Of a stretch of DNA of 53,096 nucleotides, positions 1-53,096 are shown in pieces; within the stretch, counting starts at the first letter, position 1, and the number at the start of each line of letters is the position of its first letter. Source of the stretch: Actinomycetota bacterium. Its GTDB lineage: Bacteria > Actinomycetota > Acidimicrobiia > Acidimicrobiales > Ilumatobacteraceae. The notes under the pieces were generated by a model, which worked only from the letters and a program-made list of their open reading frames with translations, was not told the origin of the DNA and searched no databases. Location: the NCBI GenBank assembly GCA_007279905.1, contig QYPH01000001.1, forward strand, positions 1 through 53,096, given 5' to 3'. The translations under genes and the position numbers were made by a program.

Positions 1-2081
1 CCAACTTCGAGCGGGCAATCGGTGTTGTCGATGTCGTGGCCGTAATCGCGGTATCCCTTTTCCATCCGCAAGCTGGCAAGTGATCGCAAGCCGGCGTGGA
101 CCAATCCGACGTGCGCACCTTCGTGAGTCAACAAGTCATATACATGGACGGCTTGTTCGCAAGGCACGAACAATTCGTAACCCAACTCGCCAACGTAGGT
201 AATGCGTGTGCACAATACGCGGGCAAAGCCCATGTCGATTTCGCGCGCGGTTCTGAATGGAAACGCCACATCGGAAAGATCGGCTGACGTGATGCGCTGG
301 AGCAACTCTCGCGAACGCGGGCCTTGCACATTGATCTGAGCAAATGCCGATGTCACATCGGTGATCGACACCCGGGAATCAGCACCATGCCGAGTCAGGT
401 GGGTCTCAACGTGGCGTTGTGCCGTGTCGGAGGCAACGACAAGGAAATCATTATCGCCGAGTTTTGTCACGGTGAGATCTGCTTCGAGCGTGCCCCGCTC
501 GCTCAACCACTGCGTGTAGGTGATCCGCTCCGACTCACCATCAACCGTGTTGCCAGAGATGTGGTCGAGCACTCTGCCAGCATCCTGTCCCTTGACACGA
601 AACTTGGACATAAAACTCATGTCCATCACGATGCTTCCTTCGCGACAGGCGCGGTGTTCGTTTTGCCACTGCGGCCAAAACGATGGTCGACCCCATGTCA
701 GTGGGCCAGCGTCAGCGACTTGATTGGGGCCTGCAAACCAGTCAGGAGTTTCCCAACCGGAAGCTTCGCGAAATGCAGCGCCATGACTTGCAAGTCGATC
801 GTGAAGTGGCGAACGCTTGGCGTCGCGCGCAGAAAATAATTGTCTGTTGGGGTAATGGCATTGGTAGACCATGCCGAGTGACTCGACGGTACGCGTGCGT
901 CGATATTCCGGATTTGATTGATACGGCTGCAGGCGATCGGGGTGCATCGCCGTGACATCGGCACCTGGGTCTCCATCGACGATCCAGTGGGCAACAAGTC
1001 TGCCCAAACCCCCGCCCGACAAGATGCCGATCGAGTTCAGTCCCGCGGCAACGAAATAATTTCGTATCTCTGGTGCTGGCCCGATGATCGGCTGCAGGTC
1101 TGGGGTGAAGCTTTCGGGACCACAAAAGAATGTGCGAATGCCGGTCTCATTGGAGCGCGGAATCCTGCTCATAGCTGTCTCCAGATAGGGAGACATTCGA
1201 TCCCAATCGGGAGGCAACGTAATAAATGAAGCGTCGTTGGGAATGCCATCAACTTTCCATGGCGCGCACACGGTTTCGAATAAGCCAATCATCAGACCGC
1301 CGACTTCTTCGCGGTAATAACCAAATCGTGCTGGGTCTTCGAGGATCGGCAATGTTGGGTCCATTCCATCCATCTGTTCCGTGATCAAGTAGTAGTGCTC
1401 TGCTGCTTGCAACGGAATGCTTACTCCAGATTTTTCACCCAATTGACGAGCCCACATTCCTGCGGCGTTGACGACGTACTCACACTCGATCGTGCCCTGA
1501 TCGGTTGTCACCGAGCACACAGCACCATTGCGAGTGTTGACGCTTCTCACAGTGACGCCTTGAGCGATCGTCACACCTTGTTTGCGCGCGCCTGCTGCCA
1601 TTGACATAGTTGCGTCTACGGGATTGACCCTCCCATCGGTGGGTACATAGAAACCGGATAACACATCATTTGTCTCAGCCAATGGAAACAGCGCGCTCAC
1701 TTCGCTTGGCGAGATTTCCTGCACATCGATGCCGCAGTATCGATTGAACGCTGAGACCCTTCTGTACTCTTCGAGTCTGCCTTCGTCTGAAGCGAGTTCG
1801 ATGAAACCAACTGGCTTGAAGCCCGTTGCCAGACCAGTTTCTTGCTCGAGATTGGCATACAAGTCGCGAGTGTAGGTGCGCAGCTCCGTCGAGGTTGTGG
1901 ACGTTGAACCAAATGTAATCATGAGTCCGGCAGCGTGCCACGTCGTGCCGGAGGTGAGCTGGTCGCGCTCGATAAGCACGGTGTCTTTCCATCCGAGGTG
2001 TCCGAGGTGATAGGCGATTGACGTACCGATGATTCCGCCACCGATGATCACTACTCGCGCACGCGAAGGAATTGTCGTCAT
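1..2081 (-). CDS. FAD-dependent dimethylglycine/sarcosine dehydrogenase-like protein with GcvT domain (partial)
   Basis: The minus-strand frame is open from the ATG at 2081 to the window edge, giving 693 residues without the C-terminus. The N-terminus has a Rossmann FAD motif (VVIIGGGIIG, residues 10-19) and the sequence SGTTWHAAGL, whose His49 matches the histidine that carries FAD covalently in dimethylglycine and sarcosine dehydrogenases. From about residue 430 the sequence resembles the GcvT/aminomethyltransferase folate-binding domain (for example RTAREIDMGFARVLCTRITY and VGELGYELFVP). Family members oxidatively demethylate N-methylated glycines and pass the one-carbon unit to tetrahydrofolate. 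The exact substrate cannot be told from sequence. A leaderless-type -10 box lies 6 nt upstream of the start. Confidence is high for the fold and moderate for the substrate class. Confidence 0.9.
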   Translation of the reverse strand, partial: MTTIPSRARVVIIGGGIIGTSIAYHLGHLGWKDTVLIERDQLTSGTTWHAAGLMITFGSTSTTSTELRTYTRDLYANLEQETGLATGFKPVGFIELASDEGRLEEYRRVSAFNRYCGIDVQEISPSEVSALFPLAETNDVLSGFYVPTDGRVNPVDATMSMAAGARKQGVTIAQGVTVRSVNTRNGAVCSVTTDQGTIECEYVVNAAGMWARQLGEKSGVSIPLQAAEHYYLITEQMDGMDPTLPILEDPARFGYYREEVGGLMIGLFETVCAPWKVDGIPNDASFITLPPDWDRMSPYLETAMSRIPRSNETGIRTFFCGPESFTPDLQPIIGPAPEIRNYFVAAGLNSIGILSGGGLGRLVAHWIVDGDPGADVTAMHPDRLQPYQSNPEYRRTRTVESLGMVYQCHYPNRQLFSARDAKRSPLHDRLASHGAAFREASGWETPDWFAGPNQVADAGPLTWGRPSFWPQWQNEHRACREGSIVMDMSFMSKFRVKGQDAGRVLDHISGNTVDGESERITYTQWLSERGTLEADLTVTKLGDNDFLVVASDTAQRHVETHLTRHGADSRVSITDVTSAFAQINVQGPRSRELLQRITSADLSDVAFPFRTAREIDMGFARVLCTRITYVGELGYELFVPCEQAVHVYDLLTHEGAHVGLVHAGLRSLASLRMEKGYRDYGHDIDNTDCPLEV

Positions 2082-2087
2082 CGGAAA

Positions 2088-2093
2088 ATTCTA
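2088..2093 (-). promoter_or_regulatory. Candidate -10 box (TAGAAT) for a leaderless transcript
   Basis: On the minus strand TAGAAT is followed by 6 nt and then the ATG at 2081 of the flavoprotein gene. This TANNNT-N6-ATG arrangement recurs across the window and fits transcription starting at or next to the start codon. No Shine-Dalgarno sequence is present. Confidence 0.4.
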
Positions 2094-2154
2094 GACGCGG
2101 AGGAAGGCGATGGAGATACTGGTGAGCAGTACTGTGCCAAACGAATTGGGCAAC

Positions 2155-2580
2155 TTAGTCGTGCAGTGACCCGTCGGGCATTGTTGCGCCAGTAAGTTCT
2201 ACGCCGGTCATGTTTGCGCCTGTCATCACAGCGTTGGTCAAGTTGGCTCCGGTGAGATCGGCATGTGAGAGATCGGCATGATCGAGTACGGCGCCAGTCA
2301 GGTTGCAAAAGATCATGTGCGTGTGTCGCAAATATGAATTGTGTAAGTTTGCTCCAGTGAGGTCGGCTTCAGAAAGATCTGCTTCCGACAAATCGGCGTG
2401 ATCAAGAATTGCACTTGTGAGATTTGAGCTAGAGAGATCAGCTTCAAATAGATTTGCAAGTGTGAGGTTGGCGCTCGTGAGGTTTGCACCCGAAAGCTCG
2501 GCACCTTTGAGATATGCGTGCTTCAAATTTGCTTTTTGTAGATCGGCACCGCTTTCGATCTTGTAGCCATTGACGTTCAT
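2155..2580 (-). CDS. Pentapeptide-repeat protein
   Basis: A 141-residue protein. From about residue 12 to 136 it is almost entirely A(D/N)LxX pentapeptides (GADLQ, KANLK, SGANL, EADLS, TGANL), about 24 repeats, enough for roughly six coils of a right-handed quadrilateral beta-helix. No signal peptide or membrane segment is seen, so it is probably cytoplasmic. The ATG at 2580 overlaps the TGA of the upstream MFS gene (ATGA), which implies translational coupling and fixes this start over longer in-frame alternatives. Some family members (Qnr, MfpA, and immunity proteins such as McbG) protect DNA gyrase, but most have no known role. Coupling to an efflux pump makes a protective role conceivable, though unproven. 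Confidence 0.85.
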   Translation of the reverse strand: MNVNGYKIESGADLQKANLKHAYLKGAELSGANLTSANLTLANLFEADLSSSNLTSAILDHADLSEADLSEADLTGANLHNSYLRHTHMIFCNLTGAVLDHADLSHADLTGANLTNAVMTGANMTGVELTGATMPDGSLHD

Positions 2581-3797
2581 GTACGGACTGTAGTACCGAT
2601 TGGTCTCGTGGTCATTGGCCTCAGCAAGGGTCGTGCAAACACAGCGCAACCGACCATGACTACGGCAAAAATAATGAATGGGCCACGCAACCCCATGTAG
2701 CGAGCAGCGATGCCACCAAAGGCCGCACCAAAAGGCACGACGCCCCACGACACCGTGCGAAATGCAGCATTCATGCGGCCAAGCATGCGTGCGGGTGTGA
2801 GTTGTTGGCGCAAGGTGGTGTTGACGATCATCCAAAGACCGTTTCCAACTCCGAGCAGGATGTAACTGGCGACCGCCACATATCGGCTCGACGTGAACGC
2901 GATACCGATGGACGATACGGCCCATACCCAAAGAGCGAAGGTGATTGTTCCTGACGACTCAAAGCGATTGGATAGTGGACCGACAAGAAATCGACTTGCG
3001 ACTGTGCCTAGTGCAGCACCAACTGAGAGCGCAGTAAAGGTGATTTTGCCGCTGTTGAGCAGATCGGATGTATACAAAACAAGTAGCGCAGCGGCCGCGA
3101 AATAAAAGAAATTGAGGATGGTGAGAATTGCTGTGAGCCTGCGCAGTACAGGGTTGTCACGAAGAAACCGAAGGCCGTCGAGCATGTCGTCTCGCAAACG
3201 CGTCGTAGGCGATTCAACTCCGTGCACATTGGGTATTGCCTTTATGAGTGCAGCCGAACCGGCAAAGGTGATTGCGTCGGCAGCGAATGGAAGAGCCGAC
3301 GCGGTATTGAAAAGAATGACACCAAGCGATGGGCCCACAAATTGAGCACTCGTGACTTGGGCACTGGTAAATCTCGCATTGGCAACCATCAATTGGTCTG
3401 GCGCTATGAGATCGGGCAAGAGTCCTTGAGCGCAATTGGTGTGCAGTGTTTCGCAGATGCCGAGTGTGAACGCACTGACATACAAGACCCAAATGTTGGT
3501 GTGATCAGTGACAATGGTGGCTGCGAGCGTAGCAACGATGGCACAACGAGTGATGTCGGCTCCGATCATGAGTCGGCGGCGATCCATCCGGTCTGAAATG
3601 GCACCGGTGAAAAGCGAAAACAACAACCACGGAAGTTTGGTGGCAATGGTGATGCCCGAGATAAGGACAGGGTCTCTAGTGAGTAGAGCAGCAAGTAGAG
3701 GGAACGCTGTAAGAAACATGCCATCGCCAGTACATGACGACCACACCGAAAAGATGAGTAACCGAAAATCTCGCCCCAGTGAACGGTTATTGCTCAA
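2577..3797 (-). CDS. MFS transporter (drug/siderophore exporter type)
   Basis: A 406-residue, roughly 12-segment membrane protein. The N-terminus (LGRDFRLLIFSVWSSCTGDG) and the loop after the second helix (GAISDRMDRRRLMIGAD) are typical of the MFS_3/EntS-like exporter group. The start is a TTG at 3797; the next ATG, at residue 27, would remove most of the first helix. It lies divergently 49 nt from the lipoprotein gene at 3847 and is coupled by ATGA to the pentapeptide-repeat gene, so the two form a unit. The substrate is unknown. A second, similar transporter lies at 23004-24263. Confidence 0.85.
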   Translation of the reverse strand: MSNNRSLGRDFRLLIFSVWSSCTGDGMFLTAFPLLAALLTRDPVLISGITIATKLPWLLFSLFTGAISDRMDRRRLMIGADITRCAIVATLAATIVTDHTNIWVLYVSAFTLGICETLHTNCAQGLLPDLIAPDQLMVANARFTSAQVTSAQFVGPSLGVILFNTASALPFAADAITFAGSAALIKAIPNVHGVESPTTRLRDDMLDGLRFLRDNPVLRRLTAILTILNFFYFAAAALLVLYTSDLLNSGKITFTALSVGAALGTVASRFLVGPLSNRFESSGTITFALWVWAVSSIGIAFTSSRYVAVASYILLGVGNGLWMIVNTTLRQQLTPARMLGRMNAAFRTVSWGVVPFGAAFGGIAARYMGLRGPFIIFAVVMVGCAVFARPLLRPMTTRPIGTTVRT

Positions 3798-3833
3798 TTT
3801 GGCAACTCAGTTATCCGACATTTCATGTAGATG

Positions 3834-3839
3834 TAGATT
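3834..3839 (+). promoter_or_regulatory. Candidate -10 box (TAGATT) for a leaderless transcript
   Basis: TAGATT lies 7 nt before the ATG at 3847 of the lipoprotein gene, in the 49-nt divergent spacer shared with the MFS gene. No ribosome binding site is present. Confidence 0.35.
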
Positions 3840-3846
3840 ATCTTGT

Positions 3847-5229
3847 ATGACTCTCCCGGATCGAACTACCCAAAAGTTTCTGTTTGTAGCAGCCGTATCG
3901 TCTCTCGTTTTGCTGTCGTGCGGCGGCGGTGGATCACAAAGTAATCAATCAGGCGATGACGGCGAGATCTCATCATCTTCGGGGAGCATCACGGAAGGTT
4001 TTTTATGCGACACCGTTGATGCCGTTGGTCAAACTGCAGAGAAGAAAGAACTGACATGCCAGTTGATGGGTGATGGCAAACTCGTCTGGCGGCCTATCGA
4101 TGGAGGTGGCACTGGAGATGTTTCTGCTGGAGGAGATACGACTCTTGCGCAGTTAGTCGGATCGGGTCAATGCGACGAATCTTCAACGGTGAGCAAATAC
4201 AGCGCAAGTACTGGTGACGTGAGCAAGATGTCGTACATTTATCCACTGGGTGGCATGCTCACTTCGCACATCACTCCGATTGACCATATATATGTTTATT
4301 ATCCGCAGAGTGCGGAAGATCATTCGGTAGCAACCGGTTCCTATTTGGTAACTAGTCCTGCTGATGGAACAATCGTTGGATTAGAGGATTTTCAAAAGAC
4401 CAACAACTATCCATATCCTGACCATCGCGTTGTTGTTGAGCATTCGTGCAATTTGTATTCAGTATTTATTCACATTGGCGTCTTAACATCCGGTCTTGAT
4501 ATTGGTTCAAAAGTAAAGTCGGGAGACACTATCGCCGATGATTCATACTCACCCGGCTATGACTTTTCCACATTTGACGGAACGGTAAACCTTCAATTCC
4601 TCAACCCATTGTCTTATAGCCAAGCAGAATCGTGGAAAAAATACACAGCAAACCCTTTCAACTATTTTCCTGCTGACATCAAGGCTCAATTGGAAGCGAA
4701 GTCACTACGTGTTAGCGCTCCGTTTGACGGAAAGATTGATTGGGATATGGAAGGGACCGCGCAAGGCAATTGGTTTGTACAGGACACGAACGGTTACCGA
4801 GGCAAGGGCGATCAATCTGCGAATTTTGACAATCACGGAAAGATTGCACACGGATACTGGGACACGCATTTGGCGATCGCTCCGGATGCAGTGGACGACA
4901 AAGCGTTCATCTATTCGATTGGTGACTGGGAAGGTTGCCCTTGTCAATTTATGACGCCCGACAATGTTGACCCGAAGACCATTGCATCATCAGACACTGC
5001 ACCTCATGTATTGCAGATGGTTGAGTTTGAGAATGTTAACCCTGACGGATCGCAGTGGAATCCAAGAAAGCCTCAGAAGGGCTACACACTGAAGCCCGGA
5101 AAGAACGTGGCTGGATTGCTTGTAGTGCAAGTGTTGCCCGACGGATCAATGAAAGTGGAAAAGATGCCTGGTGTCACAAAAACTGCTGGTGTGGTTTTTA
5201 CAGACAAAGCTGTGACATACGTGAGGTAA
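3847..5229 (+). CDS. Secreted lipoprotein with degenerate M23/LytM-like domain
   Basis: A 460-residue predicted lipoprotein. A short charged N-terminus and hydrophobic stretch end in the lipobox LLSC, with Cys25 as the lipidated residue, followed by a Gly/Ser-rich linker. A central stretch (SPADGTIVGLED, then a HSCNLYSVFIHIG segment, then GSKVKSGDTI) resembles the beta-sandwich of M23/LytM peptidases and biotinyl-type folds. The HxH zinc motif is reduced to a single His and the first zinc ligands are not visible, so it is probably not an active peptidase. The C-terminal half has further beta-rich sequence with no domain I recognise. A longer upstream reading frame exists, but this ATG gives the signal peptide and sits behind a -10 box. 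It abuts the convergent gene ending at 5230 with no gap. Confidence 0.75.
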   Translation: MTLPDRTTQKFLFVAAVSSLVLLSCGGGGSQSNQSGDDGEISSSSGSITEGFLCDTVDAVGQTAEKKELTCQLMGDGKLVWRPIDGGGTGDVSAGGDTTLAQLVGSGQCDESSTVSKYSASTGDVSKMSYIYPLGGMLTSHITPIDHIYVYYPQSAEDHSVATGSYLVTSPADGTIVGLEDFQKTNNYPYPDHRVVVEHSCNLYSVFIHIGVLTSGLDIGSKVKSGDTIADDSYSPGYDFSTFDGTVNLQFLNPLSYSQAESWKKYTANPFNYFPADIKAQLEAKSLRVSAPFDGKIDWDMEGTAQGNWFVQDTNGYRGKGDQSANFDNHGKIAHGYWDTHLAIAPDAVDDKAFIYSIGDWEGCPCQFMTPDNVDPKTIASSDTAPHVLQMVEFENVNPDGSQWNPRKPQKGYTLKPGKNVAGLLVVQVLPDGSMKVEKMPGVTKTAGVVFTDKAVTYVR

Positions 5230-5688
5230 CTACTGAACAACTAGAACAAGCAAAGTTTTGCCTGTGGTATGACTCTCCACATCAAACTTTCCTATTTGAT
5301 CAAGCACGAGGCTGATGACGCCGGGCTCACCCTTTTTTGCTTCGACACCAACGTCATACACATGAAGGTGATAATCCTGGTCTTCGTTCGCGTCGGTGAG
5401 GGTGATAGTGATTGCTGAACCAAGTGCAACTTTGATAACTCGGTCGCCAGCAAGTGTTTCGTAGTCATCAGTTCCCACTATCACGTTGATGCTGACGCTG
5501 CCATCTGCGTTTACGACTGCATCAGTTGGGGCCACGACCGTTGATGCCGTTACGTCCAGTACTTCTTCATCGTCGGAAATCATTGTCGTGTCGCTAGCAA
5601 CGATTGTCTCGTTAGTGGAACTTGATGATGAGCCACATGCTGTAAGAGTGAGAGCCAAGAAAGATGAAATAACGATGAGTTTGCGCAT
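5230..5688 (-). CDS. Cupredoxin-like lipoprotein
   Basis: A 152-residue predicted lipoprotein. The signal peptide ends in the lipobox LTAC with Cys18, followed by a Ser/Thr-rich linker to about residue 60. The C-terminal 90 residues have a cupredoxin-like strand pattern (VIKVALGSAITITLTDANED, then YHLHVYDVGVEAKKG, then FDVESHTTGKTLLVLVV). In copper cupredoxins the last loop carries Cys-X(n)-His-X(n)-Met ligands. Here the cysteine position is Ser and no Met follows, so copper binding is doubtful. I chose the ATG at 5688 over an upstream in-frame ATG because it places the lipoprotein signal at the N-terminus and has TACGAT 6 nt upstream. The stop codon is immediately adjacent to that of the convergent lipoprotein gene. 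Confidence 0.75.
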   Translation of the reverse strand: MRKLIVISSFLALTLTACGSSSSSTNETIVASDTTMISDDEEVLDVTASTVVAPTDAVVNADGSVSINVIVGTDDYETLAGDRVIKVALGSAITITLTDANEDQDYHLHVYDVGVEAKKGEPGVISLVLDQIGKFDVESHTTGKTLLVLVVQ

Positions 5689-5694
5689 AGCAAC

Positions 5695-5700
5695 ATCGTA
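5695..5700 (-). promoter_or_regulatory. Candidate -10 box (TACGAT) for a leaderless transcript
   Basis: On the minus strand TACGAT is followed by 6 nt and the ATG at 5688. There is no Shine-Dalgarno sequence. Confidence 0.4.
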
Positions 5701-5751
5701 GTTTGCATGGAACATTTAGCGACGGTCTAGTGTCTTTCTGAGAGGCACATC

Positions 5752-7032
5752 ATGACAAACAGTGAAGTTGAAGACGATCAATTTAAGCGAGTTCTCGGAT
5801 TGCCCCAAGTCACTGCAAGCGGCGTTGCGATCATCATCGGTGCGGGTATCTATGTTCTACTTGGTCCGGCCGCACAGGCTGCAGGCGCTCAAGTCTGGAT
5901 GTCATTTGTGCTGTCATCGTCATTGTGTGCACTAACGGCATTTAGTTACATGGAACTGTCATCAATGTTTCCAAAAGCGGGTTCCGAAAGCGAGTTTGCT
6001 CGACAAGCTTTTCCGCGATGGATCGGCGCGACCGTTGGTTGGTCGATGGCAATCGCTCTTCTCGTTGCTTCTGCAACAGTGGCGCTTGGTTTTTCGCGTT
6101 ACTTGCGAGAGTTTGTAAACGTTGATTCACGGGTTTCAGCCATAGCCATCATCATGGTGATGTCGGTCATTTCCATGCTTGGAATGCAAAGAGCAGGCTG
6201 GGTGATTGTGGGACTAGGTCTTATTAAAGTTGGTGGGTTGGTATGGGTTTGCATCGTTGGTTTGCCGTATTTGGGCAGCGTCGATTTGGTCAGCAACGTA
6301 GCCATTGGTGGAGTATTCAACGGGGCTGCATTGGTATTTTTTGCTTTCATCGGTTTTGACGAAGTGATTACTTTGGCCGAAGAGACTCGCAGTCCACGAA
6401 AGACCGTTCCACGCGCATTGCTACTGTCGCTTGTTATTTCCACCGTCTTATATGTTGGTGTTTCGATTATCGCCACGAGCGTGCTCGGTGTTGAGGCTTT
6501 GTCAAACTCGACAAAGCCCCTAGCGGATATCCTCCTGATCACCAATGGCAAGACTGCTTCATCAGCAATGGCGGTCGTTGCGTTGATCAGCACTGCGTCG
6601 ACAGTTTTGCTTGCACTAACTTCCGCTTCTCGGATGCTGTATGGAACAGCCAGTTCTGGCGATCTTCCGCGGCGATTTGCGGCTGTCTACAAACGAAGGG
6701 TGCCGCTTTTTTCGCTTGTTGTGAGTGCGGGAGTTGCTTCACTGCTTGTATTGCTTGAAGATATTTCGCTGCTCGCAGAAGCTACCGATGTGATCATTTA
6801 TGCAATGTTTATTATTGTCAACCTCGTAGTACTGATTCTGCGTCGGACCAAGCCTGATCTCCATCGACCATTTGCGGTGAAGGGGCACGTGCGAGGTGTC
6901 CCCGTGTTGCCGATCCTTGGACTTCTTGCGACTTTATCGATGGCAATTCATATCGACATGCGGGCTGCCATGCTTGCTGGTCTGATTATGGTGAGTGGAA
7001 CCGCTGTGCACTTGGTCTCCATTCGTCGCTGA
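5752..7032 (+). CDS. APC-superfamily amino acid permease
   Basis: A 426-residue integral membrane protein with about 12 hydrophobic segments. The first segment holds the glycine-rich unwound-helix motif (GVAIIIGAGIYVLLG, about residues 24-38) and the sixth holds FFAFIGFDEVITLAEE, both hallmarks of APC amino acid/polyamine transporters of the LeuT fold. It probably imports or exchanges amino acids at the cytoplasmic membrane; the substrate cannot be assigned. A GAGAGG ribosome binding site lies about 8 nt before the ATG, in contrast to its leaderless neighbours. It stands alone, followed by an SDR gene with its own promoter-like box. Confidence 0.9.
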   Translation: MTNSEVEDDQFKRVLGLPQVTASGVAIIIGAGIYVLLGPAAQAAGAQVWMSFVLSSSLCALTAFSYMELSSMFPKAGSESEFARQAFPRWIGATVGWSMAIALLVASATVALGFSRYLREFVNVDSRVSAIAIIMVMSVISMLGMQRAGWVIVGLGLIKVGGLVWVCIVGLPYLGSVDLVSNVAIGGVFNGAALVFFAFIGFDEVITLAEETRSPRKTVPRALLLSLVISTVLYVGVSIIATSVLGVEALSNSTKPLADILLITNGKTASSAMAVVALISTASTVLLALTSASRMLYGTASSGDLPRRFAAVYKRRVPLFSLVVSAGVASLLVLLEDISLLAEATDVIIYAMFIIVNLVVLILRRTKPDLHRPFAVKGHVRGVPVLPILGLLATLSMAIHIDMRAAMLAGLIMVSGTAVHLVSIRR

Positions 7033-7046
7033 ACTTCGACGTGTCG

Positions 7047-7052
7047 TAACCT
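7047..7052 (+). promoter_or_regulatory. Candidate -10 box (TAACCT) for a leaderless transcript
   Basis: TAACCT lies 6 nt before the ATG at 7059 in the 26-nt gap after the permease gene. There is no Shine-Dalgarno sequence. Confidence 0.4.
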
Positions 7053-7058
7053 ACGGGC

Positions 7059-7826
7059 ATGAGTTCTCGGGTTGCAGTAATTACTGGTGGCGCGCAAGGC
7101 ATTGGTAAACAGACTGCGCACGTGCTCAACGAACTGGGTTGGTCGCTGGTGTTGCTCGACCTACAAGAAGTTGATGTGACTATATATAACGATGCCATAT
7201 CACTTGTAGGCGACATTACGAGCGAGGCGTATGTGGACTCTGCTGTGCAGGTAACGATGAAGCGTTTTGGTCGCGTGGATGCACTCATCAATAACGCAGG
7301 AATCTCATGTATCAGCGCTGCGCTCGACACACCAGCAGATCTGTATCGCAAAGTGATCGAAGTCAATCTTGTTGCACCGTTTTTACTCGCCAAGGCTTTT
7401 GGCAAAGTCATGGTCGATGCGGGTAGTGGTGCCGTTGTCAACGTTGCATCGGTTGCTGGCATGCAGGGTGTTGCCGACAGGTCTGCATACAACGCAAGCA
7501 AGCACGGGCTGATCGGTTTGACGCGCACGCTTGCTGTCGAGTGGGGAGCAAAAGGTGTGCGTGTCAATGCCGTGTGTCCGGGGTGGGTCAAAACAGAGAT
7601 GGATCATAAAGATCAAGCAGGCGGTAGCTATTCGGACGAGGACATCACGAATCATGTGCCGATGGGGCGCTTTGCACGACCCGATGACATTGCTCAAGCC
7701 ATTGCATGGTTGTGCGATGCGAGCAAGTCGGGTTTTGTCAATGGCATTTCATTGCCGGTTGATGGTGGATGGACTGCAGACGGGTCGTGGCAGTCATTGC
7801 GACTTCGTCACCGTGATGCGCAATAA
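7059..7826 (+). CDS. Classical SDR-family oxidoreductase
   Basis: A 255-residue classical short-chain dehydrogenase/reductase. It has the cofactor motif ITGGAQGIGKQ near residue 7, the NNAG motif (LINNAGIS), the catalytic Tyr and Lys in YNASK, and the C-terminal LPVDGGWTADG typical of the family. It is expected to be a soluble NAD(P)(H)-dependent alcohol/ketone oxidoreductase; the substrate is unknown. A second SDR gene follows 27 nt downstream with a strong ribosome binding site, so the two may be co-transcribed. Confidence 0.9.
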   Translation: MSSRVAVITGGAQGIGKQTAHVLNELGWSLVLLDLQEVDVTIYNDAISLVGDITSEAYVDSAVQVTMKRFGRVDALINNAGISCISAALDTPADLYRKVIEVNLVAPFLLAKAFGKVMVDAGSGAVVNVASVAGMQGVADRSAYNASKHGLIGLTRTLAVEWGAKGVRVNAVCPGWVKTEMDHKDQAGGSYSDEDITNHVPMGRFARPDDIAQAIAWLCDASKSGFVNGISLPVDGGWTADGSWQSLRLRHRDAQ

Positions 7827-7853
7827 TGAGTTTTACTCAATGAGGGGGAAACA

Positions 7854-8858
7854 ATGAGTGGAAGATTTGAAAACGGTTTTGATGGACGGGTCGCTGTAGT
7901 TACCGGCGGTGGCACAGGCATGGGCCGTGAAATGGTGTTGCAACTGACAGCAGATGGCTGTGATGTTGCAGCGTGCGATATCAGTGAAGAAAACCTTGCC
8001 GAGACTGCCGCATTGTGCGCGGTAGCTGGCAACAAGGGTCAACTCATTACGCATATCGCCGATGTCTCCGTTGAATCTGATGTGTTGGCATTTCGCGATG
8101 TTGTTGCACGATGGCGCCAACATGTCAACCTGCTGTTTAATAATGCAGGTATTGCACAGGGCTACAGCTTTGTGACAGGCGAGCGCGCCGATTGGGACAA
8201 GACGTTTGCAGTGTGTTGGTTTGGTGTCTATTACAACACTCGAGCCTTTCTCGATTTACTAATTGCGGCACCGGTTGCGCACATTATTAACACCAGTTCG
8301 ATCAATGGATTTTGGGCATCGATTGGGCCTGCTCGTTCGCACACTGCGTACAGTGCGGCCAAGTTTGCAGTAAAGGGTTTTACTGAGGCACTGATGACCG
8401 ACTTGCGACTGAATGCACCTCATGTTCATGCGTCGGTGGTCATGCCCGGGCACATCGGCACATCGATCATTCTGAATGCCAACAAGATTTTCGGTCGCGA
8501 ACCAAAAGAGATGGACACAGCGCAGTTAGTAATTGAACGTGAGCGTCTGACCAAGTTTGGTCTCGATGTCAGTGCGGCGAGCGATGAAGACCTGCGCGTT
8601 GGGTTGCAGGCTCTTGCAGAGGGATTCAGGGATCAGGCTCCGATGACAGCCAAGGATGCAACTGCGGTGATTTTGGATGCGGTGCGTCGCGACAAGTGGC
8701 GAATCTTGGTAGGGGATGACGCGCATGTTTTGGACGAGATGGTGCGTCAAGACCCGCAAGGTGCGTACTCCATAGAGTTTTTCGACAAACTCAACGAGCG
8801 CGGCATTTTGGGTGGTCTTACTGGCGGGCTTGCGGCTCAACCACCCGAGACACCATAA
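7854..8858 (+). CDS. SDR-family oxidoreductase (long form)
   Basis: A 334-residue SDR protein. It shows VTGGGTGMGRE at the cofactor site, LLFNNAGIAQG, a catalytic Ser region NTSSINGFW and YSAAKFAVKG with the active-site Tyr and Lys. The C-terminal 80 residues extend past the usual 250-residue core, which is common in SDRs annotated for acetoin or steroid-type substrates, but the substrate is not identifiable. The ATG is preceded by GAGGGGG at Shine-Dalgarno distance. It lies downstream of the 7059 SDR gene and upstream of the lysine-rich peptide gene. Confidence 0.88.
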   Translation: MSGRFENGFDGRVAVVTGGGTGMGREMVLQLTADGCDVAACDISEENLAETAALCAVAGNKGQLITHIADVSVESDVLAFRDVVARWRQHVNLLFNNAGIAQGYSFVTGERADWDKTFAVCWFGVYYNTRAFLDLLIAAPVAHIINTSSINGFWASIGPARSHTAYSAAKFAVKGFTEALMTDLRLNAPHVHASVVMPGHIGTSIILNANKIFGREPKEMDTAQLVIERERLTKFGLDVSAASDEDLRVGLQALAEGFRDQAPMTAKDATAVILDAVRRDKWRILVGDDAHVLDEMVRQDPQGAYSIEFFDKLNERGILGGLTGGLAAQPPETP

Positions 8859-8913
8859 TCATCCGCTACTTCCAGCGCGACTAGTGTTGATCCCAACCAC
8901 GAAAGAGGACACC

Positions 8914-9015
8914 ATGGCTAACAAAGAACAAAAGAGCAACTCAAACAACAAAAAAGAAGCAAAGTTGTCGTTGAAGGAAAAGCGTTTGAAGAAGGCTGAA
9001 AAAAAGAAGTCCTAA
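8914..9015 (+). CDS. 33-residue lysine-rich small protein
   Basis: A short reading frame of 33 residues, 12 of them lysine, with Asn/Ser in the first third and an amphipathic-looking LSLKEKRLKKAEKKKS end. The ATG is preceded by GAAAGAGGA at good Shine-Dalgarno distance, which supports translation. It could bind nucleic acid or ribosomes because of its charge, but no family is recognised. It follows the SDR gene by 55 nt and ends 14 nt before the stop of the convergent SDR gene. It lies in frame with a longer open stretch, but only the part after the ribosome binding site looks coding. Confidence 0.6.
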   Translation: MANKEQKSNSNNKKEAKLSLKEKRLKKAEKKKS

Positions 9016-9029
9016 TTTTTCAACGTTGC

Positions 9030-9791
9030 CTAGCCCTGCAGGCGTGCAGCGAGCATGGCCGCAATTTCTGGAGGCATGAAATTGTTTTCGGTAGTTGTGT
9101 CTGCTTCGACAAGTTCAACTAATCGATTACATACATCAATGGGGTCGAGTTGTCCTGTTGTGACCATCGAACCAACAATGCGCATGAGTTCGGCTGCTGG
9201 TGCATTGACAGCCTTGTCATCAAACCACTCCCACATCGAGTTTGCCATGCGGTCATTGAACCCAGTGTTGTATGGGCCAGGGTTAATCAAGGTCACGTCA
9301 ATACCTTGGCCGGCTATCTCTGCGCGCAACGCCTTACCCATTGCCTCGAGAGCGTGCTTGGTCATTGAGTATGGACCAAATGATGGCCCGGACATGACGC
9401 CGGCAACCGAAGACATGATGATGATGCGACCACTGCCGCGCGCAACCATCTGAGGCAACACTGCCTGAGTAATAGCGAGTGTGCCAAATACATTGACTTC
9501 AAAAAGATGGCGCACGCGGTCGATTGGAACATCGGCAATTGGGCCAGTTTGACCTGCGCCCGCATTATTGATGAGTACATCGATCTTGAAGTTTTCTATC
9601 TGGGCAATATCGGTGGCATTGGTGATGTCTAATTTGATGACCTCAATGTGAGGCGCTTCCGTGCGCAGTGCGCTCGCTTGATCTTGGGTCTCGGTTGCTG
9701 CAATCACCTGATGACCCTTTGCCCCAAGAGCCAATGCTGTGCCTTTACCAAAACCTGATCCTGCACCAGTGATAAGTACTGACTTGCTCAT
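9030..9791 (-). CDS. SDR-family oxidoreductase
   Basis: A 253-residue SDR protein with TGAGSGFGKG (residues 8-17), DVLINNAGAGQTG, the catalytic-Ser region IIMSSVAGVMSG and YSMTKHALEAMG. The conserved start MSKSVLITGAG corresponds to the ATG at 9791, with AAGGA about 10 nt upstream; longer in-frame starts add non-conserved sequence. The overall pattern resembles SDRs often annotated as retinol or 17-beta-hydroxysteroid dehydrogenase-like, but the substrate is unknown. It is divergent from the UGA-containing redoxin gene, 57 nt away. Confidence 0.88.
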   Translation of the reverse strand: MSKSVLITGAGSGFGKGTALALGAKGHQVIAATETQDQASALRTEAPHIEVIKLDITNATDIAQIENFKIDVLINNAGAGQTGPIADVPIDRVRHLFEVNVFGTLAITQAVLPQMVARGSGRIIIMSSVAGVMSGPSFGPYSMTKHALEAMGKALRAEIAGQGIDVTLINPGPYNTGFNDRMANSMWEWFDDKAVNAPAAELMRIVGSMVTTGQLDPIDVCNRLVELVEADTTTENNFMPPEIAAMLAARLQG

Positions 9792-9834
9792 GGGATATTT
9801 TTCCTTGTGATCGGGTAGCGAATAAGGCTTGGGA

Positions 9835-9840
9835 TACTGT
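9835..9840 (+). promoter_or_regulatory. Candidate -10 box (TACTGT) for the redoxin selenoprotein gene
   Basis: TACTGT lies 8 nt before the ATG at 9849, inside the 57-nt divergent spacer. There is no Shine-Dalgarno sequence. Confidence 0.3.
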
Positions 9841-9848
9841 TGCCAACT

Positions 9849-10895
9849 ATGACACGACTTACGGTAATAGATGAAACCGGTTTGCATTCATTTGATGATG
9901 TGGGCTTTGGCGAGCTGGGCGTAAGTGCCGACGACTTTGCTCGCGCCACAGGATGGTTGCTGAGACCCGAAGGTTTGTGCAAGGGCGACGTGTGTGTGCC
10001 TGTGCGCGATGCAGCCGCTATGAGTAATGGATCAGCAATCGATGTTGCCGAGTTTGCGCGCGTCACTGGACGCAACGTAGTTATTGATGCGTCGCGCAAT
10101 GTAGTGGCGATGGGAGAACAGGCTTCAAGCAGGGCGGCAGCAATGACAACTCTTGATGCACCCGATTTCACGTTGCCCGATATCAACGGCAAGATGGTTT
10201 CACTGAGCGATTTCGCCAACCGCAAGAAACTCATACTCGCCTGGTCGAGTTGGTGAGGCTGTCGCTACGAGCTGCCGGTCTGGCAGCAACTCGCCACTGA
10301 ATTTGCAGACACCGATTTTACAATCATTGCCGTTGCGCTCGATGCCGATGCGCAAGCGGTGAAAGAATGGGCAACAAAAGAGCCGTTGTCGTACCCAGTG
10401 TTGATCGACACGATGCACATCGTTGCCGACCTGTACGGAATTGTCAACGTGCCAGCGGCTTTATGGATAGACGAGAACGACAAAATTGTGCGACCAGCAG
10501 ACAGCACTCCTGCCAGCGATATGTGGAGATCGTTTAGTGGCGTTGACTCTGCAGTGCACCACGAGTTGTTGCGCAGATGGGTGCGTCACAACGAATTGAC
10601 TATGGATGCCGATGCGGTTCGCTCGTTTCAGGTGCTGCCAACAAGCGAAGTTCAACAAGCCAGGTTGCATCGGCGAATTGCGATTGCGCTTCGCGAGCGT
10701 GGCGATGAATCCGGTGCGTTAGAGCACATGGACAAAGCCGAGCAACTTGCACCCCACGACTGGACAATTAGGCGCGGCAACATGCCGCTTCGGGGTGTCG
10801 ACCCGTTTGGCGAAAAATTCATGGAGTTCGTTGGCGAGTGGAGTGCCGCTGGAAGCCCGGGTTTCAAGCTGGGGACAGGACGAGAAACGAAGTAA
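9849..10895 (+). CDS. Redoxin-domain protein with in-frame UGA, candidate selenoprotein
   Basis: One reading frame of 348 codons is interrupted only by TGA at 10254-10256 (residue 136). Residues 1-100 form an N-terminal domain I do not recognise. From APDFTLPDINGKMVSLSDF onward the protein is a thioredoxin-fold AhpC/TSA-redoxin domain. The TGA falls at LILAWSSW-[UGA]-GCRYELPVW, where relatives carry Cys in a CxC-type redox site. The frame continues with TDFTIIAVALDADA, a conserved cis-Pro-like region (YGIVNVPAALWI) and a helical, TPR-like C-terminus. Both halves are clearly one protein, so selenocysteine insertion is more likely than a simple stop. A SECIS-like hairpin follows at 10268-10293. 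A Cys-to-stop nonsense mutation is the main alternative. The C-terminus overlaps the convergent methyltransferase gene by 32 nt. No sel genes are in the window. Confidence 0.75.
10268..10293 (+). promoter_or_regulatory. SECIS-like hairpin downstream of the in-frame UGA
   Basis: CGAG-CTGCC-GGTCT-GGCAG-CAA-CTCG folds into a 5-bp upper stem (10272-10276 with 10282-10286) with a 5-nt loop GGTCT, extended by a 4-bp lower stem across a 3-nt bulge. The loop starts 21 nt after the UGA. Bacterial SECIS elements have a small loop with G among its first two bases, located roughly 16-37 nt after the UGA; the E. coli fdhF loop also contains GGUCU, as I recall it. A bulged U as in fdhF is not obvious, because the candidate U pairs with A. 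Confidence 0.65.
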
Positions 10896-11541
10896 CAAGT
10901 GCCAAGTCTCCAAAATGGGGACTGCCTTCGTCATACATCTGCACTTCGGTAAACGTTGGCTCACTAATAAGTTGGCTATCCGTTGCATTTTGCAATGCAG
11001 TCTCAAATCCGTTCGCGCCGAAGTGTTCTTTGTTGATGCCGACAACCATGCGACCACCAGTTCGAAGCGTGCTCATTACATTGAGCAGCGCATCTGGCCC
11101 CAAATGACCATGGGTAAATGTGCCAGCTGAAATTGCTACGTCGTATTTGGTATTGGCGAACGAAATTGGTTCGGTGAGATCGGCTTCGAAGAGTTGGCCA
11201 TATATGGGCGTGGCATTTGGTCGCATCTTGGTTGATGCAACGTGGAGCATCTCAGGCGAAATGTCTACACCGTCAATGATGCTCGCGGTAATCAACTCGC
11301 TGATGCAAGCTCCAACAATGCCTGTACCGCATCCAATATCGAGAACAGTCAGTGGACAAGATGTGTCAACTAGTGACGCACAGATTGTGGCAATGCTCTT
11401 TGGGTAGATGTATTTGTTGCGGTGTGCGAAGTCGGCATCGTATGTGGATGCCCAGTTGCGATACAAGACCCTGTTGTCGTCGGGGGTTTCAAGCGCGTAG
11501 GCATCATTCAGATTGATGGATGACTCGTTGTCGTCTTGCAT
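10864..11541 (-). CDS. SAM-dependent methyltransferase (class I)
   Basis: A 225-residue class I methyltransferase. Motif I is VLDIGCGTGIVGA (about residues 69-81), followed by the acidic DGVDISPEML segment of motif II and a later ISAGTFTHGHLGPDALLN region. The N-terminal YRNWASTYDADF resembles Methyltransf_11/25 proteins that act on small molecules. The acceptor is unknown. The ATG is at 11541. The 3-prime end overlaps the convergent redoxin gene by 32 nt. Confidence 0.85.
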   Translation of the reverse strand: MQDDNESSINLNDAYALETPDDNRVLYRNWASTYDADFAHRNKYIYPKSIATICASLVDTSCPLTVLDIGCGTGIVGACISELITASIIDGVDISPEMLHVASTKMRPNATPIYGQLFEADLTEPISFANTKYDVAISAGTFTHGHLGPDALLNVMSTLRTGGRMVVGINKEHFGANGFETALQNATDSQLISEPTFTEVQMYDEGSPHFGDLALVTSFLVLSPA

Positions 11542-11635
11542 GGTTCGGCCCTCTATAACCTAATGTGCTTTCGGTAGGCCAAGAGTAGGTCGGGTAATAT
11601 TGCTGCTTGAGTAATAATCGCTTCGGGGGTAGTAA

Positions 11636-13171
11636 GTGAAAGTTCCGTTAACTGTTGTAGATCATCTACGTAGGGCAGAGCAGGTGTATGGGCACCGAAT
11701 CGCGTTTGTCGACGAGCCAGATCAGCCTGCAGAGTCATGGGGAACCAAGACATATGCGCAGATGGCCGAACTTGCACGTGCGCAAGCCGCTGGCTTGGAC
11801 GCTCTTGGTGTACCACAAGGTGCTCGTGTGGCAATAGTGAGCCACAATAGTGCTCGCTTGCTGACGAGTTTTTTTGGTGTGAGCGCCTATGGTCGCGTGT
11901 TGGCGCCAATCAATTTTCGACTCGTTGCCGATGAAGTTGCCTACATCGTCGAGCATTGTGGCGCAGAAGTATTGCTCGTCGACCCCGAACTCGATGAAGC
12001 ACTTGCGGGTGTAACAGCGAAGCATCGCTTTGTGATTGGAGCCGAGTCGGACAAGGCGCTGTACAAATTTGATACTGAGCCTAGGTCGTGGACGCCGAAC
12101 GAAGATTTCACTGCAACTATCAATTACACAAGTGGCACGACTGCGCGCCCTAAGGGTGTGCAACTCACGCATCGCAACTTGTGGCTTAATGCTGCGACAT
12201 TTGGTTGGCACATGGGTGTAAACGACCGAGAGACGTATTTGCACACACTGCCGCAATTTCATTGCAATGGTTGGGGCATGGTGTATGCAATAACTGCAAT
12301 GGGTGGAAAACACATTGTGTTGCGCAAAGTAGACGGCCTAGAGATTTTGAAGCGAGTGGACGAGCACGAAGTTACATTGATGTGTGGGGCGCCTGCAGTC
12401 GCAAATGCAATATTGGATGCAGCGTCATTATGGAAGGGTGCAATACCAGGACGCGATGCAACGCGAATTGTTGTTGCAGGTGCTCCGCCGCCTGCACGAA
12501 CTATCGAACGCATAGAAACCGAATTGGGTTGGACGCTTAACCAGATTTATGGACTCACAGAAACAAGCCCAGTGTTGACAGTAAATAGTCCTTCCCCCGA
12601 AACCGATGCGTTGTCGGTTGCCGACCGCTCGGTTGCGCTGAGCCATGCAGGTGTGCCTGCTTTGGGAGTCGAAACCAAGACCGACGAGACAGGCGAGGTG
12701 CTTGTGCGCAGCAATGTGGTGATGGAGGGATATTGGGCGCAGCCCGAAGAGACCGCAAACGCGATAGTCGATGGTTGGTTTCGCACTGGTGACGGTGGAG
12801 TAATTGGCGATCGACACATTTTGGTGATTGCCGATCGCAAGAAGGATGTGATTATCTCTGGCGGAGAGAATGTGAGTTCAATCGAAGTCGAAGGGGCGCT
12901 CTTTTCCCATCCTGATGTCACCGAAGTTGCCGTAATTGGCGTGCCCGACGAGAAATGGGGAGAATTGGTGATGGCACTTGTTGTGAAGAAGCCCGAATCG
13001 ACATTGAGCGAAACCGACTTGATTGCCTATGCAAAAACAAAACTTGCAGGATATAAGTGCCCAAAGCGCATCGAGTTTCGAACGGAGTTGGCGCGCACTG
13101 CTACAGGCAAGTTACAAAAATTCAAATTGCGTGCCCCTTATTGGGAAGACTTCACTCGCCAAGTCAACTAA
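11636..13171 (+). CDS. AMP-dependent acyl-CoA synthetase/ligase
   Basis: A 511-residue ANL-superfamily adenylate-forming enzyme. It has the phosphate-binding loop YTSGTTARPKGVQLTHRN (about residues 163-180), the adenine-binding YGLTETSP, the GWFRTGDGGVI motif, the hinge RKKDVIISGGENVSSIEVE and the C-terminal catalytic lysine in TATGKLQK. All steps of acid plus ATP plus CoA to acyl-CoA are therefore supported; the carboxylic acid could be medium- or long-chain. The start is a GTG at 11636 preceded by CGGGGG. The PhyH gene follows 35 nt downstream, which suggests linked acyl-CoA metabolism. Confidence 0.9.
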   Translation: MKVPLTVVDHLRRAEQVYGHRIAFVDEPDQPAESWGTKTYAQMAELARAQAAGLDALGVPQGARVAIVSHNSARLLTSFFGVSAYGRVLAPINFRLVADEVAYIVEHCGAEVLLVDPELDEALAGVTAKHRFVIGAESDKALYKFDTEPRSWTPNEDFTATINYTSGTTARPKGVQLTHRNLWLNAATFGWHMGVNDRETYLHTLPQFHCNGWGMVYAITAMGGKHIVLRKVDGLEILKRVDEHEVTLMCGAPAVANAILDAASLWKGAIPGRDATRIVVAGAPPPARTIERIETELGWTLNQIYGLTETSPVLTVNSPSPETDALSVADRSVALSHAGVPALGVETKTDETGEVLVRSNVVMEGYWAQPEETANAIVDGWFRTGDGGVIGDRHILVIADRKKDVIISGGENVSSIEVEGALFSHPDVTEVAVIGVPDEKWGELVMALVVKKPESTLSETDLIAYAKTKLAGYKCPKRIEFRTELARTATGKLQKFKLRAPYWEDFTRQVN

Positions 13172-13206
13172 GACTGAGGTCGTGATGGAACTATGAGGTC
13201 TCACTA

Positions 13207-14070
13207 ATGGAAACATCTGCGATAGTTGATCAATTTCGTGAAGAGGGGTATGCGATTGTTCGCCAACTCTTTAACGGTGATGATGTTCTGCGGCTGCAGC
13301 GAGAGACTGCCGATCTGTATCAGGTAGGCATTCAACACCCCGTCACCTTTAAGCACGGCAATTTGGCATATGAGATTTTGCCGGAGAAGCATTTTGGTCA
13401 GCGCTACATGATTCAGGCTTATTGGTTTGCATGGGCCAACAAGTATTTTGACGAGTTTCGTAACGATCCTGCATTTTTGCAGTTGCTAGAGCCGCTGTTG
13501 GGATCAAGCATTAAACAGGTTGCTCAGCAGATTCATTGGAAACCGCCAGGTGCAAGGGTGACGGGTTATCGGTTTCATCAAGACTTGCGTTTTCGAGAGA
13601 GCAAAACGAGTTACGAAGACGTAGTGCGTGATTCGGTAACTGTGGGCATCGCCATCGACCGCGCAACAAAAGAAAATGGATGCTTGAAGATTGTGCCTCG
13701 CAGCCATACAAATGGTTACTTGGGTTTGTCGGACAACGGCGAAGGTTCGATCATGAAGGGGCTCACGCACGATGATGAGTTGGTTGCGGTGGGTCTCGAT
13801 CCCCGACAGATCGTGGACGTTGAACTTGAGCCTGGCGATGCCGTCGTTTGGGGACTACTCACCGTGCATGGGTCATTGCCAAACGAATCGATGCATGACC
13901 GAGCATTTGCTCTCTCGAGCTATGTGCGAGGCGAGACATCTCAGCGAGGCGAATGGGCATTTCGCGACGGAATGCGTGTGCCACTGGGTGACACACCGGT
14001 GCTGTGCAAGAACGAAAAGTTGTTTGACAATCTCGAGCCGTACTACGACTCAACCGAATGGTATCTGTGA
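13207..14070 (+). CDS. Phytanoyl-CoA dioxygenase (PhyH) family protein
   Basis: A 287-residue Fe(II)/2-oxoglutarate oxygenase of the PhyH family. The metal-binding facial triad is visible as HxD in FHQDLRFRES (about residue 122) and a distal His in VVWGLLTVHGSLPNES, followed by an Arg in the RAFALSSYV segment for 2-oxoglutarate. Substrates in the family include phytanoyl-CoA and small metabolites; none can be assigned. The preceding acyl-CoA ligase supports an acyl-CoA or lipid-related role. The stop overlaps the start of the DUF2142 gene. Confidence 0.87.
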   Translation: METSAIVDQFREEGYAIVRQLFNGDDVLRLQRETADLYQVGIQHPVTFKHGNLAYEILPEKHFGQRYMIQAYWFAWANKYFDEFRNDPAFLQLLEPLLGSSIKQVAQQIHWKPPGARVTGYRFHQDLRFRESKTSYEDVVRDSVTVGIAIDRATKENGCLKIVPRSHTNGYLGLSDNGEGSIMKGLTHDDELVAVGLDPRQIVDVELEPGDAVVWGLLTVHGSLPNESMHDRAFALSSYVRGETSQRGEWAFRDGMRVPLGDTPVLCKNEKLFDNLEPYYDSTEWYL

Positions 14071-15503
14071 AGCAACGCGGCATTTATTTTGGTGTTGCGA
14101 TTTTTGCGTTGACGGCAGTGTGGTCGCTCATGACACCGTTGTTCTCTGGGCCTGACGAGCCGGCCAACTACATCAAGTCTGCCGCTGTGATTCGAGGAGA
14201 ATGGGTCGGAAGCGAATTTCCGCCGTCTCTGCAAATGTCCTATTGGACAACGTATGTACATGTCAATCCACAGTTCGGCACACCGAATCTCATCCCTTGG
14301 CAATTCGCTTCATTTGGGGATCGGCCTGGCTACAACATTGCTATTGAAGACGCGCCTGCAAATGATGTTCCAACGTGGACGAATATGGGTAGGTACCCAG
14401 TTCTGCCATTTATCTTTTCGGGAATCGGAACCTTGCTTGGTCCAAATGACATGTCGGCCAGAGTTGCGCGACTCATGACCAGCGCCATTTGCGCTCTGCT
14501 CCTTGCGATGGCTGCCACCACAATGAAGAGGCGTCACATGTCCAGTGTCGGGGTCTTGATGGCAGTCGTTCCCGGAACACTATTTTTGGCCTCAAGTATG
14601 AATCCGAGTGCGATCGAGATTTGCGCTGCGATTGCACTTTGGACAGTTGCTCCAACAGTTTTGTCCGACATCGTGGAGAAGTGGTCGATGTTTGTCTTTA
14701 CTATTTCCGGGACTTTCTTAATATTGACTCGTCCACTCGGCCCAGCTCTCTACGCGTTGATACTGCTCCTGAGCTACATTGCTGCATCAGAACGACCTCA
14801 GTTACGACACTACGTGCTCAACCACTGGCGCGTGTTTTCCCTGCATTTAGTAGGCATCCTGTTTGCTGCATGGTGGTACCTGTCTATCTATAGTTTCGAA
14901 CTATCTACAAAGCTCACTGCCGAAATACCGAGTGTCTCACTGCGAAGTCAGATTGGGAGCGCATTGCACCACATTCCAGCACTGCTTGATCAGGCAGTTG
15001 GAAATTTTGGTTGGCTTGACTCGCCGATGCCACGTGGCGCGCTTATGGTTTTCGTTGTTGCATTTTTGGTTGTGATTGGACGAGGCTTGCTGTCGATGAC
15101 AATGCGAGAGAAGATGGCATCGTCAATTCTCGTTGTTGCAACGCTATTGCTTGTAGTTGCGCAGGATCTCAACTATTACTCGTTACTTCGCAATTTTGGA
15201 TCGCAGGGGAGACATATTGCACCGCTGCTTGTTGGATTGCCGATCCTTGCCTCAGCGGCATTTGTCTGGTCGCGCAAACGGGAATTCATTGCGGCGATGG
15301 TGTGGGGGTTAACAATGGTTTGGGCAGGTTTGGGCGCATTGCGGCGTTACACCGTCGGTATCAATGGAGATAACGCGCTGGACATGCTGAGGAATCGATC
15401 GTGGAATCCGGTGCTTGGATTTTGGCCAACTGTAACGATGCTGATGTTGTCAACAGTTGCCGTGGTGTGTCTCATTCCATACAACAGACCACCTGCCAAA
15501 TAA
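14058..15503 (+). CDS. DUF2142 multi-pass membrane protein
   Basis: A 481-residue protein with an N-terminal helix, a conserved early loop SGPDEPANYIKSAAVIRGEW that matches the DUF2142 signature, and about ten further hydrophobic segments. DUF2142 proteins resemble GT-C-type membrane glycosyltransferases in topology, but their biochemical role is not established. The ATG at 14058 overlaps the PhyH gene by 13 nt. The GTG at 14067 would give a 4-nt GTGA overlap and is equally plausible. It is followed 15 nt later by the DUF1295 gene. Confidence 0.8.
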   Translation: MVSVKQRGIYFGVAIFALTAVWSLMTPLFSGPDEPANYIKSAAVIRGEWVGSEFPPSLQMSYWTTYVHVNPQFGTPNLIPWQFASFGDRPGYNIAIEDAPANDVPTWTNMGRYPVLPFIFSGIGTLLGPNDMSARVARLMTSAICALLLAMAATTMKRRHMSSVGVLMAVVPGTLFLASSMNPSAIEICAAIALWTVAPTVLSDIVEKWSMFVFTISGTFLILTRPLGPALYALILLLSYIAASERPQLRHYVLNHWRVFSLHLVGILFAAWWYLSIYSFELSTKLTAEIPSVSLRSQIGSALHHIPALLDQAVGNFGWLDSPMPRGALMVFVVAFLVVIGRGLLSMTMREKMASSILVVATLLLVVAQDLNYYSLLRNFGSQGRHIAPLLVGLPILASAAFVWSRKREFIAAMVWGLTMVWAGLGALRRYTVGINGDNALDMLRNRSWNPVLGFWPTVTMLMLSTVAVVCLIPYNRPPAK

Positions 15504-15518
15504 CTACCATTTGCTGTT

Positions 15519-16301
15519 ATGAACTCAACACCAGTAGTGCTTGGTTTAAGTGCAATCTGCATCGTTGCGATGATGTTGCTTCTCTGGATCGCGAGCCTCA
15601 TCAAGAAAGACGCTTCCATTGTCGACATCTTTTGGGGACTTGGATTTGTGATGGTCGGTTGGGCGTCATGGCGATTGTCGGACGCCAACTCGCAACGGGG
15701 AACAGTGCTCGCAGTGCTCACCACACTGTGGGGTGTGCGCCTGGGCGCATACTTGTGGTGGCGCAATCACGGCAAGGGTGAGGACTTTCGCTATCAGGCA
15801 ATGAGGAAGCACTATGGATCGAAATTTGCGATCAAGAGTTTGGGCATTGTGTTTGGTGTGCAAGGTGCGCTGATGTGGATCGTTTCGCTGCCTGTACAAC
15901 TGGGGCAGATGACCAGCGATGCCAAGATCGGCGTCGTTGGATTTGTTGGCATCGTTGTGTGGGCTATTGGATTCTTGTTCGAATCAGTTGGCGACATTCA
16001 GTTGGCACGCTTTAAGGGCAATAGCGCCAATGCTGGAAAAGTCATGGACAAAGGACTGTGGAGATATACGCGTCATCCAAACTATTTTGGTGATGCCTGC
16101 GTGTGGTGGGGTATTGCAATCATCGCCAGCGAGTCGCGTATTGGACTATTTGGAATTGTGGGGGCGGTAGCGATGAACATGTTGCTATTGAAGTATTCGG
16201 GAGTTCCGATTTTAGAAAAATCAATCAACAAGCGCCGCCCTGGGTACGAGGAGTATCAGCGGCGTACGAGTTCGTTTATTCCGCGCATTCCTAAAAAATA
16301 G
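15519..16301 (+). CDS. DUF1295 (steroid 5-alpha-reductase-like) membrane protein
   Basis: A 260-residue membrane protein. The N-terminal half has hydrophobic helices with KKDASIVDIFWGLGF. The C-terminal half has the conserved RYTRHPNYFGDACVWWGIAI and SGVPILEKSINKRRPGYEEY typical of DUF1295 and related 5-alpha-reductase or isoprenylcysteine-methyltransferase-fold proteins. The fold suggests reduction of enone lipids or sterol-like substrates with NADPH, but function is unproven for this subgroup. It ends two nt before the stop of the convergent GGDEF-EAL gene. Confidence 0.87.
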   Translation: MNSTPVVLGLSAICIVAMMLLLWIASLIKKDASIVDIFWGLGFVMVGWASWRLSDANSQRGTVLAVLTTLWGVRLGAYLWWRNHGKGEDFRYQAMRKHYGSKFAIKSLGIVFGVQGALMWIVSLPVQLGQMTSDAKIGVVGFVGIVVWAIGFLFESVGDIQLARFKGNSANAGKVMDKGLWRYTRHPNYFGDACVWWGIAIIASESRIGLFGIVGAVAMNMLLLKYSGVPILEKSINKRRPGYEEYQRRTSSFIPRIPKK

Positions 16302-16303
16302 TC

Positions 16304-18589
16304 TTACGAATTCTTTCCGCGCAGTTTGTTCCAGGCACCGAATGCGTCGAGAGCCGCAATTGTTGAACCCATCAATTCGGGCGGCACGGGGTGGCTGATC
16401 AAAAAGCCCTGAGCCTTTGCGCATTTCATTTCGGCCAAGATTTGCAATTGCTGCACAGTCTCGATGCCCTCCGCCACCATGTCGAGGCCGAGCGAGTCGC
16501 CCATGGCAATGATGGTGCGCACGAGCGCGCGAGCGCTTTCATCTTGTGCAACTCCGCTCACAAAAGATTTGTCAATTTTGAGCCGCTGAATTGGAAACTT
16601 TTGGAGCAAGGACAGGCTTGAATATCCGGTACCGAAGTCGTCGATTGCAATACGAACGCCCAAATCGCAGAGTGCGTTGAGTGCGTCGAGTGCCTGTTCG
16701 GGCTGAGAAATCATGACACTTTCGGTTACTTCGAGCCACAATTGCTCTGGAGGAACGTGGGCGCGAAGCAGGGCTTCATTTACTGCTGCAACAAAGTTTG
16801 GGTCGTGCAACTGTCGTGGTGAAACATTGACTGACATCGTCGCGTCGCTGCGACATAACCCCTGCGTGATCCAGCCACGCAAGTGGGTGAGTGCCTCGAG
16901 CATGGCCCAGGCACCAAGCGGCACGATTGTTCCTGTTTCTTCGGCGATCGGTATGAACTCGGCTGGCGAGATCATCGTGCCGTCGTCTCGATGCCAGCGC
17001 ATGAGCGCTTCAAACCCGACGACGTCACCCATGTCGATGTCGACTATGGGCTGATGCACGAGACGTAATTCGCGTCGCTCTAACGCGCGGTACAAAGCAG
17101 TTTCGATCGCAAGGCGTTGCGTCACGCGCTCCAGCATTGATTCATCAAATACTGCAACACAATTGCGTCCAGCATCCTTTGCTCTGTACATCGCAGTATC
17201 GGCATGTCGCAAAAGATCGTCTGCGGTAGATGTGATTGATGGATGGTAGGTGGATACGCCTATCGAAGCAGAGACGAAGACATCTCCCTGACGAAGAGTG
17301 AGTGGTTCGTTGAAGCTTTCAAGAACTCTGTCAGCGAGTTGCATTGCGTCGCTCGGGTCCTGAGTGTCTGGGTCGAGAATGACAAATTCATCGCCGGAGA
17401 TACGACCCACAACACAACGATGCGGAAGCGCATTTCGCAGCCGTTGAGCAACAGCAACCAATACTGCGTCACCAGCTTGATGTCCGAGCGAATCGTTGAT
17501 GTTCTTAAAACGATCGACATCGATAAACAGCACGGTTGGTTGTCGACTCTCGTTCTTGGCAGTGAGGAGCGAGTTATTGACTAACGAGATCATGAGGCTG
17601 CGATTTGGTAGTCCTGTGAGTGCGTCTGTTTGAGCCGAACTAATGAGCTGGCGTTGAGTTGAGGCATTGGCTCTGACTGAATGAATTACTCGAGCAGTCA
17701 CTGCTGCCGTGAGCACAAGAATGGAAATGGATTGCACAACTCTGTCTAGAGTGTCGACAGGGTTGGTGAGTGCAAGGACGAGCACCGGCAAGATCAATGC
17801 TGATGTTGTCACGATCAGCCGACCAGCCAGAGGTCGCTGAGGAACAATTGGGCCACGTTCGGTCAGCGATGAAATCGATGGATGTATAAACGCCGCGGAC
17901 GCTAAAAATAGTCCCACGACATAAACAGCAGATGAAAATGTGGAAGCGATATGAATGCGGCCAGCGTCATTTGCCGCGTAGAGGAAATCGCCCAGCAATG
18001 TGCAAGCGATCGCTCCTGCGACGAGCGACACTGATGGACTGCGCATCGAATCGCCAAACAGCAACGTTGCGAGCGTAAAGAGCACAACAGCACTCATAAC
18101 AAGTGTCGAGCCCTGAATTACTGAAATCAGAACAGTTTGATTCTGTGTACCAATAATTGGCTGCAAGAGAACCGTCCAAACAAAAAACCATGCACCAAGA
18201 CCAACAATGAGCCCATCTGTCAAGACCGAAAGTGGGTCGCTTCCAAGTCGACGACGCACGATAAAAATGAGTCCGCTCGCCAATATGGCCTGAACGGCGA
18301 GAAAGAGAAATTCTGGAATTGCTTGCAAATTGGGGCGGTTTGTAAACGAACCATCAAACAACTGTGCACTAGTGGATAAAACAACAATGAGAAGAAGACT
18401 TGGCCACACGACTCTGTCGGGTTTGTTAACTCGTACTGCGATTACCAGGGCAATCGCAAGTTGCACCGTTGCAACCAAGTACAACGCATTGCTCAACTCA
18501 ATCGATTGCACAGTGGAATTGACTACAGCCAATATCAAACCGGTGGCGATCAGTCCCCATGAAATGCGTGCATATGGCGCGGCTTTCAC
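16304..18589 (-). CDS. Membrane-bound GGDEF-EAL cyclic-di-GMP signalling protein
   Basis: About 761 residues. The N-terminal 300 residues contain about nine hydrophobic segments with no recognised sensor domain. A GGDEF domain follows (DALTGLPNRSLM, DVDRFKNINDSLGHQAGD, GRISGDEFVIL) whose signature is SGDEF; no RxxD inhibitory site precedes it. The C-terminal EAL domain has VVGFEALMRW, NVSPRQL, WLEVTES, IDDFGTGYSSL, LKIDKSFV and VAEGIET, so all phosphodiesterase metal ligands appear intact. The protein probably hydrolyses c-di-GMP and may also make it. I chose the GTG at 18589 because TACCGT lies 7 nt upstream and the first helix follows directly; a TTG at 18613 is the longer alternative. Confidence 0.9.
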   Translation of the reverse strand: MKAAPYARISWGLIATGLILAVVNSTVQSIELSNALYLVATVQLAIALVIAVRVNKPDRVVWPSLLLIVVLSTSAQLFDGSFTNRPNLQAIPEFLFLAVQAILASGLIFIVRRRLGSDPLSVLTDGLIVGLGAWFFVWTVLLQPIIGTQNQTVLISVIQGSTLVMSAVVLFTLATLLFGDSMRSPSVSLVAGAIACTLLGDFLYAANDAGRIHIASTFSSAVYVVGLFLASAAFIHPSISSLTERGPIVPQRPLAGRLIVTTSALILPVLVLALTNPVDTLDRVVQSISILVLTAAVTARVIHSVRANASTQRQLISSAQTDALTGLPNRSLMISLVNNSLLTAKNESRQPTVLFIDVDRFKNINDSLGHQAGDAVLVAVAQRLRNALPHRCVVGRISGDEFVILDPDTQDPSDAMQLADRVLESFNEPLTLRQGDVFVSASIGVSTYHPSITSTADDLLRHADTAMYRAKDAGRNCVAVFDESMLERVTQRLAIETALYRALERRELRLVHQPIVDIDMGDVVGFEALMRWHRDDGTMISPAEFIPIAEETGTIVPLGAWAMLEALTHLRGWITQGLCRSDATMSVNVSPRQLHDPNFVAAVNEALLRAHVPPEQLWLEVTESVMISQPEQALDALNALCDLGVRIAIDDFGTGYSSLSLLQKFPIQRLKIDKSFVSGVAQDESARALVRTIIAMGDSLGLDMVAEGIETVQQLQILAEMKCAKAQGFLISHPVPPELMGSTIAALDAFGAWNKLRGKNS

Positions 18590-18596
18590 TGGCAAA

Positions 18597-18602
18597 ACGG
18601 TA
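18597..18602 (-). promoter_or_regulatory. Candidate -10 box (TACCGT) for a leaderless transcript
   Basis: On the minus strand TACCGT is followed by 7 nt and the GTG at 18589. This decides the start of the GGDEF-EAL gene. Confidence 0.35.
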
Positions 18603-18721
18603 CTACATCCCAATTTTGTGTGTATGGATGGGTTATTCTTGACCCAGGCGGAGGAGTTGGGTCGTTGCTGTGCGGCGCCTCATATCACCCTCAAATCACT
18701 TTTTCTAAAGGACCCGCCCGA

Positions 18722-19339
18722 ATGTTTGTGACTCGTCACTCACCAGTGACCGACCCTACGTTGAAAGATCAACTGTGGACACTCTATTCGCGTGCGTATT
18801 TGCGCACCGCAGAAGATTCGGTGACGCATGAAATGCTTGATCGTTTGGAATTCAACGACCAATTGACCGATCCAACCAATCGTGCTTGGGTGGTGTGGGA
18901 AGACTCGATGCCAGTTGCGATGACGCTTGTTGCAACCGATGTGCGCCGTACCCGTTGGCTGAGCGAGCAGTACTTCAAGAAGAATTTTCCTGAAAAATTT
19001 CGCGCCGGTTTGGTGCACTATGTGGTGTGGGCTGTGGTCGACCCAAGTTATGTTGTGCGCGGTGCAAGTATCTTCATGGCGCGACAGGCGATGGCGGTTG
19101 AGGCTCGCGAGGGTTCGCTACTTGTTTTTGACATGCCCGAATCGAATCAACCGCATGAAATAGGCGGTGCGGCCGAGTTGATGCGCCGCATGGCTCGGAT
19201 GGTTGGAGAGGCTCAATTGTTGCCACTGACCGTGCAACGGTATTACGCCATCGATTTTCAGTCGGCCCACACCCAAGATGCATCGGAATCGCGCGATCAG
19301 GATGAAAAACAGGTGACTGCGACACAACAAAACCGATAG
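18722..19339 (+). CDS. Hypothetical protein, possibly GNAT-like
   Basis: A 205-residue soluble protein with no family I recognise with certainty. The order of predicted strands and helices (helical N-terminus, AWVVWEDSMPVAMTLVATD, then GLVHYVVWAVVDPSYVVRG and an Ala-rich helix) resembles an acetyltransferase fold, but the acetyl-CoA loop is not evident. The C-terminal 25 residues are polar and probably disordered. The ATG at 18722 has AAAGGA upstream; the longer in-frame start at 18620 reaches into the divergent spacer. It precedes the phoH-ybeY-CNNM operon by 66 nt. Confidence 0.6.
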   Translation: MFVTRHSPVTDPTLKDQLWTLYSRAYLRTAEDSVTHEMLDRLEFNDQLTDPTNRAWVVWEDSMPVAMTLVATDVRRTRWLSEQYFKKNFPEKFRAGLVHYVVWAVVDPSYVVRGASIFMARQAMAVEAREGSLLVFDMPESNQPHEIGGAAELMRRMARMVGEAQLLPLTVQRYYAIDFQSAHTQDASESRDQDEKQVTATQQNR

Positions 19340-19405
19340 TTCGCTAATTGCGCTAGATTTACAGTGTTATGAGTCAGATTTGCAGCTTCTCTGCATGAAC
19401 CTTCG

Positions 19406-20407
19406 ATGAGCGTGTCCAACCTGTCGGTCTCCACCGTTTCGTTTGTGGTGGCTGGCGCACATCTGATGTCGGGCCTCCTTGGCGAGCGAGACGAACACCT
19501 TCGTCATATCGAAGACGAGTTTCCGAGTTGCGCAATTCATGTGCGCGGTAATGAGATCTCGATTACCGGAGCCGATGCCACTCTTGTGAGCAAGTTGTTT
19601 GAAGAATTGACCGAACTCTTGCAGCGCGGAGAGAATCTTGATCGCTCGGTAGTAATTCGCTCGATTGTGATGGTGCGAGCCAACCAGAGTCCAAGCCGTA
19701 TTTTGACGGAAGAGATTTTGCGCACGAGTGGCGGGCGGGTAATTCGCGCCAAGACTGCTGGTCAACGCAGGTATGTCGAAGCCATTCGCGACAATGTGGT
19801 GACATTTGGTGTTGGGCCGGCCGGCACTGGAAAGAGCTGGCTAGCCGTGGCAATGGCCGTCGAGGCTTTGCAGACAAAGCGTGTACAGCGAATTATTTTG
19901 ACGCGACCAGCAGTTGAGGCCGGTGAGCGATTGGGGTTTTTGCCAGGCGATCTCGCTGCAAAGATTGATCCGTATTTGCGGCCGCTATACGACGCACTGC
20001 ACGACATGGTCGGTGCAGAACAAGCCAAGTTATTTTTAGAACGGCAAGTTGTAGAGGTTGCACCGCTGGCGTTTATGCGCGGTCGCACTCTCAACAATAG
20101 TTTTGTCATTTTGGATGAGGCCCAAAACACGACGCCCGAGCAGATGAAGATGTTTTTGACGCGTATCGGTTTCGGCACCAAGGTTGTCGTCACCGGTGAC
20201 ACAACTCAGGTAGACGTGCCTGATGGCCGAAGCGGACTCTTGGGTCTCGACCGTGTACTCACCGATATTCCCGACTTGGCGTTCGTCTATTTGGATGCCA
20301 CCGACGTGGTGCGTCATCGAATCGTGGCAGACATTGTGGCTGCATACGAGAGTGTGACGAAAGCTCGCATCAATTCGGATACAAGCTGGAAAAAACGCGA
20401 TGGCTGA
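19406..20407 (+). CDS. phoH: PhoH-like ATPase
   Basis: A 333-residue PhoH-family protein. The N-terminal 100 residues contain a KH-like segment (CAIHVRGNEISITGADATLV). The ATPase core has Walker A GPAGTGKSW (about residues 138-146), Walker B FVILDEAQNTTPEQ and the sensor VVTGDTTQVD. PhoH proteins of this type are neighbours of YbeY in most bacteria and are linked to RNA metabolism or helicase activity. It overlaps ybeY by 8 nt, so the genes are co-translated. The ATG at 19406 was chosen because the protein start aligns with the family. Confidence 0.92.
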   Translation: MSVSNLSVSTVSFVVAGAHLMSGLLGERDEHLRHIEDEFPSCAIHVRGNEISITGADATLVSKLFEELTELLQRGENLDRSVVIRSIVMVRANQSPSRILTEEILRTSGGRVIRAKTAGQRRYVEAIRDNVVTFGVGPAGTGKSWLAVAMAVEALQTKRVQRIILTRPAVEAGERLGFLPGDLAAKIDPYLRPLYDALHDMVGAEQAKLFLERQVVEVAPLAFMRGRTLNNSFVILDEAQNTTPEQMKMFLTRIGFGTKVVVTGDTTQVDVPDGRSGLLGLDRVLTDIPDLAFVYLDATDVVRHRIVADIVAAYESVTKARINSDTSWKKRDG

Positions 20408-20999
20408 GACTCGACCGGGCTCAAAGCGACCTCGCCGCACAGGCGGAGACGGCGACCCAGAGGTGTTCTGTGCCGACGAACAAACTGACGTAGAAATAGA
20501 CCTTGCACGATGGCAGACATTGGCTCTCGACGTATTGGAAGCAGAAGGAGTACGCGGCGCGGCCGAACTCACTGTCGTCTTTGTTGATGAAGGCACCATG
20601 AAGCAACTCAACACGCAGTACATGGGTAGTTCGTATGCCACTGATGTGTTGTCGTTTCCGCTCGACGCAGTAGAAGCAACTCGCACGCCAGGGCCTGGTG
20701 CGTTGACCAAAGGTCCCGATAAGAACGAATTTGATATTGCCGATCTGCCGTTGCTGCTTGGCGACGTAGTCATTTGTCCGGCAGTTGCCATCAAGCAAGC
20801 GCCATCGCACGCTGGCTCTCATGACGACGAGATTGCGTTGTTGCTCGTGCATGGCATCTTGCATGTGCTCGGTAGTGACCATGACAATCCTGATGCCGCA
20901 ACTGTGATGCACGCACTTGAGCGAAAACACTTGGAAGCATTTCACTGGCATCAAGCTGCGCCAGCAAATTTTCGTCACGTACCTGAGGTCACACAATGA
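20400..20999 (+). CDS. ybeY: Endoribonuclease YbeY (16S rRNA maturation)
   Basis: A 199-residue protein whose C-terminal two thirds match YbeY. It has VFVDEGTMKQLN, YATDVLSFPLD and the zinc-binding HGILHVLGSDH (H-x3-H-x5-H), which is the metallo-endoribonuclease active site used in 16S rRNA 3-prime end processing and ribosome quality control. An N-terminal extension of about 50 charged residues is longer than in E. coli YbeY (155 residues). It overlaps phoH upstream by 8 nt, and its TGA overlaps the ATG of the CNNM gene (ATGA). Confidence 0.92.
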   Translation: MAETRPGSKRPRRTGGDGDPEVFCADEQTDVEIDLARWQTLALDVLEAEGVRGAAELTVVFVDEGTMKQLNTQYMGSSYATDVLSFPLDAVEATRTPGPGALTKGPDKNEFDIADLPLLLGDVVICPAVAIKQAPSHAGSHDDEIALLLVHGILHVLGSDHDNPDAATVMHALERKHLEAFHWHQAAPANFRHVPEVTQ

Positions 21000-22282
21000 A
21001 CACGATTTTCGCTAAAGCACCTACAACATTGGATTATTGGATGTTGTTGGTCATTGTCATCTTGTTGTTCGTGATGATTTTTTTGTCGCTTGCCGAGATG
21101 AGCCTGTCGCAAATGACAAAACCCCGCGCTGCAGCATTGGCAGAAAAGGGAGTCAAGTCTGGCAAGGCATTGGTGCGACTAGCAGTACAGCCAGCAATGT
21201 GGGTCAACCCGCTACTTCTCTTGATCAACGTTTCACAAACAATTCAAGCAACGCTGACGGGAATCGTTGCAAATGATTTGTTTGGTCCAGCAGGAGTCGT
21301 GGTTGGTGTGGCATTGAATGTTGTTTTGTTTTTTGTGTTGGCAGAGGCTGTGCCAAAGACGTACGCACTGCTCAACCCAATCAAGGGTGCAACAATTACG
21401 GCGCGCCCGATCGAATTTGTTGTGCGCTTTTGGCCGCTTCGTGTTACTTCAGGTCTCTTGATACGTCTGACCAATGTGATCGTAAAAGGCAAAGGGCTCG
21501 CGCAAGGTCCATTTATAGGCGAACAAGAATTTTTGGGAATCGTAGAAGCTGCAGCCCACGACAGCGTGATTGAGCACGAAGAGCGCGAACTCATCGAATC
21601 AGTGATCGAGTTTGGCGACACGATGGTCCGAGAGATCATGGTTCCACGCCACGATGTGGTGTATCTTGACGATGACTTGACGGTCACCTTGGCATTGGAC
21701 AAAGCAGTGGTCGAAGGCTTTAGCCGACTGCCTGTGTTTAGAAAAGACGATGACGAGGTTGATGACGTAGTCGGAATTGTGTATGTCAAGGATCTTGTTA
21801 TTGCCGAACGATCGGGCAAAGGTTCTGAAGTGATTCGTGACCTAGTGCGTCCTGTTGAAGTGGTGCCAGAGACCAAACTCGTTGCCGATTTGATGCGAGG
21901 AATGCAGGCCAAGAAGTTTCATATGGTGATCGTGGCTGATGAGTACGGCAGTGTGACCGGACTAGCAACCCTGGAAGACTGTCTCGAAGAACTTGTAGGC
22001 GAAATCGTGGATGAGCATGACGACGAAGACGAATCTCTCAAGATCTTGCCCAATGGCGACTTGATTGTGGATGGCTCGATGTCGATTGGACGACTCAACG
22101 ATGAGATCAAGATCAAGATTCCTGAAACCGAGTACGACACGATCGGCGGGTTTATCTTTGGAATGCTGGGTCGTGTGCCAGTCATTGGTGACTCTGTGGA
22201 GCATCAGGGATGGAAGTTTTCGACCGAGGAGTTGGATGGCCGACGAGTTCAGAAAGTGCGAGTAAGCACGATCACTGAATGA
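20996..22282 (+). CDS. CNNM/CorC (HlyC) family protein with CBS domains
   Basis: A 428-residue membrane protein. A DUF21 transmembrane domain occupies about residues 1-190. A CBS pair follows (REIMVPRHDVVYLDDDLTVT, then VADEYGSVTGLATLEDCLEE), and a C-terminal CorC/HlyC domain ends the protein (PNGDLIVDGSMSIGRLND, TIGGFIFGMLGRVPVIGD). Relatives transport or regulate Mg2+ (and Na+/Co2+), despite the historical hemolysin name. It is coupled by ATGA to ybeY upstream and by ATGA to the SDR gene downstream. Confidence 0.92.
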   Translation: MNTIFAKAPTTLDYWMLLVIVILLFVMIFLSLAEMSLSQMTKPRAAALAEKGVKSGKALVRLAVQPAMWVNPLLLLINVSQTIQATLTGIVANDLFGPAGVVVGVALNVVLFFVLAEAVPKTYALLNPIKGATITARPIEFVVRFWPLRVTSGLLIRLTNVIVKGKGLAQGPFIGEQEFLGIVEAAAHDSVIEHEERELIESVIEFGDTMVREIMVPRHDVVYLDDDLTVTLALDKAVVEGFSRLPVFRKDDDEVDDVVGIVYVKDLVIAERSGKGSEVIRDLVRPVEVVPETKLVADLMRGMQAKKFHMVIVADEYGSVTGLATLEDCLEELVGEIVDEHDDEDESLKILPNGDLIVDGSMSIGRLNDEIKIKIPETEYDTIGGFIFGMLGRVPVIGDSVEHQGWKFSTEELDGRRVQKVRVSTITE

Positions 22283-23049
22283 CGGCTAGCGTCGCCTTCA
22301 TGGAAATTTCACTAGAGGGCAAGGTTGCGCTGGTAACCGGCGCATCGCGTGGTATTGGTAAAGCAATTGCACGGTCATATGTAGAAGCAGGCGCAAAGGT
22401 GATGTTGATGTCGCGCAAGGAAGATGTGCTGCGCGCTGCGGCCGATGAGATCGGTGGCGACACAGCAATATTCGTCGGTAACGCTGGCGATATCGACACA
22501 GCAAAAGCATGCGTCGATGCAACTCTCAAGCGCTTCGGTGCTATTGACATTTTCGTGAACAATGCAGCGACCAATCCGTACGTAGGGCCGACGCTTGGCA
22601 TCGACGCCGCTCGTTACGACAAGACTTTTCAGGTGAATTTGCGCGGACCATTGTTTTGGTGCCAAGCAGTATGGGAAGCGTGGATGATTGACCACCCAGG
22701 AGTGATTATCAACATTGCTTCGGTGGGAGGTTTGCGCGCTGAAGGAAACTTGGGTGTGTACAACCTGACAAAAGCAGCACTGATTCACTTGACCAAGCAA
22801 CTGGCTGGAGAACTTGGTCTCACACGAGTTGTGGGTATTGCTCCAGGACTTGTTGAAACCGATTTTGCACAAATGCTCGTCGATAACTACGGCGATGCTC
22901 TTGCCAAGCGTTTGCCGACAAAACGACTTGGAGTGCCGCAAGACATTGCAAACTTGGCTACGTTCTTGGCCTCTGATCTTGCTAGTTGGATGACTGGCGA
23001 AACCTACTTGATCGACGGTGGCGCTGGAGTTTCGGCTGGGGGAATGTAG
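22279..23049 (+). CDS. SDR-family oxidoreductase
   Basis: A 256-residue SDR with VTGASRGIGKAIARS near residue 17, the NNAATNPYVG substrate loop, INIASVGGLRAEG and the catalytic YNLTKAALIH. It is closest in pattern to FabG-like or DHRS4-like reductases; the substrate is unknown. The ATG at 22279 overlaps the TGA of the CNNM gene; an internal ATG at 22300 is an alternative start. The last 46 nt overlap the convergent MFS gene, one of the longest overlaps in the window. Confidence 0.87.
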   Translation: MTASVAFMEISLEGKVALVTGASRGIGKAIARSYVEAGAKVMLMSRKEDVLRAAADEIGGDTAIFVGNAGDIDTAKACVDATLKRFGAIDIFVNNAATNPYVGPTLGIDAARYDKTFQVNLRGPLFWCQAVWEAWMIDHPGVIINIASVGGLRAEGNLGVYNLTKAALIHLTKQLAGELGLTRVVGIAPGLVETDFAQMLVDNYGDALAKRLPTKRLGVPQDIANLATFLASDLASWMTGETYLIDGGAGVSAGGM

Positions 23050-24263
23050 TCGCTCGCTAAGCGGTACAAGATTGGTCCACCGATTGCGAATGCAATACAT
23101 CCAACGATGACTGAAGCCAAATACGGTGCACGCAGACCTTGGCTGTATGCAATTTGGCCACCGATAAGTGCGCCGATTGAAATAGAGCCCGTGCCGATAA
23201 GGCGATAAACGCTATTGACACGGCCGAACAATTCGCTCGGAATAATTCGTTGACGCAGTGAAACAGTGACGATATTCCAAGTTGTACTCGCAATCCCCAT
23301 AACGCCAACTGCGATCGCGACCGACCAAATATGCGGCAAAAAGTAATAGACAAGGCCCAGAGTACTGAACACGCCAAGTGATGCAACGATAGAAATCGGT
23401 ACGCCGAAGCGTTTGGAGATTCGGTCTCCGATGAATCCACCGATTATCGATCCGATCGCCATCAGTGAAAGTAAGAATCCGTAACCACGACCAGTGACGC
23501 CAAGTTCGTCGGCGGCATACTTAACAAAAATTGCATCACCAAACATTGTTGCCATATTGGTGATGCCAAGCATGATGGCCAATGTGCGTAGAAGTTTGTT
23601 GGACCACAACCACGAAAATCCTTCTACAAGGTCTCTTCGAAACGATTGTGAACCTATTTGGTTTTGAGTTTGAGTCGTTACGACAGAGGGAACGTGAATC
23701 GACGAGACCAACATTGCCGCTAGCGCGAATGATGCGGCATTGACGCCGAATGGAATGCCTACCGCTGCAACGAAAGCCAAAGCACCAAGTGGAAGTCCGA
23801 TGAAACTGTTTGCTACAACCTCTGCTGTGTACAGACGTCCATTGGCCTTTTCGAGTAACTCTGGAGGAACAATTGCGGGAAGGAATGCTTGAGCCGACAT
23901 GTCAAAAATAACTTCGCAACAACCGACACCGAGCAGAATCAACATAAATGACCAGATAGTCAGTGACCCCTGCCAGGCGCTGTAGCCAATAATCGAATAG
24001 AGCACAGCGCGGATCACGTTGACGGTGATCATTAAATACTTGCGATTGAAACGATCTATGTACACGCCAGCTGGAAGTGTGAGCACCAGCCATGGCAGGA
24101 ACGAGGCAAATGATACGCCGGCGATGAGTCGGGCATCGCTCGTGAGCGAAAGAGCCAGGAGTGGTGCAGCAGCCTGTGCCATTCCGTCGCCAACATTAGA
24201 AATTGAAGTTGCCCCAAATTGTCGCCAATAGTTTCTTGGCAAACTCTGTGGAGATTGAGACAT
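23004..24263 (-). CDS. MFS transporter
   Basis: A 419-residue, about 12-segment MFS_3-type exporter. It has YWRQFGATSISNVGDGMAQA at the N-terminus and PAGVYIDRFNRKYLMI in the loop after helix 2. It is similar in layout to the transporter at 2577-3797. The ATG at 24263 overlaps the TAA of menE (TAATG), so it is translated from the menE transcript; whether it moves anything related to quinone metabolism is unknown. Confidence 0.87.
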   Translation of the reverse strand: MSQSPQSLPRNYWRQFGATSISNVGDGMAQAAAPLLALSLTSDARLIAGVSFASFLPWLVLTLPAGVYIDRFNRKYLMITVNVIRAVLYSIIGYSAWQGSLTIWSFMLILLGVGCCEVIFDMSAQAFLPAIVPPELLEKANGRLYTAEVVANSFIGLPLGALAFVAAVGIPFGVNAASFALAAMLVSSIHVPSVVTTQTQNQIGSQSFRRDLVEGFSWLWSNKLLRTLAIMLGITNMATMFGDAIFVKYAADELGVTGRGYGFLLSLMAIGSIIGGFIGDRISKRFGVPISIVASLGVFSTLGLVYYFLPHIWSVAIAVGVMGIASTTWNIVTVSLRQRIIPSELFGRVNSVYRLIGTGSISIGALIGGQIAYSQGLRAPYLASVIVGCIAFAIGGPILYRLASDYIPPAETPAPPSIK

Positions 24264-25390
24264 TATGCAGAGCCTAAGGCTTGGATGTCGACTTTTCCGA
24301 GGCTCGTTCGAGGGATTTCATTGACAACAATAATTTGTTGTGGGGCGCAAAATGCAGGAAGAGTTTGTTTGACGTGCTCGCGCAATTCTGTGCGCAGGGA
24401 TTCAGAAGCGTAGAGAACTCCTTTGTCGTGTAGCACCACGTAGGCGACAACACGCTGACCCCACTGGGCATCGGTTACTCCACGAACAACGACTTGGCTC
24501 ATTGCGGGGTGGGTAAGTAACGCGCTTTCTACTGCTGCAGGCCACACATTTTCGGCACCGGTGATGATCATGTCGGTACGCCGGCCAAAGACGTCAAGCA
24601 GTCCATCGGAATTGAGCGACCCGAGGTCGCCTGTTGCATACCATCCGTCATCCGACACACTCGAGGTGCCATCGCGGTAGCTTCTCATCAACATTGCGCA
24701 ACGCAAATAGATTTCGTCGTCAACAATCTTGATCTCTACGCCGTCTAGTGGTTGGCCGTTATATACAACTCCGCCACCCGTTTCGGTTGTGCCGTAGGTT
24801 GTGACGACGTTGCTTGGCAAGTGTGTAGGTGCACTGCTGCCGCCCAACAGAATTGTTGCAAAGAGGGATGCATCAATGCGTGACAAAGCTGTCGCAACGA
24901 GTGATGTATGTGTAGCGGTTGTACTTGCTGCGTGAGTGACAGCCATTGGCTCAAATGATGCATGCAATGTTAAAGATGCACCCGTATGGAGTGCGCGCGT
25001 GATTACGGAAAATCCGCCTATGTGTGACACTGGAATGCATACGAGCCAGTGATTGGTGGCATTGAGTTGCAACCTTGCGGCGCTCGCGTGTGCAGCGGCA
25101 GTAAGCGATGTATGAGTATGAATCACACCCTTTGGAATACCGGTTGAGCCACTTGTTGCAATAACGAGTGCGTCGCCTGCTTCGAGATCTCTGCTATTTG
25201 CATAGTGAGACTCTGAACCATGTGAATCGATCACCTGGGTGGGGGCCATGGCGTCGAGAAGTAATTTTTGGGCGGCTGGAGGAAGGCGCTGGTCGATCGG
25301 TAGGACAGCATCACCGCTGTCCCACACACGTTGAACGGTTTCAACAAACAAAGAACCGGCAGGCATGTCGAGCGCAATGAGGCGAGCCAT
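24263..25390 (-). CDS. menE: o-Succinylbenzoate--CoA ligase
   Basis: A 375-residue compact ANL ligase. It has the phosphate loop IATSGSTGIPKGVIHTHTSL (about residues 92-111), the adenine-binding TYGTTETGGG, YATGDLGSLN, DMIITGAENVWPAAVE and the C-terminal catalytic-lysine region TSLGKVD. The short N-terminal domain is usual for actinobacterial MenE. The assignment to o-succinylbenzoyl-CoA formation rests mainly on the adjacent divergent menA and the nearby menH, menD, menF and menG. TAACCT lies 6 nt upstream of the ATG. Confidence 0.83.
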   Translation of the reverse strand: MARLIALDMPAGSLFVETVQRVWDSGDAVLPIDQRLPPAAQKLLLDAMAPTQVIDSHGSESHYANSRDLEAGDALVIATSGSTGIPKGVIHTHTSLTAAAHASAARLQLNATNHWLVCIPVSHIGGFSVITRALHTGASLTLHASFEPMAVTHAASTTATHTSLVATALSRIDASLFATILLGGSSAPTHLPSNVVTTYGTTETGGGVVYNGQPLDGVEIKIVDDEIYLRCAMLMRSYRDGTSSVSDDGWYATGDLGSLNSDGLLDVFGRRTDMIITGAENVWPAAVESALLTHPAMSQVVVRGVTDAQWGQRVVAYVVLHDKGVLYASESLRTELREHVKQTLPAFCAPQQIIVVNEIPRTSLGKVDIQALGSA

Positions 25391-25396
25391 GTCAAT

Positions 25397-25402
25397 AGGT
25401 TA
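25397..25402 (-). promoter_or_regulatory. Candidate -10 box (TAACCT) for menE
   Basis: On the minus strand TAACCT is followed by 6 nt and the ATG at 25390. It shares a 38-nt divergent spacer with the menA box. Confidence 0.4.
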
Positions 25403-25416
25403 GAGCCCAGTCGTGA

Positions 25417-25422
25417 GACAAT
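25417..25422 (+). promoter_or_regulatory. Candidate -10 box (GACAAT) for menA
   Basis: GACAAT lies 6 nt before the ATG at 25429. The same hexamer and spacing occur before the UppS-like gene at 41052. Confidence 0.3.
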
Positions 25423-25428
25423 AGACCT

Positions 25429-26319
25429 ATGACAACTACACAACCAAGTGGCGTACAACTGTGGATTCTTGGAGCACGATTGCGAACACTTCCTGCTGCT
25501 GTGATGCCAGTAATGGTTGGTAGTGCATGTGCTGGCGCTTTTGAGGGAGACGGGAACAAGAGATGGGTGCTTGGGCTGCTGGCTTTGATTGTGAGCCTCG
25601 CGTTGCAAGTGGGTGTCAATTACGCAAACGACTACTCGGACGGAGTGCGGGGAACCGATTCAAGCCGCGTTGGACCATTGCGACTTGTTGGGTCTGGTTT
25701 GGTTGAGCCACGTGTTGTGAAGCGTGCTGCATTTGTCGCATTTGGAATCGCTGCAGTCGTTGGCTTAGTGATCGCGATCGCAACTTCATTGTGGTTAGTA
25801 GTCATCGGTGCAGCGTGTATTGGTGCTGGCTGGTTGTACACCGGTGGTCCAAAACCATATGGCTATATGGGTCTGGGTGAGCTGTTCGTATTTGTGTTTT
25901 TTGGTCTGATCGCCACGTGCGGCACCATGTTTGTCGTTGTCCAACATGTCACGGTGCTGTGTGTGTATGCGTCGGTAGCGGTTGGTTGCTTGGCGGTTGC
26001 TCTACTGGTGATCAATAACCTGCGCGATATTCCGGGTGATACCGAAGTTGGCAAAGTCACTCTTGCGGTGCGCCTGGGAGACAACAAGACGAGAACGCTA
26101 TTTTACGCTCTCTTCGTTGCATGTGCTCTTGCAATCGTGATGTGTGGGATGAGTCGAGCCGGTGCGCTTGTCGGACTCGTCGGGCTTTTGGTTGCAGTCC
26201 CCGCACTTCGTACTGTGCGACGTGGGGCCGATGGGCGAGATCTCATTGCAGTATTGGCAACTACGGGAAAGACGCAGATGGCAACAGGAGTATTGCTGGC
26301 GTTGGGTGTATTGCTCTAA
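25429..26319 (+). CDS. menA: 1,4-Dihydroxy-2-naphthoate polyprenyltransferase
   Basis: A 296-residue UbiA-superfamily membrane prenyltransferase. The first Asp-rich motif is NYANDYSDGVRGTDSSRVGP and the second is NNLRDIPGDTEVGK; both bind Mg2+-polyprenyl diphosphate. About eight hydrophobic helices surround them. MenA attaches the isoprenoid tail to 1,4-dihydroxy-2-naphthoate to give demethylmenaquinone. Other men genes on both sides support MenA over other UbiA enzymes. Its stop overlaps that of the convergent menH by 4 nt. Confidence 0.92.
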   Translation: MTTTQPSGVQLWILGARLRTLPAAVMPVMVGSACAGAFEGDGNKRWVLGLLALIVSLALQVGVNYANDYSDGVRGTDSSRVGPLRLVGSGLVEPRVVKRAAFVAFGIAAVVGLVIAIATSLWLVVIGAACIGAGWLYTGGPKPYGYMGLGELFVFVFFGLIATCGTMFVVVQHVTVLCVYASVAVGCLAVALLVINNLRDIPGDTEVGKVTLAVRLGDNKTRTLFYALFVACALAIVMCGMSRAGALVGLVGLLVAVPALRTVRRGADGRDLIAVLATTGKTQMATGVLLALGVLL

Positions 26320-27089
26320 AAGGTCGTCAGCCAGGACGACACGATCTGTGCCGTTATTTGTGGTTGCTCGAGGTGCACGCTGTGGCCTGCACCATGCACA
26401 ATTTCAAGAGTTGCATGAAGACCAATGAGTTCTTTCATGCGGCGGGCGTGTTGACAAAATGCGTCATCGTGAGCACCTGCAATCAGTAATACCGGCATGG
26501 TGAGCGTTGACAGTTTGTCCCACAAACTTCCTTGCGTGCCTGTGCCGCACATGCGCAAACTGTTTGCGAGCGATGTTGGCGAGTTGGTGCATCGCTGTGC
26601 AATGTCGGCTGTGTCTTGGGGCAATAAAGCAAACATCGGTTTTGAGAGCCACTCATGGATGAATTGTTGAGTACCGACTTGTTCGATATGCTCAGCTAAC
26701 TCGTTGTCTAAAATTTTTCGATGTTGGCGAGAAACTGGATCGACAATGCCTGCCGTACCGCTGATCAGAACAAGACCTCGCACTGCTTGTGGATGCTGCA
26801 CTGCTGTGTGCAAGCACATGCGCGCACCCATTGAGTAACCCAAGTAAATGGCGTTGCCACATGTTTGCTCAAGAGCATCAGCAGCCCCAGCAACGTCGGT
26901 GAGAATATGTTGTGATTCTCCGTGCAATGGGGCATCAACAGCGATTGCGCATAGGTCTGTTGAGTGAGCATTCAACTCGCTGATGAAAGGAAACATTGAA
27001 GACCGAGTTTGGGTGAACCCGTGCAAGAACACCATCCGCTGAACCGATGCACGGTTGCCGAGGGTTTCGTGTGCAAGCACGGCGTTCAT
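26316..27089 (-). CDS. menH: Alpha/beta hydrolase, probable SHCHC synthase
   Basis: A 257-residue alpha/beta-hydrolase. It has the oxyanion motif VFLHGFTQTRSSM (about residues 20-32), the nucleophile elbow GYSMGARM and the catalytic His in HGAGHSVHLEQP. HGF and GYSMGAR agree with MenH, which eliminates pyruvate from the MenD product to form 2-succinyl-6-hydroxy-2,4-cyclohexadiene-1-carboxylate. The men neighbourhood supports this, but the fold is promiscuous. The ATG overlaps the TGA of the upstream DsbA-family gene (ATGA). Confidence 0.75.
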   Translation of the reverse strand: MNAVLAHETLGNRASVQRMVFLHGFTQTRSSMFPFISELNAHSTDLCAIAVDAPLHGESQHILTDVAGAADALEQTCGNAIYLGYSMGARMCLHTAVQHPQAVRGLVLISGTAGIVDPVSRQHRKILDNELAEHIEQVGTQQFIHEWLSKPMFALLPQDTADIAQRCTNSPTSLANSLRMCGTGTQGSLWDKLSTLTMPVLLIAGAHDDAFCQHARRMKELIGLHATLEIVHGAGHSVHLEQPQITAQIVSSWLTTF

Positions 27090-27748
27090 GTAGCTTCGTT
27101 CAACTGTTCAGTAAGACGTTTGATTACGCGTTCAAACATCTCTACATCTTGAGCGCCAGGCACCGACCACTGATCATTGAAAATATATGTAGGAACGGCA
27201 CTGATGCCATTTTCTGCGGCCATATGTAGCGACTCCTGCACGTCGTCACTACATTCGTCAGAGTTCAGAAATGCAGTTGCAACATCGACATCGATACCAA
27301 CTTCGTGTGCACAATTGGCAAGCACACCAATGTCGGCGATGTCTTGACCATCGGTGAAGTATGCCTGCATGATTCGCTCTTTGAGCTGCGCCTGCACGAT
27401 GTTGCCAAAGTCTCGTTCGGCCAAAACAAGAAGCCGATGGGCGAGCAGTGTGTTGGCGCGTAGAGCGATGTCCATATTGAAAATGATGTCGTCTTGTGCC
27501 GCGATGTTTGTCACATGATCGAGAATCTGTTGCGCCTTTTCGACACCGCCAAACTTCTTTGCATATGCCTCGATGACCGGTATTGATTGACCGATTGGGG
27601 CTGTTGGATCTAACTGGTAAGGCCTATACGAGACCTCGAGGTCAACCTCGACCCCTCTGGCTCGCAAGTTTGCAATTGCCTTGTCCAGTCGGCGTTTGCC
27701 GATATAGCACCACGGACAGATCACGTCGGAGAAGATAATGACGCGCAT
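27086..27748 (-). CDS. DsbA/FrnE-family thioredoxin-fold protein
   Basis: A 220-residue DsbA-like protein with the redox motif CPWC in IIFSDVICPWCYIGKRRLD (residues 3-21) and the cis-Pro region GISAVPTYIFNDQWSVPGAQ. It lacks a signal peptide and resembles FrnE/2-hydroxychromene-2-carboxylate isomerase-like cytoplasmic oxidoreductases. A longer in-frame open stretch exists, but homology begins at this ATG, and TATCGT lies 7 nt upstream. It is coupled by ATGA to menH, an unusual partner. Confidence 0.85.
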   Translation of the reverse strand: MRVIIFSDVICPWCYIGKRRLDKAIANLRARGVEVDLEVSYRPYQLDPTAPIGQSIPVIEAYAKKFGGVEKAQQILDHVTNIAAQDDIIFNMDIALRANTLLAHRLLVLAERDFGNIVQAQLKERIMQAYFTDGQDIADIGVLANCAHEVGIDVDVATAFLNSDECSDDVQESLHMAAENGISAVPTYIFNDQWSVPGAQDVEMFERVIKRLTEQLNEAT

Positions 27749-27755
27749 AGGTGCC

Positions 27756-27761
27756 ACGATA
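27756..27761 (-). promoter_or_regulatory. Candidate -10 box (TATCGT) for the DsbA-family gene
   Basis: On the minus strand TATCGT is followed by 7 nt and the ATG at 27748. It lies in the 19-nt divergent gap with menD. Confidence 0.35.
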
Positions 27762-27767
27762 GAGGGG

Positions 27768-29504
27768 ATGGCTAGTACTTCTGCAATTACAGCGACTTTT
27801 TGCGCCACGCTCGTGGACGAGTGGATTCGCTGTGGAGTTGCGCACGCCGTTGTTGCCCCAGGGTCGCGGAGTACTCCGATGGCCCTGGCACTTGCATCGC
27901 GAAATGAATTGACCTTGCACATTTTCCATGACGAACGATCGGCATCGTTTGCAGCACTTGGAATTGGTTTGTCGTCGAGGGACAGCAAGTTGATGCCGGC
28001 AATATTGTTGTGCACATCGGGTACGGCAGCAGTCGAGTTTCATGCAGCAGTTGTAGAGGCTTGTCATGCATCGGTGCCGATGTTGGTGTGCACTGCAGAT
28101 CGACCGCCAGAGCTGCAGGGCGTTGGTGCGCCACAGACTATTGATCAACAGAATTTGTATGGAGTTTCACCAAGGTTGTTTGTAGACGCCGGAGTTGCCG
28201 ATGACGTTGATCAATTCACTTGGCGTGCATTAGCGCAGCGATTACTTCAAGCATCTGTTGGTGTTGATCCCGGGCCAGTGCATCTCAACATGCCGTTCAG
28301 AGAACCTCTCGTTGGTCAACCACTTGCACTACCTCCATCGATAGAGGTGTTGACAAGCCCAGTTCTGGGCGATGATCAACTGTTTGCTGTTGATGTGCTC
28401 GATGTGTTTGGGGCTGCCTGTGCAAAAGAGAACGGTGTGATTGTTGCAGGAAGTGGCATTGATGATCCTCGGTTGGTGCTCGAGTTGGCCCAGCGCCTGC
28501 AGTGGCCTGTGCTTGCAGACGGTCGAAGTGGGTGCAGGGTCCCAGCCAACAGCGCGCATGGTTCTACGGTCGTTGCATTTTCTGACATTGTGTTACGAGA
28601 CGCAGATACCGCGAGAGGTTTGAAGCCAAGCATCGTTTTGCGGTTTGGCGAACCACCTGTTTCCAAGGTTGTCAATACCTGGATTCGTGAGAGTGGGTGT
28701 GAGTACCTTGCAGTGAGTGAGACGCAACAGTTGATTGACCCCGACCGACTAGTTGCAGCGCACCTCGTTGGGAAGGTCTCGCAAGTGTGTGCGCAACTGA
28801 ACTCAAGCTTGGATGCTGCATCATTGAATCGTAAAGAGAATTCGTGGATACAAGGGTGGCGAGACGTAGAAGCAATTGCTGCGACGACACTTGCGAATTA
28901 TTGGCATGAAGCAAGTGAGTTGTCTGAGCCACTAGTAGCGCGAACCGTTGTAGATGCAATGCAACTGCATTCGAACCTTGTTCTTTCGTCGAGCATGCCG
29001 GTTCGCGACGTCGAATGGTTTGGCGCGCCGAAAGACGGTTTGCGTGTGTTGTCAAATAGGGGCGTGAATGGAATTGACGGTGTCGTCTCGACGGCTGTTG
29101 GAGTGGCTATCGAGAGCAATCAGATGACAGCATTGTTGATCGGTGATATTGCGTTATTGCACGACACAAATGGCTTGCTCAATTTGCGAGATCGAAGTGT
29201 CGATCTCAAAATCGTTGTCGTCGACAATGGCGGTGGAGGAATTTTTAGTTTTCTTCCCCAAGCAACCAGCTTGAGCCCAGAGCGATTCGAGCAACTCTTT
29301 GGCACCCCGCACAATGTTGACATTGGGCAACTAGTTGGCGCGCATGGTTTGCCATGCACAGTGATATCTACGGTCGGCGAACTCCGACGCAATTTGGCAC
29401 AATCGGGCACACAAGTACTGATCGTGAACACCGACCGTGAAAAGAATGTGTTAGATCACGAAGCAATTTATGCTGCCGTGGCAGGGGCGCTCAGGGGCGA
29501 ATGA
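27768..29504 (+). CDS. menD: SEPHCHC synthase (2-oxoglutarate-isochorismate carboligase)
   Basis: A 578-residue thiamine-diphosphate enzyme. It has the MenD N-terminal signatures VAPGSRSTPMALAL and FHDERSASFAALG, and a C-terminal ThDP-binding domain (LIGDIALLHDTNGLL and VVVDNGGGGIFSFLP). It joins isochorismate and 2-oxoglutarate, the first committed step of menaquinone synthesis. The ATG at 27768 follows GAGGGG closely; an upstream in-frame ATG runs into the divergent gene. The 3-prime end overlaps convergent menF by 14 nt. Confidence 0.95.
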   Translation: MASTSAITATFCATLVDEWIRCGVAHAVVAPGSRSTPMALALASRNELTLHIFHDERSASFAALGIGLSSRDSKLMPAILLCTSGTAAVEFHAAVVEACHASVPMLVCTADRPPELQGVGAPQTIDQQNLYGVSPRLFVDAGVADDVDQFTWRALAQRLLQASVGVDPGPVHLNMPFREPLVGQPLALPPSIEVLTSPVLGDDQLFAVDVLDVFGAACAKENGVIVAGSGIDDPRLVLELAQRLQWPVLADGRSGCRVPANSAHGSTVVAFSDIVLRDADTARGLKPSIVLRFGEPPVSKVVNTWIRESGCEYLAVSETQQLIDPDRLVAAHLVGKVSQVCAQLNSSLDAASLNRKENSWIQGWRDVEAIAATTLANYWHEASELSEPLVARTVVDAMQLHSNLVLSSSMPVRDVEWFGAPKDGLRVLSNRGVNGIDGVVSTAVGVAIESNQMTALLIGDIALLHDTNGLLNLRDRSVDLKIVVVDNGGGGIFSFLPQATSLSPERFEQLFGTPHNVDIGQLVGAHGLPCTVISTVGELRRNLAQSGTQVLIVNTDREKNVLDHEAIYAAVAGALRGE

Positions 29505-30696
29505 TCGCAGCAAGCATTGCTTGCAATTTGGCCTGTGTCTCTGCAAGTTCCGACAACGGCTCACTATCGGCCACAATTCCTCCGCCTGCAAAGAGTCGTG
29601 CGGTCTTGCGGTCGGCACTGAACTCAGCGCAACGTATGGCAACTGCCCATGTTCCATTGCCGTAACGGTCTGTCCAACCCACTGCGCCGCCGTAACGACC
29701 TCGAGACATTCCTTCCACTTCGGCAATGAGTTGTAGTGCCGCGTCACGTGGATGCCCACCAAGTGCCGGAGTTGGAGACAACGCGTACACCGCGTCCAGA
29801 ATGTGCAAAAACGGCTCTGACAGTCTTCCTGACATGTGGGTACCTAAGTGCTGCACATTGGCTACTGCAACAATGCTCGCCTCTGGCTCCCAGTCGAGAT
29901 ACGAACACCAAGGCAACAGAGTGTCATGGACCGCATCGATAACCACACGATGCTCGATCTGATTTTTGGTCGAGGAAAGCAAAGACTCTGCCAGTTGCGC
30001 ATCGATGGTTGGGTCTCCTGTGCGAGCAGATGTGCCAGCAAGCGGATGGCTTGATACTTCGCCGTTGGCGATGGAGACAAGCAGTTCGGGTGATGCTCCA
30101 ACGAGTCCGTCAATCGAATACCGATAACTCGATCCGAACGATGCGCGCAAGCGTAGAAGCACTGAATGCACATCGATGGGCTTATCGGAGGCAACGAATA
30201 CATCGCGCGCTATGACGGCCTTGGTGATCGTTCCGTTGCGCACAGCATCGCGTGCGCAAGTGACTGCATGTAAATATGTATTGACGTCGACTCCAGGTGT
30301 CACGGTAAACGACGAAGATGATGCCACTGGAACCTGATGCGCACTCAGATCAACGTTGACAGTATTGACGGCATCATCGATGGTCGTGACCCAACACCTG
30401 CCGTCTTGTGCTTTGCAGACCAACATCGAGGGCAAAACAAAATCGTGCGGTTGTCGTGAATCAAACGGTATTGCTCCGAACAGAATCGGGCCACTCCCTG
30501 GAGCACTGACTTCGTCGACGATTTCGATCTGCTCAAGAAATGATTTTGCCTCGTGAGATGGCATCCTTGCTGCCACTCCTCGCGTCGCAAAGCCAAAGCC
30601 ATCGCGCACAAAGAGCATGCCGTCTCCACGCGCAATGGCATTGAGATCTATCTCGAGTGCTTCGGCTTCGCCGACCAGTCGCGTTGTGGCGCGCAT
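29491..30696 (-). CDS. menF: Isochorismate synthase
   Basis: A 401-residue chorismate-utilising enzyme. It contains GASPELLVSIANGEVSSHPL, AGTSARTGD, a helix with STKNQIEHRVVIDAV, GGHPRDAALQLI and FAGGGIVADSEPLSE, all typical of isochorismate and anthranilate synthase component I folds. The men context favours isochorismate synthase feeding MenD, although salicylate-type synthases look alike. The ATG at 30696 lies 2 nt after the stop of menG, so menG-menF form an operon; the longer frame upstream is inside menG. Confidence 0.9.
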   Translation of the reverse strand: MRATTRLVGEAEALEIDLNAIARGDGMLFVRDGFGFATRGVAARMPSHEAKSFLEQIEIVDEVSAPGSGPILFGAIPFDSRQPHDFVLPSMLVCKAQDGRCWVTTIDDAVNTVNVDLSAHQVPVASSSSFTVTPGVDVNTYLHAVTCARDAVRNGTITKAVIARDVFVASDKPIDVHSVLLRLRASFGSSYRYSIDGLVGASPELLVSIANGEVSSHPLAGTSARTGDPTIDAQLAESLLSSTKNQIEHRVVIDAVHDTLLPWCSYLDWEPEASIVAVANVQHLGTHMSGRLSEPFLHILDAVYALSPTPALGGHPRDAALQLIAEVEGMSRGRYGGAVGWTDRYGNGTWAVAIRCAEFSADRKTARLFAGGGIVADSEPLSELAETQAKLQAMLAAIIRP

Positions 30697-30698
30697 CG

Positions 30699-31400
30699 TT
30701 ATGCCCGCGTAGCGAGTAGTAGTTGCGTAAGCCCAAAAGAGAGTTGATGATGTTCGACATGTGTGAACCCGTTGTTGGACAACATGTTGACCATCTCGGT
30801 GGACGAAGGCAGGTATGCAACACTTTTTGGCAAATAGTTGTAGGCAGCACGATTGGAAAGCAGACCACCGATGCGTGGAACAATCTTGCCGAAGTAGATG
30901 TTGTTGCCCCACTTGATGAAAGGGTTTGTGGGAATGCCAACGTCGAGTAGGGCAATACGACCGCCAACTCTTGTGACACGCGAGAGTTCAGCGAAAAATA
31001 TGTTGAGATCAAGCAAATTTCGAAGTGCAAATCCGCACGTGACGCCATCGACAGATTTGTCGGCACACGGGAGGTGCAAAATATCGGTTTGGGTTCTAGG
31101 TGCATTGCTGCGGTCGGCAATCAGCATTCCTAACGAGAGATCCATGGAAAGCGGTTGGTATCCGGCATTTCTCAGATCAATACACATGTCACCCGTGCCG
31201 CTGGCCAAGTCGAGGATCAGGCTGCCGGCAGGAAGTGCAAGGCTACGAATAGCTTTGCGCCTCCAACGCACATCCAGGCGAAAGGTCATGATCCGATTGA
31301 CGAGGTCGTATCGCGGCGCGATTGCGTCGAACATGCTGCGAACTGCTTGCACTTTGGCTTCCCCTTGGGGCAATTCAACAGAATCCCATGCATTTGTCAC
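30699..31400 (-). CDS. menG: Demethylmenaquinone methyltransferase
   Basis: A 233-residue UbiE/MenG-type methyltransferase. It has MFDAIAPRYDLVNRIMTF at the N-terminus, SAM motif I ILDLASGTGDMCIDL, VTCGFALRNLLDLN, and GGRIALLDVGIPTNP. It methylates demethylmenaquinone, the last step of the pathway. The start is a GTG at 31400 that fits the family N-terminus and has TAGCCT 7 nt upstream; a longer frame to 31532 overlaps the acyl-CoA dehydrogenase gene and is not needed. menF follows directly. Confidence 0.92.
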   Translation of the reverse strand: MTNAWDSVELPQGEAKVQAVRSMFDAIAPRYDLVNRIMTFRLDVRWRRKAIRSLALPAGSLILDLASGTGDMCIDLRNAGYQPLSMDLSLGMLIADRSNAPRTQTDILHLPCADKSVDGVTCGFALRNLLDLNIFFAELSRVTRVGGRIALLDVGIPTNPFIKWGNNIYFGKIVPRIGGLLSNRAAYNYLPKSVAYLPSSTEMVNMLSNNGFTHVEHHQLSFGLTQLLLATRA

Positions 31401-31407
31401 AGAGTTC

Positions 31408-31413
31408 AGGCTA
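31408..31413 (-). promoter_or_regulatory. Candidate -10 box (TAGCCT) for the menG-menF operon
   Basis: On the minus strand TAGCCT is followed by 7 nt and the GTG at 31400. The same hexamer and spacing precede era. Confidence 0.4.
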
Positions 31414-31464
31414 CGACCAGAAGCCGACTCGTAGCAATCCGTCGTTATAGGGCAAACTTTATGA

Positions 31465-32685
31465 ATGATTGATTTTTCTTTTCCGCCAGAAGTTGAAAAG
31501 GTTCGCTTACAAGTACGTGACTTTATGGACACGGTTGTGAGACCCCAATGGGAAGCAATTGATCAAAACGATCGATCGCAAGTCATCAAAACAATTGTCA
31601 GCTTGCGTAAAGTTGCGCGCGAAGACCGCAAGTTGTGGTTGCCACATATGCCTGTCGAGTGGGGTGGAATGGGGCTTGGTCCTACCGCAATGGCTGCTGT
31701 TTCGGCCGAAGCAGCCAAAGTGAGTATTGGTCCGTTTGTGCTCAATGCACAAGCACCAGACGAAGGCAATCAACACACACTGTTGCATTGGGCAACACCA
31801 GAGCAAAAAGAAAAGTATTTGCGTCCACTGTGCGACGGAACGGCGCGTTCGTGTTTTGCAATGACCGAACCTGAGGTTGCAGGTAGTGACCCGACGCTCA
31901 TTAAAACATTTGCCTATCAAGACGGCGACGAATGGGTGATCAATGGTCACAAATGGTTTATCTCTGGGGCTCGGGGTGCACAGTTCGCGCTCTTGGTTGC
32001 GCGCACAGAGCAAGACCCGGATCTACCTCAGGCCGCAAACTCGTGTTTCATCGTCGATATTCCGAGCGAGGGATGGAACGTGGTGCGTGACATCGAAACG
32101 ATGTCTGGCGGACACAATCATTGCGAGATCGAGATCAAAGATTTGCGTGTGCCGGCGAGCAGCATGCTTGGCGGGCGAGGTCAGGGTCATCTTCTTGGGC
32201 AGTATCGGCTCGGACCAGCGCGGCTTGCACACTGCATGCGCTGGATAGGTCAGGCTGAAACTGCTCTTGACATGATGGTTGCTCGCTCACTCGAGCGATA
32301 TTCGCACGGCTCGGTCTTGGCAGAAAAACAGGGAATTCAGTGGTTGATTGCCGACTCTGCGATGGAGTTGTACCAGTGCAAACTGATGGTCTTGCACGCC
32401 GCGTACAAGATCGAGCACGGACTCGAGTTCACGAGCGAAGTCTCGATGGCCAAGCATTTTGTTGCCAATAGTTTGTGGAAAATCGTTGACCGCGCGATTC
32501 AGGTGCACGGTGCTCTTGGGTATTCGACTGATACACCACTGGCCGGCATGTTGCTGCAGGCACGATGGAGCCGATTTGCCGATGGTGCAGACGAAATTCA
32601 TCAAATGCGTATTGCACAACGGACGATCGCGGCGTATAAAGATCATGGGTCTACAAAGAAGGCGACGGGGGACTTACCTTTATGA
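31465..32685 (+). CDS. Acyl-CoA dehydrogenase
   Basis: A 406-residue acyl-CoA dehydrogenase. It has the FAD/substrate-binding stretch CFAMTEPEVAGSDPTLI, INGHKWFISGARGAQFALLV, and the C-terminal VHGALGYSTDTPLAGM followed by FADGADEIHQMRIAQRTIA. It resembles medium/long-chain or ACAD11-like enzymes that feed electrons from acyl-CoA alpha,beta-dehydrogenation to ETF. Its TGA overlaps the start of the luciferase-like gene (ATGA), which suggests a small catabolic operon. Confidence 0.92.
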   Translation: MIDFSFPPEVEKVRLQVRDFMDTVVRPQWEAIDQNDRSQVIKTIVSLRKVAREDRKLWLPHMPVEWGGMGLGPTAMAAVSAEAAKVSIGPFVLNAQAPDEGNQHTLLHWATPEQKEKYLRPLCDGTARSCFAMTEPEVAGSDPTLIKTFAYQDGDEWVINGHKWFISGARGAQFALLVARTEQDPDLPQAANSCFIVDIPSEGWNVVRDIETMSGGHNHCEIEIKDLRVPASSMLGGRGQGHLLGQYRLGPARLAHCMRWIGQAETALDMMVARSLERYSHGSVLAEKQGIQWLIADSAMELYQCKLMVLHAAYKIEHGLEFTSEVSMAKHFVANSLWKIVDRAIQVHGALGYSTDTPLAGMLLQARWSRFADGADEIHQMRIAQRTIAAYKDHGSTKKATGDLPL

Positions 32686-33647
32686 CAAAACAGCACATCA
32701 CATTCGGAGTGTTCATTCCACAAGGTTGGAAGATGGAGCTCGTCAAGATTCCAACGGCCTCAGAAAAATGGCAAGCGTCGGTAGATATTGCGTTGCGCGC
32801 AGAAAAACTGGGATTTGATTCAATTTGGGTCTACGACCATTTTCACAACGTGCCTCGTCCTGCTCACGAGACAGTTTTTGAATGTTGGACGGTGATGGCT
32901 GCAATCAGTCAGTTGACAACAAAGATTCGTCTCGGACAGATGGTTGGTTGCGCTCTGTACCGACCCCCAACGTTGCTCGCCAAGATCACATCAACTCTGG
33001 ATGTGATTTCTGGTGGTCGCCTCGACTGGGGAATTGGTGCTGGGTGGTATGAAAACGAATTTAGAAGTTACGGCTATGAATTTCCTGTGCCGAAAGATCG
33101 CATTGGAATGTTGCGCGAGACAGTAGAGATCGTCAAGATGATGTGGACACAAGAAGAGACCACATATGAGGGCAAGTATTTCCAAGCCTCTCGTGCCAAT
33201 TGTGATCCGAAGCCATTGCAAAACCCCCGTCCACCTATTTGGATTGGTGGTGGAGGAGAACAACTGACCTTGCGAGTTGTTGCTCAGCACGCCGACTATT
33301 CAAACTTTGGCGGATCACCAACAGCCTTTGCCCGAAAAGTAGAGATCTTGAAAGGTCATTGTGCAAATGTTGGACGAGATCCGGATGAGATTGGCAAAAC
33401 CATTTCGGGCGAGATTTTGATTCGAGACACCGAGCAAGAATGTCGCGATTTTCAGATTGCAAGTGGTCGCGGAGATCAGTTTGAAACATGGCAAGAATCA
33501 AACATTGTTGGAACGCCGGATCAAGTGGCGCACAAGATTGCCGAGTACATCAAAGTTGGATGCACCGGATTCATCCCGTGGTGTGTTGACTACCCAAGCA
33601 CACAAACGATGGACGAATTTGCCAAAATAATGGCTACCTATCGCTAG
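32682..33647 (+). CDS. LLM-class (probably F420-dependent) oxidoreductase
   Basis: A 321-residue bacterial-luciferase-fold TIM barrel. It has TFGVFIPQGWKMELV at the N-terminus, FDSIWVYDHFHNVP, KIRLGQMVG, LDWGIGAGWYENEFRSYGYE and PPIWIGGGGEQLTLRV, the phosphate-binding pattern of the F420 (or FMN)-dependent LLM family of actinobacteria. The substrate is unknown. It is coupled by ATGA to the acyl-CoA dehydrogenase gene and ends in a 4-nt convergent overlap (CTAG, read as TAG on both strands) with the MaoC gene. Confidence 0.88.
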   Translation: MTKQHITFGVFIPQGWKMELVKIPTASEKWQASVDIALRAEKLGFDSIWVYDHFHNVPRPAHETVFECWTVMAAISQLTTKIRLGQMVGCALYRPPTLLAKITSTLDVISGGRLDWGIGAGWYENEFRSYGYEFPVPKDRIGMLRETVEIVKMMWTQEETTYEGKYFQASRANCDPKPLQNPRPPIWIGGGGEQLTLRVVAQHADYSNFGGSPTAFARKVEILKGHCANVGRDPDEIGKTISGEILIRDTEQECRDFQIASGRGDQFETWQESNIVGTPDQVAHKIAEYIKVGCTGFIPWCVDYPSTQTMDEFAKIMATYR

Positions 33648-34099
33648 TAGTAGTAGCGAAAGATCAACTCAGCAACGCACGAAGGTTTGGTTGCACCCTC
33701 GACTTCGAAAGTTGTCTCAACAACAACTTGAGCGCCGCCCGCAATGTCGTCGACAGATACAAGCTTGGCGCCGGCACGAAGTTTTGATCCAACTGGTACA
33801 GGGGCCATGAAACGAATTTTGTTTGCACCGTAGTTGACGCCCATCTTGACGCCTTCATGACGCCAAATGCCCCCCATCAATACTGGTGCGAGTGACAACG
33901 TGAGATAGCCGTGAGCGATAGTTTGACCGAATGGACCGGTCTTGGCCTTTTCAACATCGAGGTGAATCCATTGGTGATCGCCAGTTGCATCGGCAAACTT
34001 CTGCACTTGTTCTTGAGTGATAGTGAGGTAGTCGCTGTAGCCGAGATGTTTTCCAACATGGGCTACGAGTTCTTCGTGGTTCTTGATGATTGTGGTCAT
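33644..34099 (-). CDS. MaoC-family (R)-specific enoyl-CoA hydratase
   Basis: A 151-residue hot-dog-fold protein with the hydratase motif FADATGDHQWIHLDVEKA (about residues 31-48), containing the catalytic Asp and His, followed by FGQTIAHGYLTLSLAP. It hydrates 2-enoyl-CoA to (R)-3-hydroxyacyl-CoA and fits the neighbouring acyl-CoA dehydrogenase. TAAACT lies 6 nt before its ATG and overlaps the stop of the upstream membrane-protein gene. Confidence 0.9.
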   Translation of the reverse strand: MTTIIKNHEELVAHVGKHLGYSDYLTITQEQVQKFADATGDHQWIHLDVEKAKTGPFGQTIAHGYLTLSLAPVLMGGIWRHEGVKMGVNYGANKIRFMAPVPVGSKLRAGAKLVSVDDIAGGAQVVVETTFEVEGATKPSCVAELIFRYYY

Positions 34100-34105
34100 G
34101 AACGA

Positions 34106-34111
34106 AGTTTA
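34106..34111 (-). promoter_or_regulatory. Candidate -10 box (TAAACT) for the MaoC gene
   Basis: On the minus strand TAAACT is followed by 6 nt and the ATG at 34099. Its TAA is the stop codon of the upstream membrane-protein gene. Confidence 0.4.
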
Positions 34112-34567
34112 GCGATACCAGATGCGTTGGTGTTCACGGGACTGCGTATGCAACAAAAGTGCAATCACTGCGATGTCAAAAGCAACACTGACAGCAGAAC
34201 CGCCAAATACGCGACCGGTGACGTAGTCGGTCAGTCGCACAGGACCCGACGTCCCGCTGTTGTTTGAGAACGCTTGTACGGCGAAAAAACGAAGGACGAT
34301 CGGAGAGACAGCGGCAGCGATGCCGAGCTTGTAACCAATCTTGCGCTCGTTTGCCATGAGAAAGCCGCCAAGTGCATAGAGAGCCACCGATACAAGGCCA
34401 ACAACTACACCGAACGAGTAGCGATAGCGCAGGTATCCGAGGTGTCCGGTTTCGTCGAGCACACTCATCAATGCGAAGAATCCATCGAAATACAGCAGCC
34501 AGGTGGCAATCTGCAGCGTTTGCGGTTGCATGCGGTCAAACCATTTCTTTGGGTCAATGCTGTACAT
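34109..34567 (-). CDS. Small membrane protein of unknown function
   Basis: A 152-residue protein with about four hydrophobic segments. A short polar N-terminus (MYSIDPKKWFDRMQPQTLQI) precedes the first helix, and the C-terminus (HTQSREHQRIWYR) is polar. I recognise no family. The ATG at 34567 gives this N-terminus; a longer frame to 34606 adds residues lacking support. It lies between the MaoC gene and divergent era. Confidence 0.65.
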   Translation of the reverse strand: MYSIDPKKWFDRMQPQTLQIATWLLYFDGFFALMSVLDETGHLGYLRYRYSFGVVVGLVSVALYALGGFLMANERKIGYKLGIAAAVSPIVLRFFAVQAFSNNSGTSGPVRLTDYVTGRVFGGSAVSVAFDIAVIALLLHTQSREHQRIWYR

Positions 34568-34616
34568 GATTGCAGTATGGCAGCCATGAGGGCCAAGTAC
34601 ACGCATGATCTACTCG

Positions 34617-34622
34617 TAGCCT
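34617..34622 (+). promoter_or_regulatory. Candidate -10 box (TAGCCT) for era
   Basis: TAGCCT lies 7 nt before the ATG at 34630. This spacing supports the ATG over the TTG at 34627 as the start. Confidence 0.4.
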
Positions 34623-34629
34623 GTACTTG

Positions 34630-35469
34630 ATGCGATCTGGATTTGTCTCTTTTGTTGGTCGGCCGAATGTGGGTAAGTCAACATTGCTGAATGCGATCTG
34701 TGGCAAAAAGGTCAGCATCGTTTCCGATAAGCCACAAACCACAAGAAATCGAATTCGTGGCGTTCTCACAACTGCTGAGACCCAACTTATTTTTGTGGAC
34801 ACTCCAGGTATCCACAAGGCAGTCAGCGCTCTAGGCGAGCGCGTCAATGCAACTGCAATCGAATCGACCAAAGACGTTGACGTGGTGTGTCTCGTTATCG
34901 ATGCAACACAAACATTTGGAACCGGTGATAAATATGTCAGTAATCACATCGACATGTCAAAGGCTGTGGTGATCTTGAACAAGATCGACCGAGCCGAACC
35001 CGCCAAGATTCTTAAACAATTGCAGGCGTTGTCGTCACTTGGCGCAGCCGAGTATTTTCCTATCAGTGCCAAGACAGGTGATGGCGTTGCGGAATTGACT
35101 GCATATTTGGCAACTCGCATGCCAGAAGGTGAATTGTTGTATCCAGCCGAGATGATCACCGAGACACCAGACAGTGTGTGGATTGCCGAGTTGGTTCGTG
35201 AACAGTTGCTTGAAAACACCCATGAAGAACTTCCATATTCAATTGCAACTCGAGTCACCGAATACGAGCCTCCCAGAATTCGTTGCGAGATCGTTGTCGA
35301 GCGTGAAAGCCAAAAGGGAATGGTCATTGGCAAGAATGGTGCAATGCTGAAAATCGTTGGCACCAATGTGAGACGACAACTGCCATCGGGAACATTTCTC
35401 GAGCTTGCGGTGGTCGTTGATAAAAATTGGCAACAACGCCCAGAGCGCGTGGAGCGATTGGGCTACTAA
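34630..35469 (+). CDS. era: GTPase Era
   Basis: A 279-residue Era GTPase. G1 is GRPNVGKST, G3 DTPG, G4 NKID and G5 SAK, followed by the C-terminal KH domain with KGMVIGKNGAMLKIVGTNVR. Era binds the 3-prime end of 16S rRNA and aids 30S assembly, functionally linked to YbeY. In many actinobacteria era directly follows phoH-ybeY-CNNM; here those genes are 12 kb upstream. The ATG at 34630 is preferred. Confidence 0.95.
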   Translation: MRSGFVSFVGRPNVGKSTLLNAICGKKVSIVSDKPQTTRNRIRGVLTTAETQLIFVDTPGIHKAVSALGERVNATAIESTKDVDVVCLVIDATQTFGTGDKYVSNHIDMSKAVVILNKIDRAEPAKILKQLQALSSLGAAEYFPISAKTGDGVAELTAYLATRMPEGELLYPAEMITETPDSVWIAELVREQLLENTHEELPYSIATRVTEYEPPRIRCEIVVERESQKGMVIGKNGAMLKIVGTNVRRQLPSGTFLELAVVVDKNWQQRPERVERLGY

Positions 35470-35497
35470 AAACTCAACGGGTGAGATACACGCGTTC

Positions 35498-36148
35498 TTA
35501 TTGCTCACTAATGAGCAGCGAATAATCGTCATACGTAACGGGCACTCCACTGGCAACTGAGTCGCCGCGGCCGCGCGGAACAGAAATAAGTTTGCCTTCC
35601 ACGCTAAACAGAACCTGACCCACGCCAGGTCGACTTGTCAGCGTGAGAACGATTTGGGCGATAGCCAATTTTTGATCCAGTCCAGAAAGCGAATCCAGAA
35701 ATGCTCGTGTGGCGTCAACGCGCGCAACACCTCGTATCACGTCAACTGTCGCTGCAAAGCTCGCAGGCAGTGCAGACCGCAGGCCCACGTACTCTGGGCT
35801 GCTATTTGGCCCTTCAACCAATGAAGACAACGCCTGGGCGGGTGAGGCAGGGCTGGCAACATTGCGTTGGACTCTGGTGATCTTGAGGTTGGAGATGAAA
35901 AACAAGTCGATGGGTTCAGAAACCGCGATAGGCGCTGTGTCGTCGCTTGGGGAGAGTGCAAGTGTCGTCGTGGTCTCGGGAATGGTTGTTTGTGGTTCGT
36001 TGAGCCCAAACGGAATATCGGACGGAGCTACTTTTTGATATGAGCCGTCGCTCGGAACAGCACACGACGAGACGAACAGGACGACAAAAAGAATGGCGCA
36101 AGAAAAGACATGTAATTTGCGCTGATACAAGCTGTCGTGACGTTTCAT
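35498..36148 (-). CDS. GerMN-domain lipoprotein (short LpqB-like)
   Basis: A 216-residue predicted lipoprotein. The signal peptide ends in VSSC with Cys29, and a Thr/Pro-rich linker (IPETTTTLALSPSDD) leads to a GerMN-type domain from about residue 80 (PIDLFFISNLKITRVQ, a helix with SPAQALSSLVEGP, then GVARVDATRAFLDSL). GerMN domains occur in GerM and in LpqB, the lipoprotein partner of the MtrAB system. This one has a single GerMN domain and no beta-propeller, unlike the roughly 580-residue LpqB. Its ATG overlaps the stop of the histidine kinase gene (ATGA), so the two are made together. Confidence 0.8.
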   Translation of the reverse strand: MKRHDSLYQRKLHVFSCAILFVVLFVSSCAVPSDGSYQKVAPSDIPFGLNEPQTTIPETTTTLALSPSDDTAPIAVSEPIDLFFISNLKITRVQRNVASPASPAQALSSLVEGPNSSPEYVGLRSALPASFAATVDVIRGVARVDATRAFLDSLSGLDQKLAIAQIVLTLTSRPGVGQVLFSVEGKLISVPRGRGDSVASGVPVTYDDYSLLISEQ

Positions 36149-37584
36149 AGCGATGCCATTCTTTTGATGGTGACCACGAACTTCGCACCTCCTGTTGGCG
36201 AGTCCTCGACATGGGCTGTGCCCCCGAGTGCGCGTGCGTGTTCCTGCACAATCGCTAAGCCGAGTCCGCTACCGGTCGACATTCGGGCTGCAGTTCCGCG
36301 TGCAAAGCGCTCAAAGATGCGATGGCGTTCGCTGAGTGCAATACCTTGACCGGAATCCTCGACACTGAGCACAAAGAATTCGGCATTCTTGCCAAGGTTT
36401 ACGAGCTTCGCACCACCACCGTGGTCGCGCGCATTCTCGAGCAGGTTGACCAGGATCCGCTCGATACGTCTGCGGTCGACAAGTGTTTCGTCGTCGGGTA
36501 GGCCAGTATTGCCAACTTCGCCAATTCCGGTACGCAGAGGTATCGATTGAACAAAGGGAATACCATCAAAGGCGTATCGCGACATGATGCGCTTGATCAA
36601 GTCGCCCATGTGCACGCTTTCAAGATTATTTTCACTCGCGCCTGCATCCAGTCGAGAGAGTTCGAGCAAATCTATGACGGTTCTGTCAAAACGTTTGACT
36701 TGTGACGAAAGAATATCGATGGCTTCTTTGTTGCGGTCAGAGAATTCGTCGCGCTTCGAAACGAGTACGGCGACTGCAGCACCGAGTGCGGTGACGGGAG
36801 ATCGCAATTCGTGACTCACGTCGCTTGCAAAACGCTGTTCTCGCTCAATTCGAGATTGCACTGCATCAGCCATGTCGTTGAATGATGTCACCAGCCGTTC
36901 GAGATCAGGATCGGTTTCAACATCGAGTCTGGTGTCGAGTCCACCAGTTGCAATTTCGTCTGCGGCGACGGTTACTCGCCTCAGTGGTCGCAACACGCTT
37001 CTGCTCGTGGTCAATCCCAGAATTGCGGCGGCGATGGTGATCAGAATTACTCCGATCAGCAGTGTGGTTTGAATAGTGCCAAGCGTTGTTGCTACATCAC
37101 CGAGCGGAAACGCTTCGAAGTATTGAGCGCGAACAGAAGGTATTGAGACACCTATTGCCTCGTAGGGCTCCGAGTTAAAAGTAAATCTCTGTCTGCCCGT
37201 AGAGCCTTGCAAAGTCTTGCGAACGAGTTCGCTCGGCAAGTTTGACTGCGTAAATTTGAGCGGCTCTTGTGCGTAAAAGAATTCGCTGTCAAACTCTGTC
37301 GCGTCAAGGTGCAACACCGCATACCCTCCTCGTTCGCTGCGGATGTTTGCAATGAGTTGATCTACATCGCTTGGGTTCTCGGCAAACAGTGTGCGAACTA
37401 GCTGTGCATTGTTAAATGCCTGACGCTTTGCTACTTCGCTGCGCTGACTCAGCAAATATGAACGCGTGCTCGCGAAGGTGACAACGCTCAAGGCAAGTGC
37501 TGCAGCCAAGGCTCCGAAACTAAAAAACAAAACCATTCGACCACGAAGTCCGAAGAGACTTGGAAAGAGCGGCTTAGCTTTCAC
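36145..37584 (-). CDS. Two-component sensor histidine kinase (MtrB-like)
   Basis: A 479-residue membrane kinase. TM1 is at about residues 15-35, a periplasmic loop of about 130 residues follows, TM2 is at about 172-195, then a HAMP domain. The H-box is FASDVSHELRSPVTALGAAV with the phosphorylated His, the N-box LVNLLENARDHGGG, then SVEDSGQGI and GSGLGLAIVQEHARALGG. The GTG start at 37584 precedes a charged N-terminus. It is coupled to the GerMN lipoprotein gene, like mtrB-lpqB, while the likely response regulator is divergent at 37752. Confidence 0.92.
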   Translation of the reverse strand: MKAKPLFPSLFGLRGRMVLFFSFGALAAALALSVVTFASTRSYLLSQRSEVAKRQAFNNAQLVRTLFAENPSDVDQLIANIRSERGGYAVLHLDATEFDSEFFYAQEPLKFTQSNLPSELVRKTLQGSTGRQRFTFNSEPYEAIGVSIPSVRAQYFEAFPLGDVATTLGTIQTTLLIGVILITIAAAILGLTTSRSVLRPLRRVTVAADEIATGGLDTRLDVETDPDLERLVTSFNDMADAVQSRIEREQRFASDVSHELRSPVTALGAAVAVLVSKRDEFSDRNKEAIDILSSQVKRFDRTVIDLLELSRLDAGASENNLESVHMGDLIKRIMSRYAFDGIPFVQSIPLRTGIGEVGNTGLPDDETLVDRRRIERILVNLLENARDHGGGAKLVNLGKNAEFFVLSVEDSGQGIALSERHRIFERFARGTAARMSTGSGLGLAIVQEHARALGGTAHVEDSPTGGAKFVVTIKRMASL

Positions 37585-37600
37585 TCCATAAGCATGGCAC

Positions 37601-37640
37601 CAAGAGGGGGAGATCCGAACCGGTGGGGATCAAGGGGGAG
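37601..37640. repeat. Direct G-rich repeats in the kinase/regulator divergent spacer
   Basis: The 167-nt spacer between the kinase and regulator genes holds CAAGAGGGGGAG (37601-37612) and CAAGGGGGAG (37631-37640), 30 nt apart. Repeats placed between a divergent kinase and regulator gene are candidate regulator-binding sites. No clear hairpin or strong -10 box was identified in the spacer. Confidence 0.3.
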
Positions 37641-37751
37641 CATGATCGCCCACCAGTTCGATATATGCAGTGTCGTGGATTGATTTGACGCATTGGCGCG
37701 AATTTTGTGCGATTTTGGTAACAATTTGCCAACTTGAGGCAGACTGCACGG

Positions 37752-38447
37752 ATGCATTCATTGCTCTTTATCGAAGATGATGCGGCGATCAGAACGGCTT
37801 TGCGACTGGCACTCGAGGATGAGGGTTATGTGGTGGTGGAGGCCAAGGATGGGGCAGATGGAGTCCAGAAATTTCTGGAGATGACTCCAGATCTGGTTTT
37901 GCTCGATCTGCGACTGCCCGACATTTCGGGTTTTGAGGTATGCCGGCAGTTGAGACATCTCTCAATCGTTCCGATCATTATGGTGACTGCACAAACCGAC
38001 ACTCACGACTTGGTTGCAGGGCTCGAAGCTGGTGCAGATGACTATGTGACTAAGCCCGTCGTAGCAAAAGAATTGGCAGCACGCATCCGTGCAGCGCTAC
38101 GGCGCACTCACTTGGTTGAAACTAGTGGAGCCGTTGATTCAATAACTATCTGGAGATTTGGAGACGTTGAACTCAATCGTGAACTGAGCGTCGTGTCGAA
38201 GGCTGGAAAAGAATTGAGCCTCACCAAAACGGAATTTAGTTTGCTCTGCGAATTTGCTGATCATCCAGGAATGGTGATGTCTCGCGATCAGTTATTAGAG
38301 CGAGTATGGGGTTATGAATATCTTGGCGACTCGCGATTGGTGGATGCTCACATTCGTCGATTGCGAGTAAAGATCGAAGACCAACCAGAAAATCCGACGA
38401 TTATTCAAACCGTGCACGGCATGGGTTACAGGCTGATCGCTAAGTAA
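37752..38447 (+). CDS. OmpR/PhoB-family response regulator
   Basis: A 231-residue regulator. The receiver domain has the acidic pair EDD at residues 8-10, the phosphoacceptor Asp52 in DLVLLDLRLPDISG, and the conserved Lys in DYVTKPV. The C-terminal winged helix includes LTKTEFSLLCEFADHPGMVM, RDQLLERVWGYEY, VDAHIRRLRVKIE and TVHGMGYRL. It probably pairs with the divergent kinase at 36145. I prefer the ATG at 37752 over an upstream in-frame TTG. The 3-prime end overlaps the convergent DinG-like gene by 8 nt. Confidence 0.92.
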   Translation: MHSLLFIEDDAAIRTALRLALEDEGYVVVEAKDGADGVQKFLEMTPDLVLLDLRLPDISGFEVCRQLRHLSIVPIIMVTAQTDTHDLVAGLEAGADDYVTKPVVAKELAARIRAALRRTHLVETSGAVDSITIWRFGDVELNRELSVVSKAGKELSLTKTEFSLLCEFADHPGMVMSRDQLLERVWGYEYLGDSRLVDAHIRRLRVKIEDQPENPTIIQTVHGMGYRLIAK

Positions 38448-40335
38448 GGCTGCGCAAGAAAGATTCTGCTTCTTCTCTGTCAACTGTTCGTGGCATTGGG
38501 GGCAATGTTGCCACGATTGTTTTGCCGTAACCCTTTGTTGCGAGTCGTGGATCGAGGATAGCCACGACTCCGCGATCGGTCTGAGTACGAATGAGCCGAC
38601 CAGATGCTTGAGATAACTGAGTGGCAGCGATTGGAATGTCGATCTCGCTGAAAAAATGGCGACCGATCACATCGCGCCGAGCGCTCAGCAGCGGGTCGTC
38701 GGGCCGAGGAAAAGGAATCTTGTCAATGATCACGAGGCTGAGTGTGCGACCAGGCACATCAACGCCTTGGAAGAAACCAGCAGTTGCAAAGAGGCACGAT
38801 GACTCTTCTTGGCTGAATGCATTGATGAGCGCCATCTTTGGTAGATCGTCCTGTCGCAAGATGGTGAACGGAAGTCGCTGAGACATTTCATCTGCTGCGA
38901 GATTCAGAGCGCGGTAGGTCGTGAATAGTGCGAGTGTTCGTCCGCCTGCTGCCGAGATGAGTCGTTCAATCTCGTCGTGCAGTGCATTATCTCGCAATGG
39001 GCTGTTTGGCTCGGGCAAATGCTTGGCGCAGTACAACAGACTTTGCTCATAATCGAATGGGCTACCGACATCAATGACGTCTACCGAACTTTCTTCGAGA
39101 CCAATGCGGTTTGGCAGGGAGAGTGGAATCGTTGCGCTGGTCAATATTGCGGTTCGTTGGTTCCAAACATTTTCGATCAATGATGGACCTACATCGAGTG
39201 GAGCAATCTCCAATACAGGACGGTCTCGAGAACCACTCACGAATGCAACGCGTCCATTGAGCGCCATCAAGCAGATATCGATTGATTCGATAAGTCTTGT
39301 CGACAACGTTTGTGCCCGAAGCGCGCGTTGTTTTACCGACTCATCTTTGCTGCTGATGGTGCGCAGGGTTTCCAGTGCAGAGTCAACCTTGAGTCTGAGC
39401 TTGATCAATTCATTCTGGATGTCATCTGGAAGAGGTGTCGGAAGTCTCTTATCGACGTGTGGGGAAAGGAGCGCATGGAGATCGTTTGCGATCTGATTGA
39501 GAGAACCACTCATGGCGTCATCGCGGATGATGGATCGCATTGATGAGGCAACAGCGTTCACTCGACCTGGTCCAATTTCGGTGCTCACTGATGCACTAAT
39601 GACATCTTCAAGTTGGTGCGCTTCATCAAAGACAACAACTTCGTGTTCTGGCAACAATGCGCCGCCGGTCGCGATATGTAAACCGTAAATATGCGTATTG
39701 ACCACAATGACGTCGGCAACTGCTGCCTTGTCACGTGCACGCTCGGTGAAACATCTCGAGCCTGCAGGACATCGTGTCGCTCCTGGACATTCATCGCTCC
39801 CAACACTGACCATGCGCCATGCTTGATCGCTCGGACTCCAGGTGAGATCTCCTTGGTCGCCAGTGTCTGTTTCGCTAGCCCAATCGGTGAGGCGTTGCAC
39901 TTCTTTAGTGATCTTGACTGGCACCGATTCGAGATCAAGTTTTGCTTGCTTGGGCGCGCAAACTTCATCGACACGTTGCGCACAGATGTAGTTGCTTCGC
40001 CCCTTGAGCACCGCCCACGAAATGTGGCGGTTGAGTGCCTTGCCCAATACTTCTGTAAGCAGTGGCAGATCGTTTGCGGCGAGTTGGTCTTGTAGGGCTT
40101 TGGTGTACGTGGAGACAACAATGCGCTTGCCAGAAGCGATGAGTGGAACAAGATACCCAAGGGTCTTGCCCGTACCTGTTCCGGCTTGCACGATGAGATG
40201 ACGATTCTTCTCGACTGCAATGGCGATCGCTGCGGCCATCTCGTTTTGTCCCTGACGCTCTTCAACTTGTGGAAGAGCCGACGTCACTTGGTGAAGCAGT
40301 GCGAGTGTGTCTCGCTGAATTTGTTTGTCACTCAC
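38440..40335 (-). CDS. DinG/XPD-like Fe-S ATP-dependent helicase
   Basis: A 631-residue superfamily 2 helicase. Walker A is AGTGTGKTLGYLVPL (about residues 52-66), the DEAH box is VVFDEAHQLEDVI, and motif VI is QASGRLIRTQTDRG. Between them, Cys residues in SNYICAQRVDEVCAPK and CPGATRCPAGSRCF are the likely 4Fe-4S ligands of XPD/DinG helicases. It probably unwinds DNA or D/R-loops during repair. The GTG at 40335 overlaps the TGA of uppS (GTGA); the much longer open frame upstream lies inside uppS. Confidence 0.9.
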   Translation of the reverse strand: MSDKQIQRDTLALLHQVTSALPQVEERQGQNEMAAAIAIAVEKNRHLIVQAGTGTGKTLGYLVPLIASGKRIVVSTYTKALQDQLAANDLPLLTEVLGKALNRHISWAVLKGRSNYICAQRVDEVCAPKQAKLDLESVPVKITKEVQRLTDWASETDTGDQGDLTWSPSDQAWRMVSVGSDECPGATRCPAGSRCFTERARDKAAVADVIVVNTHIYGLHIATGGALLPEHEVVVFDEAHQLEDVISASVSTEIGPGRVNAVASSMRSIIRDDAMSGSLNQIANDLHALLSPHVDKRLPTPLPDDIQNELIKLRLKVDSALETLRTISSKDESVKQRALRAQTLSTRLIESIDICLMALNGRVAFVSGSRDRPVLEIAPLDVGPSLIENVWNQRTAILTSATIPLSLPNRIGLEESSVDVIDVGSPFDYEQSLLYCAKHLPEPNSPLRDNALHDEIERLISAAGGRTLALFTTYRALNLAADEMSQRLPFTILRQDDLPKMALINAFSQEESSCLFATAGFFQGVDVPGRTLSLVIIDKIPFPRPDDPLLSARRDVIGRHFFSEIDIPIAATQLSQASGRLIRTQTDRGVVAILDPRLATKGYGKTIVATLPPMPRTVDREEAESFLRSLT

Positions 40336-41012
40336 TTGTGTAAGAGCGCCAATGCTGAATCGAATTCTTTTGCATCGAGGTCTGGCCAGGAGCGTTCGGT
40401 GAAAAACACCTGAGCGTTTGCAATCTGCCACAACATAAAGTTAGAAATACGGCTTTCGCCAGATGTGCGTATGAGCAGATCCACATTTGGCAGTTCGGGA
40501 CTGTAGAGGTGCGATTGCACGGCTTCTTGGGTAATCGGTTCGCTTGCACTGATGCAGAGTTGTGCAGCGCGCAAAAGTTCGGCTCTGCTTCCATAGTCGA
40601 AGGCAACGGTGAGAACCATGCCGGTGTTCGACGCTGTATCAGCAATGGCTTGTCGAATTGCCCGCTGCACGAATGCGGGAGTGCGTGCACCTGCCTCGTT
40701 AAATGGTCGACCAATCCAATTGATTCGGACATTGTTGGCGTTGAGCTCTTCGACACGACCGAAAAGGCGCTTGTGTAGCGACAGAATATGGCGAACCTCG
40801 GCTTTCGGTCGCACCCAATTCTCGGTCGAGAATCCAAAAACGGTGAGATAGGAAACACCTCGTGCGCAAGCAATTCGAACTACTTCGGCCAAATTCTCTT
40901 CGCCTGCAGTGTGACCTGCGGTGCGGGGCAAGCCGCGCCGCCTTGCCCAGCGACCATTGCCATCCATGATGCAGGCCACATGGAGTCCGGTAGCAGGAAG
41001 AGTCGCATTCAT
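40332..41012 (-). CDS. uppS: Cis-prenyltransferase (UppS) lacking the C-terminal RxG motif
   Basis: A 226-residue cis-prenyltransferase. It has the catalytic motif CIMDGNGRWARRRG with the essential Asp, TVFGFSTENWVRP, AFDYGSRAELLRAA and the diphosphate-binding LLIRTSGESRISNF. It should build the C55 (or similar) polyprenyl diphosphate carrier for cell-wall synthesis at the membrane. It ends at DLDAKEFDSALALLHK, just before the YxxRxRRFG tail of homomeric enzymes, whose RxG contacts the partner active site. dinG begins there, and I see no frameshifted tail. The ATG at 41012 (TACGAT 10 nt upstream) is chosen; an ATG at 41024 is possible. Confidence 0.88.
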   Translation of the reverse strand: MNATLPATGLHVACIMDGNGRWARRRGLPRTAGHTAGEENLAEVVRIACARGVSYLTVFGFSTENWVRPKAEVRHILSLHKRLFGRVEELNANNVRINWIGRPFNEAGARTPAFVQRAIRQAIADTASNTGMVLTVAFDYGSRAELLRAAQLCISASEPITQEAVQSHLYSPELPNVDLLIRTSGESRISNFMLWQIANAQVFFTERSWPDLDAKEFDSALALLHK

Positions 41013-41022
41013 TGGAAGCACC

Positions 41023-41028
41023 ATCGTA
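41023..41028 (-). promoter_or_regulatory. Candidate -10 box (TACGAT) for uppS
   Basis: On the minus strand TACGAT is followed by 10 nt and the ATG at 41012. It lies in the 39-nt divergent spacer with the UppS-like gene and overlaps the alternative ATG at 41024. Confidence 0.25.
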
Positions 41029-41039
41029 AGGCTTCATGC

Positions 41040-41045
41040 GACAAT
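41040..41045 (+). promoter_or_regulatory. Candidate -10 box (GACAAT) for the UppS-like gene
   Basis: GACAAT lies 6 nt before the ATG at 41052, as it does before menA. A GAGGG sequence directly before the ATG is too close to be a standard ribosome binding site. Confidence 0.3.
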
Positions 41046-41051
41046 AGAGGG

Positions 41052-41657
41052 ATGGCCAAGAGACCTGCGAGCACACCTGCTGCCCAGACAGAGAATTCAG
41101 GTGGCCTCGCGCATGTGCTGGTGTGTGGTGGCACAACGTTTGAGTGGTCAGATGCAAGTGCCCAAGGGTGGAAGTCTCAACTTGACACTCTTGTCGCATC
41201 GGTACACGAGTCTGGGGCTAGGTGGATGACGGTTTGTCCTTACGCAGGCGACGCAGGGTTGGAAGACATCATTGCGACAAAAGTGTTGCAAGCATGCGGT
41301 GGTCAACGAGTCGGAAACAGGATTTCGTTTATAGCCCAAGATGGCTTGGTAGTTGTCGTCGACATGTGTGCCGATGGTCGCGAAAGATTTGCAAGATCTG
41401 TTGCTTGGCTCAAAGCAAAAAACTTAGATGAAGCAAAATTGCGCGCAGCAATGCTTCCGCCAGGGTTCGCTGATCCCGATTTGATTCTCATATTTGGATC
41501 TCCAACACGGATTCCGCCCAGTTTGATGTGGGAGTTGAGCTATAGCGAATTGGTTTTCTTAGATGTGTCGTGGCGTAAATGCAATGTCGAACATGTGCAG
41601 ATGGCCATCGATGACTTTCAACGCAGAGACAGACGTTTTGGTGGCGTCGATTCGTGA
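41052..41657 (+). CDS. Non-catalytic UppS paralogue with terminal RRFGG (NgBR/Nus1-like)
   Basis: A 201-residue protein that aligns by eye with UppS. The region around HVLVCGGTTFEWS replaces the catalytic HVACIMDGNGRWA, so the essential Asp is gone. LILIFGSPTRIPPSLMWELS replaces LLIRTSGESRISNFMLWQIA, so the first diphosphate-binding Arg is lost. LVFLDVSWRKCNVEHVQMA and the terminus QRRDRRFGG match classical UppS, with RFG at residues 195-197. It is shorter in the middle. The pattern matches the NgBR/Nus1 subunit of eukaryotic cis-prenyltransferase, and the neighbouring UppS lacks exactly this tail. It is divergent from uppS by 39 nt and coupled to recO by a GTGA overlap. A decaying paralogue is the alternative, but the frame is intact. 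Confidence 0.75.
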   Translation: MAKRPASTPAAQTENSGGLAHVLVCGGTTFEWSDASAQGWKSQLDTLVASVHESGARWMTVCPYAGDAGLEDIIATKVLQACGGQRVGNRISFIAQDGLVVVVDMCADGRERFARSVAWLKAKNLDEAKLRAAMLPPGFADPDLILIFGSPTRIPPSLMWELSYSELVFLDVSWRKCNVEHVQMAIDDFQRRDRRFGGVDS

Positions 41658-42370
41658 GTTTGTATAGCGACAAGGGTGTGGTGCTTCGCACCTACAAACT
41701 GGGCGAGGCCGATCGCATCGTGGTGATCATGACGCAGAATCACGGCAAAGTGCGCGCCGTCGCAAAGGGTATTCGTAAAACAAAATCAAAAATTGGTGCG
41801 CGACTTGAAGTGCTCAGCCATGTCGAGGTGTTGTTGTATAAAGGCAAAGAACTCGACATCGTTAATCAGGTCGAACTTATTGAATCGTCTGCACCATTGC
41901 ACGCCGACTTAGATCGACTCACTCAAGGGCTCTCGATGTTGGAGGCTGTCGACATGATTGCCGATGACCGCCAACCTTCGCCGCACCTTTACCGGATGCT
42001 CGTTGGAGCACTCAATGCGCTCGCGCACCAAGCATCGCCATTGGTGCTTGCTGCGTTTTATTGGAAACTGCTTGCCGCAGAAGGCGTGTGCCCACAAATG
42101 GAACGGTGTGTTTCGTGCAATTCGACAGGCCCGCTCGTTGCATTCGACATGATCCAAGGGGGAGTTCAGTGCAAAGAGTGCAGGACTGGTGTATCGATCA
42201 GTGCTCGTGCGATCGAACTTTTGCAACAGGTTTTAGGCGGACAACTCAATTTTGCGCTGGCTCAAGATGCATCTCCTGCAACAGCCGAGATCACTCACTT
42301 GGCAACGCACTCGATGGAACACCATATTGAACGGCGACTTCGTTCGGTGGCGATGTTTGAGCGGGGTTAA
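41654..42370 (+). CDS. recO: DNA repair protein RecO
   Basis: A 238-residue RecO. The N-terminal OB fold contains YSDKGVVLRTYKLGEADRIV and GKVRAVAKGIRKTKSK, the centre is helical, and a zinc site is visible as CVSCNSTGP and CKECRTG. RecO helps load RecA on SSB-coated DNA in RecFOR repair. The GTG start overlaps the stop of the UppS-like gene, so the two share a transcript. Confidence 0.93.
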   Translation: MSLYSDKGVVLRTYKLGEADRIVVIMTQNHGKVRAVAKGIRKTKSKIGARLEVLSHVEVLLYKGKELDIVNQVELIESSAPLHADLDRLTQGLSMLEAVDMIADDRQPSPHLYRMLVGALNALAHQASPLVLAAFYWKLLAAEGVCPQMERCVSCNSTGPLVAFDMIQGGVQCKECRTGVSISARAIELLQQVLGGQLNFALAQDASPATAEITHLATHSMEHHIERRLRSVAMFERG

Positions 42371-42428
42371 CGCGCGCGACTAACGCGGGTGCCTATTGCG
42401 CGTACCTCTTTTGCGAACTGTCGCGTTG

Positions 42429-42434
42429 TAGTCT
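42429..42434 (+). promoter_or_regulatory. Candidate -10 box (TAGTCT) for glyS
   Basis: TAGTCT lies 6 nt before the ATG at 42441 in the 70-nt gap after recO. TTGCGA further upstream could be a -35 element, though weakly supported. Confidence 0.4.
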
Positions 42435-42440
42435 GTATCA

Positions 42441-43748
42441 ATGCCTGCAGCCGATCTTGAACAGATAGTCAACCTCTGTAAGCGTCGAGGTTTCGTCTAT
42501 CCGAGCGCAGAAATTTATGGCGGTTTTCGATCTTCTTACGACTACGGCCCGCTGGGTTCTTTGATGCTTCGCAACGTAAAAGATGCGTGGGTTCGAGCAA
42601 TGGTGCAAGAGCGCGACGATGTGATGTTGATCGACGCCGCAATCTTGGGCCCACATGCGGTGTTTGAAGCGAGCGGGCACTTGGCCAACTTCAGTGATCC
42701 ATTGGTCGATTGCACCGTGTGCAAAAAGCGCTTTCGAGAAGATCAGCTTGATGATCGCGATTGCCCACAGAAGATGAAGGGCTGCTCCTTTACCGAGGCG
42801 CGTGCTTTCAACCTGATGTTCAAGACACATGCTGGTCCGGTTGAAGGCGAAGGCACCGATGTGTATATGCGCCCAGAGACCGCCCAAGGTATGTTTGTCA
42901 ACTTTGCAAATGTGTTGCAGACTTCACGACGCAAACCACCGTTTGGTATTGCTCAAGTCGGCAAATCATTTCGCAATGAGATAACCCCTGGCAACTTCAT
43001 TTTTCGCACTCGCGAGTTTGAGCAAATGGAAATGGAATATTTCGTTCCTCCAGCAGAAAGCAATAAGTGGTACGAGTACTGGTGCACCGAGCGCATGAAT
43101 TGGTATATCGAGTACGGCATTCCTGCTGACATGCTCCGTTTGCGCGCTCACGCAACAGACGAACTTGCGCATTATTCGGTTGGCACGAGCGATATCGAGT
43201 TCAAGTTTCCGTGGGGTTGGGGCGAACTTGAAGGTATTGCACAACGCACCGATTTTGATCTCAAGCGTCATGCCGAGTTTTCGAAACAGAAACTTGACTA
43301 TTTCGATCAAGCAACCAACGAGCGATACGTTCCGTTTGTAGTCGAGCCAGCAGCGGGCGCTAACCGCACAATGGCCGCGTTCTTATTGGCTGCCTACGAC
43401 GAAGATGTGATCAATGATGAGCCGCGCACAGTTCTTCGGTTGCATCCGCGTTTAGCGCCGTATCAAGTAGCCGTGTTGCCTTTGTCTAAGAAAGAGACTC
43501 TGATGCCTCTCGCAAAAGAGATTTACTCAAAACTGGCAAAGCGATACATGTGTGAGTTTGACGAAACTCAGGCCATCGGTCGCAGATATAGGCGTCAAGA
43601 TGAGATCGGCACGCCGTATTGCGTAACAGTTGATTTTGATTCACTTGAAGATGGTGCCGTTACCATTCGCGAGCGCGACACCACCGCTCAGGAGCGTGTA
43701 GCGATTAGCGATCTCGAGAATGTTTTGCGCACAAAAATTGGTTTTTAG
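42441..43748 (+). CDS. glyS: Glycyl-tRNA synthetase (single-chain, alpha2 type)
   Basis: A 435-residue class II aminoacyl-tRNA synthetase. It has the GlyRS N-terminus SAEIYGGFRSSYDYGPLG, YMRPETAQGMFVNF, motif 2 in GKSFRNEITPGNFIFRTREF, motif 3 in GANRTMAAFLLAA, and an anticodon-binding domain (LAPYQVAVLPLSKKE, then the C-terminal RDTTAQERVAI). This is the eukaryote/Gram-positive type rather than the alpha2beta2 GlyQS type. recO lies directly upstream, a common actinobacterial order. Confidence 0.95.
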   Translation: MPAADLEQIVNLCKRRGFVYPSAEIYGGFRSSYDYGPLGSLMLRNVKDAWVRAMVQERDDVMLIDAAILGPHAVFEASGHLANFSDPLVDCTVCKKRFREDQLDDRDCPQKMKGCSFTEARAFNLMFKTHAGPVEGEGTDVYMRPETAQGMFVNFANVLQTSRRKPPFGIAQVGKSFRNEITPGNFIFRTREFEQMEMEYFVPPAESNKWYEYWCTERMNWYIEYGIPADMLRLRAHATDELAHYSVGTSDIEFKFPWGWGELEGIAQRTDFDLKRHAEFSKQKLDYFDQATNERYVPFVVEPAAGANRTMAAFLLAAYDEDVINDEPRTVLRLHPRLAPYQVAVLPLSKKETLMPLAKEIYSKLAKRYMCEFDETQAIGRRYRRQDEIGTPYCVTVDFDSLEDGAVTIRERDTTAQERVAISDLENVLRTKIGF

Positions 43749-43788
43749 TTACTCTCATTTACATATACCTAACGAAAAGGACAGAAAC

Positions 43789-44094
43789 ATGAGCAAAGTG
43801 GCAATAGCAGTAAAAATTCGAGTCAAGGCCGGTCAACGCGATGCAATGACGGCCGCCGTGCAGCCGGGTATTGCAACAGCTCAAGGTGAAGCCGGCACAT
43901 TGACATACTTGTTTCATCACGACCTTGTGGATGAGAACGTTGTGTGGTTTTATGAATTGTATGAAGACGATGCATCGGCAAAAGTACATTCGAGCAGTGC
44001 CGCATTTGCAACATGGTCGAAGTCACTCGCTCCTTTCGTCGATGGAACCCCTGAGATGTCATTCTTGAAGCCTGTAGGCGGCAAGGGTCTATAG
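43789..44094 (+). CDS. Antibiotic biosynthesis monooxygenase (ABM) domain protein
   Basis: A 101-residue ABM/ferredoxin-like dimeric alpha-beta barrel protein. It shows VAIAVKIRVKAGQRDAM, TLTYLFHHDLVDENVVWFYE and LYEDDASAKVHSSSAAF. Family members include quinol monooxygenases and heme-degrading enzymes, and many have no known substrate. The ATG at 43789 has an AAAGGA ribosome binding site. It ends 3 nt before trpC and therefore appears to lead the trp gene cluster. Confidence 0.85.
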   Translation: MSKVAIAVKIRVKAGQRDAMTAAVQPGIATAQGEAGTLTYLFHHDLVDENVVWFYELYEDDASAKVHSSSAAFATWSKSLAPFVDGTPEMSFLKPVGGKGL

Positions 44095-44097
44095 AAG

Positions 44098-44886
44098 TTG
44101 TATCTCACCAAGATTCTTGACCGTCATCGATTGGCGGCGCGTCAAGATTCTCGAGATTTGGATCAGTTGATTGCCCAGGCCAAAACAGTGGCTGTTGCTC
44201 GTGGCTTCACGCATCGTTTGCGCGTTGATTCTGTGCGCCAATTGGCAGTGATTGCCGAAATCAAGCGGCGTTCTCCCTCGAAAGGTGTACTGAGTGCAGC
44301 GTTGATTGCTCAAGACTTGGCTCAGCAATACGAGTCAGGTGGCGCGAGTTGCCTTTCAGTACTGACCGATGCCGAATCGTTTGGCGGCTCTGAGGCCGAC
44401 CTCATCGATGCCAGAGGCGCAGTTGATTGCCCAGTGTTGCGCAAAGATTTCACTGTTTCGCTCAACGATGTGTGTGACGCACGCATTATGGGCGCAGATT
44501 GCGTATTGCTCATTGCCGCCGCTCTCGACCAGCACGAGTTGTTGTCGTTTCATCAGTTGGCCCTCGAGATCGGACTCGATGTTTTGGTCGAGACCCACGA
44601 CGAAGCCGAGGTTGAGCGAGCACTCGAAATAGGGGCAACATTGATTGGGGTCAATCAACGAGACTTGGTGACTTTTGAAGTTGATCATGAGCGAGCAGTA
44701 CGCATGGCTTGTCTGATTCCAGATCATGTGCTGAAAGTGGCAGAGTCTGGCGTGCGAGGTGCAAGTGATGCGCAGTCGTTACGGGATGCAGGCTATGACG
44801 CCGTACTGGTGGGAGAGAGCCTCGTAACAAGCGCCGATCCAGCCCTTGCTATCAAATCGCTTCGTGTGAGATCTCAAGAGAACTAG
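44098..44886 (+). CDS. trpC: Indole-3-glycerol phosphate synthase
   Basis: A 262-residue TIM barrel. It has YLTKILDRHRLAARQ at the N-terminus, the catalytic Lys region AVIAEIKRRSPSKGVLS, VLRKDFTVS, ADCVLLIAAAL and LKVAESGVRGASDAQSL. It closes the indole ring to make indole-3-glycerol phosphate in tryptophan synthesis. The start is a TTG at 44098, 3 nt after the ABM stop; it gives the conserved N-terminus and no better start exists. Confidence 0.93.
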   Translation: MYLTKILDRHRLAARQDSRDLDQLIAQAKTVAVARGFTHRLRVDSVRQLAVIAEIKRRSPSKGVLSAALIAQDLAQQYESGGASCLSVLTDAESFGGSEADLIDARGAVDCPVLRKDFTVSLNDVCDARIMGADCVLLIAAALDQHELLSFHQLALEIGLDVLVETHDEAEVERALEIGATLIGVNQRDLVTFEVDHERAVRMACLIPDHVLKVAESGVRGASDAQSLRDAGYDAVLVGESLVTSADPALAIKSLRVRSQEN

Positions 44887-44897
44887 CGTCTGAGTTT

Positions 44898-45524
44898 GTG
44901 TTCGTCAAAATTTGCGGAATCACCAATGAGCAAGATGCATTATTGGCGGTTGCGCTTGGAGCTGATGCACTGGGCTTCGTGTTTGCACCATCGCCCCGAC
45001 AGGTAGCACCAAGCAAAGTTCGCGAGATCGTGCGTCGCTTACCGTCTGAAATTGTGACGGTAGGAGTGTTTCGCGATGAGTTGCCAAAGCGTATTGGTGA
45101 CATCATGCAAGAGGCACATTTGCAGGGAGCACAATTGCATGGCCATGAGTCGCTTCTGATTACTGCTGAAGTTTCGGATGCTGCGCGCTTTTCGATCAAA
45201 TCAGTTGTCGCTGGTTCACCAGATGCGGCGCGCGCAGACCAATTTGTTTGTGATGCAATTTTGGTTGACGGTCTTCGACCTGGATCTGGAGAGGTTTTTG
45301 AGTGGAGCTTGATGAACGAGATTCCGCTCGGTTTGCGCCTCATACTTTCAGGAGGCTTGACTCCTGACAATGTTGCGCAAGGCATCGAACGAGTGCGTCC
45401 ATGGGGCGTAGACGTGTCGAGTGGGGTTGAAAAGAGTCACGGGTTGAAAGACCCAGTAAAAATGCGTCAGTTCATTGCGCATGCACGCGCTGCAGCCCGA
45501 GACTTAGGGGATGTCGAAGAGTAG
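44898..45524 (+). CDS. trpF: Phosphoribosylanthranilate isomerase
   Basis: A 208-residue TIM barrel. It has the catalytic Cys in [32 protein letters not shown], the general-acid Asp in [16 protein letters not shown], and the phosphate-binding [15 protein letters not shown] and [13 protein letters not shown]. It converts phosphoribosylanthranilate to CdRP for TrpC. The start is a GTG at 44898. Its 3-prime end overlaps trpB by 14 nt. Confidence 0.93.
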
Positions 45525-46698
45525 ATTTGTAGAGATGTTGCAAGACCCAAGTATCGACGGACGCTTTGGAGAGTTTGGCGGACGCTATGTTCCCGAGACA
45601 CTTGTGCCAGCGTGTCAAGAACTAGAAGCCGCATTTAGAGATGCATGGGCAGATCCTTCTTTTCACAAAGAACTCGATGATCTCTTGCGCGACTACGCGG
45701 GTCGCCCATCGATCTTGACCGAGTGCCACAATTTGGGAAAGCAACTCGGCATTCGGTTGTTGCTCAAGCGCGAAGACCTGAATCACACCGGTTCGCACAA
45801 GATCAACAGTGTGCTCGGCCAGGTGTTGCTGGCAAAACGCATGGGCAAAAAGCGCATCGTTGCCGAAACGGGTGCTGGTCAGCACGGTGTTGCTTCGGCA
45901 ACTGCTGCAGCGCTTCTAGGCCTGAGTTGCAAGGTATATATGGGTGAGGTCGATGTACAGCGGCAGGCACTCAACGTTTTTCGGATGAAACTCTTGGGCG
46001 CGCAAGTCGTGCCAGCAGTTTCGGGTAGTCGCACACTCAAGGACGCAGTCAACGAAGCAATGCGCGACTGGGTTGCAACAGTAGAAGACACCTATTACGC
46101 AATTGGTTCTGTCATGGGTCCGCATCCGTACCCGTGGATGGTGCGCATGTTTCAAAGCGTCATCGGCAAAGAAGCGTTCGAGCAGTGCCACACAGTGCTG
46201 GGTGGCCTAGACCCCGATGTTGTCGTTGCGTGTGTCGGTGGTGGATCCAATGCGATCGGCATTTTTTCTGGCTTCATTGACACCAAGGCTCGACTCATTG
46301 GCGTTGAGCCTGCTGGTGGTGCTGCTGTTGGTATGGGTGTTCCAGGAGTCGTGCACGGGATGCGCAGCTACTTGCTGCAGGACGAACATGGTCAAGTGCA
46401 AGAAGCGCATTCAATTTCGGCAGGTCTTGACTATCCAGGTGTAGGTCCGGAGCATTCGTATCTTGCATCGATCGGTCGTGCAGAGTATCCATGTGTGAAC
46501 GACCAAGAGGTTATAAGTGCTTTCCAGGTGATGTCTCGCAGTGAAGGAATCATTCCGGCTCTCGAGTGTGCGCACCCGATGGCGTGGATCATTCGTGAAG
46601 CACCCAACATGCAGGGTCAAACCATTTTGATGAACTTGTCTGGTCGAGGGGACAAAGATGTTGCTCAGATGATGGAGATTTTGGATGGACAAATTTGA
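45511..46698 (+). CDS. trpB: Tryptophan synthase beta subunit
   Basis: A 395-residue PLP enzyme. It has [18 protein letters not shown], the PLP-binding Lys in [14 protein letters not shown] (near residue 92), [15 protein letters not shown], the glycine-rich phosphate cup [10 protein letters not shown] and LSGRGDKDV at the C-terminus. It condenses indole and serine. trpF overlaps upstream, and trpA starts at its stop codon, as usual for the alpha2beta2 complex. Confidence 0.96.
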
Positions 46699-47480
46699 TG
46701 TCGACAGATATCGGCATTCTTGAAACGTATTTGCGCAAAAAGCGAAGCGAGGGTCGCAAACTTGTCGTTCCTTATATCACTGGCGGATTCAAAGGTTGGA
46801 CCGATGCGATCCGCGCTGCTGCTGCAAACGGTGCAGATGCAATCGAAATCGGTATTCCATTTTCTGACCCCGTCATGGATGGTCCAACTATTCAGAACGC
46901 ATCGGAGATGGCGCTGCACAATGGTGCCACGCCTATATCTATCTTGCACGAGCTGCGATCGGTCGATGTCGGTATTCCGCTTGCGGTGATGTGTTACTAC
47001 AACACCGTTCATCATGCCGGGCATGAGCGATTTGCAAATTCTTTGAGTGAATCCGGAGTGTGCGCAGCGATTGTTCCAGATCTGCCACTCGAAGAGTCTG
47101 GTTTGTGGTGTGCTGCAGCCGACACGCGTGGTGTTGAGACGGTGATGCTGTGCGCACCAACCGCACCCGATGAGCGGTTGCCGCGAATTATTGAACGTTG
47201 CAGAGGTTTCGTGTACGCCGTTGGTTTGTTGGGCGTGACAGGAGAGCGAGATGCGCTTGCATCAAGCGCACTCACTCTGGCTAAGAGATTGAAGGCGATT
47301 ACCGATATACCTGTATTGATTGGCGTTGGTGTCTCGAATGCACAGCAGGCAGCAGAGGCTTGCACGATTGCCGATGGCGTTGTGCAGGGGGCTTCGGTTA
47401 TGCGACGATTGATCGAGGAAGATGCAGATGCAGTGGGTGATTACATAGCCGAAGTTCGAAAGGCGGTAGATCAATGTTGA
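46698..47480 (+). CDS. trpA: Tryptophan synthase alpha subunit
   Basis: A 260-residue TIM barrel. It has PYITGGFKGW, the catalytic Glu and Asp in IEIGIPFSDPVMDGPTIQ, VPDLPLEESG and YAVGLLGVTGERD. It splits indole-3-glycerol phosphate to indole for TrpB. The ATG at 46698 overlaps the trpB stop by one base (TGATG); a TTG three bases earlier is possible. Its stop lies inside the start of the peroxiredoxin gene, so trpA and bcp are coupled. Confidence 0.94.
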   Translation: MSTDIGILETYLRKKRSEGRKLVVPYITGGFKGWTDAIRAAAANGADAIEIGIPFSDPVMDGPTIQNASEMALHNGATPISILHELRSVDVGIPLAVMCYYNTVHHAGHERFANSLSESGVCAAIVPDLPLEESGLWCAAADTRGVETVMLCAPTAPDERLPRIIERCRGFVYAVGLLGVTGERDALASSALTLAKRLKAITDIPVLIGVGVSNAQQAAEACTIADGVVQGASVMRRLIEEDADAVGDYIAEVRKAVDQC

Positions 47481-47926
47481 AAGAAGGTTCTTTGGCACCC
47501 GAGATTGAATTGTTGGACCAGCATGAAAAGAAGTTTTCGTTAAAGAAATTGTCGAGGCGCACAATCCTCGTCTACTTCTATCCAAAGGCCGATACGCCGG
47601 GATGCACACAGCAGTCTTGCGGTTTGCGCGACATTGCAGACCAGATTGGCAAAACAGTGATAGTGGGAATCAGCCCAGATAAGCCTTCTAAATTATTGAA
47701 GTTTGATGAGAAATTCTCGCTTGGTTTTACACTGCTTTCGGACGACACCAACGCTGTTGCAAAGAAATACAAGGTGTGGAAGAAGAAATCAATGTACGGT
47801 CGTGAGTACATGGGGATTGAGCGCTCTGCTTTCTTGATCAATGGCAAAGGCGAGATCGTTCATGCGTGGTACAAGATCTCGCCTAAGGACACTCCGCTTC
47901 GATTGCTCGAGTCACTGAAGAAGTAA
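47474..47926 (+). CDS. bcp: Thiol peroxidase, BCP-type peroxiredoxin
   Basis: A 150-residue atypical 2-Cys peroxiredoxin. The peroxidatic Cys and a resolving Cys five residues later are in YPKADTPGCTQQSCGLRD, the arrangement of BCP/PrxQ. VGISPDKPSKLLKFDEKF and FTLLSDDTNAVAKKY continue the family pattern. It reduces peroxides using thioredoxin. The ATG lies 7 nt inside trpA, an unusual partner for tryptophan genes. Confidence 0.92.
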   Translation: MLKEGSLAPEIELLDQHEKKFSLKKLSRRTILVYFYPKADTPGCTQQSCGLRDIADQIGKTVIVGISPDKPSKLLKFDEKFSLGFTLLSDDTNAVAKKYKVWKKKSMYGREYMGIERSAFLINGKGEIVHAWYKISPKDTPLRLLESLKK

Positions 47927-47937
47927 GGAAATTTGGA

Positions 47938-48366
47938 ATGACAACTTTTCCGGCGCCGAGTTCTTTGTTGCCGCATCGCGCACCATTTTTGTTTGTTGAT
48001 GCGATCACTGAACTAACACCTGGTATTTCTGCATCAGCAATTTGGAAGCTCACTGGAAACGAAACTTTTTTTGAAGGACACTTTCCTGGCCGACCAACGT
48101 TGCCGGGAGTGTTGATGTGCGAAGCTATTGCCCAAACGGGTGCGTTGGCAATTGTGAGCGACCCCAAATTTGTAGGCAAGCTTCCACTTTTTGGCGGATT
48201 AGATGGTGCGCGGTTTAGACGGCAAGTTGTTCCCGGTGACACGTTGGAACTTTCTGCGACTATCAGTCGTATGTCGGCCCGAGCCGGTAAGGGTGCGGGA
48301 GTGGCTCGTGTCAACGGTGAGATTGCGTGTGAATGCGAATTATTGTTTGTGGTAGTTGACGCCTAG
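47938..48366 (+). CDS. fabZ: 3-Hydroxyacyl-ACP dehydratase
   Basis: A 142-residue hot-dog dehydratase. It has LLPHRAPFLFVD, the catalytic His in FFEGHFPGRPTLPGVLM and the following CEAIAQTGAL, then FRRQVVPGDTLEL. It dehydrates 3-hydroxyacyl-ACP in type II fatty-acid synthesis. AAGGAAA lies before the ATG. It closes the plus-strand trp cluster and faces the minus-strand fab operon. Confidence 0.93.
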   Translation: MTTFPAPSSLLPHRAPFLFVDAITELTPGISASAIWKLTGNETFFEGHFPGRPTLPGVLMCEAIAQTGALAIVSDPKFVGKLPLFGGLDGARFRRQVVPGDTLELSATISRMSARAGKGAGVARVNGEIACECELLFVVVDA

Positions 48367-48460
48367 ATACATAAAGAGTGATTGCTGGTGTCATCCAGTC
48401 TGTGTGGTCTGTGAACCTGTTGTGGCCCGACCAGATCTACACCTTGCATGATTATTGCTC

Positions 48461-48466
48461 TATTAT
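48461..48466 (+). promoter_or_regulatory. Candidate -10 box (TATTAT) for the sulfotransferase-like gene
   Basis: TATTAT lies 8 nt before the ATG at 48475 in an AT-rich spacer. There is no Shine-Dalgarno sequence. Confidence 0.3.
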
Positions 48467-48474
48467 TATCGAGT

Positions 48475-49308
48475 ATGGAAATAGTGGTTCACATTGGTCC
48501 ACATCGGACTGCTACGACGACTCTCCAAGAACTACTGGATGAGAATCGTTGGAATTTAATGGAGTTCGGAATCTATTATCCTAAATATGTAATTGATTCC
48601 AATGCGCACCACGTGCTTGCTTGGGCATGTCAACACAGAAATATGAGTCTGATTGGGTATCCCAACGAAGTCAGAAGTAGTCACTCAATCTTGAAAGATT
48701 GGTTGAGCAAAGCGCAAGACAAGAAGTGTGGAACCCTTTTAATGTCGAGTGAAGAATTCGCAAAACTTCGAACTGCAGACTGGAAATCTCTTGTGGAGTC
48801 GTTCGATAAACGGCACCATTGGACATTGATCGCTGCTTTTCGTTCGCCCGATGAAATCGCTCAATCAACATACGCACAACTATTGCGCTGCGGTCTCACG
48901 CAAGATTTTCATGAACTTGCTGAAGGATTCAAACGAGGTGTTCAGGACTTTTATGACTTCTTTGATGAAATTGGGTCGGATGCCGATTGGTGTGATGCCT
49001 CGCTAATTCCATATTCCAAACTCACAGACGTGTTCCTGACTGATATGTGTAAAAAGTTGCTAGGAGAGGAATTGGGAAAATTAGTCACAGGTAAGAGCCC
49101 CATCAAGCGGTTTAACGCAAGACCTAATTTACATATTTCAACTTTGTTACTTGAATTCAATCGTCATAATTTTCCGAATTTCAAATTGGATTCGAAGACT
49201 TTTCAGTTCTCTCAGGAATTTGAGGATGGGCAAAGTGCTGCAGTTGTACGGATTGCCAAGTTTGAAGAGTCTATTTCTAACTTGGATACACACGACGATG
49301 CTATTTGA
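48475..49308 (+). CDS. Sulfotransferase-like P-loop protein
   Basis: A 277-residue soluble protein. The N-terminal VVHIGPHRTATTTLQELLDE resembles the 5-prime phosphosulfate-binding loop (xxGxxRxGTTxL-like) of PAPS-dependent sulfotransferases. A later TLIAAFRSPDEIAQSTYAQL resembles the 3-prime phosphate-binding R(x7)S motif. The acceptor (carbohydrate, lipid or protein) is not identifiable. Its base composition is visibly richer in A and T than its fab and trp neighbours, with different codon choice, which suggests horizontal acquisition. It lies alone between fabZ and fabF. Confidence 0.65.
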   Translation: MEIVVHIGPHRTATTTLQELLDENRWNLMEFGIYYPKYVIDSNAHHVLAWACQHRNMSLIGYPNEVRSSHSILKDWLSKAQDKKCGTLLMSSEEFAKLRTADWKSLVESFDKRHHWTLIAAFRSPDEIAQSTYAQLLRCGLTQDFHELAEGFKRGVQDFYDFFDEIGSDADWCDASLIPYSKLTDVFLTDMCKKLLGEELGKLVTGKSPIKRFNARPNLHISTLLLEFNRHNFPNFKLDSKTFQFSQEFEDGQSAAVVRIAKFEESISNLDTHDDAI

Positions 49309-49395
49309 GGTTCGTCACCAATTCTCATTGTGCATAAATTATCAGACAGATCGATCGCCAACCCTCTATTCCGAAGTCAACGAATATCACGACGC

Positions 49396-50583
49396 TTAGT
49401 CAACGTATGGCGAGACAATAACTGAACCGTTGTGTCCGCCGAATCCGAAGTTGTTCGAGATTGTTGGGCCAGGCTGCCATGGTCGTGGTTCGCCAAGAAC
49501 AACATCGATTGACATTTCAGGATCGACAACTGTTGTGCCGCGAGTAGGTGGGATCAGTTTCTTCTCAAATGACAGCATCACAGCAGCCAATTCGAGGGCG
49601 CCGGCAGCGCCAAGGGGGTGTCCAGTTACGCCTTTGATTGAAACAACCGGTGGACCATCGTTGCCAAATACTGCTGCGATTGCTTGCGACTCAGCCTTGT
49701 CGTTGAGCGGAGTGCTCGTACCATGTGCGTTGATCTGCTTGATGTCGCTTGGCTCAAGGCCTGCATCTTCGAGTGCCAGTTGCATGCATCGTGTCGCGCC
49801 AACGCCGCCAGGTGACGGTGCGGTGATGTGATACGCATCGGCGTTACTAGCAGCACCAACTATTTCGCCAAGAATTATTGCGCCACGGGCTAGCGCGAGA
49901 TCGAGTCGTTCGAGCACAAAAATTGCCGCGCCTTCGCCCTGAATAAAACCATCTCGTGTTTCGTCAAATGGTTTCGTGACAAATGTTGATGACAGAGCGG
50001 TCATATTGGTAAATCCTGCAAGTGCGGTAAGTGTTGAGGCTGACTCGGTGCCACCAGTGACCACCGCATCGCAACGACCCCACGCAATGAGGCGAGCGGC
50101 ATTGCCGATTGCGTGTGTGGATGCCGCGCAAGCCGTGCAAACCGTTTCGGTTGGGCCTTGAAGGCCGTAACGCATCGAAATCGCTGCACCCGAGGCATTC
50201 GACATCATCATCGGCACAAGAAATGGAGAAACACGTCGTTCGCCTTTTTCCATTCGCACTTCTACTTGGCCTTCAAGTGTGCGCAATCCGCCAATGCCCG
50301 TGCCCAAAATGGTGCCGATGCGCTCGCGGTTGTAGGGGAGTTGGCCAGATTGTGCCATTGCTTCGCCTGCTGCTGCAAGAGCAAATTGTTCGCAGCGATC
50401 AGCGCGACGTGATTCCTTGGAGTTTTCGAAATATGGAGAAGGATCCCAATCTGCAAACTCAATCGAGTTGGCACCGGTGAAACCAGGGCCGAGCAGACCT
50501 TTCCAAAACAACTCTTTTCCTATGCCACAGGGTGCAACAACTCCATAACCCGTGATGGCTACGCGATGGCCTGCCCCTTGCAT
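49396..50583 (-). CDS. fabF: 3-Oxoacyl-ACP synthase II
   Basis: A 395-residue condensing enzyme. The catalytic Cys is in TVCTACAASTHAIGNAARLI, the two His residues are in NAHGTSTPLNDKAES and KGVTGHPLGAAGALELA, and NNFGFGGHNGS closes the active site. It elongates acyl-ACP in type II fatty-acid synthesis. It is the last gene of the minus-strand fab operon, 21 nt after acpP. Confidence 0.95.
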   Translation of the reverse strand: MQGAGHRVAITGYGVVAPCGIGKELFWKGLLGPGFTGANSIEFADWDPSPYFENSKESRRADRCEQFALAAAGEAMAQSGQLPYNRERIGTILGTGIGGLRTLEGQVEVRMEKGERRVSPFLVPMMMSNASGAAISMRYGLQGPTETVCTACAASTHAIGNAARLIAWGRCDAVVTGGTESASTLTALAGFTNMTALSSTFVTKPFDETRDGFIQGEGAAIFVLERLDLALARGAIILGEIVGAASNADAYHITAPSPGGVGATRCMQLALEDAGLEPSDIKQINAHGTSTPLNDKAESQAIAAVFGNDGPPVVSIKGVTGHPLGAAGALELAAVMLSFEKKLIPPTRGTTVVDPEMSIDVVLGEPRPWQPGPTISNNFGFGGHNGSVIVSPYVD

Positions 50584-50604
50584 GACTCGTTGCGCTTTTC
50601 GCGC

Positions 50605-50844
50605 TTATTTCACTTTTGAGGTGACGAGATCGAATGCCTTGCCGATGGTGTCGACACCTTCGAGATCGGATTCAGGAACTTCGATGCCGAACTCTTCTTC
50701 AAGAGCCATGACCAACTCGACGAGGTCGAGTGAGTCGGCGTCGAGGTCGTCGGAGAAATGTGCGGTGAGAACGATCTTGGAGGCGTCGACGGAAAGAACT
50801 TCGACTGCGCATTTTGTGAATCGATCAAAGAGTTGCTGGTCCAT
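50605..50844 (-). CDS. acpP: Acyl carrier protein
   Basis: A 79-residue acidic four-helix acyl carrier protein. Ser38 in the motif DADSLDLVELVMALEEEFGI is the 4-phosphopantetheine attachment site. It has AGGAG at ideal distance before the ATG, one of the strongest ribosome binding sites in the window, as fits a highly expressed protein. It lies between fabG and fabF. Confidence 0.95.
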   Translation of the reverse strand: MDQQLFDRFTKCAVEVLSVDASKIVLTAHFSDDLDADSLDLVELVMALEEEFGIEVPESDLEGVDTIGKAFDLVTSKVK

Positions 50845-50938
50845 AGTGTTGCTCCTGGCGTTGTGAATGAAGACTTGTGAGAAGAGAGGTTACTACGAAA
50901 GGACTTTGACTGAAGGATTAGTGCATTATGCCTTGTGT

Positions 50939-51655
50939 TTAGTGACCCATGCCAAGTCCGCCGTCGACGGGGATAATCGCCCCGGTGATGTATGCGGCAG
51001 TCGGGCTTGCAAGAAAAGTGACGACACCTGCGATTTCGTCCACAGTTGCGGTGCGCCCAAGTGGAACTGCGTCGGTGATTTGTTGCATTTGCTTTTCGCT
51101 CAGTGCTGCCGTCATTTCGGTGTCTACTGGCCCAGGTGCAACCACATTGACGGTGATGTTGCGCGACCCAAGTTCTCGGGCGAGTGAACGACCCAATCCA
51201 ACAAGACCAGCTTTGGATGCTGCATAATTTGCTTGACCTGCCGAGCCGAGCATGCCAACAACGCTTGAGATCAGGATGATTCGTCCTGATCGTGCGCGCA
51301 GCATTCCTTGAGTTGCGCGCTTGCACACACGAAACGCCGCAGTGAGATTGGCGTCGAGCACACTTGCAAAGTCGTCTTCGCTCATACGCAGAAGAAGTGT
51401 GTCTTTCGTGATTCCAGCATTGGAGACAAGTACTTGAACCGGACCGAAATGTTGTTCGACAGCAGCAAAGGCTGCGTTGACTTGATCGGTGTCGGTGACG
51501 TCGCACTTGACGGCAAAAAACTCTGATGCAGGTGGCGACGAGTGGTAAGTAACAGCAACACGGTCGCCAAGGGCAGCAAAATGGCGAGCGCAGGCGAGAC
51601 CAATACCTTTGGAGCCTCCAGTGATGAGGACGACTCGTGAAGTTGTTTCAGTCAT
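50939..51655 (-). CDS. fabG: 3-Oxoacyl-ACP reductase
   Basis: A 238-residue SDR. It has LITGGSKGIGLACARHF, LVSNAGITKDTLLLRM, the catalytic YAASKAGLVGLGRSLA and PGPVDTEMTAALSEKQ. It reduces 3-oxoacyl-ACP with NADPH. Its position between fabH and acpP separates it from the other SDRs in the window, whose substrates are unknown. The 94-nt gap to acpP holds no obvious terminator. Confidence 0.93.
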   Translation of the reverse strand: MTETTSRVVLITGGSKGIGLACARHFAALGDRVAVTYHSSPPASEFFAVKCDVTDTDQVNAAFAAVEQHFGPVQVLVSNAGITKDTLLLRMSEDDFASVLDANLTAAFRVCKRATQGMLRARSGRIILISSVVGMLGSAGQANYAASKAGLVGLGRSLARELGSRNITVNVVAPGPVDTEMTAALSEKQMQQITDAVPLGRTATVDEIAGVVTFLASPTAAYITGAIIPVDGGLGMGH

Positions 51656-51687
51656 GATGATGAGCTTTCTACTATTTTCCAGACCAT

Positions 51688-52638
51688 CTATTTTCCAGAC
51701 CAGCGCAAGATTGCGCTGGCTGCTGTCATGCCTGCGCCAAATCCTACGAGCAACACCAAATCTCCCTCATTGAGACGACCCTTGTCGGCTGCGTCGAAAA
51801 GGGCGAGTGGTATGGATGCCGAAGAAGTATTGCCTGTTTCATGCAAAACAACGGCTGTTCTTTCCATTGGTATGCCGAGACGATCGCAAGCAGCCGAGAT
51901 GATGCGCGTGTTTGCCTGATGGGGCACTACCAGTGCCAATTGGTCGGCAGTAACGCCGGCAATGGCCATCGACTTTTTTGCTGAATCAACCATGATGCGA
52001 ACGGCTCGTCGAAATACTTCTTTGCCGTCCATCTTGAGGAATCCACCAATTTCGGCGTAGAGCAAATCTTCGGCAGAACCGTCAGCGTCCAAATCCCATG
52101 CAAGCAACTGACCAGGCCCGTCAACAGCTTCGAGCACGCATGCCCCGGAACCATCGGCGAACAAAATTGCTGTACCGCGATCAGTCCAGTCGGTAAGGCG
52201 AGAAAGTGTGTCGGTGCCAATCACCAACACTTTTTTTGCGCCCATTGCAATGAGGCCGTGGGCGTTGACAAGTGCATAAACAAAACCTGAACATGCTGCA
52301 TTGATGTCGTATGCACCGCACTTCAAGCCAAGTTGATGTTGAACGCTTGCCGATGTTGCTGGGACTGCACGGTCAGGCGTGGTCGTGGCCAACACCAATG
52401 CATCAATCTCGAGTGGGTCGACATTTGCCATTTGCATTGCAAGACGACCACTTTGCACTGACAGGCTCGAAGTACTGCCACCAATGTGCCGTTGGTGGAT
52501 ACCGGTGCGTTCACGAATCCATTCGTCGTTGGTGTCGAGTGTCCGAGAAAGATCATCATTTGTGACAATCTTTTCCGGTAATGCTCGGCCCCAGCCAGTC
52601 ATGACAGCACCGCGAGCACTCAGGGGAATGTGTGGCAT
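51688..52638 (-). CDS. fabH: 3-Oxoacyl-ACP synthase III
   Basis: A 316-residue KAS III. It has the catalytic Cys in INAACSGFVYALV, His in VPHQANTRII and Asn in ETGNTSSASIPLAL. It starts fatty-acid synthesis by condensing acyl-CoA with malonyl-ACP. TAGAGT lies 8 nt upstream of the ATG and overlaps the stop of fabD, which could provide an internal promoter. Confidence 0.94.
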   Translation of the reverse strand: MPHIPLSARGAVMTGWGRALPEKIVTNDDLSRTLDTNDEWIRERTGIHQRHIGGSTSSLSVQSGRLAMQMANVDPLEIDALVLATTTPDRAVPATSASVQHQLGLKCGAYDINAACSGFVYALVNAHGLIAMGAKKVLVIGTDTLSRLTDWTDRGTAILFADGSGACVLEAVDGPGQLLAWDLDADGSAEDLLYAEIGGFLKMDGKEVFRRAVRIMVDSAKKSMAIAGVTADQLALVVPHQANTRIISAACDRLGIPMERTAVVLHETGNTSSASIPLALFDAADKGRLNEGDLVLLVGFGAGMTAASAILRWSGK

Positions 52639-52646
52639 TGCGGATT

Positions 52647-52652
52647 ACTCTA
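52647..52652 (-). promoter_or_regulatory. Candidate internal -10 box (TAGAGT) before fabH
   Basis: On the minus strand TAGAGT is followed by 8 nt and the ATG at 52638. Its TAG is the stop codon of fabD. Confidence 0.3.
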
Positions 52653-53096
52653 ATGCGATCTGAGCCAAGCAATTGGCTGATGAGCCGTCAGCCGTTCGCC
52701 GTCTACGGCGATGAAATTTTGCAACATGCCTGCAAATGGTGATCGCACCTCGGTGTCGCCAACATGCCCCAGCACGAGTCCAACTTCAATCGCAGTGTTG
52801 TTCGCAACTGTCGGTATTTTTGTGAATATGCCAGCCGATGGGCTGACCACAAGACGCTCGATGGCAAAGAGATGTTCGCCTTCGTGAGTTGGTGTCGCAA
52901 GCGGAGTTGCGGCAACAGAAAACACATTCATCCATTCGATGAGTGCATCGAGATCGTCCGGAGTTGCAACGCTGATCGTCCTGGCATCTTCAAGCGTTCG
53001 CTTGGCCATACCGGTAAGCACGCCACCTGGACCGAGTTCGATAAAGCCGCGAACACCCTGTTCACTCAAAGCAAGCAAACAATGTTTCCAGCGCAC
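52650..53096 (-). CDS. fabD: Malonyl-CoA:ACP transacylase C-terminus fused to a biotinyl/lipoyl-like domain (partial)
   Basis: The gene enters from the right edge; the last 148 residues are visible. Residues 1-50 are the FabD tail, with GFIELGPGGVLTGMAKRTL. After a linker, residues 85-148 form a biotinyl/lipoyl-like barrel half-repeat pattern: SPSAGIFTKIP, VGLVLGHVGDTEV and RSPFAGMLQNFIAVDGERL, ending QPIAWLR. The turn where biotinylated domains carry the MKM lysine has no Lys, so modification is unlikely. The first listed residue is set by the window edge, not a true start. The gene heads the visible fabD-fabH-fabG-acpP-fabF operon. Confidence 0.82.
   Translation of the reverse strand: MRWKHCLLALSEQGVRGFIELGPGGVLTGMAKRTLEDARTISVATPDDLDALIEWMNVFSVAATPLATPTHEGEHLFAIERLVVSPSAGIFTKIPTVANNTAIEVGLVLGHVGDTEVRSPFAGMLQNFIAVDGERLTAHQPIAWLRSH

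Follow-up and report, generated by a model that had tools for sequence, protein, structure and literature searches.

A redoxin-family gene from an acidimicrobial draft genome that very probably reads its in-frame UGA as selenocysteine

The gene at positions 9849..10895 of the forward strand of the window (the whole 53,096-nucleotide stretch of DNA analysed here) very probably codes for a soluble, probably cytoplasmic selenoprotein, a thiol/selenol oxidoreductase with a ResA/TlpA (AhpC/TSA) fold and a U-G-C active site. This reading of the sequence draws on the open frame, selenocysteine (Sec) machinery in the host genome, a SECIS-like hairpin, Sec/Cys exchange among homologues and selection on the coding sequence, and also on UGA being an ordinary stop elsewhere in the window.

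Results

The frame starts with ATG at 9849, ends with TAA at 10893-10895 and comprises 348 codons; its sole internal stop is the TGA of codon 136 (10254..10256, forward strand), which stands in the context ...LILAWSSW-U-GCRYELPVW.... Pfam assigns residues 103-214 to AhpC/TSA (E 5e-20) and Redoxin, and as this stretch extends to either side of the TGA, the codon lies inside one domain. The initial annotation, which had described a single 348-codon frame interrupted only at residue 136 and coherent redoxin sequence on either side, was accurate on both points. UGA is the terminal stop of 16 of the 48 non-overlapping ORFs of at least 150 amino acids in the window, and past those 16 TGAs the frame stays open for 9-40 codons, with one case of 96, so that UGA behaves as a normal stop here. 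The 96-codon extension is that of ORF 45511-46698, whose end is overlapped by the next ORF, and the TGA of the redoxin gene falls outside the set of 48 because the ORF preceding it has 138 codons. The window holds a second peroxiredoxin-like ORF (47474-47926), PrxQ/Bcp-like by eye and without an internal stop.

When GTDB species genomes were scanned, 340 relatives could be confirmed and 80 of them were kept; the site can be read in 78 of these, as two (L085 and L102) end before it. Codon 136 is TGA in 57 loci and a Cys codon in 21, with no other residue. Of the two patterns used in the scan, one had Cys encoded at the active site and the other derived from NVP..DE, and the ratio of Sec to Cys is consequently no census. 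The same codon is TGA in four relatives within the genus or family that are 67-91% identical over all or nearly all of their length and come from separate assemblies; the closest full-length named record among the 80 kept is MAG casp40-mb.37 (91% identity). Homologues with Cys at this position read CGC, so the TGA had rightly been described as replacing the redox Cys of a CxC-type site, and the proposed comparison of this column across homologues gave TGA or Cys exclusively. Some loci are present twice, as judged by identity (L072 = L050, L073 = L051, L075 = L058, L083 = L052, L085 = L053). Record titles are mostly Actinomycetota or Acidimicrobiia groups, with a minority of Chloroflexota, Deltaproteobacteria or Myxococcales and one each of Rokuibacteriota and Nocardioides. 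Cys homologues occur in the named relatives Aquihabitans sp. G128 and Nocardioides szechwanensis (L109, L138). Two MAG contigs (L090 and L102) are titled Bifidobacterium breve; in the tree, however, L090 falls among Acidimicrobiia rows, and L102, a cut sequence left out of the tree, shares 73% identity with the window protein, and these titles look like placeholder labels.

In comparisons of the window gene with three of the four relatives above, its nearest full-length kin, dN/dS was 0.14-0.15 for the codons preceding the TGA and 0.035-0.045 for those following it, which points to purifying selection on the downstream codons and agrees with the earlier remark that they had not decayed. Synonymous divergence in the same comparisons (dS 0.6-1.1) leaves ample time for decay, and none was seen. 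The combination named at the outset as speaking against a selenoprotein, a strain-specific TGA followed by a decaying frame, was found in neither part: the TGA is kept in 57 of 78 loci and dN/dS is low.

A quick tree of 97 rows was built from 73 Sec genes, four of them NF041054 outgroup rows (see below), and 24 Cys genes. Sec and Cys exchange on it in seven changes, of which the well-supported (starred) branches force at least three, and the 14 rows of the starred group that includes the window gene are all Sec.

The host genome is a draft, 69.5% complete in 93 contigs, and its Sec genes sit on contigs other than the window. A tRNA-Sec gene on contig C30 scored 64.2 bits (gathering score 47) and was called tRNA-SeC with anticodon TCA by ARAGORN; selA (390.1 bits, cut-off 268) and selB (284.5 bits, cut-off 242) adjoin each other on contig C76, and selD scored 323.4 bits (cut-off 125). 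All four of the genes suggested as a check by the initial annotation are thus present. The remaining seven tRNA-Sec matches in the genome were below cut-off, and the three checked by ARAGORN were tRNA-Leu (two) and tRNA-Thr (one). The window itself gave nothing with Rfam at the gathering threshold and no tRNA with ARAGORN. Across the order, selA was above cut-off in 62 of the 100 genomes examined (host included); the lineage had been portrayed as one with few known selenoproteins, and Sec decoding is not scarce in the order. Within the genus the distribution is patchy, with selA in 7 of 23 genomes (G000, G003, G006, G007, G012, G019 and G020).

We compared Sec or Cys at the site with the presence of selA in a sibling set of genes nearer to the window protein, which from the matches listed contains 16 TGA genes (window included) and three Cys genes. 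For this, 20 stretches were fetched, of which L053 (from genome G017) breaks off past the site and L069 (from G061) has no match to the protein, both being left outside the Sec/Cys count; L049 and L067 are one gene, and four fragments (G036 C676, G042 C92, G049 C96 and G064 C176) were left out of the set. selA was found in 16/16 genomes with TGA (host included) versus 0/3 with Cys (Fisher p 0.001, genomes treated as independent). Of the 15 TGA relatives, 12 have a tRNA-Sec of at least 64 bits, and the genomes of the other three are 63, 72 and 81% complete; the best matches in the Cys genomes scored 47.5, 45.4 and 42.6 bits, the first of these just above cut-off and only 71 nt long. One genome of the same genus, G017 (89% complete), has neither selA nor tRNA-Sec above cut-off and carries a gene 93% identical to that of the window (L053; L085, record UBA3029) that the contig end cuts at codon 141, five codons past the UGA site. 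As codon 136 of this gene is unreadable and neither selA nor tRNA-Sec is above cut-off, Sec may possibly have been lost in this lineage inside the genus. Like G017, G027 (90% complete) is a counter-case: it carries a TGA gene of the sister family, yet selA gave no match there.

A SECIS-like hairpin (10271..10287, forward strand) lies 20 nt after the UGA, with a 6-bp stem (10271-10276 with 10282-10287), a 5-nt loop, GGUCU (10277-10281), and an energy of -11.6 kcal/mol (centroid hairpin). The bSECIS model, as described in a 2026 review (PMC13188914), has an upper stem of 4-16 bp, an apical loop of 3-9 nt, a distance of 16-37 nt from the UGA, a G among the first two positions of the loop and an MFE of -7.5 or below; the stem, loop, spacing and energy of the hairpin all fall within the four limits given there. 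The frequent loop pattern of that description, N1-G-[G/U]-N-N2 with N1 and N2 paired (PMC13188914), is not matched exactly, as the covarying apical pair of the hairpin (10277-10280) encloses two bases, one fewer than N1-N2. RNAfold leaves this apical pair open, giving the 5-nt loop.

After repeated stretches were dropped, the five-pair core of the stem was present in 44/44 distinct TGA genes, pooled from the window clade and its sister family; 13.9 would be expected if synonymous codons were redrawn by each gene's own usage. The Leu codon of the stem is CTG in 42 and TTG in two, the commonest Leu codon in those genes being CTC. The apical pair (columns 24 and 27) links two third codon positions, one in a Pro and one in a Val/Gly codon, and is kept, as C-G, G-C or A-U, in 58/58 TGA genes (an alignment of 58 rows, 55 of them distinct) versus 8/21 Cys genes (p 8e-10); core and apical pair together occur in 57/58 and 5/21, respectively, and the outermost pair (18-34) is present in just 47/58 TGA genes. 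The covariation score was 0.269 in TGA genes versus a shuffled mean of 0.069, with none of 500 shuffles as high, and 0.102 versus 0.084 in Cys genes, with 122/500 shuffles as high, although in further pair types the Cys set also exceeds most shuffles (10/500 as high). The core is also found in 13/21 Cys genes, where it survives because it is favoured by the codons of the conserved LPxWQ. Against dinucleotide shuffles, the 45-nt stretch from the TGA showed no extra stability (z 0.00), and against mononucleotide shuffles the mean z was -0.6 over 45 TGA genes. The argument for a putative SECIS element is one of covariation and codon choice, and fold stability by itself does not demonstrate the element. 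One TGA gene (L106:6346-6390) keeps the stem as CTTCC/GGAAG instead of CTGCC/GGCAG, a two-sided change with Gln to Lys as a by-product.

The AlphaFold2 model of the protein has a mean pLDDT of 85.9. The N-terminal domain (residues 1-103, 9849..10157) carries a C44-x4-C49 pair (codons 9978-9980 and 9993-9995); it is followed by the thioredoxin-fold domain recognized by Pfam and in the model (AhpC/TSA, Redoxin, ResA-like; residues 103-214, 10155..10490) and by a helical C-terminal part, in which residues 271-304 (10659..10760) give a weak TPR-like match below the Pfam cut-off, all on the forward strand. C44, C49, U136 and C138 are the only Cys/Sec residues of the window protein. Together with G137 they are among the positions invariant in an 18-row alignment (Sec counted as Cys), and C138 (TGT, 10260..10262, forward strand) is the presumed resolving partner in the U-G-C site. 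The Cx4C pair is present in 77 of the 78 loci, and in the remaining one (L082) the first Cys was the end of the stretch searched. In structure the middle domain resembles ResA/DsbE, with matches to 3gl3 (Z 18.0, rmsd 2.2, 140 residues) and ResA, 1st9 (Z 17.0). Modelled by itself (pLDDT 85.9), the N-terminal domain found no PDB match at E 0.001 or better; a search limited to the PDB cannot prove a fold to be new.

No strong hydrophobic stretch was found at the N-terminus (in 19-residue segments starting at residues 1-40, the Kyte-Doolittle mean peaks at 0.42), and no export signal or anchor is apparent by hydropathy. The gene neighbourhood gave no functional lead: relatives of the upstream SDR-like ORF occur in 12 loci (7/12 listed positions within 1 kb) and those of the downstream methyltransferase-like ORF in 11 (3/11 within 1 kb), both ORFs being named by eye. 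Further ORFs recur around the gene as well.

The best NCBIfam match of the window protein is NF041054 (ResA-like WAxxUGC motif-containing protein, WAxxUGC_long) over residues 23-316, and all 18 members of the alignment match this model at E 0.001. The two share a layout, with an N-terminal Cx4C domain, a thioredoxin fold with UGC and a C-terminal helical part, and members of the NF041054 family also carry TGA. The window protein differs in scoring 222.6 bits, below the cut-off of 300, and in its motif, WSSWUGC versus WAxxUGC, and the four NF041054 outgroup members have some 17-26 more residues after the fold. The quick tree separates this clade from the four NF041054 rows by a branch of 0.68 (support 100) and so places it as sister to the family modelled by WAxxUGC_long. 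NF041054 matches at E 0.001 occur in at least 96 of the 100 genomes, the weak ones mostly covering the fold alone, and at least 28 of the 100 have a match above its cut-off. Among the matches listed, sister-family TGA paralogues above cut-off number four in G036 (contigs C519 and C527 among those carrying such paralogues), three in G064 and three in G097. In a survey of the phylum the alignment matched at E 1e-40 in 16 of 296 genomes, at least three of which (G037, G040 and G043) have sister-family genes, judged by their place.

Discussion

A nonsense mutation, left either in a decaying pseudogene of a Cys redoxin or as an assembly error in a MAG, has in its favour that the genome is an incomplete draft in 93 contigs, and nothing else; the same TGA occurs in relatives from separate assemblies and is kept in most readable loci, the hairpin covaries and dN/dS downstream of the TGA is low, and we consider this explanation extremely unlikely. 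UGA could also be an ordinary sense codon, reassigned genome-wide to Trp, Gly or Cys. The extensions surveyed past terminal TGAs in the window gave nothing in its favour. The 16 long ORFs of the window that end in TGA, with the next stop mostly within 40 codons, and the presence of Sec machinery in the genome argue against this, and its probability is negligible.

Readthrough of the UGA by a near-cognate tRNA, which would place Cys, Trp or Arg in the protein instead of Sec, is very unlikely given that the only swap partner across the readable loci is Cys, that the three Cys forms of the sibling set are in genomes without a selA match and that a SECIS-like hairpin follows the codon. The ORF list gives two frames, 9840-10256 and 10359-10895, as would be expected if an upstream polypeptide ended at the UGA and a downstream one restarted, for example at the GTG at 10359. 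Such a break would, however, fall within the thioredoxin fold at the catalytic pair, and Cys relatives encode a single chain, which makes the production of two polypeptides next to impossible. Since the list splits the gene at the UGA, and standard gene calling would do likewise, many genomes of the order probably carry the gene under a wrong annotation.

Selenocysteine therefore remains the preferred reading of codon 136, in a protein of a kind that is already known. A 2008 GOS paper has a row 'Prx-like (UGC-containing)' with pfam00578, UGC and the figures 46, 15 and 855 (PMC2398784), a UGC-containing Prx-like protein is listed in a 2022 review (PMC9312934), and the 2026 review lists a UGC-containing TlpA disulfide reductase family protein (PMC13188914), which, going by these entries, would be the earlier Prx-like entry renamed. 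Compared by description with these printed entries, the window protein is alike in having a pfam00578 domain and the U136-G137-C138 site. The novelty implied when the gene was first noted was consequently overstated, as a UGC-type AhpC/TSA or TlpA-like selenoprotein is in print in these sources and NCBIfam models the sister family; what we describe is a well-supported selenoprotein gene in a sister clade, not one new in kind. A literature search found no paper on WAxxUGC, none on selenoproteins and selenocysteine in Acidimicrobiia or on a selenoprotein in acIV, and nothing on selenoproteins together with RefSeq, PGAP and NCBIfam. The likeness to ResA, TlpA and DsbE (CcmG) is one of fold, seen in the structural matches to 3gl3 (a putative DsbE) and ResA and in a match to the ResA model PRK03147 (E 1e-19, 71 bits, below the cut-off of 170). 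Unlike these proteins, the window protein has UxC, with one residue between, versus CxxC, has no apparent export signal or anchor by hydropathy, and has extra N- and C-terminal parts.

We propose that SelB with Sec-tRNA-Sec would bind the hairpin 20 nt past the UGA, allowing Sec to be inserted at position 136. The selenolate of Sec136 may then attack a disulfide or peroxide substrate, and Cys138 would resolve the intermediate to give a selenenylsulfide, which could be returned to the reduced state by an external donor of the thioredoxin type or, within the same protein, by the C44-x4-C49 pair. A tentative extension, which we think somewhat doubtful, is that C44, C49, U136 and C138 form a two-site relay in one chain, in which the Cx4C domain hands electrons to, or resolves, the Sec-Gly-Cys site. 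If true, the relay would be a selenoenzyme layout common to the window clade and WAxxUGC_long and absent from the literature descriptions compared here, as far as those descriptions go. The gene set provides a natural experiment in which Sec and Cys are exchanged as the SECIS apical pair decays, and it draws attention to a Cx4C domain, so far uncharacterised, that accompanies the Sec site.
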